Positions 1 through 64,000 of a stretch of 64,000 nucleotides of DNA are shown piece after piece (position 1 is the first letter of the stretch; each line of letters begins with the position of its first letter). The stretch spans positions 1 to 64,000 of the forward strand of contig JAOZIH010000009.1 in assembly GCA_026014545.1 (NCBI GenBank), read 5' to 3'. The notes below the pieces were generated by a model. That model was not told the DNA's origin, searched no databases, and saw only the letters and a program-made list of their open reading frames with translations. The position numbers and the translations under genes were made by a program. The DNA comes from Candidatus Bathyarchaeota archaeon. GTDB taxonomy: Archaea; Thermoproteota; Bathyarchaeia; Bathyarchaeales; Bathycorpusculaceae.

Positions 1-162
1 AGCAACCGCCGCCACTTACATGCTAAGGCGCCGCATAAAACGCCGCCACCAAACCCGAATTTAGAATACGACACAGAACAGACTGTTACTTGTTTCTACA
101 TGAAATCGTAAATGGTCGCCGAATATGAAGGCGCGGAATGCGTATATTGAGGTTTCTGTTTT
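1..162. other. window edge without a recognisable gene
   Basis: Sequence downstream of the gins51 stop codon on the minus strand. Reading frames on both strands are short or lack start codons. No tRNA, sRNA or clear terminator is visible. A neighbouring gene may begin outside the window. Confidence 0.5.
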
Positions 163-711
163 TCAGGAAGTCTCAACTTGCACAGCTAAGCCTTGTTTAA
201 TCAGTATTTTTGCGTTTTCCACGGGCACGGACGCCACGTCTTCTGCCATAAATGGGCCGTAGGTTTTCATGTCTGCGCCAATTATCGCGGGAATCTCCTT
301 CAAGAATCGTAGGGCGACCCTTTTATGTGGTTTCGGTGTGCTTTCTGCGGGAACTTGCGCGCGCAGAAGGTTCTCTGCAAACTTTTGGTATGCTTCGGCG
401 AAGGAAGCAAAATTCGTCCATAATTTAGTTTCTTCAGCCGTCAGCGATTCTGCTGGAACCTTCTGTGTTTTACTAATAATTCGAAGGAGCTTTCTGTACC
501 GTAGCCAGACTACCGCTTTTATCATGCGCTTGGCATGCTGCAGCTCATGCTCAAGAAGCGCTGCTTTCACTGTTTTCTTGTCAAGCATTCTACTTTCTTC
601 TTTAATCTTCTGCAGGTAACGTGCAACACGAGTGTAAAAGTCAGTGGGTAAACTGCCAAGCGCCTCGTTTTCGGCTTCACGCCGCCAAGCAGCATAAATC
701 TCGTCGTACAT
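163..711 (-). CDS. gins51: GINS complex subunit, Gins51/Gins15 type
   Basis: Subunit of the archaeal GINS complex, which binds MCM helicase and the GAN/Cdc45-like protein at the fork. The 182-residue protein has a helical A domain (about 1-110, opening MYDEIYAAWRREAENEAL) and a small C-terminal beta B domain (about 130-180) with the family pattern YGPF..EDVASVPVENAKILI. The A-then-B order and length fit Gins51 rather than Gins23. The ATG lies 2 nt after the primase small-subunit stop, so the two are probably translationally coupled. It is the last gene of a pcn-priL-priS-gins51 operon. Family assignment comes from sequence pattern; no database search was possible. Confidence 0.85.
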   Translation of the reverse strand: MYDEIYAAWRREAENEALGSLPTDFYTRVARYLQKIKEESRMLDKKTVKAALLEHELQHAKRMIKAVVWLRYRKLLRIISKTQKVPAESLTAEETKLWTNFASFAEAYQKFAENLLRAQVPAESTPKPHKRVALRFLKEIPAIIGADMKTYGPFMAEDVASVPVENAKILIKQGLAVQVETS

Positions 712-713
712 TC

Positions 714-2000
714 CTACTGCGCCACCTCAGCTCTGCCTTTGCAAATTAGCAGCACAGCCGCTGCTGTTGGAAGTTCAACTACCTGGTTTTTGTATGGACC
801 CAGCGTATTATCACCTAACCTGAATTCTGGCGCCTCCGAGACGGAGACTCTTGCTGTGCCCTCTTTAAAAGCTACTGCCTCCCTGAGAGGGTCGAAGTCT
901 TCGAGGCTTTTGGCTGGAAACTCCACTTTCAACAAGCCTGTTTTGCCGTGCAAGGTGCCGCTCATCCTGATTAAGCGATGAATGTCTGTGGTGACAACAG
1001 TGTCGATTTTCGCGGCTTCAAGACTTTGCACATATTTGGCTAGTTTTCTCCAAGTGCCAACACCAATTCCTCGGACACTATCCCATCGGTTTTCTTCTAT
1101 GCAACGCTTAAGCAGGACCTCTCTGTTTTCCAAAAAAGCAGCGTAATTTCCCTTTATTCCAACATTTTTCAAATCGTCTTTTGTGGCTCTCATTATAAAA
1201 CTTTGGAGCCCCAACTTCAAGCGTTTGTGCCAACCAAAATTGTGCAGGTGGAATGGAGTCGAACGCCGCCGCTTTTGCGTTTTGCCTTTCGCTTCATCCT
1301 CTAATATGGATAGGCCTATTCCGGAAACATAATCAACTATCTCCTTACGCGCCATAGCATCTAATGTCTTAACGGCGTCCTTTTCAATTTGAACGTGATA
1401 TCCCCGATGTCCCGAAAAAAACACGCGCATCTCTTGGTGGGAAAAGCCGAAGTCTTTCTCCAAGATGTCAATTAGCTTTGCAGTTTCTTCTCTGGCAGCC
1501 TCTAGGCAGAGCTCGCACGCCCAAGTTTTAGTTTCAAATTTTTGTCCGCCGCAGATTGGGCAAGCCTCGGGTGTTATGCCTTTTCCGCTGAAGCCGCACT
1601 TGCTGTTAGTGCAAGTCCATTCGTCATGTACCTTATCGCAGGGTGTGGGTATGTGGTCAGCATCAATATCGAAGACTAAATCCGCGCCAAGCCAGCCTTT
1701 CTTACTCATCTCCGCTTCTGGATTCTCGTAATAGGCGCAAGAGTGATAGACATCTGAAGGAACTGTTTCGCTAAGAAAACGCTTCAGACTGCTCATGCTT
1801 TCGAAACTTTTATGCCTCACCATAACGCGCTCTTTGAAAAGAAGAAAACCCAACTCCCGCTGACCTATCATTGAAAGCTGCGGCGTAACTGTAGAGGGGT
1901 TACTGTAAAACTCGGAAAATTTTTTATAAACGAAATCCCGGGAAGCCACGGTAACCCTCCTCTGCCGCGCTTGCGCAAATAGATGATTTCGCGTACCCAC
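714..2000 (-). CDS. priS: DNA primase small (catalytic) subunit PriS
   Basis: Catalytic subunit of the archaeal/eukaryal-type primase that makes primers at the fork with PriL. The acidic pair D111/D113 lies in GADLVFDIDADH. It is followed by a Cys-rich zinc module (about 121-170, with CPICGG and CELC), the SGHRGYHVQI nucleotide-binding motif and the late conserved RLIRMSGTLHGKTG segment. Length (428 aa) is slightly long for the family because of the zinc insertion. The start is GTG at 2000; no ATG lies before the conserved FVYKKFSEFY segment and no good Shine-Dalgarno is seen. priL ends 55 nt upstream and gins51 starts 2 nt downstream. Confidence 0.95.
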   Translation of the reverse strand: MGTRNHLFAQARQRRVTVASRDFVYKKFSEFYSNPSTVTPQLSMIGQRELGFLLFKERVMVRHKSFESMSSLKRFLSETVPSDVYHSCAYYENPEAEMSKKGWLGADLVFDIDADHIPTPCDKVHDEWTCTNSKCGFSGKGITPEACPICGGQKFETKTWACELCLEAAREETAKLIDILEKDFGFSHQEMRVFFSGHRGYHVQIEKDAVKTLDAMARKEIVDYVSGIGLSILEDEAKGKTQKRRRSTPFHLHNFGWHKRLKLGLQSFIMRATKDDLKNVGIKGNYAAFLENREVLLKRCIEENRWDSVRGIGVGTWRKLAKYVQSLEAAKIDTVVTTDIHRLIRMSGTLHGKTGLLKVEFPAKSLEDFDPLREAVAFKEGTARVSVSEAPEFRLGDNTLGPYKNQVVELPTAAAVLLICKGRAEVAQ

Positions 2001-2055
2001 ATTTAACCGTTAGCAGCCAAGCCTAAAAGCTGAATGGAAGCCAGCCCGCGCTTCA

Positions 2056-3120
2056 TCAGCTTGCTTTCGGCAAACTTGAGCTGAATTGCCTCTGTTTGCG
2101 CTTATAATAAGTCAATGGATGGCGAACTCGACGGCATAAAGCATCAGGGTTTACGCAGACGCCATGAGTCTGCAATGTCACGCACTGAGGCGGAGTATAC
2201 CGCGTTCTGGAACCACGCTCTCCTGCTATGTGCTCAATTTGATAACGCGTTAGCCTCTCATTATAGTCCGAGAAACTTTTGAAAAGCTCCGCCACTTTTT
2301 CCGGCGACATACCAATGTTTACTAGAAAAGAAGTCAAGGTGAAGCGACCTATATGCGAAAGATGGCGACCTTTTGATGCGGCTTCATAAAGCGCCACGAT
2401 GCACGGCGGGAAAGCAGATTGCGTAACAACCTTGGGAAACCCTTCCATCTCTTCCTGGCCAATACTTTCCTTAGCTAATTCCAAAAGCCGCGTTGCTATC
2501 TCAACTATTTTCTCGGGCAGCGCTGGAAGCTCGGTTGCTTCTAAACGTTTTTCAATGCGTCTCTGCACTTCTTCCTGCAAAAGCCTTGTAACGTCCTGCT
2601 TGTTCAAGTAAACTTTCCCATTTGCCAACAGACGGTTTACAAGCTTCCACTTCTTGTCCCGCAGATGCGTCGTGTTCCTTAAGTAATCAGCGAAGCTAAC
2701 CGCAAACTCGAGAGGCACGGCAAAATCGCGGTTTAATTCTATATTCCAGTCGAAATCACGTGCAATCGCCAAAATCTTTTCGCTACTTTCAGCCTGCATA
2801 TCGCTGAAAGCCTGCTTAGCTTCAGCTAGAGCATAGCGCCTTTTAATGAAAGAATTTTTTGTAGCTATCACCAGCATGAGCGCAACTGGAAAAGAGGGAA
2901 TCTCCACGTTGGCTTCGCGTTTTTTGCCAACAGAAATGGACAAAATTGCTTCTCTAACTCGTTCTTCAGCACGATTAAGAATCACAGCCATGTCAGGATT
3001 TGCAACTTCTTCGATTTTCAGGCCTAGCTGCTTTACAAGCTTAGCGGTTTCTTTTAGAAAGGGATATTTTGCAAGGTCGGTTTGTGTGAATCGCCCCGTT
3101 TCCATTGTGGCAATGCTCAT
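2056..3120 (-). CDS. priL: DNA primase large subunit PriL
   Basis: Regulatory, iron-sulfur subunit of archaeal primase. The 354-residue protein has a helical N-terminal half and a C-terminal half carrying four cysteines (C240, C313, C322, C329) spaced as in the PriL [4Fe-4S] cluster, with conserved SHIGRFTLTSFL and YNERLTRYQIEHIAG segments between them. Its ATG overlaps the PCNA stop (ATGA), which indicates translational coupling with the clamp gene. It acts with PriS, encoded next, in primer initiation and handover to the polymerase. Confidence 0.95.
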   Translation of the reverse strand: MSIATMETGRFTQTDLAKYPFLKETAKLVKQLGLKIEEVANPDMAVILNRAEERVREAILSISVGKKREANVEIPSFPVALMLVIATKNSFIKRRYALAEAKQAFSDMQAESSEKILAIARDFDWNIELNRDFAVPLEFAVSFADYLRNTTHLRDKKWKLVNRLLANGKVYLNKQDVTRLLQEEVQRRIEKRLEATELPALPEKIVEIATRLLELAKESIGQEEMEGFPKVVTQSAFPPCIVALYEAASKGRHLSHIGRFTLTSFLVNIGMSPEKVAELFKSFSDYNERLTRYQIEHIAGERGSRTRYTPPQCVTLQTHGVCVNPDALCRRVRHPLTYYKRKQRQFSSSLPKAS

Positions 3121-3872
3121 TCTGATTCAATTCTAGGCGCGAGGAAGAACGTTAGCTTGCCCTCTTTTGTTTGCTGAAAGTCTATCTTGATAGGCATGTC
3201 TGTTGAAAACTCAAGCGTGGCAATGTCTGATGTGGCAGAAGCCGCCTTTATTATCTCAGCCAGATAGCTTAAGCTGAACGTTGCCTTCGAATTCTCTTTC
3301 ACTTCCAAGTCCAGCAGGGCGTCGCTTCCTTTCTGAAGCGTTATCGTCGCGCCCATCAGGTCGCCTGTCGCATTTAGCACAAGCTTCTCTGTGTCCGCTT
3401 CTATACGCACGTGATCGCTGACCAGCTGCGCGTCTTCTATTGCCTGGCTTAGTCCCTGTGTGGTCGCCTTAGCTTTCACGTTGAAGGTTATCTTTGGAGT
3501 GGGAACTTCCTCCTCTGACGCCTCAAGCGTGGGCATATTAAAGTTGCGACTGTACTTTCCAGTTATCTTAATTTGAAGCCGCCCTGTTTTCTCGTCCAGC
3601 GACAACTCCACTGCTTCATCTTTGCCTGCGCGTTTAAGCAGCCTCAGCAACTCGCTTATGTTTATGCACATCTTCGAGGGAGCTTCACAAACATACTCTT
3701 CAAAAACTGTTTTAGGCCATTCAAAGTCAATCATGGCAACTCGGGATGGATCCATCGCTCGCAGTTTTAAGCCTTCAGGCTCAATTTTGAAGGTGGCCTC
3801 ATCTACGAGAATGGAGATAGCGGTAACCATATCTCTCAAGAGTTTAGCATCAGATACTTTAAGCTTGAACAT
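3117..3872 (-). CDS. pcn: DNA sliding clamp PCNA
   Basis: Ring-shaped processivity clamp for PolD and tether for Fen1 and ligase. The 251-residue protein starts MFKLKVSDAKLLRDMV and shows two PCNA repeats. The interdomain region holds LVSDHVRIEADTE and the C terminus ends in the usual FFLAPR segment. A longer reading to 3995 exists, but a GAGG ribosome-binding site at 3881-3884 is 8 nt from the ATG at 3872 and only 2 nt from the ATG at 3878. A TATA-like box at 3906-3914 would place the transcript start about 12 nt upstream of 3872. First gene of the replisome operon. Confidence 0.95.
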   Translation of the reverse strand: MFKLKVSDAKLLRDMVTAISILVDEATFKIEPEGLKLRAMDPSRVAMIDFEWPKTVFEEYVCEAPSKMCINISELLRLLKRAGKDEAVELSLDEKTGRLQIKITGKYSRNFNMPTLEASEEEVPTPKITFNVKAKATTQGLSQAIEDAQLVSDHVRIEADTEKLVLNATGDLMGATITLQKGSDALLDLEVKENSKATFSLSYLAEIIKAASATSDIATLEFSTDMPIKIDFQQTKEGKLTFFLAPRIESE

Positions 3873-3905
3873 GTCCATTTCCTCGCTTAATGCATATACA
3901 CTAGG

Positions 3906-3914
3906 GTATAAAAG
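3906..3914 (-). promoter_or_regulatory. TATA box of the pcn replisome operon
   Basis: On the minus strand the sequence reads CTTTTATAC, about 38 nt upstream of the chosen PCNA start. Archaeal initiation about 25 nt downstream would give a leader just long enough for the GAGG site. Confidence 0.5.
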
Positions 3915-4038
3915 ATTTACACTTAAACCCTTTAAGTTCACAAAACAGTGTGAGGACGCAGGAAAAGCAGCCCAAAACGCCCTTGCGATAAGCATTTTTG
4001 AAGCAAGCCAGAAAGTAGGACGCCGTTTTTAGCCATGC

Positions 4039-4810
4039 GTGTTTCCAATCACCGCACATGTTAAAAGGGAGCCAGCGACATATTCTGAGTGGTGCTTCGA
4101 TTTGGAAAAAACAGAATGGGAAAAACTCATTGACAGCCTAATAAAGCAAGGCATCTTGAAGACACCCAAAGTTATCAAGGCAATGAAAGCTGTACCCCGC
4201 GCGAAATTTCTGCCGCCTGACACGCAGCAATATGGCAGTGTTGACACGCCGCTTCCGATAGGCTTCGGCCAAACAATCTCCGCGCCACATAGCCGCAGCG
4301 TAAAGCTGGACTAGGCGACACATGGTTGCGATAATGAACGAAGCCTTACAGTTGGAAGTTGGCCAGAGGGTTCTGGAAGTTGGCGCGGGATCAGGCTGGC
4401 ACGCCGCTACAATAGCGGAGATAATTGCCCCTTTAGACACGCCTAGAAGCGAGTGGGGTCATGTGTACACCGTAGAGATAGTTAAGGCGCTGGCTGATAA
4501 CGCAAAGAAAAACCTTATGATAGCGGGTTATGCTGATCGAGTAACAATAATTAATGCGGACGGCTCCAAAGGCTATGATGAAAAAGCCCCATACGACCGA
4601 ATCCTGGTTACAGCGGCGGCGCCAGATGTGCCTAATCCACTGATAGACCAGTTGAAGCCCGATGGCATTATGCTAATCCCTGTGGGCAGTGTCTCGCTGT
4701 TTCAGAGCCTCATAAGAGTCACGAAGAGTGCGGATGGCAAAATCAGGCAGGAAAACCTTGGCGGCGTCGCCTTTGTTCCCTTAACAGGAGAGTATGGGCA
4801 AAGGTTTTAG
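4039..4810 (+). CDS. pcm: protein-L-isoaspartate O-methyltransferase, split by a 31-nt insert
   Basis: SAM-dependent repair methyltransferase that converts L-isoaspartyl residues back toward aspartate. The N-terminal part (4039-4290) ends with PIGFGQTISAPH. The C-terminal part (4322-4810) begins MVAIMNEAL and holds the SAM site VLEVGAGSGWHAA and the terminal GGVAFVPLTGEYG. In the family, TISAPH is directly followed by MVAIM. Here 31 nt containing an in-frame stop separate the two and shift the frame, so removing exactly 31 nt restores the normal protein. The start is uncertain: GTG 4039 or TTG 4102. Possibilities are a spliced mini-intron, a pseudogene or a sequence error. Confidence 0.8.
4291..4321 (+). 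other. 31-nt frame-breaking insert in pcm
   Basis: Lies exactly between the codons for the conserved H and M of TISAPH-MVAIM. Exon sequences CGCGCCA (4281-4287) and TGGTTGCG (4323-4330) can pair apart from one bulged T. Inside the insert, 4292-4295 pair with 4316-4319 at three of four positions, and CAGC/GCTG (4296-4299/4305-4308) form a hairpin. This resembles a relaxed bulge-helix-bulge motif. The evidence for splicing is only structural. Confidence 0.4.
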
Positions 4811-4813
4811 CAA

Positions 4814-5848
4814 CTAACCAAACCATTTTTCCAGCGTAGTTTTTCCCGCAAGCTTCCTGCTTCCTTCCTGCATTTTCTCTATTGCCTTCCTAACACGGTC
4901 TTCTGAGAAGTCTTTTTCGCCGACTAGAAAATCCACAATGCCCTCTACGTCGGGCTCCTGCCACTTCAGCGTGTAATCATCACTTACTTTCGGCTGCAAA
5001 AATATTTCTCGTATCTTCTCCGGCGGATGCGGAAACTCGGCGTTTTTTATATGTGGTAAAGCCTTTTCCAACGTTCCGTGCTCTTTTATTAGCTTTAAAG
5101 CGGTTTTGGGGCCAAGACCCTTGATGCCGTCTGGGTTGAAGTCTGTGCCGATAAGAATGCCCACATCAATCAGCTGCTCATAGGTTATACCGCACTCTTT
5201 TAGCACATCATCCAATTTGATTACTTCAGGAACGACGTCGATGTAAACATTTTTGCCAGGAAGCTTCCTTCTGCCTGAAATTGTAACGTTCCGAATTAGC
5301 ATAGGCGCGCCGAAAAGCAGACTGTCATAGTCTTGGCTTGCGCAGTAATCTGCGTCGCCGCGCTTAGTCAAGTGTGCAGCTTGCGCTTCGCCCTCGCTGG
5401 GCGCTTGAATCCAGGGAATACCCATCAGCGTAAGAAGCCTTTTGCTGTCATCTTCCATATAGTCATGCAAACGCGAGGTTGCTTGCGCGTACATGCGGGC
5501 TTCTTCGATTTTGCCCTGGGCTAAAGCTTGCTCATATTTGATTGTGGCTTCTTCCTTTGCTTCCACGCGGCGTTTAATTTCAACTTCTTTGAGGGCGGGG
5601 GGCGTGCCGTCGAAAACGTAAATTGGCTTTATACCTAACTCCAAAAGGTTGCTTGTGCGGTAGAATAAGCCGCTAAGGTGGCTGGTAACCTTTCCCGTGT
5701 GGTCTTTCAAGGGCGTGCCGTCTGGCTGGCGGATGATGGCGAGAAACTGATATAGGGCGTTGTAAGCGTCTATGGCAATCTTTTTTCCGCTTAAATCTTC
5801 CAGTCTAACAACTGTTTTTGGGACGAGCTCGCGAAGGTTTACTCCCAA
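4814..5848 (-). CDS. fen1: flap endonuclease Fen1
   Basis: Structure-specific 5' nuclease that removes flaps during Okazaki-fragment maturation and repair. The 344-residue protein has the XPG N region (MGVNLRELVP, IDAYNALYQFL, YVFDGTPPALK), the internal region with PSEGEAQAAHL and ASQDYDSLLFG, and the DNA-binding segment around LIGTDFNPDGIKGLGPKTAL. The C terminus ends TTLEKWFG, a PCNA-interacting peptide of the QxxLxxFF type, which fits use of the clamp encoded nearby. Start codon is TTG at 5848 with a GGAGG site 7 nt upstream. It converges with pcm, leaving only 3 nt between the genes. Confidence 0.96.
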   Translation of the reverse strand: MGVNLRELVPKTVVRLEDLSGKKIAIDAYNALYQFLAIIRQPDGTPLKDHTGKVTSHLSGLFYRTSNLLELGIKPIYVFDGTPPALKEVEIKRRVEAKEEATIKYEQALAQGKIEEARMYAQATSRLHDYMEDDSKRLLTLMGIPWIQAPSEGEAQAAHLTKRGDADYCASQDYDSLLFGAPMLIRNVTISGRRKLPGKNVYIDVVPEVIKLDDVLKECGITYEQLIDVGILIGTDFNPDGIKGLGPKTALKLIKEHGTLEKALPHIKNAEFPHPPEKIREIFLQPKVSDDYTLKWQEPDVEGIVDFLVGEKDFSEDRVRKAIEKMQEGSRKLAGKTTLEKWFG

Positions 5849-5903
5849 AATAGTCCCTCCAGAACATAGACGGAAAACTGTAATAATAAACTTGCGAAAA
5901 ACT

Positions 5904-6375
5904 TTAGTTAGTTGAATTTCCGTTTCTTTTGCCGTGCTCCGCCCTAGTTTTCCTACTTAACAACAAGCCTTCGCCGAGAAATAAGAGCATGGCGATAAAA
6001 TTCGTTGCTAAAAGGTAAATCAGAGTGATGTTAGGCATTTGGCCGTGCACGAAAAATTGGACGCCGATAATTATAAATTCTATAGCCACGATACCCATAA
6101 AAAAGAGGGAGTAGAACATCAGCCTCGGCACCATGTTGCGTCCAATCCAGAGGTGCCCGCTGATGTTTGCTTTCTCTTTAGCCACGTACTCGCCGTATTC
6201 GTTTCTCTGCAGCAAGCCTAACGCTTCAAGCTTTTGCAGATGCCAGTAAGCCACGCTTGGGCTACTGAGGTTTGCGCCGCGCATGACTTCCCGCGGGCCG
6301 ACACCTTTGCTTAATCACGTAGGCGTACACGCGCAGGGTGGTGCCTTCAAGGTCAGGGTTGCCAGCGTTTGGCAC
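5904..6375 (-). CDS. winged-helix protein with two membrane segments, frameshifted
   Basis: ArsR-like winged helix at the N terminus followed by two transmembrane helices (MFYSLFFMGIVAIEFIIIG and a second around NFIAMLLFLGEGLLL). The intact downstream part starts only at MRGANLSSPSVAYWHL, which lacks the first HTH helix. The missing part (TLRVYAYVIKQ) is present in another frame upstream, starting at GTG 6375 behind a GAGGAG site. Removing one A from the AAA at 6306-6308 joins the two into a full domain. The GTG lies 2 nt after the stop of the secreted-protein gene, so it probably regulates or senses with that gene. A sequence error is as likely as true inactivation. Confidence 0.65.
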
Positions 6376-6377
6376 GT

Positions 6378-7484
6378 TTAACTCCTCGGCTCAATGAAAA
6401 CCTCTACACCATATTGGTCAGTTACGAAAATTTGGTTTTCTCCCAAGATTTTGTTGTATATGTAGCTGTCGCCGTTTCGTGTCAGTTGCACTTGTTTAAG
6501 TTCGGTGGCGTAAGACCACGTGTCCATGGCGGTGTTATTTACGATTTCAACTGTAACGTCTGCGTTATTAAAGACTCGCGTCTGCAAGGTTATGCTCCCT
6601 GATTTCAACGCTTCTATCGCTTCGGTGCTTGCCCATGGTTTTGTGATGTTCTGAATGCCTTGTAGCACGATTAGGCGGGATTGATGTGGTGCCCAATAGT
6701 TGTCGAATAGTCCTTCGCCTACCCAAGTGGATTTCACATTCATATGCCCAAGCGTGTGCGAATTAGCTGTAGAGGTGTCATTGCCAAATTGAAACAGGTG
6801 GAGCTCGCTAATAATGATGTCATTGAACGTAAAAGCGTCATTGAAGGGATTGTGCCCTTGTGGTTGAGGTAGTTTAATTCTACCAGTCACGTCTGTCCAT
6901 GTTCCATTCATGCTCATATAAGTGGCCCAGAAATTGATGCCTTCGTACACGTCCAGCAGTTGTACGCCTTCCATCCAATAGTCTTCAAATCCAGGGCCTG
7001 TGGCATTTTCTGGTAGCCCATTAAAGAAAGTAAGGTTGCCCCACATATCAACAGCAGGCCAATTGTGAGTGGCTAATGTAACATTGTACCATACACCATC
7101 GACCCATGCGCCCTCAGCGAAGTAGCCAATGCCGGAAGTGCCGTTCATCAGCCAGCTTGGATTTGACTCTGAGATGTTCTTGATTTCCTTTGCAGCCTTG
7201 AAGTTCACGTCTAGGAGTTTAGCGCCTATGTCGGAGAGATTCGTGATGTTCAAAACCACATAATACGAAACAGCAGGTCCATCCTTTTCGCTCACGGGTT
7301 TGGAGCCATTGATGATGGTAAAGTTGGCGTAGACAACGTCAACACTGAAGTCCGCTGTTGGTCCCTGAACATGTTTTATGAAGGGTTTTACGTCTAGTTC
7401 TGAGACAAGCAGGGGCGAAGCAAAAGCAACGCCTATTGTCAGCGACAGAAAGCCGAACAGTATCAGTTTAGCTTGATGTTTCAT
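6378..7484 (-). CDS. secreted protein of unknown function
   Basis: A 368-residue protein with an N-terminal signal peptide (KLILFGFLSLTIGVAFA) and no other membrane segment. It is rich in N-glycosylation sequons (NFT, NGS, NIT, NLS, NIS, NGT, NVT, NLT, NAT) and in aromatic residues, as in extracellular archaeal proteins. I do not recognise a domain. A GGTGA site lies 6 nt before the ATG. The gene is followed by a wHTH membrane protein 2 nt downstream and is preceded by a perfect 18-bp palindrome, suggesting a self-regulated operon. Confidence 0.75.
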   Translation of the reverse strand: MKHQAKLILFGFLSLTIGVAFASPLLVSELDVKPFIKHVQGPTADFSVDVVYANFTIINGSKPVSEKDGPAVSYYVVLNITNLSDIGAKLLDVNFKAAKEIKNISESNPSWLMNGTSGIGYFAEGAWVDGVWYNVTLATHNWPAVDMWGNLTFFNGLPENATGPGFEDYWMEGVQLLDVYEGINFWATYMSMNGTWTDVTGRIKLPQPQGHNPFNDAFTFNDIIISELHLFQFGNDTSTANSHTLGHMNVKSTWVGEGLFDNYWAPHQSRLIVLQGIQNITKPWASTEAIEALKSGSITLQTRVFNNADVTVEIVNNTAMDTWSYATELKQVQLTRNGDSYIYNKILGENQIFVTDQYGVEVFIEPRS

Positions 7485-7534
7485 TTGCGGTCACCGGCTT
7501 ATTCTTGTCACCAATTAGCTATTAGCTCTATTTG

Positions 7535-7552
7535 TAGAACAACTTTGTTCTA
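7535..7552. promoter_or_regulatory. perfect 18-bp palindrome, probable operator
   Basis: TAGAACAA-CT-TTGTTCTA, with a further half site TAGAACA at 7557-7563. It lies about 50 nt upstream of the secreted-protein start on the minus strand and overlaps a TATA-like CTACAAATAG. This position suits a repressor or activator dimer; the operon's own wHTH protein is the obvious candidate. Confidence 0.5.
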
Positions 7553-7736
7553 TCACTAGAACATCACAATGCTAAAAACATGCTCTAAAAGTCCCTAAAG
7601 CCAGCTTCTGCAACTTTAAATAACAAAAAGGCATCAAATTTGTTTTCACAACTGCCCACGCACCAAAGCCCTCTGAGCAAGCACAGCAAATATAAGGAAG
7701 TCTTACGTTACACAAATGACACGGAGTTTGAACGTG

Positions 7737-7925
7737 ATGTCAGAAAAAGCAGCAGCACTATCCTTGGTTACTTGCACAAGCTGCGGTAAACCCATCCAGC
7801 CCGGAACAGAGGCAACAAAATTCCTTTGCCCCAACTGCGGTGAAATACAGATAAAGCGCTGTGGGAAATGCCGCAAATTCGGGCGCCCATACAAGTGCCC
7901 AAAATGCGGTTTCACAGGACCATAA
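7737..7925 (+). CDS. small zinc-ribbon RNA-binding protein
   Basis: About 62 residues with four CxxC-type knuckles (CTSCG, CPNCG, CGKC, CPKCG). This is the pattern of the archaeal Zn-ribbon proteins usually encoded next to elongation factor 1-beta. GGAG at 7723-7726 is 10 nt from the ATG at 7737 and 7 nt from a GTG at 7734; the ATG at 7716 lies upstream of the site and is rejected. EF-1beta follows after 18 nt. Confidence 0.8.
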
Positions 7926-7943
7926 AATAGAGGCGAGCAAGCA

Positions 7944-8219
7944 ATGGGCAGCGTAAAAGTTATCTACAAAGTTTTCCCCGAGGATGTCGTCGTCAATTTT
8001 GACGAGTTGAAAGCTAAAATTGAGAAGTGCCTACCCGAATTTTCAGCTATTGAAGGCTACAACGAGGAGCCCATAGCCTTCGGGCTAAAAGCGCTCCTAG
8101 TGCAGGTCAAGTTCCCAGAGGACAAAACCGGAATTGTGGATGAATTCGAAACCGAGCTTGCGAAAATACCAGGTGTAAGCCAAGTTCAAACGGTTATGGT
8201 GCGAAGAACAAGCAGATAA
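7944..8219 (+). CDS. ef1b: elongation factor 1-beta (aEF-1B)
   Basis: Guanine-nucleotide exchange factor for aEF-1A. The 91-residue protein has the compact alpha-beta fold pattern of the family: MGSVKVIYKVFPED at the start, the central GLKALLVQVKFPED, and the C-terminal GVSQVQTVMVRRTSR, which includes the residues known to enter the EF-1A nucleotide site. Length matches archaeal orthologues. It lies downstream of the Zn-ribbon gene as in many archaea. Confidence 0.93.
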   Translation: MGSVKVIYKVFPEDVVVNFDELKAKIEKCLPEFSAIEGYNEEPIAFGLKALLVQVKFPEDKTGIVDEFETELAKIPGVSQVQTVMVRRTSR

Positions 8220-8290
8220 CCAACCGCAATTGCCGCCTTTGTGTAAGCATTAATTTTCGATTTTTCTGGTTAACAGGGCTAGTGACCTAA

Positions 8291-8701
8291 TCAAGCAGCG
8301 GGTTTTTTCCATTCACTCATTAAAGCCTCATAGAGGCTGTCCTCTTCTTCTATGGTTTCGTACCAGCCTAGGTTGCGGGCAATTCTCTGTGCAATCAAGT
8401 GATAACACAAGTGGACTTTTCGGTCTAACACGCGAAAGTAAAAGTCGTCGCACATGCAGAATTCAGCTTCAGGCATTATCAGGTAATCACGCTCTCGCCC
8501 AACAACTATCCAGACGATACGGCCGCTTGGTCTGAAAACATATTTTTTAACGCGGTTTTCCTTTAAGGCTTCAAGTGCCTTTGTGAAGCGCTGGCCGAAA
8601 AGCTCATAGAGCACCGTAAGATTCTTGCCAGAGATTTTTCCTTCTGCTTTTGCTTCCCGGCAGATGCTGTTTAACACTTCAATTTCTGAAGGGGTATTCA
8701 T
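8291..8701 (-). CDS. SWIM zinc-finger protein
   Basis: A 136-residue protein with a CxC-x(n)-CxH SWIM motif: CMC at about 82-84 and CYH about 16 residues later. The N-terminal half is helical. SWIM proteins of this size in archaea belong to the Shu2/SWS1-related group, whose eukaryotic members act with Rad51 paralogues in recombination. A role in recombinational repair is an inference from the family. No operon partner: Hsp20 upstream is separated by 32 nt. Confidence 0.65.
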   Translation of the reverse strand: MNTPSEIEVLNSICREAKAEGKISGKNLTVLYELFGQRFTKALEALKENRVKKYVFRPSGRIVWIVVGRERDYLIMPEAEFCMCDDFYFRVLDRKVHLCYHLIAQRIARNLGWYETIEEEDSLYEALMSEWKKPAA

Positions 8702-8733
8702 GTGTGCACGAGCAATTTAATACGCAGCAACAT

Positions 8734-9333
8734 TCATTCGATGTCGATTGGTTCACCTTTTGGTGGTGATGGTGCGTCAACTTTGGGAAAGATAACTTCC
8801 AGCACACCGTTTTTGTAGCTTGATTTTGCCTCCCTCACTCTTACCTTCGCGGGAAGCGCAACTTCCTTATAGTACTTGTACTGCGGCGTGTCCACGCTGA
8901 TTTCAAGCGAATCCTCGGTACCGCGGAGCTTTATGTCGCTTTTTTCCACTCCAGGCAATTCGGCGACCACGCGAATTTCGCTGTCTGCCTCAATCACATC
9001 AATAAGCGGTTCACGCTCTTCCTTAACCGTTGGACCTTGAATGCCCTTCTTTATGTTGCCAAACTCGCGAATTTCAGGCTTGCCGTCAGGACCAATTTTC
9101 ATGCTGTAGCCATAAACAAAAGGCCCGAATTCTCTCACAGTGCTCCCATCCGGAAGCTTACGCTCCTTAACATATTCCTTAGGAACCTTTTCAGTGAACA
9201 TGCGGAATTCTTCTTCTATACGCTTTTCCATCTCGCGGAACATGCGGTCAATGTCGCCGAAAAACGGGTCATTAGCTAATGGATACCGACGGCGCTTAAA
9301 CCATTCTGGATAATCCTCATCATCTGACGACAT
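8734..9333 (-). CDS. hsp20: small heat-shock protein, Hsp20/alpha-crystallin family
   Basis: ATP-independent holdase. The 199-residue protein has a charged N terminus (MSSDDEDYPEWFKRRR) and an alpha-crystallin domain (about 105-190) with VVAELPGVEKSDIKLRG and SYKNGVLEVIFPK. It is closely similar to the Hsp20 at 57940-58548, including the unusual middle segment GPFVYGYSMKIGPDGKPEI, so the two are paralogues. The start at 9333 is chosen because GGTGG lies 7 nt upstream; the ATG at 9339 is too close to it. The paralogue also begins MSS. Confidence 0.9.
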   Translation of the reverse strand: MSSDDEDYPEWFKRRRYPLANDPFFGDIDRMFREMEKRIEEEFRMFTEKVPKEYVKERKLPDGSTVREFGPFVYGYSMKIGPDGKPEIREFGNIKKGIQGPTVKEEREPLIDVIEADSEIRVVAELPGVEKSDIKLRGTEDSLEISVDTPQYKYYKEVALPAKVRVREAKSSYKNGVLEVIFPKVDAPSPPKGEPIDIE

Positions 9334-9538
9334 AAACATTCCACCTTAGTAATGTGGGTTATCGTTTCTATAAGTGTTATGCTATTTATTTCGCATTTTT
9401 TCTTGCAAAACCAGTGGTGGCGAAATCGCAATACTCTAAGCGAAAAGCTAACCATTTACTTAGGAACGGGAAAAGGCAAACAGAGTATTTGCATGCCTAC
9501 TGGTGCTTTTGAACAGGCTACAACTGTTTGCGAGTTTT

Positions 9539-10378
9539 CTAAAGTTGCTTTAGCTGGTTTAAAGTCCCAAGATAAGTGCCGTCTAAAAGATAAATTTCCG
9601 CGTTATCCAAGTCTACAGTTTTTGATCGCAAAACAGGCCCGATCATGCTTGGCGCTTGCCCCTCTTTTTGTGCCGCTTCATTTATTGGTCTGCCGCCTAG
9701 AAAATCGTTGAACGATGGCATCAGAAAGATTTGTGTTGTGCGCGGCGCGAAGTTGTAATGCTTCTTTATCGTGGCTTCAGCAGAGTCTTCAACTTTTATA
9801 TTGCTCTTTTGTAAGAGCAATGTGGCTAGTTGGCCAGTGTGGCATTTGGCTTTAACCCACACTTGCCGCGTTATCTTTAAGCCAGACGGGTCGCGAAAAA
9901 CTACTACAGGATGAAGATGGCCCATAATTAGCGTTTTACACTTCAGAAGCATGGGTGAAGGCCACTTGTGCCCGTGGAAAAGTCCGACGTCGCCAACAAT
10001 GGTGCCTGTTGCGGGAAGAAGCCGTATGCCTTCTGGTAGCAGAGGTTCAAGGTTTGCATCGTGGTTGCCGCGTACTATAGCGATGTTCTTCACGTAGTTT
10101 TTGAGTTGAATGAAAAATTCAGGTATATCACGCCATTCGCCTGGTTCCGCTGTAACTACAGTGTATTTGACGTCGCCGAGAATCAGCAGAGTGTCAGGTT
10201 TGTATTTAGAAAGCAAAGTCGTTAGTTTTTGCAGAAGCTTGGATGTTTGGCTTGGAACATGAATACCCTTCTCATAAAGCGTCAGCTCCCAGCCCAAGTG
10301 CGGGTCAGCGATAACAAGCGTTTTTGCGCCCTCTGCCTCTATCAAAGCCGCGGGATGCGGCCGAAGTAACCTTAACAT
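9539..10378 (-). CDS. calcineurin-like metallophosphoesterase (COG1407 type)
   Basis: Two-metal phosphoesterase with motifs in order: DPHLG (25-29), GDVK (68-71), GNHD (104-107), a GH pair near 135 and GHLHP near 153. The SbcD/Mre11-like nuclease domains share these motifs, but this 279-residue family lacks their capping domain; substrate is unknown. The ATG is 1 nt after the stop of the IMPase gene, so the two are co-translated. Confidence 0.8.
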   Translation of the reverse strand: MLRLLRPHPAALIEAEGAKTLVIADPHLGWELTLYEKGIHVPSQTSKLLQKLTTLLSKYKPDTLLILGDVKYTVVTAEPGEWRDIPEFFIQLKNYVKNIAIVRGNHDANLEPLLPEGIRLLPATGTIVGDVGLFHGHKWPSPMLLKCKTLIMGHLHPVVVFRDPSGLKITRQVWVKAKCHTGQLATLLLQKSNIKVEDSAEATIKKHYNFAPRTTQIFLMPSFNDFLGGRPINEAAQKEGQAPSMIGPVLRSKTVDLDNAEIYLLDGTYLGTLNQLKQL

Positions 10379-10379
10379 T

Positions 10380-11201
10380 TCAGCTTACCAAACCAAGAAT
10401 TTGCTTGTGCAACTGCTCATTTCCAGAGGCAATAAACTTTATTTTCTGCATAGGATCCAACGCGGTCGCTAGCGCGAGACCTTCAGGCGTGGTTATTACT
10501 CCACCAGCCTCTTTGAGTATTAGATAGCCAGCAGCCAGGTCAGTCACGCGGAGTTTTCCACGGATATCCACGAAAGCGTCTGTTAAGCCTTCAGCCACGT
10601 AGCATAGTTCAAGGGCGTTGGCGCCAAAATGCCGTATGTGCCCAGTTTTTTCAATCAGATCTGACAAGCGAGGTGCAATTGCTTTAACTTTGTAGCTGTT
10701 CAGGTCTAAACCTATCACTGCATCTTCCAGCGATGTACGTGGTGAGGGGTTTATTTTCTTGCCGTCACGATAGGCGCCTTTACCCTCCATTGCAGTGTAC
10801 GTAGTATCATGGAAGAGGTCCGTCACCAAAGCTGCGAAAACTGTGGAAAGTACTGGTAGCGTGGACACGGCGATTGAAGTGGCGTAAAATGGTAGCCGCC
10901 GGACAAGGTTAGTTGTGCCATCTATTGGATCAACAGTTACATAGCACTGCGCTGGATTCGCGCCGAACTCTTTCACGCCAGACTCTTCACTTACAAGCGT
11001 AAAAGCGCTGAGATTCTGCTCTAAAACCTCAACTATAGCGTTTTCCGCGGCTAAGTCCACAGGCTTCATTGGGTCGCCTCCGGCGCCAGTGCCCAGAACA
11101 GGCTGCTGCGCTGTTGCGGATTCAAGATAAGGGCGAATCTTTGCTTTCACGTTATCTCTGCAGCGAATCAGAATTTTCAACCAATCAGTTTTTGCACTCA
11201 T
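10380..11201 (-). CDS. suhB: inositol-1-monophosphatase / fructose-1,6-bisphosphatase family
   Basis: Mg-dependent, Li-sensitive sugar phosphatase family. Motifs: EESG (metal ligand), DPIDGTTN (metal and phosphate binding), GKGAY, and VTDLAAGYLILKEAGG near the C terminus. Archaeal members often hydrolyse both inositol phosphate and fructose bisphosphate. The start at 11201 has GAAGG 8 nt upstream; a longer reading to 11237 is less likely. Operon with the metallophosphoesterase. Confidence 0.88.
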   Translation of the reverse strand: MSAKTDWLKILIRCRDNVKAKIRPYLESATAQQPVLGTGAGGDPMKPVDLAAENAIVEVLEQNLSAFTLVSEESGVKEFGANPAQCYVTVDPIDGTTNLVRRLPFYATSIAVSTLPVLSTVFAALVTDLFHDTTYTAMEGKGAYRDGKKINPSPRTSLEDAVIGLDLNSYKVKAIAPRLSDLIEKTGHIRHFGANALELCYVAEGLTDAFVDIRGKLRVTDLAAGYLILKEAGGVITTPEGLALATALDPMQKIKFIASGNEQLHKQILGLVS

Positions 11202-11362
11202 CGAGAGCGCCTTCTTGCACGACATATGCACATTCAACTTGATAGCCTTTTACCTAACCCGTTAGCAAACACCATGCAAGAATAAACGGGCATTTAACGC
11301 GATTAAGCGGTGCGCGGACATTTTTTGATGTGGTTTTCTAAATCGCAAATCTCTTTAAGCGT

Positions 11363-12070
11363 ATGCCCTATACGTCATTTAAAAGCGTGAGCCTCTTGGA
11401 ATTGCAGGACATAGCAGAGTGGATGCGTAACTTCGCCTTGCAATATGGATACCTAGGTATATTCCTCATAAGCCTGCTTGGAGCAACAGCAATCTTCATA
11501 CCCATCCCCTACACTGTCGTCATATTCATCCTCGGCGGACTCCAAGACAACTTGGGCAACTGGATTTTTGAACCACTATGGATCGCAATTGCTGCAGGAG
11601 CCGGTGCAGCCATAGGCGAATTTTCAGGTTACTTAATCGGTTTCGGTGGGAGAAAAGTGATAGGCGTCAGATACAAGAAGAAAATGGATTTTTTAACGAA
11701 GCTTTTCAAGAAATTCGGGCCGATAGCCATCTTCATCTTTGCTTTGACGCCGCTTCCTGACGACTTGCTCTTCATTCCGCTGGGCATCATGAGGTACGGG
11801 CTAATTCAGGCTTTCATACCAGCATTGCTTGGAAAATTCTTCTCTAACCTTATAATAGCCTATAGCGGCCGCTTATCTCTTGGAATTGTTAAAATCATCT
11901 TCGGATTAGAAGGCGAAGGAGCCTCATTGCTGATAGGCACAGTGATTGGAATAGCCTTGCTGATCATTGTATTTGTTATAATGTTTAAGGTGGATTGGGA
12001 AAAGCGATTCTCGAAATATGTAGAGGAAGAGCCCAATTGCCAACCTTCTGAAGGCGCCGCCACAAAGTAA
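11363..12070 (+). CDS. VTT-domain (DedA/YqaA-like) membrane protein
   Basis: Integral membrane protein of 235 residues with about five hydrophobic segments. The VTT core has the re-entrant motifs GATAIFIPIPYTVVIFILGG and ALTPLPDDLLFIPLG with G/P-rich bends, and GAAIGEFSGYLIGFGGRK between them. DedA-superfamily proteins translocate lipids in the best studied cases; the substrate here is unknown. The charged tail after the last helix is cytoplasmic. Confidence 0.8.
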   Translation: MPYTSFKSVSLLELQDIAEWMRNFALQYGYLGIFLISLLGATAIFIPIPYTVVIFILGGLQDNLGNWIFEPLWIAIAAGAGAAIGEFSGYLIGFGGRKVIGVRYKKKMDFLTKLFKKFGPIAIFIFALTPLPDDLLFIPLGIMRYGLIQAFIPALLGKFFSNLIIAYSGRLSLGIVKIIFGLEGEGASLLIGTVIGIALLIIVFVIMFKVDWEKRFSKYVEEEPNCQPSEGAATK

Positions 12071-12140
12071 GCAAGAATAAAATTAAATCTTATTGCGGCA
12101 TCCAAATAACTTGTTAGCTTTAGAGCAGGATGCGCCGAGT

Positions 12141-12698
12141 ATGAAGCCTATTAAGATTTTGGGTATTGTGGGTAGTTTGCGTAACGGTTCATATAACAAG
12201 GCTTTGATGCGCGCTGCTATGGCACTGAAGCCAGATGATGCCGTGATAGAAATATTTGATATTGGAGGAATCCCACCTTTCAATCAAGATTTAGAGGAAA
12301 ACCCGCCTGAAATCGTGAAAAAGTTTAAGGCAGCCATTAAGGCGGCGGATGCATTGCTGATAGCCACGCCAGAGTATAACTATTCTGTGCCTGGCGTTTT
12401 GAAGAATGCAATCGACTGGGCTTCTAGACCCTATGGAGATAACGCGTTCGCTGGGAAACCTGTAGCCATCATGAGCGCTTCAATTGGCAGCTTCGGCGGT
12501 GCGCGGGCGCAGTATCATCTGCGGCAGATATTGCTTGCGCTGGATATGTATCCGCTTAACCGTCCAGAGGTTATGCTGCCCTTTGCTGATGAAAGTGTGG
12601 ATGCGGAAGGTAATCTTACGAATGAAAAGACGCGGCAGCTAATACGGGAACTGCTTGAAGCGCTAGTGACATGGACACGGAAGCTGAAGAAGCCATAA
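12141..12698 (+). CDS. NADPH-dependent FMN reductase family protein
   Basis: Flavodoxin-fold oxidoreductase. MKPIKILGIVGSLRNGSYN holds the FMN phosphate-binding loop, and PEYNYSVPGVLKNAIDWASR is the signature of the NAD(P)H-dependent FMN reductase/azoreductase family. GSFGGARAQYHLRQIL follows. A longer reading from TTG 12093 is unlikely because the domain starts at 12141. 185 residues, typical length. Monocistronic. Confidence 0.88.
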   Translation: MKPIKILGIVGSLRNGSYNKALMRAAMALKPDDAVIEIFDIGGIPPFNQDLEENPPEIVKKFKAAIKAADALLIATPEYNYSVPGVLKNAIDWASRPYGDNAFAGKPVAIMSASIGSFGGARAQYHLRQILLALDMYPLNRPEVMLPFADESVDAEGNLTNEKTRQLIRELLEALVTWTRKLKKP

Positions 12699-12786
12699 AA
12701 GCCTAACAACATGCCCTTCAGTGTTTAGTGCAATTGAAACATTAAATTTAAAATTAACATGTGCCACTTTAGAGTAGGCGAATTAA

Positions 12787-14073
12787 GTGAAGGTTATTGC
12801 TGATCTGCACATTCACGGCCGCTACAGCCGGGCAACAAGTCAGCAGATGAGCCTCAAAGAGATTGCTCGTTTCGCGAAGGTTAAGGGGCTGAACCTTGTT
12901 GGCACAGGCGATTTTACACATCCTAAATGGCTCAGAGAAATAAAGGATACATTGGTCCCAGAGGAAGGCACAGGCCTTTACAGGGTCTTCGATGACGCAG
13001 CCTCGCAGGTGCATTTCGTGCTATCAACTGAGGTCTGCACCGTCTTCAATGCTGGAGAAGAAGCCAAGAAGGTGCATCATGTGATTTTGACGCCGAGCTT
13101 GGAGACCGCAGAGCAAATAAACGATGTACTCGCGCGCTACGGCGACTTGGGCGCAGATGGTAGACCACTGCTAAATATGACGGCTGCGCAGTTGGTTGAG
13201 GAGGTTATGGCAACCTCAAGCGGTAACATGGTTTTTCCAGCGCATGCATGGACGCCTTGGTTCAGCATTTTCGGCGCTTTCAGCGGCTTTAACAGTGTAG
13301 AAGAATGCTATGACGACATGACGAAACATGTGCATGCGCTTGAGACAGGGCTTTCCTCGGACCCGCCGATGAATTGGCGCCTAAGCAAGCTTGACAGGTT
13401 CACGCTGCTTTCAAATAGCGACAGCCACAGCTTTTGGCCTTGGCGGCTGGGCAGAGAGGCAAACGTCTTTGAGCTTGAAGAAATAAGTTACCGGGAAGTG
13501 GTTGATGCCATTCGCTGCAAAGACCACTCGCGGCTTAAGTTCACTATTGAAACTGACCCAGCTTATGGTAAGTATCATTGGACTGGGCATCGCGCCTGTA
13601 ATGTGTCTCTTTCGCCGCAAGAAGCGCAGAAACTTGGCAACGTATGTCCAGTTTGTCGCAGAAAACTAACAAAGGGCGTTGAGCAGCGTGTCGAAGAGCT
13701 TGCTGATCGACCAGCTGATTTTAAGCCCGAGAATACGCCGGGGTTTATGCGGGTGTTGCCGCTTTCGGAGATAATTGCAACAGTGTTAGGTGTTGATTCT
13801 CCTTCGACGCAGGCTGTTTGGAAGATATATAACTCGCTTATCAACCGATTTGGCGATGAGTACACGGTGCTTCTCGACGCACCTGCTGATATGCTGTTGG
13901 ATGTTGTGGAAGCCGCTATTGCAGAGGCTATCCTTCAGGTCAGAGCTGGCGCTGTCAAGGTCGTTCCCGGGTATGATGGCGTGTATGGAAAGCTTGTTTT
14001 GGGGGCGGGCGCTTCAGCTGAGAAAGCGCGGCGTGGAAGAGTTCAACAGTTGAATCTTGCGGATTTCTGGTGA
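12787..14073 (+). CDS. endoQ: endonuclease Q (PHP-domain deaminated-base endonuclease)
   Basis: PHP-superfamily protein of COG1379, the family shown in Thermococcales to nick DNA 5' to uracil, hypoxanthine, xanthine and abasic sites. The metal-binding PHP motifs are DLHIHGRYS at the N terminus, GTGDFTHP, VLSTEV, HHVILTP, PAHAWTPWF and NSDSHS. A zinc module with CPVCRRKL follows the PHP domain, and a C-terminal helical region ends near GRVQQLNLADFW. 428 residues, family length. The start is GTG at 12787. Together with EndoV (55453) it gives two pathways for deaminated DNA. Confidence 0.85.
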   Translation: MKVIADLHIHGRYSRATSQQMSLKEIARFAKVKGLNLVGTGDFTHPKWLREIKDTLVPEEGTGLYRVFDDAASQVHFVLSTEVCTVFNAGEEAKKVHHVILTPSLETAEQINDVLARYGDLGADGRPLLNMTAAQLVEEVMATSSGNMVFPAHAWTPWFSIFGAFSGFNSVEECYDDMTKHVHALETGLSSDPPMNWRLSKLDRFTLLSNSDSHSFWPWRLGREANVFELEEISYREVVDAIRCKDHSRLKFTIETDPAYGKYHWTGHRACNVSLSPQEAQKLGNVCPVCRRKLTKGVEQRVEELADRPADFKPENTPGFMRVLPLSEIIATVLGVDSPSTQAVWKIYNSLINRFGDEYTVLLDAPADMLLDVVEAAIAEAILQVRAGAVKVVPGYDGVYGKLVLGAGASAEKARRGRVQQLNLADFW

Positions 14074-14154
14074 GTATGGAGTTTGATGTTGTTTTTTGTG
14101 TTTGTGTGTTTAACATCGCAACGGCAACGCTTATTAAGTCGTAATATATGTGAT

Positions 14155-14167
14155 ACCCCGTCGGGGT
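14155..14167 (+). other. hairpin next to a TTG start codon
   Basis: ACCCC-GTC-GGGGT, five perfect pairs with a three-base loop, ending 4 nt before the TTG at 14172. It could expose or hide the initiation region, or be fortuitous. Confidence 0.3.
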
Positions 14168-14171
14168 TACC

Positions 14172-14489
14172 TTGGAACCAACAACCAGAAAAGAAGACCA
14201 AATCTTCAAAATAATCGACAGCGTCCTAAAACAAGTCTTTGGCGAAGAAGCAACCACTTTCATATACAAATACATAGAACAAAACCACCAGCTACGCAAA
14301 AGCGAATTTTCAAAGAAAATCGACATTTTCGCAAAAGGATTCGAAGAATGCCTAAGCTCAGGCGCCTTCGTAGTTGAAAACAAAATACTAGAAGACCTTG
14401 CAGTCACCTACGGCGCCTCCAAAAAAGCAAAGTTTGGAAAAGAATATGATTTTGCCAACCAAATGAGACTCTTGCTACAAAAAGCTTAA
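14172..14489 (+). CDS. small helical archaeal protein, NitrOD5/DUF3227-like
   Basis: 105 residues, all helical, with FKIIDSVLKQVFGEEATTFI near the N terminus and FAKGFEECLSSGAFVVENKI in the middle, a pattern I associate with the archaeal NitrOD5/DUF3227 family. Function is unknown. The start is TTG, directly after a small hairpin. A TATA-like TTATTAA at 14131-14137 fits a short leader. Monocistronic. Confidence 0.6.
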   Translation: MEPTTRKEDQIFKIIDSVLKQVFGEEATTFIYKYIEQNHQLRKSEFSKKIDIFAKGFEECLSSGAFVVENKILEDLAVTYGASKKAKFGKEYDFANQMRLLLQKA

Positions 14490-14610
14490 GCTGCCTACTT
14501 ACATAAAACCTATTTTAAATTTTAAAGTCAATTTTACGCGAAACAAAACTGTTTTATTCTCTTAAGCAATTACTCCAGCCTAAATCTCATTACAGAAGGT
14601 TAAGCCGCCT

Positions 14611-15996
14611 ATGGAAGAAGTTCTCTCCAAAATAAATGGCATAGCTGTCCAAAAATTCGGCGCTGAATACGCGGAAGCCCGCGTGCAGAAACTTAACAAA
14701 ACAATGCTAACCTTAAAAGAAGACCGTGTTGAAGCGGCTAAGCAAGGCATCGAAAGCGGCGCGGCGTTACGTGTGCTCGTTAATGGCGCCTGGGGCTTCG
14801 CGTCAGTCGGCTCTCTAAAAGCTGAAGAGTTAATGAGCGCTGTTTCAGACGCGTGCAAAATGGCGAAAATGGCCAGCACACGACTGAAAACTCGAATAAA
14901 GCTTGCAAAAACTAAAACTGTGGAAGACCATGTCCAAGTGAAATCAAAGAAAAACCCTGTTGAAGTCCAAATGGAAGAAAAAATAAAAACCGCGTTAGCA
15001 GTGAATAAGGCCACGTTAGGTTATGACAACCGAGTCAAAAGCTGCACCATAGATTACTTGGATTTAACAGGTACAAGCTACTTCGTAAACAGCGACGGCA
15101 CATGCATAAACCAAGATAGACTCTATGTTTGGTCAAGAATAACAGTCACAGCCATGCTCAACGGTGTTTTCACTTTTAGCAGAGAAGAAATAGGCTCCAC
15201 AGCGGGCTATGAAATATTTGACGCTAATGCGCCAGAAACTTTAGGCGAGAAAGTGGCAAAGCGCGCAATAGAGCAGTTAGCGGCTAAATCGCCGAAAGGC
15301 GGCAAATTCCCCGTGGTTTTAGGACCAAACGTTGTGGGCGTTTTTGTCCATGAAGCCTTCGGGCATCTTGCTGAGGCAGATTTGGCATTGGCAGGCGGTG
15401 TGCTGGCAGAGAACCTTGGAAAGAAGATAGGTTCAGATTTTGTCACCTTTTATGATGATGGCACAATAAACGGTGCCTTCGGTTCTTTCAAATATGATGA
15501 TGAGGGCGTTCCAGCTCAGAAAACGCTTCTCATCAAAGATGGCGTAGTCACGGGTTTAATGCATAACCGTGAAACCGCCCAGAAATTTAATGTGGAGCCT
15601 ACGGGCAACGCGAGAGCAGAGGATTTTCGCGTGGAGCCGATTATCCGCATGCGCAACACGTACATGGCGCCGCGCGACCATTCCTTCGAAGAGTTGCTGG
15701 AGGACATAAGCTTCGGCTATTACTTCAAAAGTTTTAGAGGGGGCCAAGCGAACTTAGACGGCACTTTTCAGGTAGGCATCCAAGAAGCCTACGAGATAGT
15801 TAACGGCGAGATAGGCGAACCTGTCCGCAACGCTTCCATAAGCGGCAACACGCTTGAAACACTCTTTAAAGTAGACGCTGTTGGAAAAGACTTTGAACTA
15901 TGGCCTGGCCGATGCGGCAAAGGGCAAACTGCCTTCGTATGCGACGGCGGCCCACACATTAGAGTTAAAGAGGTGCTTGTCGGTGGCAATGCTTGA
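14611..15996 (+). CDS. tldD: TldD metalloprotease subunit
   Basis: Zinc-dependent protease subunit of the TldD/TldE heterodimer, which degrades unfolded peptides and in bacteria matures some peptide products. The 461-residue protein carries HEAFGH (H247, E248, H252) as zinc ligands and the conserved C-terminal half with [19 protein letters not shown]. Its stop overlaps the start region of the pmbA/tldE gene, so the subunits are co-translated. Confidence 0.93.
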
Positions 15997-17347
15997 AAAG
16001 GACCAGATGCTAAGTTTGGCGAAAAAGGCTGTGAACGTAGCCCTAGTAAAAGGTGCTGCGGAAGCTGAAGCCTACGTTTACGAAGGGCAAACCATCAATG
16101 TAGGGATAGAACGTGGGCAAGTAACTAAAGGCAATAGAATAATTGATCAGGGCTTAGGCATACGCGTCATAGTCGACCGCGCAGTTGGCTTTGCATACAC
16201 AAACACAATAGAAGAGCAGAAAACCATCGAGGACACAGTGCTTCGGGCTTTAAGCGCCGCAAAAGCAAGCAAACCTGACTCGGACTGGAAGGGGCTAATT
16301 GAAAAGAAACCTTACGCGGCCGCTGAAAAAACTTATGACAGCCGAATTCTTGAGTTGCGCGCTGAAGACTTGGTTAACGTTGCCTTCGACATGCTGGATG
16401 CCGCCACCTCTGTGGATAAGAGGGTTTTCCCAGTTGAAGGCGGAGTTGGCGCCGCATACCTATCAAACGCTATAGCCAACTCAAGCGGCGTTGAAGGTTT
16501 TGACAAAGGAACCATAATCGAATGCAGTTTGGCAACAGTGGCCAAAGAGGGCAGCAAGGTAACGCCCGTATGCTTTGAATTCAATGCTGAACGAAGCTAT
16601 AATGTCGATGCCAACTGGGTTGGAAAGGAAGCCGCGCGCTTAGCAGTTTCCGCCCTAAAAACTAAAAGAATAGAAACAAAAAACACCAAGTTAATCCTAA
16701 CACAGTTCGCGCTACAAGAACTTCTCTACTGCACCTTAATCAACGCTGTAAAGGCAGACAACGTCCAGCGAGGGCAGTCAGCGTTTAAAGGGAAAATCGA
16801 CGAAAAAGTGGCGTCGGAAAACATCACAATTTATGATGACGGCTTATTCCCGGGCGGGCTACGCACTGCAACGTTCGACGGTGAAGGCGCGCCACGCCAG
16901 AAGACGCTGCTCATTGAAAAGGGCATCTTACGCAACTTCCTCTATGACAATTACACGGCAAAGAAAGAAAATAAAGCAAGCACCGGAAACGCTGTACGAG
17001 CAGGGTATCTGTCAACACCGTTTATTGAAGCCACAAACTTCCACATAATGCCCGGCGCCGCTGCCACAGAAGAGCTCCTGAACGAAGTAGAAGACGGCTT
17101 AATCATCTATTACTTGCAGGGCGCGCATAGCAGCAACCCCGTCAGCGGCGAATTCTCCGTAGTCGCTACTCCAGCATGGAAAATCGAGAAAGGCGAAATC
17201 ACACACTGTAGCCGCGGCGTAATGCTCGCAGGCAACATCTTCGAAGCGCTAAAAAATGTAAGCGCAGTAGCCAACAACGAAAGGAAGATGGGGCAGCTGA
17301 TCGCACCTTGGATCTTAGTCGAAAACGTCAAAGTCATCGGTAAATAA
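15983..17347 (+). CDS. pmbA: PmbA/TldE, TldD partner subunit
   Basis: Second subunit of the TldD/TldE protease. It shares the overall fold with TldD, with C-terminal [20 protein letters not shown], but lacks the HExxxH zinc site, as expected for TldE. GAGGTG at 15970-15975 is 7 nt before GTG 15983, the start chosen; ATG 15989 is the alternative, and either overlaps tldD. A longer reading from 15881 lies wholly within tldD and is rejected. About 454 residues. Confidence 0.92.
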
Positions 17348-17450
17348 ACTTGCCTGTAAAAGTGACTATGTCAAGGTTAATTAATCCCAATTCTGATTGA
17401 CGCTATTGTATAGAAGGCCAAGTGCGCATACAGCAACATAAGCCGCAGTT

Positions 17451-18659
17451 TTAAGCCCAGAAACTCTTTGAATATTCGCCTAAAACAGCTCGGTATATCT
17501 GCATAGTCTGCTCCGCGATTCTATTCCAATCGAAGTTCTCCCGCACTTTCCTGTAAGCGTTTTCGCTGACGTAACGGCTGTAATTTTCATCTAGCAGAAC
17601 CTTGGTTATGCCCCATGCCAAGGATTCAGGATTATTCGGGTAAACCTTAACGCCTGTCACGTCATGCTCAACAATTTCCGACAAGCCCCCAGTGTCAGAA
17701 ACTACAACCGGGCTTTTCGCCGCCATCGCTTCCAACGCTACAATACCAAACGGCTCAAACAGCGAGGGCACAACGGACACGTCAGCGCACTTCTGCAGCT
17801 TAACCAAAGTAGCTTCATCCACAAAACCCAAGAACAGAATTTTATGCTCCAACCGCATACTTCGCGCTATATTCAACAGTTGATCTTTCATGTAGCCGTT
17901 ACCCACAATCAAGAATTTCGCGTTAACCTTCTCCAGAATCTTGGGCACGGCATTGATGAGCACGTGTATGCCTTTCTCGTAAACAAGCCGGCCAACATAG
18001 AGCACGATTTTCTCCTCAGGCAACGCAAACTTGGCGCGAAATTCTTTCAAATTTTCCTTTTCAATGCCCTCGTAAACGCTGGTGTTCACCCCGTTAGGGA
18101 CCATAGCAAGCTTGTCCTCTGGAAGCCCAAAAGCCCACTTAACATGCGAAACCATATAATTACTGCAGCAAATCACCCGCCAAGCCTCATAAGTAAGCCA
18201 CGCTTCCGTCTCATGAATCATCCGCTCCGTGTCAGTGTGAAGCCCATCTCTGCGGCCAATCTCTGTGGAGTGCATTGTAGTCAAAAGCGGTTTCCGAAAA
18301 ACATGCTTCAACCCAATACACGCAGTAGCAACAAGCCAGTCATGTGCATGAAAAACATCAATTTTATCTGCTACCTTATTCACGATGGCCGCAGCTTCCC
18401 GCTGCATATTCAAATTCATTAAATAAACCCAGGTGGCAAAATCAGGTGCAGGATTCTTGTAAGAATCCACACGATAAACTTCCACGCCATCAATGACCTC
18501 ATGCGCAGGCGTATCAGGAAAATCACACGTTACCACGTACACCTTTACACCGTTCCTAGCTAAACTCTTAGATAAGAAATAAACATGAGGCGAAATGCCG
18601 CCTATAACACGCGGCGGAAACTCCCAACTAAACATCATAACACTCAATTCATGTTTCAA
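17451..18659 (-). CDS. GT4-family glycosyltransferase, glycogen-synthase-like
   Basis: GT-B glycosyltransferase of 402 residues with both Rossmann domains. The N domain begins MMFSWEFPPRVIGGISPHVY and contains DVFHAHDWL. The C domain holds VLYVGRLVYEKG and the donor-binding EPFGIVALEAMAAKSP. The order resembles archaeal ADP/UDP-glucose-dependent alpha-glucan synthases. It overlaps the upstream gene by TTGA, using a TTG start at 18659. Last gene of an alpha-glucan operon that includes GH57. Confidence 0.87.
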   Translation of the reverse strand: MKHELSVMMFSWEFPPRVIGGISPHVYFLSKSLARNGVKVYVVTCDFPDTPAHEVIDGVEVYRVDSYKNPAPDFATWVYLMNLNMQREAAAIVNKVADKIDVFHAHDWLVATACIGLKHVFRKPLLTTMHSTEIGRRDGLHTDTERMIHETEAWLTYEAWRVICCSNYMVSHVKWAFGLPEDKLAMVPNGVNTSVYEGIEKENLKEFRAKFALPEEKIVLYVGRLVYEKGIHVLINAVPKILEKVNAKFLIVGNGYMKDQLLNIARSMRLEHKILFLGFVDEATLVKLQKCADVSVVPSLFEPFGIVALEAMAAKSPVVVSDTGGLSEIVEHDVTGVKVYPNNPESLAWGITKVLLDENYSRYVSENAYRKVRENFDWNRIAEQTMQIYRAVLGEYSKSFWA

Positions 18660-19282
18660 TTTTTTCCTGCGCCTCCAGCCATCGACTTGTACATGGCCAA
18701 AATATCTCTTATCCAGGAATTCGCCTTGGGCTTAACAACAGTTATCTTTCCCTTAGGAACAGCATGTATCCTAACAATCTCGTCGCGCATCCACTCCGAT
18801 TTAACGCACACGCGCTGTGCCTCATAAAAGCCCAACCACTCGATACTCTTTATTGACATGCTATAGGGTGTATTCGCTGGTGGAGCACGATGATCCTCCA
18901 AGCTTTCAACAGAATAAGCAAATGGTAAGCCAAACGCATTTTTCAAAGTAACCGCTGCAGGTATGAAATGCCAATCATGAACATCAACAAGGGCAACTTG
19001 CTTGCCCACTTGATAGTAAATGCTGGCCGCCGCACGCTCCACCTCCTGATTTAAAGTTAAAGCCCAAGTTAAAATGCCAACATGCGTCCGAACCGGATTC
19101 GCAACCCTAAAAACTTTTACACCATCTGGCTCCTCAACAGCACCGGTCAAAAAATCATGATAAGTAACCACATGCACATCAACGCGGTTCTTAACCAACT
19201 CAGCAGCTAATAACCGCACATACTCCGCGAGTTGCCCCACAACTCTAGGCGGATACTCCCACGAGAAAATTATCACGTGCAT
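18656..19282 (-). CDS. N-terminal-domain-only glycosyltransferase homologue
   Basis: 208 residues that match only the first Rossmann domain of the neighbouring GT4 enzyme: MHVIIFSWEYPPRVVG aligns with the start of its partner, and VDVHDWHFIPAAVTL with its DVFHAHDWL region. The donor-binding C domain with the EPFG..ALEA motif is absent, and the gene ends cleanly. It overlaps the full-length GT by 4 nt. It is probably a partner or regulatory subunit, or an acceptor-binding protein, rather than an independent enzyme. Confidence 0.75.
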   Translation of the reverse strand: MHVIIFSWEYPPRVVGQLAEYVRLLAAELVKNRVDVHVVTYHDFLTGAVEEPDGVKVFRVANPVRTHVGILTWALTLNQEVERAAASIYYQVGKQVALVDVHDWHFIPAAVTLKNAFGLPFAYSVESLEDHRAPPANTPYSMSIKSIEWLGFYEAQRVCVKSEWMRDEIVRIHAVPKGKITVVKPKANSWIRDILAMYKSMAGGAGKN

Positions 19283-19291
19283 TAGAGTTCA

Positions 19292-19543
19292 CTATGTAAA
19301 AAGCGAACAGACCTTAATTATTCCCCGCGCATTAAGATAATACCGCTTCTTCCCCTCATTATCAACGAAACTTTCCGCAAAACCTTCAGACTTGTACTTA
19401 TCAAGGATACCTTCAATTTCCGCTTGATCCCGCTGCAGAACCCATGCTACTTCCTCGCCTCTCCTCGCCAAATCCGCTGCAGTAGCGCATAAATTATGCA
19501 GCGTTTGCAAAACCTTCTCTGGAAACGGAAGCTCCTCCCTCAT
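19292..19543 (-). CDS. small winged-helix-like protein
   Basis: 83 residues. Helices around ELPFPEKVLQTLHNLCATAAD, a wing-like YKSEGFAESFVDNEGKKRYY, and a short C-terminal helix give a plausible wHTH fold without zinc ligands or a membrane segment. It sits between GH57 and the glycosyltransferases, 9 nt before the next start, so it could regulate the glucan operon. Function is not recognised. Confidence 0.6.
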   Translation of the reverse strand: MREELPFPEKVLQTLHNLCATAADLARRGEEVAWVLQRDQAEIEGILDKYKSEGFAESFVDNEGKKRYYLNARGIIKVCSLFT

Positions 19544-19608
19544 GCATATGCACCTTAACTATCAACTAATGACGCCTTCACTTATAAACACATACACGCA
19601 TTGATTAT

Positions 19609-21156
19609 TCAAAAAAGCTTAGTCGCCTCCTCAACTTCCCGACTCAATTTCCGGAAGCGTTTCTTCGCCAGATTAATAATCGCCTTTCGAAGTTTTTCAC
19701 CTCTCAAATTTGAAGCACAAATCGCCTTTAGTTGCTCCGCCAAAATCTTATCCCGCAATGAATGCTCCGCCCAACCGCTAAAGTCTCCTCGCATGCTATG
19801 AAATTCCACAGCTTTCACATCAATGGCCTCAAGCGCTTTTATGAATCCCTTTAGAGTCCACACCATAACACCCGTATAGTTCTCCTTTCCAACGTTTGTA
19901 TAAAACAGAAAAGGCTCATTGGCTGTTAAAGTTGCAAGCCTAAGCCTATTTTCAAAATCAAACAATAACGCTTGAGCCGCCACAAAAGCATCCATAGGTG
20001 ACTGAAACGGGCTAAAATATGAATGAACCTCCCCTGGAGCACCCCCAGCAGTGTACATGTAATATAAATGGTCACTAGTTTGAAAATACCGCCATAATTT
20101 TAGAAACTCCTCATCCCCAGCCTCCTTAACAATGGGCTCAAGCCTCCGTAAACTTGTGTAATAAGCCCACTGCATAGCATTACCAAGCCACCCACTTGAA
20201 TCCCGCTCAATATCAGCCCAAGAAACAGCACCTCCTGTCTCGGGAACATCAATTTCGCTTGCCGGCGCATATTTACAGACAACTTCCGAAGGAGTTGCCA
20301 TATTCAGATGCTCCCACTTCAAGATTTCCTCAGGCAAGTGGCGCAGAAAACTGTGAATGCCAGTTTCAGGCCAGTGATGCTCACCAAAAGTTTCATAATC
20401 AGGGAAAATGTTGATACAATGCCCATGCGTATTAGCCAACCAACGAGCGTATTTATCCGCTGTTAATGGCCATTCGCTCCACCATCGCGCTGAAAACCTG
20501 AAGCCAATGTCATCGGTCAACTTGTAGTTACGCATCAGCACCCTAAGTTTTTCGCAGCCCTTTGCAGTATAAACGTAATTCGGCGATTTATCACCAAGCA
20601 CCTTCTCCACGCCTTCCATAAAAATTCCCTTAAAACCCAACTGCTCGACAACTTTGGCAACAGCATTGTTGTAAAGTAGCTCTGTATTCTCAAAAAAGGT
20701 AGGCACACACCCAAGCAAGCACTTCATTGCTTGCTGGTGCAACTTAACCTGCTCAATAAACTCGTTTTTCTCAGGATAAAGGCTTGAAACAGAATGATAA
20801 TATGTCTGATTCAGAAATTCTACGCAGCCAGTTTCGGCAAGCTGTTTAAAAGTTTCCAAAAGATCCTTATCAAACATTTCACATTGCTCCAAAAAAACGC
20901 CTGACAAACTAAAGGAGACTTTCACCTTACGCTTCTGCTTCTTATGCTTATCAATTAACTCCAACAAGATCTGGTTAGACGGAAAATAGCATTTTTGAGC
21001 AGCGCGCTTAAAAATTTCCCTATTCACATCATTGTCAAAATAATAAGCAAACAGGTCTCCTTTCTTTAAACGCTTGAAAATCTTGTTCTCCCAGAAAAGA
21101 TTGCGCCTCAACCGGTGTGGCTGATGAACCTCAAACACAAACACAACGTCAGACAA
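19609..21156 (-). CDS. glycoside hydrolase family 57 (alpha-glucan enzyme)
   Basis: GH57 retaining alpha-glycosidase or glucan-transfer enzyme. Conserved regions visible are FEVHQPHR (region 1), FFENTELLYNN with the probable nucleophile Glu (region 3) and FPDYETFGEHHW with the probable acid Asp (region 4). The fold then ends in a helical C-terminal region. The start is set at TTG 21156 because GGAGGTG lies 8 nt upstream; TTG 21174 has no such site. About 515 residues. It heads a four-gene operon with glycosyltransferases, which fits storage alpha-glucan turnover. Confidence 0.87.
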   Translation of the reverse strand: MSDVVFVFEVHQPHRLRRNLFWENKIFKRLKKGDLFAYYFDNDVNREIFKRAAQKCYFPSNQILLELIDKHKKQKRKVKVSFSLSGVFLEQCEMFDKDLLETFKQLAETGCVEFLNQTYYHSVSSLYPEKNEFIEQVKLHQQAMKCLLGCVPTFFENTELLYNNAVAKVVEQLGFKGIFMEGVEKVLGDKSPNYVYTAKGCEKLRVLMRNYKLTDDIGFRFSARWWSEWPLTADKYARWLANTHGHCINIFPDYETFGEHHWPETGIHSFLRHLPEEILKWEHLNMATPSEVVCKYAPASEIDVPETGGAVSWADIERDSSGWLGNAMQWAYYTSLRRLEPIVKEAGDEEFLKLWRYFQTSDHLYYMYTAGGAPGEVHSYFSPFQSPMDAFVAAQALLFDFENRLRLATLTANEPFLFYTNVGKENYTGVMVWTLKGFIKALEAIDVKAVEFHSMRGDFSGWAEHSLRDKILAEQLKAICASNLRGEKLRKAIINLAKKRFRKLSREVEEATKLF

Positions 21157-21326
21157 AGCATCAAACACCTCCAATACTAACTCTCAAACAAGACCCCTTC
21201 CATTTAAACTATATACAATAGCCGCAACCATGATATGCACTATGAACTAAGGCCCATTAAATAATTTGCCACAGATTGCCCTACGTGAAACAAAGCGGGA
21301 AAGCAACTGCGCAGCAGCATTTAAAT

Positions 21327-22298
21327 TCAAACAACAAGATCGGCTAAGTCCACGCTGTTCCCGTAAATCTGTCTTAAAAAGGAAGTTGCAGCTAAAATTT
21401 GAGGCATAACTTCTAAAGGCTGAGATTCTGCAACTTTTTCCAAATCAGCAGAAACTTTATGGATTTTTTCACTGATGTTCCGCACTTGCTCAGCCAAGGC
21501 GATGTCTTTATTTATGAACGCCTTTACAGCTTGTTCCTGTGCAGCATAACAAAGCGCTTGCAAGTCAACAAACAATTTTTGCAGTTCTCCAGAGAACTTG
21601 ATGCCGTTTAATTCTAATGTTCGCGTTGCTATCTGTACACATGCATCGCCTATAGATTCTATTAAGCTTGCAGCTAAACGATAGTCTAAACAGTCAATAG
21701 GAGATATTCCAAGTTTCTCGCTTAAGCTTGGAGCTTGAAGGATTGTACGCAAAATTCGAACCAGCAAAAAATAGAGCCTATTACTCTCATCATCACGTGC
21801 AATAACGCTTTTAGCAAGCTGCAAATCTCCATTGATGAAAGAAGCCGCAGCATCTCGACTCATTCCCGCAACTATCGCATAATTTCGTCTCAAGATTTTT
21901 TCAGGTGGAAAACCCGAAGGCTCCAGTAAACATTGAAGGACTATTTGAGAGTAACTTTCTTCGATTATCTCTAAGCCAATCAGTGAACTTGCCGTTGCCT
22001 TAACCACATTTCTAACTTCAAAATCAATACCAGTCTTTGCTTGGATGGTGATTGCGTCAAAACCCAGAAGATAGCGGCTAATAATTTCACGGCCTAAATA
22101 TGGTCCAACAGTTAAATTCGCAACTTTTGGCAACGGCTCAGCATCATATTTTGCGTCAACAAGGAGTTTACCCTCGCTTGTCTCATTCAAAGAAACAAGC
22201 GCTCCCTTTCGCAACCCATGCTGCTCAGCCCATGACCTTGGCAAACAAACAAAAAACGTGCCGGTACGCGTGCACTGCACTTTACGTAATTCACCCAT
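21327..22298 (-). CDS. AbrB-PhoU phosphate-uptake regulator
   Basis: N-terminal SpoVT/AbrB-like swapped-hairpin domain (about 1-50, GTFFVCLPRSWAEQHGLRKG) followed by two PhoU helical repeats (about 100-320), an arrangement found in archaeal phosphate regulators. It may both bind DNA and sense the Pst transporter. No transporter gene is near. The start is the ATG at 22298, divergent from DUF429. Confidence 0.8.
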   Translation of the reverse strand: MGELRKVQCTRTGTFFVCLPRSWAEQHGLRKGALVSLNETSEGKLLVDAKYDAEPLPKVANLTVGPYLGREIISRYLLGFDAITIQAKTGIDFEVRNVVKATASSLIGLEIIEESYSQIVLQCLLEPSGFPPEKILRRNYAIVAGMSRDAAASFINGDLQLAKSVIARDDESNRLYFLLVRILRTILQAPSLSEKLGISPIDCLDYRLAASLIESIGDACVQIATRTLELNGIKFSGELQKLFVDLQALCYAAQEQAVKAFINKDIALAEQVRNISEKIHKVSADLEKVAESQPLEVMPQILAATSFLRQIYGNSVDLADLVV

Positions 22299-22381
22299 TA
22301 CAAGGATTCTCCTTTTTCATAAACCGCGTTTTGGAAATAACATATCTAAATAAAAGAACGGATATATAAATTTGAAAGGAA

Positions 22382-22978
22382 ATGTTAGAATTCAAGGATA
22401 AATGTGTAATCGGCATAGATTTAGCAGCATCAAGCAAAAACCCTACTGGGTGGGCATTGCTAAGAGGAAAAGAGCTTGAAACAACTCTGATCCATACAGA
22501 TAGCGAAATTTTAGAAAGCATAGTAAAGAACCAGCCTATTCTTGTAGCCATCGACGCTCCCTTGCGCCTTCCAAAAAAAGGCAACTTTTTCAGAGACGCA
22601 GACAGAGAAATGATAAGGAAGGGCTACAAAGTATTTTCTCCTAATCTTCCATCCATGCAAAAACTCACTTTAAGGGCAATAAAGTTGAATAGGCTAATAG
22701 GTGAGAAAAAGTATAAAATAATTGAGGTACATCCAACATCAACTCGAAAAGCCTTAGAAATGCCGTTAAAAGATTGGAAAGCAATACAGGAAATACTGAA
22801 AACTCTTGGCTTGAAAGGTGAATTGGAAACACGCGCTTTAACTTCCCATGAGATCGACGCTGCCACCGCAGCCCTAACAGCAGTTCTCCATTTGAAGCAG
22901 CAAACGGAACGATTAGGCGACCACGAGGAAGGATACATAATAGTGCCTAACAAGAGAAATTGGAGAGAACTAGTATGA
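22382..22978 (+). CDS. DUF429 RNase H-fold protein
   Basis: 198 residues with GIDLAASSKNPTGWALLRG at the N terminus, VAIDAPL in the middle, and HEIDAATAALTAVLHL near the end. These acidic positions match the DUF429 family, predicted to be nucleases of RNase H fold. Its stop overlaps the start of the PolD small subunit (ATGA), so they are translationally coupled. That coupling suggests a role in replication or repair; it is not proved. Confidence 0.8.
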   Translation: MLEFKDKCVIGIDLAASSKNPTGWALLRGKELETTLIHTDSEILESIVKNQPILVAIDAPLRLPKKGNFFRDADREMIRKGYKVFSPNLPSMQKLTLRAIKLNRLIGEKKYKIIEVHPTSTRKALEMPLKDWKAIQEILKTLGLKGELETRALTSHEIDAATAALTAVLHLKQQTERLGDHEEGYIIVPNKRNWRELV

Positions 22979-24525
22979 GTCAACAAGAAAAACTGCAAAG
23001 AGCGGTGGAAGCAACAATTGCAGCAGGATACCAATTAAGCAGTGAAGCCTTTGAGTTTTTGCACCAAGCTTCTGTTTTGAATGATCCCACCGCATTAATA
23101 AATAAAGCACTGCAAACATTAGAAGAGTTCGCTGAAAAACCATTATTCATAGACAGAAGCCTATTGGAAACATTACTTAAACAGCCAGAAACTAAAGAAC
23201 AAGAAGAACGTCAAAGCGAAAAACAGGAGTCCCCACCGCAAGAGCCTCTGACCGAAGGCAGCAGCACTTTTCATCCTTACGCAAAGGATGTCGAAGCCGT
23301 TATAAAAATTATAGAGGATCCAACAACTAAACTAAGCGCCAACGGTACAGTTGAAGAATACCTCAAATACTTTCAGGACAGATTCAAACGAATTGAACGG
23401 CTATTAAGGCAAAGATTTGATGTTAAATCTGCAACGTCTATATTGGAAGCCTTAAAGTCGCCGGCTAAAACTAAACTTAAAATAATAGGCATGGTGACTG
23501 AAAAAAGAGAATCAAAGCAGAACATAATTTTAACAGTTGAGGATCTAGAAGGATTTGCAACTGTTCTAGTCTCCCGGAAAAGTTCAGAAGAATTACATAA
23601 GAAGGCCCAGCAACTTCTTCCAGATCAAGTTATATGTTTGGTTGTAGTGAAAACAAGCAGCAAATTTTTCCTTGCCGAAGACATAATTTTTCCAGAAGTA
23701 GACCAGAAACCCAGACACAGAGCCTCAGAGCCCGTTTATGCAGTACTAACTTCAGACATTCACGTAGGCAGCGCGAAGTTTAATCGAGAAGCTTTTAAAC
23801 GCTTCATTTTATGGCTTAATGGCAAATATGGCAATGACAAAATGCGCGAAATAGCAAGCCACGTTAAATATGTATTGATTGCTGGCGACATAATTGATGG
23901 TATTGGAATTTACCCCAACCAAATGAAAGAGCTCGTGATAAGAGATGTGTATAAACAGTACAAATTTGCTTCAAAACTAATTGAGCGAATACCAGACTAC
24001 ATAGAAGTTCTTATATCGCCTGGAAATCACGACACCCCAAGAAAGGCTTTGCCACAACCAGCTATATCTGGAGAATTTTTAGAGATCCTGCAAACATCCA
24101 AACGTATACATTCCTTGGGCAGCCCATGCGTGGTTAGTCTTCATAACGTAGAAATTTTAATGTACCATGGCCGCAGTTTAGACGACATAATAGCCACAGT
24201 ACCAGGCTTAAGTCATGAACATCCAGAAAAAGCTATGAAACTGCTTCTCCAAAGCCGACATTTAGCACCAGTATACGGAGGCAAAACACTTCTATCGCCA
24301 GAACCCAAAGATTTCCTTGTTATAGAGCGCGTTCCAGACATTTTTCACGCAGGTCATGTTCATGTCGTTGGCCATTGCAACCATCGAGGCGTGTTAATTG
24401 TAAATTCAGGCTGCTGGCAGGAACAAACAGAATACATGCAAAAGCTTGGTTTAAACCCAACACCAGGAAAAGTACCAGTGGTTAATTTGCAAACACTAGC
24501 AACAACGTTCCTCTCGTTTGTTTAA
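22975..24525 (+). CDS. polB: DNA polymerase D small subunit DP1 (3'-5' exonuclease)
   Basis: Proofreading subunit of archaeal PolD. An acidic, low-complexity linker precedes an OB fold (about 165-235) and the calcineurin-like exonuclease, whose motifs are SDIHVGS, AGDIIDG, SPGNHDTP, YHGRSLDD and HAGHVHVVG. 516 residues, within family range. The start is the ATG overlapping the DUF429 stop. Its partner DP2 is 10 kb away, not adjacent as in many euryarchaea. Confidence 0.95.
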   Translation: MSQQEKLQRAVEATIAAGYQLSSEAFEFLHQASVLNDPTALINKALQTLEEFAEKPLFIDRSLLETLLKQPETKEQEERQSEKQESPPQEPLTEGSSTFHPYAKDVEAVIKIIEDPTTKLSANGTVEEYLKYFQDRFKRIERLLRQRFDVKSATSILEALKSPAKTKLKIIGMVTEKRESKQNIILTVEDLEGFATVLVSRKSSEELHKKAQQLLPDQVICLVVVKTSSKFFLAEDIIFPEVDQKPRHRASEPVYAVLTSDIHVGSAKFNREAFKRFILWLNGKYGNDKMREIASHVKYVLIAGDIIDGIGIYPNQMKELVIRDVYKQYKFASKLIERIPDYIEVLISPGNHDTPRKALPQPAISGEFLEILQTSKRIHSLGSPCVVSLHNVEILMYHGRSLDDIIATVPGLSHEHPEKAMKLLLQSRHLAPVYGGKTLLSPEPKDFLVIERVPDIFHAGHVHVVGHCNHRGVLIVNSGCWQEQTEYMQKLGLNPTPGKVPVVNLQTLATTFLSFV

Positions 24526-24566
24526 CAACTAAAAAGCAGTCTATAACAGGGCTACTAGAAAGCGGG

Positions 24567-25799
24567 TTAGTGCATGTGTTTTTGAAAACTCTTTGGTTTA
24601 TAATTAATTAAGCGGCCCATACGGCTGTCACTTTCAAAGACATCTTTGATTAATGTTCTGGATATTTCCAGCCTAATCTTTTTTGTGCGCCCATAACGTC
24701 CCATGCTAACTACCTTTGCATTTAAAATGCCCATAGCATCAAGCTCATTAATTAAAGTACCCAAGCGCCTTTGCGTAAGTAGCCCTATCCCTAATTCACC
24801 ACAAAGTTCGTTGTAGATGTCATAGATTTCTCCAGTAGTAACGCTGGACTTATTCAAGCTGTACACACTTAAAAGAACAAGTTTAGAATGCAAGGTTAAG
24901 TTCCTCAAAGCTTCAACAACCCGATTATGTTCAATATGCTTCTCGGCTTCTCTAACATGCTCCTCCAAAATCATCCTTGCCCCTTGGCGTTCGGCGACCT
25001 CCCCAGCAACGCGCAGCAAATCCAAAGCACGTCTAGCATCGCCATGTTCAGCAGCAGCTAAAGCAGAGCAAACATTCAAAGCCGCTTCGGAAAGAACACC
25101 CTCATAGAAAGATAATTTTGACCTTTCAAGCAGAATATTTCGCAATTCGCTCGCGTCATAAGGCCTAAAAACCAGCTCTTCTTCGCTGAGAGAACTGAAA
25201 ACTCGAGGGTCCAGGAATTCTTTTAAACGAAGGTCATTTGAGATGCCAATTATTGAAACTTTACTTTTATTCAATGTTTCATTTATTCTTGTTAACTCAT
25301 AAAGAAGTTTATCACCGCGGTTTTTAATTAACGCGTCTATTTCATCTAAGACCACAATAAAAATTGTTTTTGCCGCATCTAAACCCGCTCTGAACCTATC
25401 AAAAACTTCATCCACAGACAAACCAGTAAAAGGTACACTTATGCCTACACTTTGGCTTAAACCAGCGAAAACACGATATTCAGAACCTGTCATTCGGCAG
25501 TTCACATAAGAAAACTTTACAGGAACATTATACATTTTTGCTTTAGTTTCCAAATGACTTAGCACGTATTTGGTAACAGCAGTTTTGCCAGTGCCAGTAT
25601 TGCCATAAATGAAAATGTTAGAGCATCTCGAAACTTTCAAAACAGGTGCAACTATTGTACCAAGAAGACGTATTTGCTCCTCTCTATGGGGTAATTTTTC
25701 TGGGATATAATCATGCCTTAAAACTTCACGGTCTTTGAATATCTGTGCGCTATTCACGAAATTTTCAAAGACATCATCAAGTATCTTTTGATCAACCAT
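24567..25799 (-). CDS. cdc6: origin-binding initiator Orc1/Cdc6
   Basis: AAA+ initiator that binds origin boxes and loads MCM. Walker A GNTGTGKT (66-73), Walker B FIVVLDEID (147-155), sensor-1 region ISNDLRLKEFLDPRV, and a C-terminal winged helix (about 310-395). 410 residues. GGAG lies about 9 nt before the ATG. It is divergent from a 795-bp non-coding AT-rich region with ORB-like boxes, as is usual for an archaeal origin next to its initiator gene. Confidence 0.96.
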   Translation of the reverse strand: MVDQKILDDVFENFVNSAQIFKDREVLRHDYIPEKLPHREEQIRLLGTIVAPVLKVSRCSNIFIYGNTGTGKTAVTKYVLSHLETKAKMYNVPVKFSYVNCRMTGSEYRVFAGLSQSVGISVPFTGLSVDEVFDRFRAGLDAAKTIFIVVLDEIDALIKNRGDKLLYELTRINETLNKSKVSIIGISNDLRLKEFLDPRVFSSLSEEELVFRPYDASELRNILLERSKLSFYEGVLSEAALNVCSALAAAEHGDARRALDLLRVAGEVAERQGARMILEEHVREAEKHIEHNRVVEALRNLTLHSKLVLLSVYSLNKSSVTTGEIYDIYNELCGELGIGLLTQRRLGTLINELDAMGILNAKVVSMGRYGRTKKIRLEISRTLIKDVFESDSRMGRLINYKPKSFQKHMH

Positions 25800-25945
25800 T
25801 TTCTCGCTCTCCTTTTCAGCGGCACTACCGTTATTTCAAGTGGAGCAAATAAAGCATGCAGTATAAAAAACTATATTTAATATTCAATAATCCTAAAAAT
25901 TAACGAACCAAGAAGATGACATTTGCCTAAGTACAGCAAGCACAC

Positions 25946-25971
25946 ACCCCAAAATTTCGACTGGAAATATA
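25946..25971 (-). promoter_or_regulatory. ORB-like origin box 1
   Basis: ACCCC followed by AAAATTTCGACTGGAAATATA on the plus strand. TTTCGACTGGAA matches the ORB core TTTCCACTGGAA at 11 of 12 positions, with ACCCC (GGGGT on the other strand) at the expected side. It faces opposite to box 2. Confidence 0.65.
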
Positions 25972-26029
25972 CTCTTTAACTGATAATTATTTTTGATTTC
26001 TTTCTTCAAAAGAAATATACTCCAAGAGG

Positions 26030-26110
26030 TAAGTATTGTAACAATATATTAATTATTACCGTTAAGAAAATTAGATAAATAATTAACAATTTTTCTACCG
26101 GCATTTTCTA
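26030..26110. other. AT-rich core between opposed ORB-like boxes (possible duplex unwinding element)
   Basis: Almost pure A/T with runs such as ATATATTAATTATTA and AGATAAATAATTAACAAT, lying between ORB-like boxes 1 and 2. This is the usual place for strand opening in archaeal origins. Confidence 0.5.
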
Positions 26111-26125
26111 CAACTCTATTTAGTT

Positions 26126-26151
26126 AATTTTTCGAGAGGAAATTAAGGGGT
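26126..26151 (+). promoter_or_regulatory. ORB-like origin box 2
   Basis: The plus strand carries GAGAGGAAATTAAGGGGT. Reverse-complemented, it matches box 1 at 19 of 26 positions, including ACCCC, AATTTC, CT and GAAA. It is inverted relative to boxes 1 and 3. Confidence 0.55.
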
Positions 26152-26282
26152 GTCTCTGTTCCATGTATTTTTTACATTACTAAAAAATAATTTACGTTAC
26201 ATTGGTAGACATGTCATCCCATGAAAAGCTAATATTAAAGCTTCAAGTCGTGCCTGCTTAACGTCTAACATAGGCAACTTCC

Positions 26283-26298
26283 TTCACAATTTTGTGAA
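26283..26298. repeat. palindrome TTCACAA-TT-TTGTGAA
   Basis: Perfect 7-bp arms with a 2-nt centre. A second palindrome of similar core (ACAA-NN-TTGT) lies with its centre exactly 30 bp away, so two dimers would bind the same helix face. Confidence 0.6.
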
Positions 26299-26312
26299 AA
26301 CCATGTGAAATT

Positions 26313-26328
26313 ACAACAAAATTGTTGT
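26313..26328. repeat. palindrome ACAACAA-AA-TTGTTGT
   Basis: Perfect 7-bp arms with a 2-nt centre, 30 bp centre-to-centre from the previous palindrome. Located between the origin core and the wHTH gene at 26607. Confidence 0.6.
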
Positions 26329-26388
26329 TTATTAGCTGTCTTTTCCATAAAATTACCATTTTCTTTGCTTGTTTTCTGTGAAGCTACC

Positions 26389-26414
26389 ACCCCTACACTT
26401 CTATTGGAAATATA
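26389..26414 (-). promoter_or_regulatory. ORB-like origin box 3
   Basis: ACCCC, 8 nt, then TATTGGAAATATA. It matches box 1 at 21 of 26 positions in the same orientation and with identical internal spacing. Confidence 0.6.
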
Positions 26415-26606
26415 AAAATTAAATAAACTTTCATTTATTTTTGTTTTCTGAGAATTAGTGAAACTTGTAAAACTAAATAAACTGCTTATTTTGCTTATTT
26501 TCCTATTTTCGCCATTTTTTGAGCTTTTAACTTTTTAGCTTTTTACCATAACAGCTATAAGTTGTGAAGTGTAAAGTTTGTGAACGGCACCTAGGTGTAC
26601 TCTATA

Positions 26607-27038
26607 ATGCCAGCGCGTAAAATGCGTGTAGAGCTATTCGATAGCGAAGGCAATCGTTACACTATATCCTTCGAGGGGCAAATTACCAGAGAGAAAGCTC
26701 TACACTTGTTGGATCTCGTAGAACTTCTAGGTGGCATGCCCAACGAAGAACAACCTTTAAGCGCTGGCGCAAATTTGCCAAATAACCCGCTTTCAAGATT
26801 TGAAAAAGTGCACTATATAATCAAAAAACACTTTCCAATAATATGGTTTTCTTCAAAAGATGTTCAATCAGTTTATGAGCAAGAACTTAAGGAGCCAATA
26901 AGCCTTAGTACCGTCTCAACTTATCTTTCGAGAATGGCAAATAAAGGTTTACTTCTAAGAACCGGTGGAGCAAATAACCTGAAGTATAAAGTTGCGCCAA
27001 ATGTGCCTCAAGCTGCAATAAAGCAGCAGTTCAAATAA
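26607..27038 (+). CDS. winged-helix protein next to the origin
   Basis: 143 residues. The N-terminal half is beta-rich (RVELFDSEGNRYTISFEGQI) and is followed by a helix LHLLDLVELLGG. The C-terminal half is a winged helix (about 65-130, FSSKDVQSVYEQELK then LSTVSTYLSRMANKGLL). AGGTG lies 9 nt before the ATG at 26607, which is preferred to GTG 26595. It precedes nurA-herA and is the first gene on this side of the probable origin. It may regulate that cassette or bind the nearby palindromes. Confidence 0.7.
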   Translation: MPARKMRVELFDSEGNRYTISFEGQITREKALHLLDLVELLGGMPNEEQPLSAGANLPNNPLSRFEKVHYIIKKHFPIIWFSSKDVQSVYEQELKEPISLSTVSTYLSRMANKGLLLRTGGANNLKYKVAPNVPQAAIKQQFK

Positions 27039-27124
27039 AATTGAAATTTTTACTCCTAAATTATTTTAACTGCGTTTTTATATTTCTAAGAAATATTGAG
27101 CTAATAGCGTACTTGGGCGAGTTG

Positions 27125-28143
27125 ATGAAAACCTCTCTTGAACCAGATTTAGTCGAGATGGAAAGTAAACTGAAATGTTATGTGGACAAAGGCCGGGTTT
27201 CTGGCAATACTGAAACAATAGAAGAACTAACCTTTTATGTTAAACCGAATAAAAGTTTAATAAAACCTTTACAGAAGCAAGATCGTTTTGATGGAACCTT
27301 TATAGCTGTTGATTGCTCCACGCGGACACTAAAAAGGGCAAACAATTGGGGAATTTATCTAATGCGCGCTGCTTATGTATCCGTAAAAGAGCGCATTGTT
27401 GATTGGGACTATTTTGAGAAAGTATGCACAGTTGTCGGAGATGCACGAACACGCAGAAGTTACCTGCAAGACTTCAGAATCGAGTTGGAAAGCCAATTCG
27501 CTCTAAACACGCTTAAAAGCGCCCCTTTCTGCCTCTTACCACGTACATAGTGATGTACGTAGTATCTACCTGCTTCTGGACGGCGGGGATATTTCGGTGG
27601 CGAAAGAAAATTTCGTGTGTCACTCTATGATGAATGCAAAAAACATGAAATTAAACTCATAGCAATTAGTAAAAACTCCCCTTCTCTGCATGATGATAAG
27701 GGAAGAGATTTGCTTTCTACTACGTACATTATGGCCCCCTATGACATTTGGGTTTACCACCCAGTGCAAAAGGCTGACAAAGAAAAAAGTTTGTATGGGA
27801 TATAGCGCTTGTAAAACTATGTGCTGACAGCCCTTATGTTTTCCGTTGCGATATAATGGATTACTTAATCCAGAATGATATCTGCGAGCTGCTTTCACCT
27901 TTAACCGTCATATCCAACGACCCACGATGTCTTGGATATCCAATAAGTCTTTACTTAGCGCATGAATTTTCAACACCTTCCGATTCCATGTTACTATTTT
28001 ATCATGAACAAATTGAAGGAAAACTAAAAGACGCTGGCTTACTTGAAATCCTACGCAGCGAAGAACTTTCATGCAGCTTTGCAGATAAAATTCACGGCAT
28101 AAAATATGCGTTTGAGTGGGAGTGGTGGGATGGTCAACCCTGA
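27125..28143 (+). pseudogene. nurA: NurA-like nuclease gene with three frameshifts
   Basis: NurA is the 5'-3' nuclease partner of HerA in DNA-end resection. The first segment has the metal site FIAVDCSTRTLKRA; the second, in another frame, has SIYLLLDGG; the third and fourth carry APYDIWVYHP, then DIALVKLCADSPYVFRCDIMDYL and the C terminus. Joining them needs removal of one C near 27522-27525, addition of one G near 27585-27590 and one A in the A-run near 27780-27790, all at short homopolymers. The last segment overlaps herA by 14 nt. Either the sequence has errors or the gene is decaying; the reading frames between breaks look well conserved. Confidence 0.7.
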
Positions 28144-29662
28144 ACCAATAGGCTTTGTATGTGGAACTAAAGGAGATTCTGTTTCTTTCTTAGTTAATAA
28201 GAATGTTAATTTGGCCTTTGGTCAAATAGTTCGCATAGACTCAAGTGATCGGTGCTTCTATGCTAGAGTAGTTAACTCGGAAAGTAGTTCTACCCTTGAA
28301 ACTATAGAGCAGTTACGAGAGGCTGAAGGCAAAGAAGCTTTTGGCCCATACTCGGCATATAGACGTGTAGAAGCCATGCTCTTCCTAGAAAAAAGAGGCG
28401 GTAGAGTACGCTCGCCTACTTTTAATCCAAATTATCGAGATAAAGTCTATGCAACAAGCGAGGAAGACTGTTCCATTCTCAAACTTTCCGGAGACCTTAA
28501 ACTTGGTCGCTTACGTTCAGCAGACCAACTTCTAGGCACGGTTGGCATAGATATTTCCGCAATTCCTAGAATGATGGGTATGTTTGGCATGACAGGCTCA
28601 GGTAAAACGAATACCGAGCTGATTCTTAACGCTCAAATAATTGATAACAGTCCAAGGACAGTGGCGTTAATCTACGATTTTGCAGGTCAACTTTTGGAAG
28701 GGAAAGAAATCGAACCGCAAAGAGGCTTAAAAGATCACCCCTTATTCCACAGCAAGGTTCAATATTACTCTGCTAAAGATAGAAAACTGGCAGTTGGTTT
28801 GCGAACGATAACGCCTGCAAAGCTAGACACACTATTTCCAGATATTCAACCACCTCAAAAAAGATTCGCTTGGGCTTTGTACCAACATTTCGGGGTCACA
28901 TGGATCGAGATGAGCCGAGAAATATATGCTAATAGCGAGAAGCTTCCTGTACATGCAAACAAAGTTGTTGTTGAAGCTCTAATACAAAAGCTTTCCTCTT
29001 TGTCAAATGAGCTTTTCCCTGCCACTAATTATTCCTTCGTCAACAGCGTTTTGCAGAATATTTGTAAAGGCATAACTTGTTTAATTGACATTTCAGGTCT
29101 TCGTTCCGAAGACCAAAAACGCATTGTTTGCTTATCAGCGTCTGTAGTTGCAGAACATTACAAGCACGCGTGGGAGGAGAATTATGAAGAATGGCAGAAA
29201 CTCCCTACTTTACTCATAACTCTTGAAGAAGCCCATGAATTTCTCGACCCAAATAGCTCCCGAACAATTTTTTCAGACGTTGCCCTTACCTATCGCAAAT
29301 ACCGTGTTGGCCTTAATGCTGTGACACCTCGACCCTCCAGAATCACTTTTGATGTTTTCGCTGAGTTGTGGACTAAAGTTATAATGAAAACAGAACTAAA
29401 GAAAGACCGGCAATACCTGACCGAAAACACACCCTACATGGAATACAGTGAAACCGAAATAAAAATGCTTGATGTAGGCGAAGCCCTTCTTATTTCTGAA
29501 CCAAAAATCAAATTTGCTGTACCAATAAAAGTAACTCATTACCCTGCTTACTTGGAGAAACGGGGCAATGCTGACTATAGTCTTGCTGCCTCTTCGCCCC
29601 TTGCAAGTATGGACACGCGTCTTAAACAGTTAAGTGAACAAAGCACGAAACCTCTAATGTAA
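28130..29662 (+). CDS. herA: HerA-like hexameric DNA translocase
   Basis: FtsK/HerA-superfamily ATPase that drives NurA in end resection. HAS-barrel at the N terminus (about 1-95), Walker A FGMTGSGKTN (about 153-161), Walker B LLITLEEAHEFL near 370, and an arginine-rich TYRKYRVGLNAVTPRPSR segment. About 510 residues. The ATG at 28130 lies behind GGAGTGGTGG and inside the end of nurA; a start at 28106 is less likely. mre11 and rad50, usual neighbours, are not in the window. Confidence 0.88.
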   Translation: MVNPEPIGFVCGTKGDSVSFLVNKNVNLAFGQIVRIDSSDRCFYARVVNSESSSTLETIEQLREAEGKEAFGPYSAYRRVEAMLFLEKRGGRVRSPTFNPNYRDKVYATSEEDCSILKLSGDLKLGRLRSADQLLGTVGIDISAIPRMMGMFGMTGSGKTNTELILNAQIIDNSPRTVALIYDFAGQLLEGKEIEPQRGLKDHPLFHSKVQYYSAKDRKLAVGLRTITPAKLDTLFPDIQPPQKRFAWALYQHFGVTWIEMSREIYANSEKLPVHANKVVVEALIQKLSSLSNELFPATNYSFVNSVLQNICKGITCLIDISGLRSEDQKRIVCLSASVVAEHYKHAWEENYEEWQKLPTLLITLEEAHEFLDPNSSRTIFSDVALTYRKYRVGLNAVTPRPSRITFDVFAELWTKVIMKTELKKDRQYLTENTPYMEYSETEIKMLDVGEALLISEPKIKFAVPIKVTHYPAYLEKRGNADYSLAASSPLASMDTRLKQLSEQSTKPLM

Positions 29663-30376
29663 TCACACTTGCTCGCTTTCTGCTTTCTTCAAGAACTTTA
29701 CCATTTCTTTCTTGACGCTGTACCTGAATGGGATTTTGCCAGTTTCTCTTTCAAGGTAGCCTTCTTCATAGAGTTTCTTCATAAGTCTTGCTGTATGTTC
29801 TCTGCTCAGTCCGATTTTGTCCCTGATCTCAGGCGCCGTTTTTGGCCCTTCCGCCGTAAGTAGTTCTAAAACTGCCACTTCCGTGTCCGTTAATGCCGAC
29901 ATAGCTTTGTCTCTTCTTATTGGTATAACTGGCTCGCTCTTTATTTCTGGCATCGCAGATGCTTTTTGCACCTGCTCTTCAATCTCGGTGATTTTTATTT
30001 TCAGAGTTTGGCATGCTGCCTCAACATTATTGGTTTTTGTTTCAACTTCTGTCGTCTTTGATAAAAGACTTGTATACTTTTCAGAAAGCACGCTCAATGC
30101 ATTTTCTATAACTGCTAACTTCTTTTCAATGTTCTCCGCTTTCTTAAGGCTTGTTTCTGCCTTTGCTGCGCTTCCTTCTACCTTATAAATAAGCGCCTCT
30201 GTATTTTCAGCATTTCTTTTTAGTTCGCGATTAAAACTAAGCACTATGTCCTCTATGATTCCTCTAGCTTTCTCATATTCTTTCTGAGCTTTACAGATAT
30301 GTTTATAATACTCAATAGCTGCGCCAATTGTTACTGTAAGTAAGAGTCCCATAAGCATTAATAGGCCTTCGATCAC
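29663..30376 (-). CDS. membrane-anchored coiled-coil protein with C-terminal winged helix
   Basis: 237 residues: an N-terminal transmembrane helix (LLMLMGLLLTVTIGAAI), a long coiled coil (about 30-145, heptad-rich with KVEGSAAKAETSLKKAENIE), a linker, and a MarR-like winged helix (about 160-225, LTDTEVAVLELLTAEGPKTA then LSREHTARLMKKLYEEG). The topology suggests DNA held at the membrane by a dimer or bundle. GTG start at 30376 with GGAGG 8 nt upstream. Its upstream region holds tandem ATCACA heptamers, its possible binding sites. Function is not known; it could be a sensor-regulator or a chromosome anchor. Confidence 0.75.
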   Translation of the reverse strand: MIEGLLMLMGLLLTVTIGAAIEYYKHICKAQKEYEKARGIIEDIVLSFNRELKRNAENTEALIYKVEGSAAKAETSLKKAENIEKKLAVIENALSVLSEKYTSLLSKTTEVETKTNNVEAACQTLKIKITEIEEQVQKASAMPEIKSEPVIPIRRDKAMSALTDTEVAVLELLTAEGPKTAPEIRDKIGLSREHTARLMKKLYEEGYLERETGKIPFRYSVKKEMVKFLKKAESEQV

Positions 30377-30499
30377 ATCGCTTTCCTCCGTGATTCAGCC
30401 GTGATTTAACACGTTGCATCACACATCACAGTTTTCCATACAACATTTAAGTTTTATGGTGATTTGGCGATGATCTTCTTATGACATCACAGATCACAG
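30372..30499. repeat. ATCACA heptamer cluster, left group
   Basis: ATCACA at 30372-30377, CGTGATT at 30389-30395 and 30400-30406, a tandem pair ATCACAC-ATCACAG at 30418-30431, and ATCACAG-ATCACAG at 30486-30499. The period inside the pairs is exactly 7 bp. It lies just upstream of the membrane-anchored wHTH gene. Confidence 0.65.
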
Positions 30500-30630
30500 C
30501 AATTACTTCTTTCCGCTTCGCCCCATCCCTCATTTAAAATCTCTTGTTTTTTGGCTTATTTTGCATTTTAAGCTCGTTAAACCTGCGTGTCAATACTGCT
30601 TCATGCTGTGCAGAGAATGTTGTTATTTAG

Positions 30631-30649
30631 TGTGATTTGTGACGTCACA
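30631..30649. repeat. TGTGATT-TGTGACG-TCACA element
   Basis: Two tandem heptamers merging into the perfect 12-bp palindrome TGTGACGTCACA (30638-30649). It overlaps the stop codon of the gene at 30645-31124. Confidence 0.6.
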
Positions 30650-31124
30650 CTTCTTCAGCGGAGGCAGAAGAAAGCCGTTTTAGGCTTGTTTCAAGCTCTT
30701 CACGTATGATTTCTATGATTTTTAGATGGTCTTTTCGCTCTTTATCTGTTTCTGGTAGGTCTTTGTAGGCTTCGACGTATTCTTTCAGTTTATTGGCGAT
30801 TTCGAGATATGGATCAAGAGTTGTAGTTTCAAAAATTCCTAGATATCCTAAAAGCAGTACTGTGTATATCGATTTTACCACATTTTCTTTTGCCTGCTTT
30901 AAAGTCCTATTGAACGATCCTCGGCTTATTTTAGCCTTTGTTAGCCTTAATTTGGCTTTTTCATCGTATTTTAAAGGTTTGCCTGAAATATTTTCAGCTA
31001 AAATGTCTATGAGCAATGTTTCTAGCTGTGTTTTTGTTAATTGGCTGTTTTTGTAGAGTATTTGTGCAACGGGGTCGTTTAGTGCTCCGTTTAACCACGC
31101 TTGAATGCCTTCCTTTAGCCTCAA
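30645..31124 (-). CDS. helical DNA-binding-like protein of unknown function
   Basis: 159 residues, helical throughout. The core KAKISRGSFNRTLKQAKENV followed by VKSIYTVLLLGYLGIF looks like an HTH plus a hydrophobic helix, a pattern I recall in uncharacterised archaeal proteins. The C-terminal third is charged and helical. The start is TTG at 31124 with GGAGA about 8 nt upstream. It is bordered on both sides by ATCACA heptamers and shares strand with the membrane-anchored wHTH gene 268 nt downstream, with which it may form a system. Confidence 0.65.
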   Translation of the reverse strand: MRLKEGIQAWLNGALNDPVAQILYKNSQLTKTQLETLLIDILAENISGKPLKYDEKAKLRLTKAKISRGSFNRTLKQAKENVVKSIYTVLLLGYLGIFETTTLDPYLEIANKLKEYVEAYKDLPETDKERKDHLKIIEIIREELETSLKRLSSASAEEV

Positions 31125-31644
31125 TGTCTTCTCTCCTGAGACCTTTCAAATGGATACATTTTTGTATACTGGTGCTGCATTTAAACTTGTTGAATTATAT
31201 TTGCAAGTTATTCCCATTAAAAATGCAGTTGATTTGCTTTTTTTTAAAAAAAGTGTATTTTAGATAATTAATACAAAAATAGACTATAAAAAGTGGCTTT
31301 TAGTAATTTTAGTCTTAAATCATGCCTTAATTTCTCAAAAACTACTAATGCTCTTTCTACACAATTGCCTTTACTCATTTGGTACACGGGTTTCTTTTAT
31401 TTCTGCAGCCATTTTAAAAGTCCTCTGTGCACTTGCATATGCATTGCCTTTTGGGTTCTCTTTATTCCTTTCTTCAAACTTTGCACGACCTTGTCAGCAT
31501 TGAGTGGCAAGTACTCTCTTAACTGTGAAGCGTGATATCATTCATCACAAATAAATCACGCGTGATTATGCTCTAATACTTGATATCACAAAAGAGTGTG
31601 ATGCACTTGTGATGTGTGATACGTTTCCTGATTATAGCTGGAAG
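31125..31644. other. 520-bp intergenic region with cryptic minus-strand reading frames
   Basis: No convincing gene. On the minus strand one frame gives QLREYLPLNADKVVQSLKKG and ends at 31397. After that stop the same frame gives a 36-residue reading (31268-31378, MSKGNCVERALVVFEKLR). Neither has a good start signal. Both could be remnants of one small gene. The right part (31524-31620) holds ATCACA heptamers. Confidence 0.5.
31524..31620. repeat. ATCACA heptamer cluster, right group
   Basis: TGTGAAG-CGTGATA (31524-31537), ATCATTC-ATCACAA (31537-31550), the perfect palindrome ATCACGCGTGAT (31555-31566), ATCACA (31585-31590), TGTGATG (31597-31603) and TGTGATG-TGTGAT (31608-31620). The 7-bp tandem arrangement is the same as in the left group. 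Confidence 0.65.
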
Positions 31645-32481
31645 CTACAAATTTTCTGCTTGTTTTTTCAACTCGCTAAAAAGTTCCGGCCGCAAGTCTT
31701 TTAATGTTGGAATAAAACTTTCTGCGGGCTTTATGTCTCTATAATCAACTTCGCAGATTACAAGATCTTCTTCATCATATTTTGCTTTTGCAAGCACATC
31801 TCCTGTTGGACTTACAAGTCTACTGCCGCCCCAAAATTGTAATCCATCCTCAACGCCTGCAAGATTGACATATGCAAGGAATACTGTGTTTTCCAAAGCT
31901 CTTGCTGCCGTTAGAAGCTCGAAGTAACCTTTGCGAACAGCAGGTGAGGCTGATATGCACGCTATCAATTTTGCTCCTTTAAGTCGTGTAAGGCGGCAAA
32001 CTTCTGGAAAGAAAATATCGTAACATATGATCATACCTATATCGCCTATAGCTGTATTAAATACGGTTGCTTGGTAGCCAGGGCGAAAATACCTTTTTTC
32101 TTCGAAGACGCTGTGGGTGGGGAGGTACATTTTCTGATATTTTCCAATGAACCCTTCAGGTCCAACTAAAACAGCAGTGTTGAATATCGTGGCTCTTGTT
32201 TTCCCACTTAGCTCAGGCATGCCAAAAATTATGTACACTCCCTCTTTCTTTGCTATCGCTTCTACTTTTTTTGTTGATGGTCCAGGTATTGTTTCAGCCA
32301 ATTCATAAAGTTGATCATACAAAACATATCCTGTCAATGAGAGTTCTGGAAAAATCACGAGATCTGTAGCTTGTTCTTTTGCTCTTGCGGCGAATTCTGC
32401 CATTTTCTGTAAATTTTCTGCTTTGTTTTCCCGTCTGCTACATATTTGCGCGAGGGCTATCTTTATTTTTTCTTTCTTCAT
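31645..32481 (-). CDS. carbon-nitrogen hydrolase (nitrilase superfamily)
   Basis: Amidase-type hydrolase with the E-K-C triad: E46 in FPELSLTGY, K117 in GKYQKMYLP and C153 in IICYDIFFPE. 278 residues, the size of a stand-alone amidase. It starts 18 nt after nadE. In glutamine-dependent NAD synthetases the glutaminase is a nitrilase domain fused to NadE, so this protein may supply ammonia to the adjacent NadE. It could equally act on another small amide. Confidence 0.87.
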   Translation of the reverse strand: MKKEKIKIALAQICSRRENKAENLQKMAEFAARAKEQATDLVIFPELSLTGYVLYDQLYELAETIPGPSTKKVEAIAKKEGVYIIFGMPELSGKTRATIFNTAVLVGPEGFIGKYQKMYLPTHSVFEEKRYFRPGYQATVFNTAIGDIGMIICYDIFFPEVCRLTRLKGAKLIACISASPAVRKGYFELLTAARALENTVFLAYVNLAGVEDGLQFWGGSRLVSPTGDVLAKAKYDEEDLVICEVDYRDIKPAESFIPTLKDLRPELFSELKKQAENL

Positions 32482-32499
32482 CAGTTTCCCTTCTTAATG

Positions 32500-33342
32500 T
32501 CAGTACTTATGGCGCGGTAGTCTAAAATCAGCCCCTACTGTTCTATATTCAATTTTTGGTGCTAGAGGTAAGCGCCTTTTGTGTTCTACCGCAAGCCACC
32601 TACCTTTCACTTTCTCAATCAGCGCCTTTTCAACGCATAGTTGCTCTGCTATTTCTTCTGTTGCCATAAAGTGTTCAAGTCCGTAGAGGATAAGATCAAG
32701 AGTTTCATACTTGATGCCCAACTCTGTTTCTGCAAGCTGGTTGGGCCAAAGACCAGGTGTAGATGGTTTTGCTGCAAGCTCGTGTGGGATACCTATGTAT
32801 TCGGCGAGTTTTCGAACTTGAGTTTTGTATAAATCCATTATTGGCGCTATGTCTGCGGCTGCATCTCCCCATTTTGTGAAATAGCCCATCATTGTTTCTG
32901 ACTTATCAGAGCTTCCGCAGACTATCATGTTAAGCTTGTTGGCATAATAGTATAGGCAAATCATTCTGACTCTTGCTTTTATATTACCTTTACAAAGCTT
33001 GTCTTCTGGATCAAATACAGGTATTGTCTTGTAAAAGCTTTCCAAAATAGCTGTGATGTCACATATCTGTGTTTTCAAACCAAATTTTTCTGCAACAAAT
33101 TTCGCATCCTCAATGTCTCTGGAGTTGTATGTTTCACTTTCCGGAAGTATGAGTCCCATCACTCGGTTTCCACCGATTGCTAGGCTACAAAGCGCTGCTA
33201 CTGTGTTGCTGTCGATGCCGCCTGATAAGCCAAGAACGATGCCGTTGGCACCTGCGTTCTCAACGTATTCTTTGATGAAACGTTGAATTCGTTTCGTAAC
33301 TTCAGATAAATCCAGTTCCAGCACATCTGGTGCTAATTTCAT
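32500..33342 (-). CDS. nadE: NAD+ synthetase NadE
   Basis: ATP-dependent amidation of deamido-NAD to NAD, the last step of NAD synthesis. The adenylation P-loop SGGIDS (40-45) and the second conserved region GYFTKWGDAAADIAPIMDLYKTQ are present. At 280 residues it is the short, ammonia-type enzyme without a fused glutaminase. A nitrilase-family gene follows in the same operon. NAD kinase is at 42565. Confidence 0.95.
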   Translation of the reverse strand: MKLAPDVLELDLSEVTKRIQRFIKEYVENAGANGIVLGLSGGIDSNTVAALCSLAIGGNRVMGLILPESETYNSRDIEDAKFVAEKFGLKTQICDITAILESFYKTIPVFDPEDKLCKGNIKARVRMICLYYYANKLNMIVCGSSDKSETMMGYFTKWGDAAADIAPIMDLYKTQVRKLAEYIGIPHELAAKPSTPGLWPNQLAETELGIKYETLDLILYGLEHFMATEEIAEQLCVEKALIEKVKGRWLAVEHKRRLPLAPKIEYRTVGADFRLPRHKY

Positions 33343-33442
33343 TTGGTACCTCTCCGTTTTTCTATGATTGTAGGCAAGTATTTAAGAGCAAGCGTGAATA
33401 TTAAAGAAAACGTAATCTACAAATATAGAAGAGATGTTATTA

Positions 33443-33709
33443 ATGGGGCGAAGAAGAAAAAAGGTTGTTCGTATTCCTAAGAAACGTTTGCCCAAGTTCT
33501 TCTCTTGTCCTAAGTGTGGGAAAGAAACCGTTAGAGTTGAAATTTTCCGAGATCAAGCGCATGCTGTCGCAGGTTGCAGCAGCTGTGGTTTTCAGGAGGA
33601 ATTTCAAGTTAAACCTGCTCAAGGTGAAGTTGATGTTTACTGCATGTTAACTGACAGAATTTACAGCAACTCAAAGAGACCCTCTGTAACTAACGGGCAA
33701 ACTGCTTAG
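33443..33709 (+). CDS. elf1: Elf1-like transcription elongation factor
   Basis: Small zinc-ribbon protein related to eukaryotic Elf1/Spt4-associated factor. A basic N terminus (MGRRRKKVVRIPKKRLPK) precedes FFSCPKCGKETV and a second knuckle CSSCGF. 88 residues from the ATG at 33443; the ATG at 33434 sits directly on the GAAGAG site and is rejected. It shares a transcript with GGGP synthase, 17 nt downstream. Confidence 0.83.
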   Translation: MGRRRKKVVRIPKKRLPKFFSCPKCGKETVRVEIFRDQAHAVAGCSSCGFQEEFQVKPAQGEVDVYCMLTDRIYSNSKRPSVTNGQTA

Positions 33710-33726
33710 ACATAAGAGGTTTAGGC

Positions 33727-34479
33727 ATGATTGGATGGGTTGAGCAGTATCTTCTCGAAAAAATCAAAGCAGAAGGCTCAATTCACATAACTCTCATAGA
33801 TCCTGAAAAGTTGACACCGCCGCAAGCCGCGCGGGTTGCTGAGTCTTCTGAGATAAGTGGGACTTCAGCTATAATGATTGGAGGCTCCACCTTTGTCTCG
33901 CAGGCGCACCTTGATTCCACGGTTAAAGCGATCAAGCGTGTCGTTAAGATTCCCATAATTCTTTTTCCAAATAATATAACGGGAATAAGCCGCTACGCGG
34001 ACGCCATCTGGTTTATGTCCCTTCTGAATTCTGTGGATCCTTATTTTCTTATCGGTGCTCAAATTCTTGGTGCACCGCTGGTTAAGAAATATGGTTTAGA
34101 ACCGATTTCTATGGGTTATATAATCGTTGGCGAAGGAGGCACTGCCGGCATAGTTGGTAAAGCCATTCCCGTGCCCTACAGCAAACCGGAGTTAGCCGCC
34201 GCTCATGCCCTTGCTGGTCAGTATCTTGGGATGCATTTCATATATCTGGAGGGGGGGTCTGGAGCTAAAACTCCTGTGCCTCCGGAGATGATTAGGACAA
34301 TTAAGCATTTCATAGATGTTCCACTTATCATTGGTGGAGGAATAAGGACTAAGGAGCAAGCGTTAACCGCAGTTTCAGCAGGAGCAGATATAATAGTTAC
34401 TGGCAACGTCATCGAAAGCGATGATGCCCGACAGCGCATATCTGAAATAATTGAAGGCGTTAAAAGAACGAGACCTTGA
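33727..34479 (+). CDS. geranylgeranylglyceryl-phosphate synthase
   Basis: TIM-barrel prenyltransferase making the first ether bond of archaeal membrane lipids from sn-glycerol-1-phosphate and geranylgeranyl diphosphate. Motifs: HITLIDPEK, GGSTFVSQ, ILFPNNITGIS, FIYLEGGSGA and IIGGGIRT, followed by ADIIVTGNVIE. 250 residues. Sequence pattern fits group II GGGPS. Confidence 0.93.
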   Translation: MIGWVEQYLLEKIKAEGSIHITLIDPEKLTPPQAARVAESSEISGTSAIMIGGSTFVSQAHLDSTVKAIKRVVKIPIILFPNNITGISRYADAIWFMSLLNSVDPYFLIGAQILGAPLVKKYGLEPISMGYIIVGEGGTAGIVGKAIPVPYSKPELAAAHALAGQYLGMHFIYLEGGSGAKTPVPPEMIRTIKHFIDVPLIIGGGIRTKEQALTAVSAGADIIVTGNVIESDDARQRISEIIEGVKRTRP

Positions 34480-34597
34480 TAGCCTTTTTGAGTTAAACAG
34501 CTCTGAAATGGTCTTTTCTTGCGAGTCTTTTTTCGTTTTTTATGCTAGAAAGCCAAAATAAACTCCCTTATTATAACTGTTTGGCGGGATCTCGCGT

Positions 34598-37500
34598 TTG
34601 AGCAGTAAAATGAGCTTGTGCCATAAACAGTATGTTGAAATGCTGGATAACCAGCTTAAGCAGTTGTATGAAATTAGTGACAGCGCTAGAGCAAGAGGGT
34701 TTGATCCATCATTAAAGACCGAATGCACCATCGCCCAGGACATAGCGGAACTTGTGGAAGGTCTTGTTGGACCAAAAGGTGTGGCTGTAAGTATTCGCGA
34801 ATTAAGCGCTAGGCTCCAGCGGGAAGAGATAGCCTTTAAAGTTGCTGAGGAAATCGTTTATGGCAAATTTGGTCGTATGGAACCAGAAGTCGCAGCGGAG
34901 CAAGCTATCCGCACCGCTCTTGCAATATTTACTGAAGGCCTCACGGCGGCGCCAATACAGGGTGTAGCTCAAGTAAAAATAAAGACTAACGCAGATCGGA
35001 CCAAATATCTTGCCATATATTTTGCAGGACCAATAAGGTCTGCTGGAGGAACAGACCAAGCGCTAACGCTTGTTGTTGGAGATTTTGTACGCCGCTTGCT
35101 GGGGCTTGATCGTTATAAGCCTACTGAAGAAGAAATTTCCCGTTTTCTTGAGGAGCTAAGATTATATGAGCGTTCAGTAGGGCGTTTTCAGTATCACGTT
35201 TCTGACGAAGAATTAAGAAAAGCACTTGAGTGGCTCCCTGTCGAAGTAACGGGCACAGAATCTGACCCGATAGAAGTTTCCTCCTTCAGAAATCTTGAAC
35301 GCGTTGAGACCAACCGCGTAAGAGGCGGCGCTTTACGAGTTGTTAATGATGGCGTAGTAGGGCGTGCTCCAAAAGTTTTAGCTATTGTAGAAAAGCTTGG
35401 TTTTCAAGGTTGGGATTGGCTGCGGGAGTTTCGAAAGAAATCAGAAAAGAAGTCTGCCGGATTTATGGACGATGTAATTGCGGGGCGTCCCATTTTCTCT
35501 TTTCCATCTAGACGCGGTGGCTTCAGGCTTAGATACGGTCGTGCTCGGAACACAGGGCTATCTGCTGTGGGAATTCATCCTGCTACTATGCTTGTTGTGG
35601 AACGTTTTCTTGCTGCTGGCACGCAAATGCGTCTGGAGCTTCCAGGCAAAGGTGGAATCACGGTGCCTGTGGATACACTTGAACCGCCCATTGTCTTGTT
35701 AAACGATGGTTCGGTTGCCCGTGTTTCTCTTGAAAACTTTGACTTAATAAAGGATAAGATTGAGAAAATCCTGTTCTTAGGCGACATTTTGATCAGCTTC
35801 GGTGATTTTCTTTACACCAGCAAGAGTCTTTCTCCTTCAGGTTATGTTGAAGAATGGTGGGCTAGTGACTTAAAGAAGGCTCTTACTGAAAGATTTGGCG
35901 AAGACTTAAAAAAAGCCGCTGAAGTCATCAAAATTTCAGAGGAAAGATTAAAGGCTTTATATGAATCGCCCTTCCTCGTTAAACCCTCTGCCAGAGAAAC
36001 AATATTGATCTCTGTAAACTTTAATGTGCCTCTGCATCCGGCTTTCACGTTTTTCTGGTCAAATCTTGAGTCATTTCAAGAGGTTATTTTGCTAAGAAAG
36101 TGGCTAGAAGATGCCATCGTAACTCATGAGGGCGGTCTTGTCTGCAAGACCGTTGGTCCCTTTGATCCTAATATAGTTCAGATTTTACGAAAAATCTTTG
36201 CGCCACATAAAATTCTCGAAAACAAGATTATATTAGAAGGAGACGATGCTTGTGCTTTAGCTTTCTGTCTTGGTTATGGAACTTCGCGACTGGTTGAACA
36301 TAATCAAGAACTATCTGCACTTAAGGCGGTTAGTTTGCTTTCTGGTGTTGAAATCAGGGATAAGGCGCCTACGTTTGTGGGTGCACGTATGGGGAGGCCT
36401 GAAAAAGCGAAGAGACGAGAAATGAAGCCTCTTGTTCACGCTCTCTTTCCAGTAGGATTAGCTGGGGGCTCTCACAGAGATCTTTTGGAGGCATCAAAGA
36501 AAGGACCCGTGTTCGTTGAGGTTGTTAAGCGTAAGTGCCCTAGCTGTAAGACTTTTACTTTCAAAGTGAAGTGCCACGATTGTGGATGCGAAACTCTGAT
36601 TGAGAAGAGTTGCCCGCAGTGCGGTAAGAGCTTGAAGGACAATATTTGTCCAACTTGTAAAGCAACTGCTGTAGGATACCAGCGGCAAGCAGTTAATTTT
36701 AAGGAATTGCTTGATAATGCCTGCCGCTTGCTTGGCGCTCCTGCACCGAAGAGTTTGAAGGGTGTTAAAGGATTAACAAATGAAACTAAGACACCTGAAA
36801 TAATTGAAAAGGGTGTTTTGCGTGCAAAGCATGAATTATCAGTTTACAAAGATGGAACAATTAGATTTGACGCCACCAACGCTCCTTTGACGCATTTCAA
36901 ACCTGCTGAAGTTGGCGTGCCTGTTAAAAGGCTTAGGCAACTTGGGTACTCATTTGATATGAATGGGTTTCCATTGACTGATGCTGACCAAGTCTGTGAA
37001 CTTAAAATTCAAGATGTTGTAATTCCTAGGAAAGCAGCCGAATACTTCGTGCGGGTCGCAAACTTCCTTGATGAACTTCTAGAGAAAGTCTACAAGCTTC
37101 CAAAGTACTATAACGTCAAAGATGTTGACGATATAGTTGGGCATCTGATTATAGGTTTAGCGCCACATACTTGTGTCGGCATCTTGGGACGCATTATTGG
37201 GTTTACTGAACTTAATGTTTGTTATGCTCATCCTATCTGGCACTCGGCTAAACGCAGAGATTGTGACGGCGATGAAGATGCCGTCATGCTGGCTTTGGAT
37301 ACATTGCTTAACTTTTCACGCAGTTACTTGCCAGCGCAAATAGGCGGCATCATGGATGCTCCTTTATTACTGATTCCCTTTGTAAACACAAAGGAAGTCC
37401 AACGGCAAGCGCATGATTTTGATGTTGATGGAGCCTATCCGCTTGAGTTTTACGAAAAGACTTTAGAAAAAGTCGACGCTAAACAAGTTAGCTCTATTAT

Positions 37501-38014
37501 AGATCTCGTCAGTCATAGACTTGGAGCCGAAGGGCAATTTGAAGGGTTCAGATTCACCACGCCGCTTTCCAACATAAACCTTGGCAATGCTGTTAGCTCT
37601 TATAAGCAGTTTAAGTCGATGATCGAGAAATTGAATATGCAATTAGAGTTAGGTGAAAAAATTGACGCTGTGGACGTGAAACGTGTTGCTTTGAAAGTAT
37701 TGACAACTCATTTTCTCCGAGATATTTCTGGTAACTTGCGTGCTTTCTCAACGCAGGGATTTAGATGCAAGTCATGTAACAAGCGCTTTCGACGTTTGCC
37801 TCTTTCTGGTAAATGCCCTTTTTGTGGCGGTCTCTTAACGCTTACGGTTTATCGTGGTGGCATAGAAAAATATCTTGCAGCAGCACAGCAATTAATTGAC
37901 AAGTATGAATTACCCAAGTATTACGCACAGCGAATTGCCTTAATAAAGGCTGAAATCACGTGCATGTTCGATAACAAAAAACCCAAGCAAGTTCGACTTG
38001 TAGACTTTGCTTAA
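34598..38014 (+). CDS. polC: DNA polymerase D large subunit DP2 (catalytic)
   Basis: Catalytic subunit of PolD, of the two-barrel RNA-polymerase-like fold. The active-site segment HPIWHSAKRRDCDGDEDAVM carries the metal-binding Asp pair. Two zinc modules are visible: CPSCKTF...CPQCGKS...CPTC (about 645-690) and CKSCNKRF...CPFCGG (about 1060-1085). The C terminus KQVRLVDFA resembles a PCNA-binding peptide. 1138 residues with no intein. The start is TTG 34598 or ATG 34610. Its partner DP1 is encoded 10 kb away. Confidence 0.96.
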   Translation: MSSKMSLCHKQYVEMLDNQLKQLYEISDSARARGFDPSLKTECTIAQDIAELVEGLVGPKGVAVSIRELSARLQREEIAFKVAEEIVYGKFGRMEPEVAAEQAIRTALAIFTEGLTAAPIQGVAQVKIKTNADRTKYLAIYFAGPIRSAGGTDQALTLVVGDFVRRLLGLDRYKPTEEEISRFLEELRLYERSVGRFQYHVSDEELRKALEWLPVEVTGTESDPIEVSSFRNLERVETNRVRGGALRVVNDGVVGRAPKVLAIVEKLGFQGWDWLREFRKKSEKKSAGFMDDVIAGRPIFSFPSRRGGFRLRYGRARNTGLSAVGIHPATMLVVERFLAAGTQMRLELPGKGGITVPVDTLEPPIVLLNDGSVARVSLENFDLIKDKIEKILFLGDILISFGDFLYTSKSLSPSGYVEEWWASDLKKALTERFGEDLKKAAEVIKISEERLKALYESPFLVKPSARETILISVNFNVPLHPAFTFFWSNLESFQEVILLRKWLEDAIVTHEGGLVCKTVGPFDPNIVQILRKIFAPHKILENKIILEGDDACALAFCLGYGTSRLVEHNQELSALKAVSLLSGVEIRDKAPTFVGARMGRPEKAKRREMKPLVHALFPVGLAGGSHRDLLEASKKGPVFVEVVKRKCPSCKTFTFKVKCHDCGCETLIEKSCPQCGKSLKDNICPTCKATAVGYQRQAVNFKELLDNACRLLGAPAPKSLKGVKGLTNETKTPEIIEKGVLRAKHELSVYKDGTIRFDATNAPLTHFKPAEVGVPVKRLRQLGYSFDMNGFPLTDADQVCELKIQDVVIPRKAAEYFVRVANFLDELLEKVYKLPKYYNVKDVDDIVGHLIIGLAPHTCVGILGRIIGFTELNVCYAHPIWHSAKRRDCDGDEDAVMLALDTLLNFSRSYLPAQIGGIMDAPLLLIPFVNTKEVQRQAHDFDVDGAYPLEFYEKTLEKVDAKQVSSIIDLVSHRLGAEGQFEGFRFTTPLSNINLGNAVSSYKQFKSMIEKLNMQLELGEKIDAVDVKRVALKVLTTHFLRDISGNLRAFSTQGFRCKSCNKRFRRLPLSGKCPFCGGLLTLTVYRGGIEKYLAAAQQLIDKYELPKYYAQRIALIKAEITCMFDNKKPKQVRLVDFA

Positions 38015-38120
38015 GAAAGCTTTTCAACGTTAACTGCATATTTACTCTTGGTGAAATGCTATCAAAGCTTTTCATCCGAACGCTTATCTTCAGCGCGTAA
38101 AAAACGTAAGGAGCGGGCTT

Positions 38121-38321
38121 ATCGCTAGAACAAAAATTCTGAACTCGCTAGAACGCCAATCAGCTGACACTTTATCCATAGCTAAAGAACTGCGCTCGTC
38201 ATACGGCGCTGTGATGCATCACCTGCGGCTTCTTGAGAAAGAAGGAATAGTAATTCGAAAAGGCAAGCGGCCAACCTTTTGGGCGCTCTCAGGTTTAGGT
38301 CAAAAGCGTTTGGTCGCTTAG
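38121..38321 (+). CDS. small winged-helix protein, apparent AUC start
   Basis: 66 codons encoding a full ArsR-type wHTH: RTKILNSLERQSADTLSIAK, then HHLRLLEKEGIVIRKGKRPT and FWAL. A strong AAGGAG site (38108-38113) is followed 7 nt later by ATC at 38121. No ATG, GTG or TTG occurs before the recognition helix. Either translation starts at AUC, or the start codon is wrong in the sequence. The 3' end overlaps the convergent mazG gene by 4 nt. Confidence 0.65.
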   Translation: MARTKILNSLERQSADTLSIAKELRSSYGAVMHHLRLLEKEGIVIRKGKRPTFWALSGLGQKRLVA

Positions 38322-38608
38322 AAGTTGCAATTGCATGGTGCTTGTTGGCATTTTGGGCATTTATAGTTATACTTGTTAACTGCAGCGCTTTCAAGATCAA
38401 TGCCTGTTATGTTTGCAAGAGATGCCAGCCACGCAATAACATCTGCAAACTCTCTTTCAATTGCTTCCCTGCTGCTTCCTTCTTCAATTGCTTCACCTAA
38501 TTCTTTAATCTCGTCTGTAAGCCACTCATACGTGCCTTTTACACCGCGCGCAAAATCTCTGTGGAAATAGAGCCTATGCATCATTTCTTGAAATTCGCGT
38601 ATATGCAC
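38318..38608 (-). CDS. mazG: MazG-like nucleotide pyrophosphohydrolase
   Basis: All-alpha NTP pyrophosphatase that removes non-canonical nucleotides. HIREFQEMMHRLYFHRDFAR at the N terminus, the EExxE-type site in DEIKELGEAIEEG, and EFADVIAWLASLA. The C terminus has a Cys-rich tail KCPKCQQAPCNC typical of archaeal members. The GTG at 38608 is chosen because archaeal relatives start at xIREFQE and GGTG lies 6 nt upstream; the TTG at 38668 gives an unusual extension. 96 residues. Confidence 0.85.
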   Translation of the reverse strand: MHIREFQEMMHRLYFHRDFARGVKGTYEWLTDEIKELGEAIEEGSSREAIEREFADVIAWLASLANITGIDLESAAVNKYNYKCPKCQQAPCNCNF

Positions 38609-38763
38609 ATCGTTCACCACTTTAGCTATAGCGCTTTCATAGTTTAAAATTTCAGCGTGCCGGCACAATGAGCAGACTTTTTGTTGGTTGCTTTTTCCAG
38701 GGGATGCGCAACATTAATAATAAAGAATTATCAAATTAACATCCTACGCTAGGGTAGTAGAAG

Positions 38764-38934
38764 ATGAGCAAGAAAAAGAAAGATGCTGCACCGATGCCTG
38801 CTGCGAGCGCTGGTTTGCTGCGCTTTTTTGAAGAAGAAACCGAAGGCATCAAAATTAGACCAGAGCTTCTCGTGATATTTGCGGTTGCTCTAATAATAGT
38901 GTCTGTGCTAGCCCAAGTGTTTTTCCCAGTTTAA
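38764..38934 (+). CDS. secG: preprotein translocase subunit Sec61-beta (SecG)
   Basis: 56 residues, easily overlooked because of its size. A basic N terminus MSKKKKDAAPM, the conserved SAGLLRFFEEETEGIKI, and a single C-terminal transmembrane helix ELLVIFAVALIIVSVLA match archaeal Sec61-beta. It is the tail-anchored subunit of the Sec translocon. Confidence 0.92.
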   Translation: MSKKKKDAAPMPAASAGLLRFFEEETEGIKIRPELLVIFAVALIIVSVLAQVFFPV

Positions 38935-38954
38935 AAGGCTGTTTTAGCCATCTT

Positions 38955-39239
38955 TTATCGGCGAGGCGGATGTAAAATTTCTATTCTTTGTACTGAATTA
39001 AGATTTAAGAATATTTCGCTTCTTTCTTCGCGACTTGCAACTTGTGGTATAGGCTGGGCAATTGTCGATCTTAACACAATTGCTTCCGCATCTGAAAGCC
39101 ATATTGTTGGTGGTTCACGAGTCACAGCTACTAATGTCCCTTCAAAACCGTAGGCCGGGTCCAAAATAACCCTGATTTTTTTGCCCACGTTTTTTTCAAG
39201 CATTAAGAATATGGTGGGAGGCAACTCTTGTTCTGGCAT
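38955..39239 (-). CDS. Sm-like (LSm) protein
   Basis: 94 residues with an Sm1-like stretch (NVGKKIRVILDPAYGFEGTL, then TIWLSDAEAIVLRS) and an Sm2-like end (EIFLNLNSVQRIEIL). The spacing between them is longer than in SmAP1 and 2, so this is a divergent member. RNA binding is expected from the fold. Converges with secG. Confidence 0.65.
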   Translation of the reverse strand: MPEQELPPTIFLMLEKNVGKKIRVILDPAYGFEGTLVAVTREPPTIWLSDAEAIVLRSTIAQPIPQVASREERSEIFLNLNSVQRIEILHPPRR

Positions 39240-39503
39240 ATTCTTAACTTCGCAGAAACATTATAATTAGCGATTTAAAGATAAAGCGCTTGCTCTTGTA
39301 ATTACGGATAGAATCAATGGATCATGCGAAAGCTTGGCATCACACTGCGCTTTATTCTTTGATTATTTCATGTTAAAAAATTAACTGCCTTCTCTCTATA
39401 TTATAGAAAAATATGTTGCAATTGGCGCAAGGACTATTCCGTAACTTAGCTAAATTTTAATAGGCATATTTTAATTTCATTAGCGACAATCAGATGATGA
39501 ATT

Positions 39504-41327
39504 ATGGATATGGCAGCTGAGGTTTCGCTTAATCATTCCATGAATAAAGCAGTGAAACATTACTCATCCATGTTCTTCCTGCCCTCATTCCGCAAATCGA
39601 TCAGCTTGATAGCAGTGCTCTGCGTGGGGGTAGTTGGGCTTTCTACCCTTGCACTTGTTCCCGCATTCGATAATTTGGTCAGCATCCTTTTTTTCGGCAT
39701 TTCTCTTCTCGCTATAACAGTACTATTTGATTATGTAACGAGTAGAATAATTTTAAGAAATGATCCAATTTACGTTTTGAGAAGAACAGTGGCGCTCTCC
39801 CTCTACTGCTGGGTTCTCTGGCTGTTTTTCATACTGCCTGGAGTCATCCTCGGTGCAGTATTCAATTTATGGCTATGGATTCAACTTTGCCTTTTAGGCT
39901 TCGCTGCTGTCCTGACTTTACGCGCTGTCGTGTTTATTTCAACTTCCTCTTCGGAAATTTTACAGCGATTGTTAGCCTCATTACTTCAGCCTTTCGCATG
40001 CATTGCTGTATTTGTAGTTTTTTGGAACACTATAGATGGCGCCTTTGCCTTCAGAATTCTGCCTTTTTTAATTGTTACACCCGTAGTTGGATTTGTAGCT
40101 GCTTTAACCTTCGTTTTCCTCATTGACCGGCTGGGGAAGCGAATGTACGGCTTGCCTTCTATGTCACTTTTTAGAGCATTCATGCTCAATTGGGTGGCTA
40201 ACCTCAATCTTCCCTTCGAAGAGTTGCTTGAAAAATTAGGCGAAGATGAAGACATTGAAGTTACGCTTTTGAAATTTGATTCTCATAAGCCTAAAGCGGC
40301 AATTATAGTCCCGCTAGTCCATCCCGGTCCATTTAAGAACATTGGTAGCAGTCTTCTGCCGTCCATGCTTAAACGTGATTTTGAAAAAGAGTTCGGTTGC
40401 GAAACTTGCGTACCTCTGGGGATACTTGGGCATGAACTTGATTTAGCTTCACAAGCACAAAATCAGAAAATAATACATCATGTCATCGAGAGTGCGAATT
40501 TTGCTTCTCATGCTGATAGAGCAACACCTTTCGTTAAGGTCACCGAGGGGTTTGTAACTGCATCATGCCAAGTTTTCGGGAAAGCTGTTTTTCTATCTTT
40601 TACGCTTGCGCCAAAAACCACTGAAGACCTGCCGCAGCAATTAGGTTATATAGTTCGTGAAGAAGCAGCAAAATATGGCCTTGAGTGCAGTATCATAGTT
40701 AACGCTCATAATAGCATCAATGACATAATTGAAGAGCCTTCTTTGGAAGTGCTACAGGCAGTAGCCTCTAAATGTCTCCAAAAAGCGGTTTCTATGCCTT
40801 CTTACCCGTTTGAGGTTGGCGCTGCCACTGTTTTCCCTAAAGAATTTAGTTTGAAAGACGGCATGGGTCCAGGCGGAATCACCGCAATAGTGGTAAAGGT
40901 TGCTGAACAGAAAACCGCTTACATAATCATTGATGGCAATAACATGATCTCTGGGCTACGTGAAGAAATCCTCTTAGCGCTTAAAGATTCAGGTTTTCAT
41001 GCAAGCGAAGTTTTTACAACCGACACCCATGCAGTGAGCGCTGTGGTTCTTGGGCGACGCGGTTACCATCCTATCGGGGAAGTTATGGATCATAAGACGT
41101 TGATCAGCTACATACAGGAAGCAGCAAAAACAGCGGCAGAGCATTTGGAGCACTGCAAAGCTGGATATACACGTTTTATTGTCCCAAAGGTCAGAGTAAT
41201 CGGTAAGGCTCGGCTAGAGACATTATCGATGCTTGTTGATAAAGCCCTTCAAAGAGCAAAGCGAATAGTAGCGCCAATTTTCGTGACCGAAGGGTTAATT
41301 CTAATAACGCTTTTAACGCTCTTATAA
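39504..41327 (+). CDS. DUF2070 family integral membrane protein
   Basis: 607 residues: about six to seven transmembrane helices in the first 215 residues, then a large soluble region of about 370 residues with conserved VPLVHPGPFKNIGSSLLP, GHELDLASQ and VFTTDTHAVSAVV, then a final hydrophobic segment LILITLLTLL. This is the archaeal DUF2070 arrangement. The H/D/E-rich pattern of the soluble part suggests a metal site. Function unknown. Confidence 0.85.
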   Translation: MDMAAEVSLNHSMNKAVKHYSSMFFLPSFRKSISLIAVLCVGVVGLSTLALVPAFDNLVSILFFGISLLAITVLFDYVTSRIILRNDPIYVLRRTVALSLYCWVLWLFFILPGVILGAVFNLWLWIQLCLLGFAAVLTLRAVVFISTSSSEILQRLLASLLQPFACIAVFVVFWNTIDGAFAFRILPFLIVTPVVGFVAALTFVFLIDRLGKRMYGLPSMSLFRAFMLNWVANLNLPFEELLEKLGEDEDIEVTLLKFDSHKPKAAIIVPLVHPGPFKNIGSSLLPSMLKRDFEKEFGCETCVPLGILGHELDLASQAQNQKIIHHVIESANFASHADRATPFVKVTEGFVTASCQVFGKAVFLSFTLAPKTTEDLPQQLGYIVREEAAKYGLECSIIVNAHNSINDIIEEPSLEVLQAVASKCLQKAVSMPSYPFEVGAATVFPKEFSLKDGMGPGGITAIVVKVAEQKTAYIIIDGNNMISGLREEILLALKDSGFHASEVFTTDTHAVSAVVLGRRGYHPIGEVMDHKTLISYIQEAAKTAAEHLEHCKAGYTRFIVPKVRVIGKARLETLSMLVDKALQRAKRIVAPIFVTEGLILITLLTLL

Positions 41328-41422
41328 GTTCAAACTTTGCAGTCCTGATTGTCCTATTCATTTCGTGTTCGGCGGCGCTGTGCTCTGTTGCAGAACATGG
41401 GTTCTTAATAGCAGAAAAAGAT

Positions 41423-41996
41423 TTAGAACTCCCGTGGTTTAGCTATGACTTCCTTTATCTTGAGGTCAAAGAATCTCGCAGTGTTAGCAGGTTTAATTCT
41501 TAATGCAGTATCCACGCCATTTCCTGTGCCTGCTATGGCAACGACATCCTCATCAACAGGGATTAGTCCTGCGTCTGCCGCCATAAGCGTTATTTCCACA
41601 CAAACTTTTGTGCCCTCTCCCATAAGTCTAAGCGTGTTAGAAATTAGCTCCAGAGATCCCATTGTACCAAACTCTGTAGATTGCTCTTTCCACGCTACTT
41701 AGCGCATGGGTTGCCGTATGAATTTTTGCGCCATTAGCTAAAATCTCTTTTTTATACTCCTCTTTTAACTCAAATTTTCCAGGTGCTGAAAATCCATAGC
41801 AATGCGTTATTACTATGACGTTTCTGCCTTTGAAAGCCTTAGCAGCTTCTGCTCCTGTTTTACCTGTTGTTGTGGCGATGAGTATGCTTCCAATGTTCTC
41901 TTTGTTGACGTAGTCTTTGACAACTTCTAAAAGCGTTTTTGTATTTTGCGCACCTGCTGTTTCAAAATAAATTACCTTTTTCGCATGCAAATCCAT
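41423..41996 (-). CDS. pyruvate-kinase C-terminal-like protein (COG1751), frameshifted
   Basis: The family is a stand-alone version of the allosteric C-terminal domain of pyruvate kinase. The first part has [20 protein letters not shown] and [11 protein letters not shown]; the second part starts at [16 protein letters not shown] and ends with the C-terminal strands. They are in different frames and join naturally if AG is added near 41665-41675, giving [22 protein letters not shown] lies 8 nt before the ATG at 41996. Probably one gene with an indel. Confidence 0.75.
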
Positions 41997-42021
41997 GCAT
42001 TTCCCCTCCTATGTTGTTTCA

Positions 42022-42568
42022 TTATAGTTTCTTAGATATTTTTCGCGGTTTCCTCTTAAGAGCCGTTCCGCAGACCGTGCATTTTGTAGAATCATAATCA
42101 GCAGTATATTCTCTTCGACACGCCGGGCAATATCTAACCCACTCTAGGAGACGCCGAATACCGAACGTCGCAAGAGGCGCAAACTCTATTCCCAGCTGAG
42201 TTGCCACGTTCTGTATTGAATAATCATCCGTCACAATTTGAGTAGTGTAACCTGTGGCTTTAAACTCTAAAGCTAAAGCCAAAAGCTGCACATCAGTTTC
42301 TGATAAGAAAAATGAGTCGCCAACTTTGTTTGCGGAAACTTTGACTTTATTCAAATATTCTTCTGAAGGTGCCTTAACTTTTAATTTTCCATTTTCTACT
42401 GCTGCTTCAAACCTTACCCATGACATTGAGTTACTTCTTATCTCTTCTTTGACTTTGGGCACTGTAGCTTGGTCTTCACTTATCGAAAATGGATCAAATC
42501 CCGCGAAAAATGCGGAAGTATCTAGTATAATGACCCGCTTGTATTGGCCATGCTTCTGAATCTTTCAT
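42022..42568 (-). CDS. nob1: Nob1-like rRNA-processing endonuclease (PIN domain + zinc ribbon)
   Basis: PIN-domain endonuclease that trims pre-16S rRNA. The PIN start VIILDTSAFFAGFDPF with the catalytic Asp, the internal SETDVQLLALALEF and ATGYTTQIVTDDYSIQN, and the zinc ribbon CPACRREY..CTVCG are all present. The first in-frame canonical start, GTG 42462, would lose the catalytic Asp. An ATG at 42568 overlapping the NAD-kinase stop (ATGA) is in the wrong frame; removing one G of GGG near 42530 connects it to VIILDTS. So either an indel or a non-canonical start is present. Confidence 0.8.
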
Positions 42569-43413
42569 CCCGTTCCCTTAAACAGTAATCGACTTCGCAA
42601 CCGACTATAGAAATCGTCTTTAAACCTAATAAAGGAACTTACGTTTTTGGAGCGCGTTACCGTCAAGGCAGGCTCTTTGGCAGTTACGACTTGACGATAG
42701 TTTCCATCAATCAGGACTAGCATTTTTTGTGGTCTAATAACTTTAACGGTGACTTTTGCCTCTGCTGGGAATACTATTGATCGAAACACTGTCAACGAGC
42801 AAATAGGCGTTAGAACAAACGCGTCTAATTCTTTATCTAAAACTGGTCCGCCTGCGGACAGCGAATAGCCTGTAGATCCTGTTTGTGTAGATAAGATCAT
42901 CCCATCTGCTTGACATTTAAGAATAGGCTTGTCATCCTTGAATATTTCCATGTACAATATCTTTGCTGGTTCTCCCGTAGAAATAACAACATCATTTAAA
43001 GCATCTGGAATTGACATCCCTTCGGTAGAAACCGCAAGCTTAAAACATTTCTCAATTTTATACTGGCCCTGTAAACATTTTTCCACGGCTGCGAATGCAT
43101 CTTTTGGCTCTACTTCCGTTAGAAATCCCCGTACGCCCATGTTGATGGCTAGTATTGGTGGTTCAGGCTTAGGCGCTGCGATACAAGTTCGTAGTATGGT
43201 GCCGTCGCCGCCTATGGTTATTATAAAATCCGTCTTCATCGTTGCAAGCGAGATAAACCTGCCTTGCGTGCTAACTTTCCACTTTAACGTGTCTTCAATG
43301 TAAACTGCCAAACCCTTATTTGCGAGATACTCTGATAATTCTTCTGCAAGCTTTATTGCGCTTCTCTTGTCGTAACGGGCAACTAACCCCACGCTTTTAA
43401 ACACTTTTTCCAC
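42565..43413 (-). CDS. nadK: NAD kinase
   Basis: ATP-dependent phosphorylation of NAD to NADP. The diagnostic GGDGT (68-72) in FIITIGGDGTILRT, the NMGVRGFLTEVEP segment and the substrate-binding TQTGSTGYSLSAGGPVL are all visible. 282 residues. Its stop overlaps an ATG (ATGA) in front of nob1. Together with NadE it covers NAD(P) supply. Confidence 0.95.
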   Translation of the reverse strand: MEKVFKSVGLVARYDKRSAIKLAEELSEYLANKGLAVYIEDTLKWKVSTQGRFISLATMKTDFIITIGGDGTILRTCIAAPKPEPPILAINMGVRGFLTEVEPKDAFAAVEKCLQGQYKIEKCFKLAVSTEGMSIPDALNDVVISTGEPAKILYMEIFKDDKPILKCQADGMILSTQTGSTGYSLSAGGPVLDKELDAFVLTPICSLTVFRSIVFPAEAKVTVKVIRPQKMLVLIDGNYRQVVTAKEPALTVTRSKNVSSFIRFKDDFYSRLRSRLLFKGTG

Positions 43414-43440
43414 CGCTAAGGTAAATAGCGCTACCTTAAT

Positions 43441-43448
43441 CTATATAT
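43441..43448 (+). promoter_or_regulatory. TATA box of aIF5A
   Basis: CTATATAT about 50 nt upstream of the aIF5A start, in the short region divergent from NAD kinase. Confidence 0.4.
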
Positions 43449-43496
43449 GGGTGTTGTTTAAAATTGCTTTGAGTAAATGAACCGTTTGGTGAGTGT

Positions 43497-43889
43497 ATGA
43501 GCAAACCAGTTGACGTTGGAAGTTTACGTGTTGGAGGCTACATGATTATTGATAATGAACCATGCCGCATAGTAGACATAACCAAGTCAAAACCTGGAAA
43601 ACATGGTTCAGCCAAAGCCAGAATAGTTGCCATAGGCATCTTCGACGGTCAGAAGCGCCAGTTCGTTAAACCCGTAGACAGCACTGCAGAGATTCCAATT
43701 ATCGACAAAAGGCCAGGACAAGTGTTCGCTATTAATCCTAACAGTATCCAAATCATGGATTTAGAGACATATGAATATGTTGATGCCCCCATTCCAGAAG
43801 AGGAAGATCTGAAAGACAAGCTTGCCGTAGGCACAGAGGTTGAGTATTGGAAAATAATGGGCCGTGTCAAAATCGTCAGAACAAAATGA
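43497..43889 (+). CDS. eif5A: translation factor aIF5A (hypusine-containing)
   Basis: Helps ribosomes through difficult peptide bonds. 130 residues with an SH3-like N domain and an OB-like C domain. The hypusination loop SKPGKHGSAK places the modified lysine at K35. Length and C-terminal GRVKIVRTK are typical. A C/D-box sRNA candidate begins 46 nt downstream and SRP54 follows. Confidence 0.95.
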   Translation: MSKPVDVGSLRVGGYMIIDNEPCRIVDITKSKPGKHGSAKARIVAIGIFDGQKRQFVKPVDSTAEIPIIDKRPGQVFAINPNSIQIMDLETYEYVDAPIPEEEDLKDKLAVGTEVEYWKIMGRVKIVRTK

Positions 43890-43934
43890 AGTTTGCTTCC
43901 AAAGTTTATTTCGCTGTATTCACATATAGCTCAT

Positions 43935-43994
43935 GAAGCCGATGATGCGTGAAGAGCCGTCTGAATTGTGAAGAGATAGAGTAGCTGAGGCTTC
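43935..43994 (+). ncRNA. C/D-box sRNA candidate
   Basis: 60 nt with a terminal stem GAAGCC/GGCTTC (43935-43940/43989-43994), C box ATGATGC (43942-43948), D' CTGA (43961-43964), C' GTGAAGA (43968-43974) and D CTGA (43985-43988). The guide spacers are 12 nt (GTGAAGAGCCGT) and 10 nt (GATAGAGTAG), as in archaeal dual-guide 2'-O-methylation sRNAs. The C box has C in place of the last A, a position not needed for the k-turn G-A pairs. Targets were not identified. Confidence 0.7.
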
Positions 43995-44014
43995 ACTTTC
44001 AGCTACAATACATA

Positions 44015-44024
44015 TTTATTAAAA
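44015..44024 (+). promoter_or_regulatory. TATA box of srp54
   Basis: TTTATTAAAA 36-45 nt upstream of the SRP54 start, at a distance that gives a short leader. Confidence 0.4.
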
Positions 44025-44059
44025 GCTGCTAAGTTGTTGTTTAAGGCTGGAAACGTAAA

Positions 44060-45394
44060 ATGGCTCTAGAACGCTTAGGTTCTTCCCTTTACGAGGCACT
44101 AAAGAAGGTTTTCAAGGCTTCCGTGATAGATGAGGCTACGGTAAAGGAGCTTGTTCGTGACATACAAAGAGCTCTTCTTCAAGCTGACGTTAATGTTCAG
44201 CTTGTTCTCGGAATATCCAAGCGAATAGAGGAAAGAGCCCTAAAAGAAAATGTTCCGCCGGGCATCTCAAGACGTGAGCATGTGATAAAGGTAGTTTACG
44301 AAGAGTTAACCCGTTTTGTAGGCGATAAGCCTGTTCCACTTAGAATGGAGCCTGGGAAAAAGAAAATAATTATGCTCGTTGGGATCCAAGGCTCTGGAAA
44401 AACCACGGCAGCAGCTAAACTTGCGCGTTATTTCCAGAAAAGGGGATTAAAACCTGCCTTAATATGCGCAGACACTTACCGTCCCGGCGCATATGCGCAG
44501 CTTCAACAGCTAGCCAGCCGAATCAATGTTCCAGTTTACGGTGACGCTAAGGCAAAGGATCCTGTCAAAGTTGTTTTTGAAGGGTTAAAGCATTTCAGTG
44601 ATAAAGACTTGATAATAGTTGATACCGCGGGCCGCCACAAAGAAGAACAAGAGTTAATTAAAGAAATGAAGACTCTTGAAGCGAAAATTAAACCAGACGA
44701 AGTTATGCTTGTTATCGATGGCACAATTGGGCAGCAAGCGCTTATACAAGCCAAAGCTTTCCATGAGGCAACGCCCATAGGCGCAATACTAGTGACGAAA
44801 CTGGACGGATCTGCCAGAGGCGGAGGCGCTCTTTCTGCAGTCGCCGCCACAGGTGCACCTATAAAATTCATTGGCACAGGCGAAAAAACCGAAGACATCG
44901 AACCCTTCGTGCCCTCTCGCTTCATCGGCCGCCTCTTAGGTATGGGTGATCTTGAAACTCTTCTTGAAAAGGTCCGAGAGGCAGAAATTAAAGTTCCGGA
45001 AAAGAAAGCTAAGGCGATACTCAGCGGCAAATTCACCTTAACCGACATGTACGAGCAGTTCGAAGCCGTTAAAAGCATGGGGCCCTTCAGGAAAATCCTC
45101 AGCATGTTGCCAGGAATGTCTTATAATCTACCGGAGGATATGCTGAACACAGCGGAGGATCGGCTTGAAAGATGGCGTGTAATAATACAGTCTATGCGGC
45201 CTGAGGAAAAAGAAAATCCAAAAGTTTTAAACGCGTCACGGGTGAGGCGTATAGCACGTGGTTCAGGAACAAGTGAAAGAGATGTTAAAGAACTTTTAAA
45301 GCAGTACGTTATGATGCGGAAAATGCTAAAAATGTTCAAACGTAAAAAGAAGTTGCCGTTCATGGGTAAAGGTTTCCCCGCAGAGTTCAGGTAA
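44060..45394 (+). CDS. srp54: signal recognition particle GTPase SRP54
   Basis: Binds signal sequences and the SRP receptor. N-terminal four-helix domain, then the G domain with GIQGSGKTTAAAKLA (G1), DTYRPGAYAQL, VDTAGRHKEE (G3) and TKLDGSARGGGAL (G4). The methionine-rich M domain has ILSMLPGMSYNLPEDM and ends with MMRKMLKMFKRKKKL. 444 residues. Pus10 starts 6 nt downstream, opening a conserved translation operon. Confidence 0.96.
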   Translation: MALERLGSSLYEALKKVFKASVIDEATVKELVRDIQRALLQADVNVQLVLGISKRIEERALKENVPPGISRREHVIKVVYEELTRFVGDKPVPLRMEPGKKKIIMLVGIQGSGKTTAAAKLARYFQKRGLKPALICADTYRPGAYAQLQQLASRINVPVYGDAKAKDPVKVVFEGLKHFSDKDLIIVDTAGRHKEEQELIKEMKTLEAKIKPDEVMLVIDGTIGQQALIQAKAFHEATPIGAILVTKLDGSARGGGALSAVAATGAPIKFIGTGEKTEDIEPFVPSRFIGRLLGMGDLETLLEKVREAEIKVPEKKAKAILSGKFTLTDMYEQFEAVKSMGPFRKILSMLPGMSYNLPEDMLNTAEDRLERWRVIIQSMRPEEKENPKVLNASRVRRIARGSGTSERDVKELLKQYVMMRKMLKMFKRKKKLPFMGKGFPAEFR

Positions 45395-45400
45395 GCGCAT

Positions 45401-46744
45401 ATGGATATTTTAGATAAAGCGCTGGCTATGCTTAGCAAGTATCCTTTGTGCGACCATTGTCTGGGGCGTCAATTCGCTTTACTCGGCTACAACATAGAAA
45501 ATAAAGACCGAGGCAAAGCGTTAAAACTTGGCTTAATACTGGAGGCAAGCGCGCTTATCATGGCAAAAGATGATGTCGGCATCAAGAGGCTAAGGGTTCT
45601 CGCCGACAATGGTTTTTCTCATGAAGCAGAGGAAACATTGCACCACCTTAAAAAAAGAATCGCCAAAAAAGAGCAATCAAAAATATGCTTCTTATGTGAA
45701 GGCAAATTTCAGCTTTTGGACATTGTGATTAAAAAGGCTCTTCAAGCCATTGCAGAATACGAGTATACTAATTTTCTGGTTGGAATAGAACTACCGGTTA
45801 CTGTTGAAGAACGTGAAGACGAGTTTAAGGCTGCGTTCAACGTAAGTTATGGCGAAAGTATCAAACATGAGTTTGGGCGATTGCTGGGAAAACGTATAGC
45901 TGAGCTAACGGGCAAAGCGGTAGATTACAAGCAACCTGACATAGTTGTAATAGTTAACCCGTTCACTGAGCAAGTTAGAGTTCAAGTTAACCCGCTATTC
46001 ATTGCTGGAAGATACAGAAAGCTTGTCAGGGATATTCCGCAGTCGAAATGGTTCTGCTCAAGTTGCCACGGAAAAGGCTGCCAAAAATGCGGTGGAACCG
46101 GCAAGATGTATCCTGAATCCGTGGAGGAACTGATTTCTAAGCCATTTTTAGATGCCACAGCCGGCGAGAAAACCGCATTTCACGCTTCAGGAAGAGAGGA
46201 TGTCGATGCGCGGATGCTGGGTCCAGGTCGCCCCTTCGTGATTGAAGTTTTAAAGCCTAAAAGACGATTTTTAGACCTAAAAGCGATTGAAGCAACTGTT
46301 AACCTGCAAGCTAAAGGAAAAGTTGAAATTTCCAGTTTACGTTTTACCAACAAAGACGCTGTTAGGCGACTAAAGAAAGCTGAAACAGCGCAGAAAGAGT
46401 ACCATGCGCTTATCGAGTTTGAAAATGACGTTTCCGAAGAGGATCTGCGCCTTTTAGAAGAAAAGCTTAGCGGCGCTTTGATTAAGCAACAGACACCTCT
46501 GCGCGTTTTGCATAGAAGGGCAGATTTGACCCGAGAAAAGTACATATATGAGGTTAAAGTTAAGAAGGTGTCGCCTAAGAGCGCTCTGATGAAAATTCGC
46601 TGCCAAGGCGGCCTCTATGTTAAAGAATTGGTGTCTGGAGATGAAGGAAGAACAATGCCCAACGTTTCAGATTTGCTTGGAAACAGAGCGAAGACTCTAA
46701 AACTTGATGTCGTGAATGTTATAATAAATGATCCTGTAAGGTGA
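45401..46744 (+). CDS. pus10: tRNA pseudouridine synthase Pus10
   Basis: Makes pseudouridine 54 and 55 in archaeal tRNA. An N-terminal THUMP-type region has the Cys pairs CDHC (17-20) and CFLC. A zinc module CSSCHGKGCQKCGGTG precedes the catalytic domain, in which ASGREDVDARMLGPGRPFV carries the catalytic Asp. 447 residues. Its stop overlaps the alternative GTG of L21e. First gene after SRP54 in a translation operon. Confidence 0.94.
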   Translation: MDILDKALAMLSKYPLCDHCLGRQFALLGYNIENKDRGKALKLGLILEASALIMAKDDVGIKRLRVLADNGFSHEAEETLHHLKKRIAKKEQSKICFLCEGKFQLLDIVIKKALQAIAEYEYTNFLVGIELPVTVEEREDEFKAAFNVSYGESIKHEFGRLLGKRIAELTGKAVDYKQPDIVVIVNPFTEQVRVQVNPLFIAGRYRKLVRDIPQSKWFCSSCHGKGCQKCGGTGKMYPESVEELISKPFLDATAGEKTAFHASGREDVDARMLGPGRPFVIEVLKPKRRFLDLKAIEATVNLQAKGKVEISSLRFTNKDAVRRLKKAETAQKEYHALIEFENDVSEEDLRLLEEKLSGALIKQQTPLRVLHRRADLTREKYIYEVKVKKVSPKSALMKIRCQGGLYVKELVSGDEGRTMPNVSDLLGNRAKTLKLDVVNVIINDPVR

Positions 46745-46752
46745 AATATGAT

Positions 46753-47049
46753 ATGCGGGGCTCAAAAGGTTATCACACTGGAGCGCGTGGCATTCTTAAG
46801 AAGAAGCCACGTGAGAAAGGTAAACCGAAGCTTAGTAAGCTATTGACTAAATACGAGATTGGATCTAAAGTTATTATCAAGATGGATTCAAGTGTTCAAA
46901 AGGGTATGCCTCACAAACGTTTTCATGGCAAAATTGGCACAGTAGTAGAGAGACGCGGTCGTGGATACGTAGTAAGCGTACCTGCTGGTGACACCGTGAA
47001 GGAAATAATTGTTCGTTCTGAACATTTAGAGCCATATACGGGTAGTTAA
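46753..47049 (+). CDS. rpl21e: ribosomal protein L21e
   Basis: Large-subunit protein of 98 residues. MRGSKGYHTGARGIL at the start, VIIKMDSSVQKGMPHKRFHG and the KOW-like GKIGTVVERRGRGYVV. The ATG at 46753 is chosen because GGTGA lies 8 nt upstream and because relatives begin MxxSKGY; a GTG at 46741 overlaps the Pus10 stop. Rpo4 starts 1 nt after its stop. Confidence 0.93.
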   Translation: MRGSKGYHTGARGILKKKPREKGKPKLSKLLTKYEIGSKVIIKMDSSVQKGMPHKRFHGKIGTVVERRGRGYVVSVPAGDTVKEIIVRSEHLEPYTGS

Positions 47050-47050
47050 T

Positions 47051-47395
47051 ATGGTAAAGAATGAATTAAGCGAAACTAAACTGACATTACCTCAAGTTAA
47101 GAAAATCTTAGAGGCAATTGGGGAGGAAAATTTAGATCAGTTCCAAAGGCGCACACTAGATTATGTGAACAAATTTTCTAAAGTGGACGCTGAAACAGCG
47201 GAAAAACTGTTGAAAAAGCTTGTAGCAGAGTTCGGACTTGACGAGGCTGAAGCAGTTCAAATCGTGAATTGTATGCCTGAGACGGTAGATGAACTGCGAA
47301 TTTTCTTAGCTGGCGGCCGCAAGATAATTGAAACCGCCAAGTTGGAAGCAATTATCGCACTTTTAAACGAAAGCAGAACTGTTAAAGCTTCTTAA
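47051..47395 (+). CDS. rpoF: RNA polymerase subunit Rpo4/F
   Basis: Forms the stalk of archaeal RNA polymerase with Rpo7. 114 residues with the helical HRDC-like fold: LTLPQVKKILEAIGEE, QRRTLDYVNKFSKVD and the C-terminal ETVDELRIFLAGGRKIIE. Located between L21e and DUF655, as in most archaea. Confidence 0.92.
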   Translation: MVKNELSETKLTLPQVKKILEAIGEENLDQFQRRTLDYVNKFSKVDAETAEKLLKKLVAEFGLDEAEAVQIVNCMPETVDELRIFLAGGRKIIETAKLEAIIALLNESRTVKAS

Positions 47396-47452
47396 TCGAC
47401 TAAGAATTTTTAAGCAGTAACAGCCAATAAAGAATTAGGCCTAGTGACTAAT

Positions 47453-48019
47453 ATGGAAAAGCGATACGAAGAGTACGCTTATGTATTAGACTTCTTGCCG
47501 CATGGGCGTCCCGGATTCCGGCCAGCAGGTAGGGCAGGATATCGAGCGGGAGCTCTAATTCAGTGTGTTGGCGAAGAGTTTTTCACGCTGCTAGAGGCTT
47601 TGGTGAAGGAAGGCTTAGTTCTTAAGCCCGGTGACCGTGTTTATGTGGGGAAAGATGCTCGTGAAGAAGTTACGTACATCATTGGTCGCATCGGCTTTGA
47701 CGAGTTGACGGCTGCTGCAAAAGCGGAGCTTCCAAGTGTAATAACTCGTATAGTATTGAATCGTGAACAGTGGTTTGTGAACTTTTTCAATACTGCCCGC
47801 GCAATTACACCGCGTATGCATGCGCTGGAACTTGTTCCAGGCATTGGTAAGAAGTACATGTGGCAAGTTATTAATGAACGTGAAAAGCGGCCTTTCGAGA
47901 GTTTTGAAGATCTGCAGAAACGAACCGAGCTACCTAATCCCGTGAAGTTGATAGCGAAACGAGTTATGGAGGAACTTGAAGGCCAAAGCAAGTATCGCTT
48001 GTTCACACGGGCGCAGTAA
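47453..48019 (+). CDS. DUF655 protein (HhH-type nucleic-acid-binding)
   Basis: About 188 residues. Starts with YAYVLDFLPHGRPGF, then an OB-like region VLKPGDRVYVGKDAREE, and ends in a helix-hairpin-helix-like LVPGIGKKYMWQVINEREK. The family is always near rpoF and ksgA in archaea and probably acts in ribosome assembly or RNA metabolism. The ATG at 47453 is preferred to GTG 47444. Confidence 0.88.
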   Translation: MEKRYEEYAYVLDFLPHGRPGFRPAGRAGYRAGALIQCVGEEFFTLLEALVKEGLVLKPGDRVYVGKDAREEVTYIIGRIGFDELTAAAKAELPSVITRIVLNREQWFVNFFNTARAITPRMHALELVPGIGKKYMWQVINEREKRPFESFEDLQKRTELPNPVKLIAKRVMEELEGQSKYRLFTRAQ

Positions 48020-48029
48020 GGCGTAAAAA

Positions 48030-48848
48030 ATGAGCATTTCGGAAACGAAGCGTCTGCTTCGAAAGCATCGAATTGTTCCGAATAAGCTTTTGGGGCAGAA
48101 CTTCATGGTAGATGCTTCGCTTTTCTCGCTGTTGAGCGCTTATGCAGCGCTTGATAAATCCGATATAGTGCTGGACGCTGGCGCAGGATTTGGTTTTCTA
48201 ACCCGTTTTCTAGCCGACAAATGTAAAGCGGTAATAGCGGTTGAAAAGGATTCGCTTATCGCTGAAGTGTTACGTGAACAGCTCAGATGTGTAAGTAATG
48301 TGACCGTAGTCGAAGGCGATGTACTGCACGTGGCATTGCCCCAGTTTGACAAAGTAGTTTCAATCCCGCCATATTATCTATCTACATGTTTGGTTACGTG
48401 GTTGTTTGAACAGAAAATAAAGTGTGCAGTGCTGGTTTTGCAGAGGGAATTCGCTAATCGTCTTGTAGCCGCTGTAGGTAGTGAAGATTACGGATGGTTA
48501 ACTGTTGTTGCCCGGCACAGCGTGGAGGTTGAGCTTTTGGATGCTGTTCCTAAATCCATGTTCTATCCTCAACCAGAAGTCGATTCAGTAATAGTGCGGT
48601 TAACACCTTGGAAAACTGCGCCTTTCGAAGTGAAGAATGCAGCGTTATTTAGGCGGATGGTTAAGCAGCTTTTCACTCAGCGCAATAAGAATCTTCGCAA
48701 TGCTCTCGTGCCTTTCCTCGTAAGCACATTCAGAATGCCTAAAGAAGATGCTAAAAGGTTATCTAATGCTTTTTCGTTTAGTAACCAGCGTGTGCGGAAA
48801 CTGCCGCCTGAAGTTTTTGGAGCCTTAGCAAATGACCTCCTCAACTAA
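48030..48848 (+). CDS. ksgA: KsgA/Dim1 rRNA adenine dimethyltransferase
   Basis: Methylates two adjacent adenines near the 3' end of 16S rRNA. LLGQNFMVDASLF, the SAM site VLDAGAGFGFLTRFL, acidic IAVEKDSLI and FYPQPEVDSVIV near the C terminus are present. Motif IV, normally NLPY, reads SIPPYYLS, so the catalytic Asn appears replaced by Ile. 272 residues. It overlaps the next methyltransferase gene by 17 nt. Confidence 0.92.
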   Translation: MSISETKRLLRKHRIVPNKLLGQNFMVDASLFSLLSAYAALDKSDIVLDAGAGFGFLTRFLADKCKAVIAVEKDSLIAEVLREQLRCVSNVTVVEGDVLHVALPQFDKVVSIPPYYLSTCLVTWLFEQKIKCAVLVLQREFANRLVAAVGSEDYGWLTVVARHSVEVELLDAVPKSMFYPQPEVDSVIVRLTPWKTAPFEVKNAALFRRMVKQLFTQRNKNLRNALVPFLVSTFRMPKEDAKRLSNAFSFSNQRVRKLPPEVFGALANDLLN

Positions 48849-49446
48849 GCGAGTTTACTTCGATGATTACGTGTTTTTTGTTGATGAAAATGTATACGAA
48901 CCAGCGGAGGATTCGTTTCTCTTTGCTGAAAATCTTGAGGTTGAAGATGGTGAACGCGTATTAGACATGGGTACTGGCTGCGGCATCCTCGGGATACTTG
49001 CTTCTACGAAAGCGCGGGAAGTTATTGCTGTTGACGTGAACCCGTATGCTGTTCGCTGTGCAAAGTACAACTCAAAGGTTAATAATGTACGTAGTAAAAT
49101 CGCCATCGTGCAAAGTGACTTATTCACGTGGTTAAGCGAAAACGCAAAGTTTGATTTGGTGCTTTTTAATGCACCTTACTTGCCTGAAAATGACCGCATA
49201 TCAGACTCTTGGATTGCCCGCGCATGGGCAGGCGGCGTCACTGGGAGGCAAATAATTGACTGCTTCATTTCCGCTGTTCCGAAGTATTTAAAGCGGTCAG
49301 GCCGGGTTCTTTTGATGCAGTCTAACCTCGCGAATGTAAATGAAACAGTGTTCAAATTTGCTGAATTTAATATGCACACGCGATTTTTAGTAAAACATGA
49401 TTTGCCGTTTTTTGAAACTCTAGTTCTTTTAGAAGCTTATTTTTAA
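48832..49446 (+). CDS. HemK/Mtq2-type protein glutamine methyltransferase
   Basis: SAM-dependent methyltransferase of 204 residues, the size of the archaeal/eukaryal Mtq2 type that methylates the GGQ glutamine of release factor. YEPAEDSFLFAENL at the N terminus, the SAM site VLDMGTGCGILGILAS, VDVNPYAVRCAKYN and the catalytic-loop motif LFNAPYLPEND (NPPY variant). Overlaps ksgA. Confidence 0.88.
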   Translation: MTSSTKRVYFDDYVFFVDENVYEPAEDSFLFAENLEVEDGERVLDMGTGCGILGILASTKAREVIAVDVNPYAVRCAKYNSKVNNVRSKIAIVQSDLFTWLSENAKFDLVLFNAPYLPENDRISDSWIARAWAGGVTGRQIIDCFISAVPKYLKRSGRVLLMQSNLANVNETVFKFAEFNMHTRFLVKHDLPFFETLVLLEAYF

Positions 49447-49515
49447 CCGATTTTAAGTAATAAACACATTATTATCCTTTATTTTAACATTCTTCCTGAA
49501 ATTTCAATTTTATAT

Positions 49516-50364
49516 TCAAGTAATGTGTATGTCAGCAGCTAGTTGGAACCAGTTTGGACCAGTGCTTCTCACAACACGAACAAAAGGCACTTCAAAATTT
49601 ATGCCTAAGGAATCAAGAGTGCTCACTATTTTACGCCTAGTTTTTTCAGCGGGGTTTTCAGTTTTGGTGGCATGCTCAAAATCATAGTAGTGTATCCATC
49701 CTCCAGAGGCCTTAAGTGCGGAAATAGCGTAAGGCAAATATGTGAGCGCTTTTTCAGGCAAAGGCATCAGCACCCTGTCTGCCACTTGTTGAAGGCGGCT
49801 TTTAATGATTTCTTGCGCATCGCCCAGCAACGGGATCACCTTATCGTAAACTCGGTTAAGCCTAACGTTTTCTTGCATTAACTGAACTGCTGCGGCGTTA
49901 ACGTCTATGGAAAACACTTTTGTAGCCTTTGAATGTTTAGCAATTATAATGGAAAAGCAACCCACACCGGCAAACATGTTTACCACTGCCTCGTTAGGTT
50001 CCACTAGTGTTGCGATGCGCATCCTTTCGTGGGAAAGCCTTGGAGAAAAATAACACTTCGCTAAGTCAACCATGAACAAGCAGCCAAATTCTCTGTGAAT
50101 CGTGCTTGTTTTGTTTTCGCCAGCCACATGAATTAAGCGGCGTAGTCTGAAGTCTCCAGCCACAGGACTTGTTTGGCGTAATATCGTTTTCACATTTTTA
50201 TGGATGCCCATTATTGTTTTTGCAATAATTTGTGCTTCGTTTTCTGTTGCATTGGGCGGTAGCTTGATTATAGCAATATCGCCTACGATGTCAAAGGAAT
50301 TGTAAACTTTGCTTAAATCTTTGGAGAGAACTTCCGCAAGAGTTCGCCTTAACCTTTTCCTCAT
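49516..50364 (-). CDS. trm5: Trm5-like tRNA (guanine-37-N1) methyltransferase
   Basis: Makes m1G37, the first step toward wyosine in tRNA-Phe. 282 residues with the D2 domain (SKVYNSFDIVGDIAIIKLPP) and the methyltransferase domain: FSPRLSHERMRIA, MFAGVGCFSIIIA, VFSIDVNAAAVQLM and MPLPEKALTYLP. The N-terminal D1 domain is short or missing, as in the smaller archaeal forms. Taw1, the next enzyme in the pathway, is at 53371. Confidence 0.88.
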   Translation of the reverse strand: MRKRLRRTLAEVLSKDLSKVYNSFDIVGDIAIIKLPPNATENEAQIIAKTIMGIHKNVKTILRQTSPVAGDFRLRRLIHVAGENKTSTIHREFGCLFMVDLAKCYFSPRLSHERMRIATLVEPNEAVVNMFAGVGCFSIIIAKHSKATKVFSIDVNAAAVQLMQENVRLNRVYDKVIPLLGDAQEIIKSRLQQVADRVLMPLPEKALTYLPYAISALKASGGWIHYYDFEHATKTENPAEKTRRKIVSTLDSLGINFEVPFVRVVRSTGPNWFQLAADIHIT

Positions 50365-50443
50365 CTTTACCCTTCATTAACTTAAAGAACATCGGAAACA
50401 TTTAAAAGCAAAATGCTTTTCCTTTGTAAAAGAGGTTACTTCA

Positions 50444-50605
50444 ATGGAAAAAACAGGAATCGTTTACGAATGTTTGAAGTGCGGTTCGCCAGTGTCTTCT
50501 GAAGAATTGGAGCTTCGCGGTGGCGAGACAAAGTGCACAGTCTGCGGCTATAGGATACTAAAGAAGGTAAAACCGCCCGTGGTTAAGCGTTTGAAAGCCA
50601 GATAA
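50444..50605 (+). CDS. rpoP: RNA polymerase subunit Rpo12/P
   Basis: 53 residues. MEKTGIVYECLKCG and TKCTVCGYRILKK form the zinc ribbon of the archaeal Rpb12 homologue, followed by a basic tail. GAGGT lies 7-8 nt before the ATG. Divergent from Trm5. Confidence 0.9.
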   Translation: MEKTGIVYECLKCGSPVSSEELELRGGETKCTVCGYRILKKVKPPVVKRLKAR

Positions 50606-50643
50606 AAGAAAAAGCGGTATCATTTTTCGCTTACACGGAAGCT

Positions 50644-50955
50644 TTAGAACAGTTCTCGGTCTCCAATCTTGCGCAGAGCCTTTCCCCGTAGCTTTATCGT
50701 ATGGCCCATTATCTCTTCAGGAGCTTTTTCCACAGTTTTGCGTTTAACTGTTTCTCCGCAGATTCCTCTCGGCAACAGGCGTCTTTTAACACAGAGTGCA
50801 TACGTACAATTTGCCACATTACATGCATCGTCAGTCCATCTGCACCATACAGAGTCGCGACGGTAGAAAGCAGCGTTTTTAGCGCATTTAAAGTATTGAC
50901 ATAGAGGAGAACAAGCTTTTGTCTGAGCCAAAAGATACACCTCTATCTTTTTCAT
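50644..50955 (-). CDS. cysteine-rich protein of unknown function
   Basis: 103 residues with eight cysteines in the first two-thirds (CSPLCQYFKC, WCRWTDDACNVANC, ALC, GICG) and a basic C terminus. The spacing suggests iron-sulfur or zinc binding. I do not recognise the family. A TATA-like GTTTATATGG precedes it on the minus strand. Confidence 0.65.
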   Translation of the reverse strand: MKKIEVYLLAQTKACSPLCQYFKCAKNAAFYRRDSVWCRWTDDACNVANCTYALCVKRRLLPRGICGETVKRKTVEKAPEEIMGHTIKLRGKALRKIGDRELF

Positions 50956-51050
50956 AAAAATTCGATGTTGCTTTACACTCCACGCGTTTTATCTCTTTTG
51001 GAAGCCATATAAACTTTTTTATTTTAAACTTATGATTATATATCTCACTT

Positions 51051-53129
51051 TTATGCTTCCCGCTTTTTCTTTCTATAACTTTCTAAAATCAGAAACAGAG
51101 TTATCCCCCCAATAATTATAATGAGAGTTGCCAGTACGCTGCTTTCAACTATAAATGGGCCTATAAGTACATGTTTGGCCATTTTAATCTGTATTGTTGC
51201 TGGTTCACTAATTTGAACGGTCGCTGCTTCGTAAAGATTCTCTAAGTCAGTATGATACGCGATGATTTGCAGATTGCCCCCTATTACGCTGGTAAATGTT
51301 GCGGCACCATCTGCCTGTGTAACTGCTGACCATGACACTCCGCCTATACCTTTGAGTAGAACATTTACGTTAGGAATTGGCTGCCCGAAACAATCTACAA
51401 CTGTTACTTTTACTTGGATATTGCAGAGATTGCAGTGAATCTCACGCTGTGTATCGCTAAAGACCTCGATAAAAGTTTCATACAGCAAAATATTGTCTGT
51501 ATAAACCCGAGTTTTGTATTTTCCAAATGTAACCTCCAAGCTTGCTGCTCCTGTAGTGTCAGCCTCAACACCGTAGAATAAGCCTGTTGTTGCCTCAAAC
51601 ATTTCTATACGAGCGTTAGGAATCGCGTTTCTGCTGTAGTCAAGCACTGTTAAGCTGAGTGTTTGAGCTGGACACATTATAAGCACTTCCGAAGTTGGCT
51701 GCGCCGTGAGAATATTAACAGTGCGGTTGCCGCTGTTGAAAACTACACTGTAAAGGGAAGCATTAATGATGTAACTTATACCTGCGAGAGTAGAGTTTAA
51801 AGTAAACGTGCCCGAGAGGCCTGTTTGGCCAGAGACCAAGCCTGTCTTTGTTAAGCTTTCCTTTGTTGTGGTATATTGGTATGTGATGTCTATGTTAACG
51901 AATGGCAGTAAATTTCCGTTTTTATCTTTAACAGTTATTCTAAGATTCGTCAATTCGCAGGGCAAATTAAAGGAGTCTTCAGCGGTTATGGTAACATTTA
52001 TTTTGCCAACTTGGACATCATTCCAATATGCGGTTATGATGTGGTTGCCCTTCTCCAGCTTCAAAGTGGCGATTCCATCATTTCCACTTGTGCTGTTAAA
52101 TCTCTCATTTGATACTTGGTCCGTGGCTTCAACCATTATTTGAGGCACAGGCTCACTTGCCAAGTTTATAGTTTTGAATTTAACCGAATAACCAGGAATG
52201 GTGAAGAGTTGCGAGTCAAGTACAAGTTTGGATGCGTTATGTGCTGTTATGGTTATATTATATTCGCCGAGTAGAGCATCAGATGGAACTGTCCATGTAG
52301 CGCTAATTATGCCTTCGCTTGAGGCAATTACGTCGGCAGTATGCACATTAACACCAGTTTTTGTGTATGTAATTGTTATTGTTGCTGCCTCGTTAGGTTG
52401 ATATCCTATAGCGCGAATCATCACGGATTGGTCTCTATGATATTCACTTGAGCTAATGAAACCCACAAAAAATTGGCCAGTTGCCAACTGTTGCGTCTCG
52501 TTGAAATACACTTGGTATATCCCCGTGTAATTGGTGAGCGCGCCTGAAGGCTGAAAATCAGTGGCTGGATAAGTAAGCTGAGCCTGTGCTGTTCCTTGGT
52601 TCGTACTTGATAACATAATTAACTTTGAATAAGACGTATTGAGTGGCGCTGGAAGCTTCACAGTTATGTTAGCATGATATTGTGTATTTGGTTGCGCGCC
52701 TGTAAGAGTAACATTTAGTGACACAAAGTTTCCTTGCTGAAGAAGCACAGGAGCGGGGGGCTCAATTGCTTTAATATAGTATGCGGCGATTATGTTGAAG
52801 TTCTGCGTGGCGTTTATGTTTTTAGCGACATCTCTTAGTGTTATCGTGTAAGTGCCACCGGGGAGTTCTGGTATTGTGAAATTTGCATTCACATTATATC
52901 CTTTTGAGTTATTGCTTACAACAAGTTTGTCGCCAAACCAAATTTCATATTTACCATCGCTTGTATCGATGGTGCCTTGCAGATTAACGCTTTGAGCTAC
53001 AGTGCCTTGTCCTTGAGGGCTAACTAAGTAGATATTCACGCCTGTTTGCGCGTGAACCAGCGGCAGAGGCATTAAGGACAAGGCTATAACCATTAAAATT
53101 ACGAATGCAGATGTAACTTTTTCCTTCAA
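51051..53129 (-). CDS. large secreted surface protein with C-terminal membrane anchor
   Basis: 692 residues: a signal peptide (SAFVILMVIALSLMPLPLVHA), several Ig-like or carboxypeptidase-regulatory-like beta repeats (for example IEVFDSDTQ-type joins, VTVVDCFGQPIPNVNVLLKG, LTVLDYSRNAIPNARIEMFE), many N-glycosylation sequons, and a C-terminal helix VLATLIIIIGGITLFLIL followed by a basic stop-transfer tail. Probably a cell-surface adhesin or S-layer-associated protein. TTG start with GGAG 8 nt upstream. Confidence 0.75.
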   Translation of the reverse strand: MKEKVTSAFVILMVIALSLMPLPLVHAQTGVNIYLVSPQGQGTVAQSVNLQGTIDTSDGKYEIWFGDKLVVSNNSKGYNVNANFTIPELPGGTYTITLRDVAKNINATQNFNIIAAYYIKAIEPPAPVLLQQGNFVSLNVTLTGAQPNTQYHANITVKLPAPLNTSYSKLIMLSSTNQGTAQAQLTYPATDFQPSGALTNYTGIYQVYFNETQQLATGQFFVGFISSSEYHRDQSVMIRAIGYQPNEAATITITYTKTGVNVHTADVIASSEGIISATWTVPSDALLGEYNITITAHNASKLVLDSQLFTIPGYSVKFKTINLASEPVPQIMVEATDQVSNERFNSTSGNDGIATLKLEKGNHIITAYWNDVQVGKINVTITAEDSFNLPCELTNLRITVKDKNGNLLPFVNIDITYQYTTTKESLTKTGLVSGQTGLSGTFTLNSTLAGISYIINASLYSVVFNSGNRTVNILTAQPTSEVLIMCPAQTLSLTVLDYSRNAIPNARIEMFEATTGLFYGVEADTTGAASLEVTFGKYKTRVYTDNILLYETFIEVFSDTQREIHCNLCNIQVKVTVVDCFGQPIPNVNVLLKGIGGVSWSAVTQADGAATFTSVIGGNLQIIAYHTDLENLYEAATVQISEPATIQIKMAKHVLIGPFIVESSVLATLIIIIGGITLFLILESYRKKKREA

Positions 53130-53370
53130 ATCAATGGCTCCTGTGCGTTTGGTGACCTTTCTTATCGCGGTTGAAGATTTACTATTAGGAGAGTGTTTTA
53201 AACTTTGCCTTTCAAGTACAATACCCTGCTCTCAGCAATAACTCGTTACCGCTACAGTTGCTAAAGCACTGAACAATTTGTTATGTCATCATTAACGCGT
53301 TGAAACCGTCTCTTTATATGAGACTGATTTATAAAATGGTTTCCGCAGTTCTATATTCAGAAAAAATGGC

Positions 53371-54348
53371 ATGAGCCAGTGGAATATGGAGAATCTAGTT
53401 TCACCTACGTTGCTTCAAGCGCTAAAGAAACAAAAGTACCATATTATAGGTAGGCACTCGGCAGTTAAAAGATGCAAATGGCTCTATGAAGCCATAGTTC
53501 ACGATAGAGCTTGCTATAAACAAAAGTTCTATGGAATAAAATCGCACCAGTGTATCCAGATGTCGCCTTCACTTTTTTACTGCACGCAACAGTGTCTATT
53601 TTGTTGGAGAGCGCAAAGTGGCGATTTGCAGATTAAATGGGACGAGATGAAATTACCCGAGTGGGATCCGCCGGAAGAAATTGTAGAGGGAAGCTTAAGG
53701 GCGCAGGCTAAAATTTTAAGTGGTTACAAGGGCAACCCAAACACGAACTGGAAGAAACTTGTAGAGGCGCTGTCGCCGCGTCATGTTGCTATAAGCTTGA
53801 CAGGTGAACCGACCCTTTATGAGCATTTAGGCGAGCTCATTCACATTTTTCACGATAAAGGGTTCACTACGTTTCTTGTGTCTAATGGCACGCTGCCAGA
53901 GAAACTCGCGGATTTGAGCGAAGAACCAACTCAACTTTACATATCTGTCTGTGCCCCGAACGAGAAAGTGTTTAAGCAAGTTTGTCGCCCGCATTCATCC
54001 GAAGCGTGGGCGAAATTGAATGAGACTCTTAGTTTATTGCCGAGTTTTAGATGTCCTACTGTGATTCGAATGACACTGGCTAAGGGGCTTAACATGACAG
54101 CGGTTGAGGAGTATGCGGCGCTTGTAAAAAAGGCTAATACAACATATGTTGAAGTCAAAGCGTATATGCACATTGGTTTTTCTAATCTGCGTTTAAGTTA
54201 CTTGCATATGCCTGAGCACAAGGATATTTACAGTTTTGGGGCGCTTTTAGCAGAGCAAACTGGATATAAAATTATAGATGATTCGGTCGAAAGTAGGGTG
54301 GTGCTGTTAAGCAAACTTGAAAAACCTATACGTTTTGGATTCCCCTAA
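53371..54348 (+). CDS. taw1: Taw1, 4-demethylwyosine synthase (radical SAM)
   Basis: Converts m1G37 in tRNA-Phe to 4-demethylwyosine using pyruvate. The radical-SAM cluster is CTQQCLFC (C71, C75, C78). A second set C35, C48, C61 with 13-residue spacing matches the extra [4Fe-4S] cluster of Taw1/TYW1. Also AISLTGEPTLY and VKAYMHIGFSNLRL. 325 residues. Trm5 upstream supplies the substrate. Confidence 0.94.
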   Translation: MSQWNMENLVSPTLLQALKKQKYHIIGRHSAVKRCKWLYEAIVHDRACYKQKFYGIKSHQCIQMSPSLFYCTQQCLFCWRAQSGDLQIKWDEMKLPEWDPPEEIVEGSLRAQAKILSGYKGNPNTNWKKLVEALSPRHVAISLTGEPTLYEHLGELIHIFHDKGFTTFLVSNGTLPEKLADLSEEPTQLYISVCAPNEKVFKQVCRPHSSEAWAKLNETLSLLPSFRCPTVIRMTLAKGLNMTAVEEYAALVKKANTTYVEVKAYMHIGFSNLRLSYLHMPEHKDIYSFGALLAEQTGYKIIDDSVESRVVLLSKLEKPIRFGFP

Positions 54349-54504
54349 CAGAATTCAAAATTACATAGCAAGTGATTCAATTTTTTAGTCATATGTGGTA
54401 AGATTAATAATTTGACCATGGGAGGAACATGTGGATAGGCTTAAATAGGTACTTAGATGCCCATATTTTTGAACTAAAAAATCGAATTTAGATGGTGGTG
54501 ACTG

Positions 54505-54702
54505 ATGGTTAGTTCAGGGAGAGGGAGACTGTTCAGGAGAAAGGACGGCAAATACTTGATCTATTTGCCGAAAGACTTAGCAGAAGACAGCATGTTCCCG
54601 TTCAAAGGCTCAGACTCCATATTTGTTAAGGTAAGTTTCAAGATAGGTGACGATAAACTAATTATTCAGAAATGGGAAGAGCCGCCGCAACCGCAAACTT
54701 GA
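54505..54702 (+). CDS. small AbrB-like protein
   Basis: 65 residues. GRLFRRKDGKYLIYLPKDLA, then SMFPFKGSDSIFVKV and KLIIQKWEEP resemble a single swapped-hairpin AbrB-type unit as found in short archaeal proteins. It may bind DNA as a dimer. GGTGGTGA lies upstream of the ATG. Function unknown. Confidence 0.65.
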   Translation: MVSSGRGRLFRRKDGKYLIYLPKDLAEDSMFPFKGSDSIFVKVSFKIGDDKLIIQKWEEPPQPQT

Positions 54703-54793
54703 ATTTTGCAAAAAAGCGGTCTTTTGCTTCCTCCTTTTTAGTGCAATCCATAACTTAAATAACCTGCATAATTGTTTTCAAAGTGGTGAAGAC

Positions 54794-55456
54794 TTGGAAC
54801 AGTTAAGATTTATTTTAAAAGAAGTGGAGCAACAGCTCATTCAAAAAGATGAGATGCAAGAGAAGACTCAGCAAAGTATGCGTAAAGTAGGCAGCCTTTC
54901 AAAGCAGGCTATACTTTTTATTCACCAGAAAAAGTTCGAAGAGGCAAAAAAACTAATCGCGGATGCGAAGGAAGTAGTTTCTAAGCTTTATGATTTAGCT
55001 AAGGAGCATCCTGATATAGTCTATGGTGGCATGTTCAGTGCTGCACTTCAAGAGTACGCTGAAGCTAACATATTCTTGGAACTAATTCAAAATTCACGTC
55101 TCGTTACTCCAAAGGAGCTTAATGTACCGCCCGCTGATTATGTGCTTGGGTTGGCTGACGTTATAGGTGAATATAGGCGCTTAACTTTGGATGTGCTGCG
55201 TGAAGGCGATGTCGAGAAAAGCGAAGAATGCCTGAAAATTATGGATGAAATATACATTGAGTTAATGGCGTTGGATGAAGCCAGCATGCTTGTACCTGGG
55301 CTGAGAAGGAAATGTGATGTCGCCCGAAAAATTATCGAAAGCACTCGTGGTGATGTTACACAAGAAGTGCGAAGGAAAGCGCTGGAAAATTATCTGAAAA
55401 ATTTTGAACTTGCCTCAAGCAAAAAAGCGCGGTTCCATAGCGATAGCGAGCAGTGA
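54794..55456 (+). CDS. translin-family protein
   Basis: Helical RNA/DNA-binding protein related to eukaryotic translin/TRAX (the C3PO nuclease). 220 residues with ILFIHQKKFEEAKKLIADA, YAEANIFLELIQNSR, ADYVLGLADVIGEYRRL and GLRRKCDVARKIIE. The last includes the acidic/basic pattern of TRAX. Start TTG with GGTGA close upstream. Its end overlaps EndoV (GTGA), so the two are co-translated. Confidence 0.87.
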   Translation: MEQLRFILKEVEQQLIQKDEMQEKTQQSMRKVGSLSKQAILFIHQKKFEEAKKLIADAKEVVSKLYDLAKEHPDIVYGGMFSAALQEYAEANIFLELIQNSRLVTPKELNVPPADYVLGLADVIGEYRRLTLDVLREGDVEKSEECLKIMDEIYIELMALDEASMLVPGLRRKCDVARKIIESTRGDVTQEVRRKALENYLKNFELASSKKARFHSDSEQ

Positions 55457-56124
55457 CTGCTGGCGTGATACATAATTTTTCGGTTTCGCGAGCACATGCC
55501 ACGCAGTTGCGCCTAGCCGCACAAATCGTTCAGGAAGACAAGTTACCCAACAAAATTAATTTCGTTGCAGGAGTTGATGTAGCTTATGCCAGCGGATTAG
55601 CGGTAGGTGCAGTTGCGGTTTTAGATTACGCTACGCTCAAGCTTTTAGAATTCCAAACAGCCATATGCAAGGTAAGGATGCCTTATATTCCAACGTTGCT
55701 TGCTTTCCGAGAACTCCCCCCTGCGATTGCATGTATCCGAAAGTTGAAGCGGTACCCTGACGTGTTTCTCGTAGATGGTCAAGGTGTAGCCCATCCAAAT
55801 CGATGTGGATTTGCAAGTCATCTGGGGCTCGCACTTGGGAAACCAACAATTGGGGTGGCAAAAAGTCGACTGATCGGTAAACTTGTAGAGGTTGGAGACG
55901 ACGTTTTTTTAGTTGATGGCGGTCAAATAATAGGTTCCGTTGTTACAACAAAAGTAGGTTCACAACCTCTTTACGTCAGTGTCGGCCACCTTGTTTCTTT
56001 GAAAACATCTGTAAAAATTGTTAAACACTGCTTACGGCACCATCGAATTCCCGAGCCGCTTTTTCTAGCTCACAGAATTGCGTTTGAACAAAGGTGCGCT
56101 GTTTCCAAGCCGTCGCGTGAATGA
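55453..56124 (+). CDS. nfi: endonuclease V
   Basis: Cuts DNA (or RNA) one base 3' to deoxyinosine. FVAGVDVAY (catalytic Asp 42), the PYIP strand-separating wedge, FLVDGQGVAHP (second acidic) and GVAKSRLIG. 223 residues. GTG start overlapping the translin-family stop. Pairs functionally with EndoQ at 12787. Confidence 0.93.
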   Translation: MTAGVIHNFSVSRAHATQLRLAAQIVQEDKLPNKINFVAGVDVAYASGLAVGAVAVLDYATLKLLEFQTAICKVRMPYIPTLLAFRELPPAIACIRKLKRYPDVFLVDGQGVAHPNRCGFASHLGLALGKPTIGVAKSRLIGKLVEVGDDVFLVDGGQIIGSVVTTKVGSQPLYVSVGHLVSLKTSVKIVKHCLRHHRIPEPLFLAHRIAFEQRCAVSKPSRE

Positions 56125-56177
56125 GGGAAATCAATGAATTTTTTATGGGAATTTAAAAAAGTTTATATTTAAGTGCT

Positions 56178-56193
56178 ATTCCTTTTTAGGAAT
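56178..56193. promoter_or_regulatory. inverted repeat ATTCCT-TTTT-AGGAAT in the thermosome promoter
   Basis: 6-bp arms with a 4-nt spacer, just downstream of a TATA-like TTTATATTTAA (56162-56172), where the transcript start should lie. This placement fits a heat-shock repressor operator. Confidence 0.45.
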
Positions 56194-56240
56194 GCTGTGT
56201 TAAGTTTCGCTCTCATTTAAATATATGGGGGTGATTTGAC

Positions 56241-57884
56241 ATGGCAGCTGTACCTTCCGGAACAGTTCCAGTTTTAGTATTAAAAGAAGGCACGGGTAGA
56301 ACTACAGGGCGCGATGCCCAAAGAAACAACATTATGGCAGCTAAAATAATTGCGGAGACTGTGAAAACCAGTCTCGGACCACGTGGAATGGATAAAATGC
56401 TTGTAAGCAGCCTTGGAGATGTAACGATAACCAACGATGGCGCAACCATACTGAAGGAGCTTGATGTGCAGCATCCAGCAGCGAAAATGCTTGTAGAAGT
56501 CGCAAAGACCCAAGATAACGAAGTCGGCGACGGCACAACAACTGCTGCAGTATTAGCCGGTGAACTCCTCGCGAAAGCTGAGAATTTACTAGATCAAAAT
56601 GTGCATCCAACCGTCATAATTGATGGCTACAAGAAGGCGGCTGATAAAGCGCAGGAAGTCATAAACAACATCGCTATTCCAGTTAACATAAAAGATGATA
56701 AATTGCTGGTTAACGTAGCGTTGACTTCTATGAGCAGCAAAGGCATAACATCCGCTAAAGAGCACTTTGCAAAATTGGCCGTTGAAGCTGTAAAGCAAGT
56801 CACAGAAGAAATTGATGGGAAACTAAAGGCTGACATTGACCTGATAAAAGTCATCAAGAAGCATGGCAAGAGCTTAGAGGAAACAGAACTCGTGAAGGGC
56901 ATGGTTATCGATAAAGAAGTTGCCAGCTCGCAGATGCCTAAGCTGGTTGAAAATGCGAAAATAGCTTTGCTGAACACCAAGCTTGAAATTGAAAAGACCG
57001 AGTTTGACGCTAAAATCAACATTGAAAGCCCGGAGCAGATGAAACAGTTCCTGGACGAAGAAGAGCGCATGCTCAAAGAGATGGTTGAGCAAGTCAGCAA
57101 GACAGGCGCAAATGTTCTATTCTGTGAAAAAGGGATTGATGACTTGGCGCTGCACTTCTTAGCTAAGAAAAACATCCTTGCCGTTAAAAGCGTAAGCAGT
57201 AGCGATATTGAAAAGCTGGCGCGCGCTACTGGCGGTAAGATTATCACAAGTCTAAAGGACCTAACGCCTGATACACTCGGCGAAGCCAAAGTTGTTGAAG
57301 AGGTCAAAATTGGCGACAGCAAGCTTGTTTACGTACGGGAGTGCAAGAATCCGAAGGCTGTTACCATCGTAATCCGAGGCGGATCAGAGCATGTTGTTGA
57401 TGAGGCTGAGCGTTCGCTGCATGACGCCTTGTGCGTGGTCAGGAACTCCATTGAAGACGGCAAGATTGTGGCTGGCGGAGGCGCGCCTGAAGCTGAGGTT
57501 GCGCGTCAACTGCGCAAATACGCGCCTCAGGTAGGCGGCCGCGAGCAACTAGCCATAGAAGCCTTCGCAGACGCCATAGAAGCCATTCCAATGACATTAG
57601 CCGAGAATGCCGGTCTTGACCCGATTGATATAATGGTCGAGTTAAGAGCGGAACATGAACGCAATGCTAGCCCCTACTACGGCATTGACGTCTATAGTGG
57701 AAAAATCAGAAATATGCTGGAGCTGAATGTTGTTGAGCCTTTGCGTGTGAAGCAGCAAGTTATAAAGTCGGCTACTGAAGCTGCAAATATGATACTGAAA
57801 ATCGACGACCTCATTGCTGCGAAGGGCATGGAAAAAGAGACGAAGGGCTCTAAGAAACCTGAGGAACCTCCATCAGAATTCTAA
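56241..57884 (+). CDS. thsA: thermosome (group II chaperonin) subunit
   Basis: ATP-driven folding chamber subunit of 547 residues. ATP-binding [18 protein letters not shown] and [15 protein letters not shown], apical region, and the C-terminal [15 protein letters not shown] and [14 protein letters not shown]. The terminal tail is charged rather than GGM-rich. GGGGTGA lies 7 nt before the ATG. An Hsp20 gene follows after 55 nt, so a heat-shock operon is likely. Confidence 0.96.
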
Positions 57885-57939
57885 ACTTGAAAATTTAACT
57901 TCAAAATCCTTTTTCATTTTCTGCGAAGGAGGTGAGTGT

Positions 57940-58548
57940 ATGTCAAGTGAGGAAGACTGGTTTCCTAGATGGTTCAGAAGGAGATGGTGGCCGTTAGCTC
58001 CAAGAAGCATATTCGACGAGTTTGATGAATATTTTCGGCAGATGTACGAGTATATGCGCAGTGAGTTTGAAGAATTTTTCAAAAGCGCGCCGAAAAACCT
58101 CATGCGTTCAAGAGTGCTTCCCGATGGAACCCGCGTAGAAGAATGGGGCCCATTTGTTTATGGTTACAGCATTAAGATTGGCCCTGACGGCAAACCGGAA
58201 ATCAGAGAATTCGGCAACATCAAGCCGCAACCTAAACTTGGCAAAGCAAGCGTGGCCATAAGAAACGAGCGAGAACCTTTAGTTGATGTTACCGTTATGG
58301 ACGGGGAAATCCGCGTTGTCGCTGAACTGCCTGGAGTGGAAAAAAGCGACATCAAATTGCACGGCACAGAAGATACCTTAACAATTTCTGTTGATGCGAC
58401 CGAACGCAAATATTACAAGGAAATTGAATTACCCGCGAAGGTTGACGTTAAACAGGCCAAGTCAACGTACAAGAACGGCGTATTAGAGGTTTGCTTACCA
58501 ATAAGAAAGGATGAAAAGCCGAAAGGCGAATCTATAAAAATCGATTAA
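57940..58548 (+). CDS. hsp20: small heat-shock protein, Hsp20 family (second copy)
   Basis: 202 residues, paralogous to the Hsp20 at 8734-9333. MSSEEDWFPRWFRRRWW at the start, the shared GPFVYGYSIKIGPDGKPE segment, and an alpha-crystallin domain with VVAELPGVEKSDIKLHG and YKNGVLEVCLP. GGAGGTGAGTGT precedes the ATG at 57940, and readings from 57814 overlap the thermosome gene. Likely in the thermosome operon. Confidence 0.92.
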   Translation: MSSEEDWFPRWFRRRWWPLAPRSIFDEFDEYFRQMYEYMRSEFEEFFKSAPKNLMRSRVLPDGTRVEEWGPFVYGYSIKIGPDGKPEIREFGNIKPQPKLGKASVAIRNEREPLVDVTVMDGEIRVVAELPGVEKSDIKLHGTEDTLTISVDATERKYYKEIELPAKVDVKQAKSTYKNGVLEVCLPIRKDEKPKGESIKID

Positions 58549-58672
58549 ACTTGTTCATCTCCAGCTTTCTTTTTTTGTCGCGTCTTTTTGTGAATTAAGC
58601 GCTTGCCGACAAAAGTAATATATTATAGTAAAATGCAAATCAAGGTTGTCTTGTTGAAGGCAGGTTTATGAA

Positions 58673-58999
58673 ATGGATATTCCCTTTGAAGAATTCCAAA
58701 AATTGGATATGCGTATAGGAAAAATCATAGAAGCAAATCAAATTCCAGGTTCTAGAAATCTCATAAGACTATTAGTTGATTTCAGGACAGAAAAGCGCCA
58801 GGCAGTAGCTGGTCTTTTACAATGGTACACGCCGCAAGACCTCATCGGCAAGAAATGCGTTTTCATTCTCAACCTTCAGAAGCGTAAATTGATGGGCGTG
58901 GAATCGCAATGCATGATTTTAGCTGCTGAAGGCGACAAAGGAAAAATTACCGTGCTCCAACCTGAAAGGGACATTGCGGAAGGAAGTAAAATTCGCTAG
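58673..58999 (+). CDS. tRNA-binding OB-fold protein (CsaA / MetRS-beta type)
   Basis: 108 residues forming the tRNA-binding OB fold of the EMAPII/Arc1p/CsaA group: FEEFQKLDMRIGKIIEA, VAGLLQWYTPQDLIGKK and RKLMGVESQCMILAAE. In archaea this protein is a separate MetRS-associated domain; no MetRS gene is in the window. Confidence 0.87.
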   Translation: MDIPFEEFQKLDMRIGKIIEANQIPGSRNLIRLLVDFRTEKRQAVAGLLQWYTPQDLIGKKCVFILNLQKRKLMGVESQCMILAAEGDKGKITVLQPERDIAEGSKIR

Positions 59000-59027
59000 T
59001 TTAAGCTTAAAAGTGTGCGGTTTTTTC

Positions 59028-60248
59028 CTACCCTTTAAGGTACGCAATCATTTCGTCGTCCAAGTCAAGCCATTTTGCAATTCCATCCGCCATCTCCGCA
59101 TTGTTTTTGAAAATGATCCTTAAGTAGGGCAAAAACTCTTTTGAAGCGCGGCTGGCGGAAATGTGGCATTTGCGCTTTATCTTTAAGCCTATGCTAAGTT
59201 TCATGGCACGTTCTGCCTTGGATCTGGAAAGCATTTGAATGCGACTTGGAAACTTGAAGGGCGTCCAGCCTGCGCTTTTTGAGCGTTGCCTCGACATGGC
59301 CACGCCTGCCGTCATGTAATCGATTACGTAGCGTATGAAGCTCCAGTCTTGAGTGGTGCGGATTCTGCCTCGATAGACATCTGCCATTGAAAGTGCATCC
59401 ATGGCTTGCGCCAAATCATGTGGATCAGTTAGATGTTCAGGGGCATTTTCGTAAATCCATTCGAAGAGCATGTCAATGTCGACGTCTGCCATGTCCACGG
59501 CTTGTTTCGCACTCGCGCTTGTCCTGCTATAAATTATCATTCTTAGCAAATTGAAGATGCTATCCTGTCTATCACGGTAGCCAAGCCACGAAACATCCTC
59601 GTATGTTAAGCGTTTTTTCCCTTGAGCTAAAGCTTGGAAATCGTTAACGGCTGAGCGAACGTCTCCTTCTGAGCGTTGCGCTATGAATTTCAGCGCGTTC
59701 TCATCAACTTGGATGCCTTCGCGTTCGCTTATGCGCTTCAAATGCTTTGCTACTTCACTTGCCGCTGGCTTCTTAAACTCTATTAGGATGCAGTAGCTGC
59801 GGAGATTTATAAAGCGCGGGTCATAGGCGTTGTTTGCGATTAAAACTATTGGGCACTGGGCGGTTTTGATGATGTCGGTGATGGCTTTGACTCCGCCTTT
59901 GTCTGCGTTTCCCGTTAACCCATCTAGCTCATCAAGCAATATTATTCTCCGCGAGCCGAACAGTGAACCATATTGTGAAGCGAGACCTGCGAAACGGTTC
60001 ACGGCTTCCTCTGTTCTGTAGTCGCTCGCGTTTTTCTCCACAAGCTCCATGCCCAAGTCTTTGGCTAAAGCTTCAACTGTAACTGTTTTCCCAACACCAG
60101 GCGGGCCATAAAGAAACGCTGCCCTCTTTTTAGGTACGCCTTTACTCCAAGACTTTATCCACTCGCTGAAAGTTTTGATAGCTTCTGTGTTCCCAACTAT
60201 TTCCGCAACGGATGCTGGTTTGTGCTTAACAGTCCATGCAGCGTACAA
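59028..60248 (-). CDS. rfcL: replication factor C large subunit
   Basis: Clamp-loader subunit. AAA+ domain with Walker A FLYGPPGVGKTVT, Walker B ILLDELDGL and sensor 1 IANNAYD, then the helical collar domain. 406 residues, shorter than many RfcL proteins; the C terminus is truncated and lacks a recognisable PCNA-binding peptide. TTG start with AAGGTG 7 nt upstream. Encoded directly after rfcS in one operon. Confidence 0.93.
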   Translation of the reverse strand: MYAAWTVKHKPASVAEIVGNTEAIKTFSEWIKSWSKGVPKKRAAFLYGPPGVGKTVTVEALAKDLGMELVEKNASDYRTEEAVNRFAGLASQYGSLFGSRRIILLDELDGLTGNADKGGVKAITDIIKTAQCPIVLIANNAYDPRFINLRSYCILIEFKKPAASEVAKHLKRISEREGIQVDENALKFIAQRSEGDVRSAVNDFQALAQGKKRLTYEDVSWLGYRDRQDSIFNLLRMIIYSRTSASAKQAVDMADVDIDMLFEWIYENAPEHLTDPHDLAQAMDALSMADVYRGRIRTTQDWSFIRYVIDYMTAGVAMSRQRSKSAGWTPFKFPSRIQMLSRSKAERAMKLSIGLKIKRKCHISASRASKEFLPYLRIIFKNNAEMADGIAKWLDLDDEMIAYLKG

Positions 60249-60262
60249 ACGTTGGCACCTTA

Positions 60263-61231
60263 TTACTTCTTCATTTCGTAGCCAGCTTCAACTAGCCTTG
60301 CCAGAAGGGCGCTTAATTGAACTTCCTCGTCTGAACCTTCTACGAGGCGATAATCTATCTCGCCTACGATGCCTGCGAGTTTTATTTTCCATGGCTCTGG
60401 AATCTCGGTGGCCTTAAAGATTTCAGTGTGTATCTGCCGGATTATGTCGCTTCCAGCCACACCATATTTCTGGATCATATCGCGTAACTGTTTTCTGGCG
60501 CCTAAAAAGTCACCTTTAATAGCTGTAGTTAGCATTTTCTGCACATCTGCTGGGCTGGCTCTGCCCGTTATCGAATAGACCAGCTTGGCGTCTACAGGTT
60601 TGTTCACTGAAGCTGCAGCTTGCAGTGTGTTTATCGCCCTTCTGAGATCGCCGCCGCAGACTTCGAAAATTGCATCGACTCCATCGGGTAATAATTGGAC
60701 GTTTTCGCGTTCAGCTATTTGTTTTATGTACTTATCGTGCTCTTCCCGTGGCAGGAAAGTAAACCTGAAGGGTGCGCATCGTGACTGGATTGGCTCAATT
60801 ATTTTCCCGCTGTAATTTGCACATAAAATGAAGCGACATGTTTCCGTATATCTCTCCATAGTTCGCCGTAGCGCTTGCTGTGCATCAGAAGTCATGTTGT
60901 CTGCTTCGTCTAAGATTAAGATTTTAAATGGGATTTCGCCTATGGAACGAGACCTTGCAAAGGTCTTCACAGTTTCCCTAACCACGTCGATGCCTCTCTC
61001 ATCGCTGGCGTTCAGTTCCATAAGGTGCTCACGGTAACCTTCGCCGTAAAAATCGCGAGCCAAGCATAAGGCGGCCGTGGTTTTGCCTGTGCCAGGTGGC
61101 CCAGCGAAAATGCAGTGGGGCACATTTCTTGCTTTTACAAAACTTTTTAGGCGTTCAACTATTTCCTTTTGGTCAACCATTTCATCTAATCTTTTGGGTC
61201 TATATTTTTCGGCCCACATTTCAAAACTCAA
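60263..61231 (-). CDS. rfcS: replication factor C small subunit
   Basis: Clamp-loader subunit of 322 residues: FAGPPGTGKTTAALCLARD (Walker A), ILILDEADNMTSDAQQALRR (Walker B and arginine finger region), FILCANYSGKI (sensor 1). No intein, though the family often carries one. It precedes rfcL by 14 nt and is divergent from glutamate synthase. Confidence 0.96.
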   Translation of the reverse strand: MSFEMWAEKYRPKRLDEMVDQKEIVERLKSFVKARNVPHCIFAGPPGTGKTTAALCLARDFYGEGYREHLMELNASDERGIDVVRETVKTFARSRSIGEIPFKILILDEADNMTSDAQQALRRTMERYTETCRFILCANYSGKIIEPIQSRCAPFRFTFLPREEHDKYIKQIAERENVQLLPDGVDAIFEVCGGDLRRAINTLQAAASVNKPVDAKLVYSITGRASPADVQKMLTTAIKGDFLGARKQLRDMIQKYGVAGSDIIRQIHTEIFKATEIPEPWKIKLAGIVGEIDYRLVEGSDEEVQLSALLARLVEAGYEMKK

Positions 61232-61401
61232 TTGGTAAGCCTCCTTTTCATGCTAACTAAATGTGTACAGTGATTATATTTGTTTTGGGCGGGACAAATC
61301 AGCGCATGGAAATGTTGCACACTGGCTGCATTTTGCCTATTTGAATTCAATGCCTAAGAATTTTGATATATGTTTCATTTATTTCCTATAGTTCGTGCTC
61401 A

Positions 61402-61424
61402 ATTGAATATAGATGATATTCAAT
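61402..61424. promoter_or_regulatory. perfect 9-bp inverted repeat between rfcS and glutamate synthase
   Basis: ATTGAATAT-AGATG-ATATTCAAT. It is followed at 61429-61437 by a TATA-like AATTATATA of the glutamate-synthase promoter, so a bound dimer would sit at the BRE position. Confidence 0.55.
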
Positions 61425-61508
61425 AGAATTATATAGAATACATTTGTATGGGTTTTCCACATTTCAACCGCATTAATTTGAATGTTTATAACAAAAAAGG
61501 GTGAAAAA

Positions 61509-63116
61509 ATGAGCGAACGTGTACAAAAAAACAGTTCTTATCTAAATGGCAAATCGACCGTTGGAACAACGACACGCGTTAAAGATACTAGCACCGTAAG
61601 CGGCATGTGCCCCATATGCATCCACGACTGCCCTGTCCTTTGCGAAATCAGCCTATCTGCCTTTCGAGGAAGAGAAGCGCTCTATCCCGATCCAAGCCAA
61701 TTCGGAACAAGCACTGCTGGTGCGCTGAAAGACTATGGGCTTGACTGGTCTCACTTTAATGTTCAAGCTAGTCTCTTCGAGGTTCACGGAATAAAAGAAG
61801 ATTCAGACGTTGCCATCTTTCCCAATGTAAACACTGAAACCAAAGTTGGTGGAATACCTCTAAAACTTCCAATAATAACCGGTGCTTTCGGCTCAACAGA
61901 CGTGGCGCGCTTGAACTGGGATGGCTTAGCTGTTGGCGCTGCGCTTTCAGGAGTGATGATCACAATCGGCGAGAACGTTTGCGGCATGGATCCAGAGGCT
62001 AAAATCGAAAATGGCAAGGTAACGTACTCGAAGGAGCTAAAACGGAGAGTCGACGCGTTCAGAAAGTTCTGGGACGGTAAATACGGCGACGTCGTAATTC
62101 AAACAAACGTGGAAGATCAAAGGCTAGGCGTAGATGTCTATGCTCTGTCAAAATTGGAAGTCAACGTTATTGAGCGAAAGTGGGGGCAAGGCGCCAAAGC
62201 CATAGGCGGAGAAGTGCGCATAAGAAACCTTGAAAAGGCTATTCTACTGAAAAAGAGAGGCTACATTGTCATCCCCGACCCGGAAGACCCAATAGTTCAA
62301 GAAGCCTTCAAAGAAGGCGTGTTCAATACCTTCGAGAGACACAGTCGAGTGGGCATACCTAAAGAGAAATCCTTTATTGAAGACATAGAATGGCTCAGAA
62401 AGCAAGGTGCAAAACATGTTTTCCTAAAAACAGGCGCCTACAGACCATCCGCTGTTGCATATACTATGAAATTTGCTTCAGAAGCCAAAATCGACGCGTT
62501 ATCTTTCGACGGCGCAGGCGGCGGAACAGGCATGAGCCCGGTGCCAATGATGGATGAAATGAGCATTCCAACAGTGTACTTAGAAGCGATTGTTCTGAGA
62601 TGCGCACAGATACTAAAGAAAAAAGGTCGCCATGTTCCTGACCTAGTAATAGCTGGCGGCTTCATTGAGGAAACATCGATTCTCAAGGCCATAGCATTGA
62701 GCAACTTCGGCGGAGGACCGCTGGTAAAGGCGGTACTGATGGGACGTGCACCAATCACGGCTGTCATGAAATCTAGCTACTTCGCGAAACTGGCTAAAGA
62801 AGGCAAATTGCCAAAACCCTTCGCGGAAAAATACGGCACCGCCCCTGAGAAATTCTTCATAGCAACTCCAGAACTGAAGACAAAATATGGAAAACGCTTC
62901 AGTGAGATACCGCTAGAAGCTATGGGTCTTTACACCTACTTAACAGATAGAATAGGCGTAGGACTGAAACAGTTGATGGCTGGCGCGCGAAAATGGAAAC
63001 TTGACTTGCTCGACAGAAACGATCTAATGAGCTTGTCTGAAAGAGCCGCCAAAGTCACTGGAATCCCAATGGCTGACGAAGTTGAAAAAGACGCAATAGA
63101 GAGAATTCTCGCATAA
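61509..63116 (+). CDS. FMN-dependent glutamate synthase-family protein
   Basis: GltB-type FMN/FeS synthase domain protein. An N-terminal Cys-rich stretch (CPICIHDCPVLCE) may bind an iron-sulfur cluster. The TIM-barrel part has KVGGIPLKLPIITGAFGS, LSFDGAGGGTGMSPVPMMDE and VIAGGFIEETSIL. 535 residues. GGGTGA lies 5 nt before the ATG at 61509, so the reading from 61482 is rejected. No glutaminase domain is fused, so the ammonia source is external. Confidence 0.85.
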   Translation: MSERVQKNSSYLNGKSTVGTTTRVKDTSTVSGMCPICIHDCPVLCEISLSAFRGREALYPDPSQFGTSTAGALKDYGLDWSHFNVQASLFEVHGIKEDSDVAIFPNVNTETKVGGIPLKLPIITGAFGSTDVARLNWDGLAVGAALSGVMITIGENVCGMDPEAKIENGKVTYSKELKRRVDAFRKFWDGKYGDVVIQTNVEDQRLGVDVYALSKLEVNVIERKWGQGAKAIGGEVRIRNLEKAILLKKRGYIVIPDPEDPIVQEAFKEGVFNTFERHSRVGIPKEKSFIEDIEWLRKQGAKHVFLKTGAYRPSAVAYTMKFASEAKIDALSFDGAGGGTGMSPVPMMDEMSIPTVYLEAIVLRCAQILKKKGRHVPDLVIAGGFIEETSILKAIALSNFGGGPLVKAVLMGRAPITAVMKSSYFAKLAKEGKLPKPFAEKYGTAPEKFFIATPELKTKYGKRFSEIPLEAMGLYTYLTDRIGVGLKQLMAGARKWKLDLLDRNDLMSLSERAAKVTGIPMADEVEKDAIERILA

Positions 63117-63277
63117 CTACGCCCATATCTCTCTTTTTCTAATCTTCCAATAGTTTGCTAAATTTTCTGGTTTTGTGAATCTAGCAGTCTAATTCGAGGC
63201 GGCATTCGGCAAATATTTGTTTTTGAATGAAGTGGAATCCAAAAATATGATACAGTGAGACGCGGATTATGTAGTCT

Positions 63278-63763
63278 TCATTGGTTATCGTATTTCTCGA
63301 CTTCATTATTCATTATGACCAGTTCTACACCAGCTTGCTTAAACAACGCTACAGAATCCGCGTCTACATGATACCTTTTCTCACAAACAACCCGCTTGAT
63401 GCCCGCGTTTATTATCATCATCGCGCATGTTCTGCATGGCGTCATCTTGCAGTAAAGCGTTGACCCCTCAAGAGGAATACCAAACCGTGCGGCCTGAATA
63501 ATCGCGTTCTGCTCAGCGTGAAGAGTTCGCACACAATGCTGCGTTATGTTGCCATTATAATCAATAACTTTACGCAAGTCATGACCGACTTCGTCGCAGT
63601 GCGGCAGCCCCGCGGGTGAACCTACATAACCAGTTGTCATTATTCGCTTGTCCTTAACGATAACGCAACCGCATTTTCCGCGGTCACATGTGGCGCGCTT
63701 AGCAACGGCTTCACAGAGGTCTAGGAAGTACCTGTCCCAATCAGGTCTTGATTTGCCTGTCAT
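63278..63763 (-). CDS. deoxycytidylate (dCMP) deaminase family protein
   Basis: Zinc deaminase producing dUMP for dTMP synthesis, or a ComEB-like relative. The zinc site is HAEQNAIIQAA and MTPCRTCAMMIINAG. N-terminal WDRYFLDLCEAVAKRATCDR with a second Cys/His set (CGC, HC) as in the phage/archaeal dCMP deaminase group. 161 residues. Confidence 0.88.
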   Translation of the reverse strand: MTGKSRPDWDRYFLDLCEAVAKRATCDRGKCGCVIVKDKRIMTTGYVGSPAGLPHCDEVGHDLRKVIDYNGNITQHCVRTLHAEQNAIIQAARFGIPLEGSTLYCKMTPCRTCAMMIINAGIKRVVCEKRYHVDADSVALFKQAGVELVIMNNEVEKYDNQ

Positions 63764-63844
63764 CTGTATCAGCTCTCGAGCCGTCTAAACATTCATAAAA
63801 CAAATTAATAAACCTAAATAGGCTATTCTCCGCCATCCGCAGCG

Positions 63845-64000
63845 TCATTTCTGGAAAATGTGGATTTCTCTGCCAATTTTATGCCTCTCTTCAATGTCCA
63901 CGAAAGACGCTATTGCAGTCAATGCGTCTGGCACTTTAACGTCTTCCGCAAAATGTTCTTTTTTGAAAGGATAAACACGTTGAAAGCCTGTTTCCAAAAT
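63845..64000 (-). CDS. C-terminal end of an unidentified gene (partial)
   Basis: The last 51 residues of a minus-strand gene whose start lies beyond the window: ILETGFQRVYPFKKEHFAED, then VDIEERHKIGREIHIFQK before the stop. The family cannot be named from this fragment. Confidence 0.65.
   Translation of the reverse strand: MLETGFQRVYPFKKEHFAEDVKVPDALTAIASFVDIEERHKIGREIHIFQK

Follow-up and report, generated by a model that had tools for sequence, protein, structure and literature searches.

Two heptad-site arrays beside a gene for a predicted membrane-anchored winged-helix protein near a candidate replication origin in Bathyarchaeia and other Thermoproteota

Described partition systems and the P1-P2 locus

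In the partition system of the streptococcal plasmid pSM19035, omega serves as ParB and delta as ParA, and the parS sites are built of the heptad 5'-WATCACW-3' (PMC9499535). Omega is a ribbon-helix-helix protein, the heptads stand in contiguous runs of 7-10, and they double as promoter operator and centromere (PMC9499535). Among chromosomal proteins, RocS of Streptococcus pneumoniae is membrane-bound and RacA of Bacillus subtilis binds repeated centromere-like sequences; here a winged helix and a coiled coil are found in a chromosome-anchoring or segregation protein (PMC11500499). For archaea, two systems have been described in which a site-specific protein binds next to its own gene: AspA of the pNOB8 AspA-ParB-ParA system, a winged helix-turn-helix (wHTH) segregation protein whose site is a palindrome, and Sulfolobus SegAB, whose palindromes are a proposed archaeal centromere (PMC5120986).

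The locus analyzed here lies in a stretch of 64,000 nucleotides (the window) from a Bathyarchaeia genome of 1.86 Mb in 41 contigs; its relatives carry the names Candidatus Bathyarchaeota and Bathycorpusculum, and most of the genomes compared are metagenome assemblies. The features of the window used below are as follows.

24567..25799, minus strand: orc1/cdc6, the origin-linked paralogue (Pfam Cdc6_C and Cdc6_lid), linked in relatives
25800..26594: candidate replication origin, the orc1-wH147 intergenic region, of conserved length, with ORB-like repeats and few ATCACA
26595..27038, plus strand: wH147, small, with a likely C-terminal winged helix, weak Pfam hits only and conserved synteny
29663..30376, minus strand: P1, GTG start, with predicted N-terminal membrane helix, coiled coil and C-terminal MarR/TrmB-type wHTH
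30372..30430: block C, reaching from the P1 start codon as far as the expected transcription start, with sites at 30372, 30390, 30401, 30418 and 30425
30482..30498: block B, TGACATCACAGATCACA, lying upstream of the P1 promoter and matching the block A type in reverse complement
30631..30649: block A, TGTGATTTGTGACGTCACA, with a palindrome that includes the P2 stop codon, in the same place in most loci of the order
30645..31124, minus strand: P2, between the two arrays, encoding an all-helical protein, the proposed partner
31532..31620: block D, the distal array about 400-500 bp upstream of P2; its core, 31532-31566, is GTGATATCATTCATCACAAATAAATCACGCGTGAT
31585, 31597, 31608 and 31615: outer sites of block D

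The arrays share with pSM19035 the 7-bp unit with its ATCAC core and its use in direct and inverted orientation. They differ in that each block has only two or three half-sites in a row, in being chromosomal, and in that the candidate binder is a wHTH protein with a predicted membrane helix. Since omega is a ribbon-helix-helix protein and needs at least four contiguous units, the locus is not a member of the pSM19035 type: no run of at least four contiguous heptads was found there, and neither protein is a ribbon-helix-helix binder, P1 being of the wHTH class and P2 being modeled as all-helical without an N-terminal strand. The heptad match reads as convergence, not as membership. P2 as an omega-like binder was rejected on its AlphaFold2 (AF2) model and on its occurrence without arrays.

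P1 resembles RocS and RacA in combining a winged helix with a coiled coil, and its predicted membrane helix adds the membrane attachment of this anchor type, but its order is reversed, with the membrane helix at the N-terminus, its wHTH is MarR/TrmB-like and not MerR-like (the best matches are TrmB and MarR in Pfam and MarR/ArsR among folds), and it is archaeal with a single compact site locus. The palindrome that AspA recognizes is 23 bp long, with spreading; the partners of AspA are ParB and ParA, and no membrane helix has been described for it. SegAB shows the same ambiguity between regulation and centromere function; its SegB acts together with the ParA-like SegA and has not been described as a membrane protein of the wHTH class. 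Neither SegB nor AspA was among the matches when P1 and P2 were searched against Pfam and PDB. Finally, MarR/TrmB regulators share with P1 the wHTH fold and probable self-repression, but P1 has a predicted membrane anchor, a long coiled coil and no regulon of sites, and its locus has arrays inside coding sequences and origin linkage. In the literature searched, which was covered in part, we found no description of P1, P2 or the arrays.

Arrays in the window and in relatives

ATCACA/TGTGAT occurs 12 times between 29662 and 31620 and 20 times in the remaining 62 kb, so that 12 of the 32 copies are packed into 3% of its length. The initial annotation, which had reported at least a dozen such heptamers, tandem pairs at 30418, 30486 and 31608 and two palindromes, was correct on these points, and the repeats make a stronger case than it had claimed; the palindromes are TGTGACGTCACA at 30638-30649 and ATCACGCGTGAT at 31555-31566. 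Its word "dispersed" needs correcting: the sites lie in discrete blocks of conserved layout and are not diffusely scattered. The TGTGAYRTCACA palindromes and the ATCACA tandem heptamers make up two arrays on either side of the P2 gene, and half-sites within the blocks are most often spaced by 7 bp, either direct or inverted. Only two stretches of the 64-kb window, 30372-30493 and 31532-31616, contain at least five GTGAY/RTCAC half-sites per 150 bp. A TATA-like CTTAAAT (minus strand, about 30446-30452; a promoter read by eye) lies just upstream of block C, which is part of a dense half-site cluster and conserved in layout across the order, and a lone TGTGAT at 29662-29667 coincides with the P1 stop codon.

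A genome-wide count, proposed as a check in the initial annotation, bears out the local enrichment: the ATCACANATCACA tandem is not common, all three copies in the 1.86-Mb genome being at the P1-P2 locus, and its reversed control has no copy in the same 1.86 Mb. Chance or base composition as the cause of the repeats was rejected on the tandem count and the reversed controls. The genome's only further TGTGAYRTCACA palindrome is found at 33052-33063, inside the nadE coding sequence, where it encodes C-D-I-T; two relatives (G014 and G010) each have one TGTGAYRTCACA palindrome at a similar distance from P2. The nadE copy is possibly a further array element or a coding coincidence.

The restriction to the locus is general among relatives. 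In 61 genomes, 65 of 70 ATCACANATCACA tandems and 47 of 49 TGTGAYRTCACA palindromes lie within about 3 kb of P2, and a regulon-type regulator was rejected on this count; tandem or palindrome operators at promoters around the genome were not found, and weaker sites could escape detection. All 82 dense half-site clusters in 40 related loci (roughly 700 kb) are at the P1-P2 locus, typically with one array in front of P1 and a second upstream of P2. Across 41 loci of the order, ATCACA densities per kb were 18.1 in the P1-P2 intergenic region and 3.5 upstream of P2, compared with 0.46 in the candidate origin and 0.2-0.6 in coding sequence. In most of the order's loci block A spans the P2 stop codon and reads TG-TGA-YRTCACAnATCACA; TGTGA still supplies this stop codon in several ammonia oxidisers. 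A stricter three-site pattern, applied to 14 distant genomes, matched some loci only, plus a simple repeat.

In 23 relatives a PLP aminotransferase gene (family assigned from sequence motifs) is located between P2 and the nitrilase gene, and block D lies inside its coding sequence in the form GTGAYRTCACttATCACnnnnnnRTCACgtGTGAT. The homologous 171 bp contain 15.3 ATCACA and 36 GTGAY per kb in the resident aminotransferase genes, compared with 0.2 and 1.8 per kb in 30 homologues elsewhere, and synonymous-codon shuffles reach the observed clusters rarely or never. Coding constraint as the source of these sites was rejected on the shuffles and the 30 paralogues. In the loci L068, L075, L087 and others of the order, one and the same stretch of the aminotransferase gene is protein-coding sequence and DNA-site array. 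The lineage of the window no longer has this gene at the locus and has kept block D as non-coding DNA; where block D stands without the gene, the half-sites are the conserved part. In another genome (G422) a hypF-like gene separates P2 from P1: the palindrome remains at the P2 stop codon, a cluster lies within hypF about 1.5 kb from the P1 start, and at the P1 start itself there are isolated half-sites only. The sites in the aminotransferase coding sequence, their retention in non-coding DNA and the hypF cluster suggest that selection acts on the DNA sites beyond any role at the P1 promoter. Because one palindrome holds the P2 stop codon and arrays lie in the aminotransferase and hypF genes, the sites appear not to be promoter operators only. 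An element that sits in a neighbour's coding sequence and outlasts that gene is a natural experiment separating the function of the site from that of the gene.

Gene neighbourhood, P1 and P2

The orc1-wH147 intergenic region, the putative replication origin, has ORB-like CCAGTGGAA/CCAGTAGAA repeats in many relatives. Arrays as Orc1 binding sites (ORB) were rejected, because they lie outside this region and its repeats differ from theirs. Nearly every genome of the order carries, in succession, DP1, orc1, an intergenic region of about 700-890 bp, wH147, optional nurA-herA, P1 and P2, and beyond P2 usually come Nit, NadE, Elf1, GGGPS and DP2; an association of cdc6, DP1 and the origin was already known in Euryarchaeota (PMC2643942). 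The arrays are about 4-6 kb from the candidate origin in the window (about 4-5 kb from the probable origin in the initial annotation) and about 2-6 kb from it in nearly all genomes of the order. Two side observations concern the neighbouring genes. A second orc1/cdc6 paralogue, outside the window at G000:C33:194453-195562 and present also in most relatives, is unlinked to P1 and P2. A nurA-like gene ahead of the herA-like gene consists of separate short reading frames (27041-27550 and 27856-28143) without a Pfam hit and is perhaps broken or frameshifted; nurA-herA is often missing altogether from this place in relatives.

About 50 of 61 relatives have P1 and P2 as single-copy neighbours. Linkage of P1, P2 and orc1 holds throughout the order, and that of P2, P1 and wH147 in much of the phylum: in the ammonia-oxidiser families identified by AmoA (f21, f48 and f51), as in several further groups, P2 adjoins P1 and wH147 and usually orc1. 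The co-occurrence near orc1/cdc6 that the initial annotation had proposed to check in relatives is seen, and the outcome it had named as refuting was not, the genes being neither far from orc1 nor without repeats. Some lineages (L199-L207) have lost this linkage and have a P2-P1 pair with no orc1 within the stretch examined. In G038, G043 and G044, P1, P2 and both repeat types are gone together; G044 is additionally without the origin-linked orc1, and the G043 contig stops just past orc1. As a further observation, wH147 stays beside orc1 and P2 across the phylum even where P1 has been lost.

The transmembrane, coiled-coil and wHTH architecture assigned to P1 from the start is supported by Pfam (TrmB 30 bits, cut-off 25.6; MarR 29.6 bits, cut-off 24.6; HTH_27 also above its cut-off), by Foldseek matches to MarR/ArsR folds, and by the AF2 model, in which a helix at residues 2-140, with a coiled coil to about residue 140, is followed by the wHTH. 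The N-terminal helix is hydrophobic, and membrane helix, coiled coil and wHTH are predicted, in this order, within a single protein with virtually no extracellular part. Proteins of the ToxR/CadC type are membrane sensors, and P1, having virtually no extracellular part, does not look like one of them. P2, highly conserved with a mean column identity of 69% over 31 sequences and a conserved basic stretch RGxFNRTLxQ, matched no Pfam and no PDB family; its AF2 model (pLDDT 80) gave no usable fold match in Foldseek. P2 homologues were found in 156 of 397 genomes at the phylum level, ammonia oxidisers included.

An unbiased search for enriched 6-mers within 1 kb of P2 returned ATCACA as the top word both in ammonia oxidisers, with 69 copies against 11 expected, and in seven further loci that have P1, with 66 against 5.9. 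Where P1 is short or has no membrane helix, the top words were ACGTCA, GACGTC and CGTCAC, which make up the core of the same palindrome, and in P1-less lineages the search gave no related word within 1 kb of P2. More than 2 ATCACA per kb were found in all 14 P1-bearing loci of the first two groups and in none of 13 P1-less loci (Fisher p = 5e-8, uncorrected for shared ancestry). The arrays thus track P1, whereas P2, and often wH147, persist in lineages without P1 or array (L186-L189, L194 and L208-L210), which makes P1 the likely binder as judged from these sequence comparisons.

Readings of the locus

We infer the following working model. P1 would be a membrane-anchored, site-specific DNA-binding protein, and its cognate sites would be TGTGAY/RTCACA half-sites 7 bp apart, arranged as palindromes and tandems beside the origin. 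Dimers or oligomers of P1, joined via the coiled coil, would occupy both arrays and bridge the 1.2-1.5 kb around P2, a dedicated partner in this scheme. P1 would thereby act as a centromere-like anchor, keeping DNA close to the origin at the membrane so that new origins are positioned or segregated, and would repress its own gene through block C. Partition proteins often repress their own genes, and autoregulation of P1 is likely, because block C overlaps its expected transcription start. We consider a centromere-like hold of P1 on origin-side DNA at the membrane, with self-repression added, about as probable as its opposite. The wider form, in which twin heptad arrays and a membrane-anchored wHTH binder constitute an ancient origin-side centromere serving segregation in Thermoproteota from Bathyarchaeia to ammonia oxidisers, we put somewhat short of even. 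The anchoring or segregation originally suggested is partly supported, by the tracking of P1 by the arrays across the phylum and by the arrays inside coding sequences; binding, attachment of DNA to the membrane and the segregation role are part of the model. Several observations count against an anchor: block C covers the expected P1 transcription start and most of the proximal sites lie no more than about 300 bp from P1, as in an operator; orc1 linkage is lost in L199-L207; and palindromes are still at the locus where P1 has no membrane helix (L191, L193, L214 and L223). Several P1 rows in the structure alignment start incomplete, so that their membrane-helix scores are too low.

Ordinary transcription control, offered at the outset as the simpler explanation, would make P1 a membrane-bound regulator of itself and perhaps of P2, with blocks A-C and D looping as a multi-site operator and the orc1 linkage reflecting old gene order. 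We hold this to be a serious but minority possibility. The position of block C, the MarR/TrmB type of the wHTH, the sites around the P2 end and P1 start in ammonia oxidisers, and the absence of sites elsewhere in the genome, as expected of a pure autoregulator, all agree with it. However, block D stands 400-750 bp away from P2 and, in 23 genomes, within another gene's coding sequence, in G422 the cluster and P1 are about 1.5 kb apart and separated by a gene, P1 has a predicted membrane anchor but no sensor domain, and a regulator targeting itself alone leaves its function unexplained. The arrays inside coding sequences thus argue against transcription control alone, while autoregulation as such remains likely.

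Control of replication initiation, in which P1 on the arrays would hold or sequester the origin or limit orc1, membrane attachment timing initiation, fits a candidate origin about 2-6 kb away in nearly all genomes of the order and the neighbours orc1, DP1 and DP2; it seems improbable to us, as the origin intergenic region is not enriched in sites (0.46/kb) and L199-L207 keep the P2-P1 pair with no orc1 within the stretch examined. A binder other than P1, which would overlap with the other readings, is marginally less probable again: the basic stretch of P2 could bind DNA, the arrays flank its gene and wH147 probably has a winged helix, but P2 and often wH147 are present without P1 and array, and high ATCACA density sets the P1-bearing loci of the two test groups completely apart from the P1-less loci. 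The single copy number and conserved order of the two genes speak against P1 and P2 as a toxin-antitoxin pair.

To return to P1 as an origin-side anchor, the locus has the look of a device, so far undescribed, by which chromosomes are held or sorted, with an elaborate self-regulating switch as the less likely alternative. The positioning and segregation of archaeal chromosomes are largely unexplained, and according to a 2024 review it is not understood how even SegA and SegB drive segregation in Sulfolobus (PMC7617429). A conserved, origin-linked array together with a dedicated, probably membrane-anchored protein provides a concrete candidate for segregation, and a heptad shared with a streptococcal plasmid centromere would then be a striking case of convergence.
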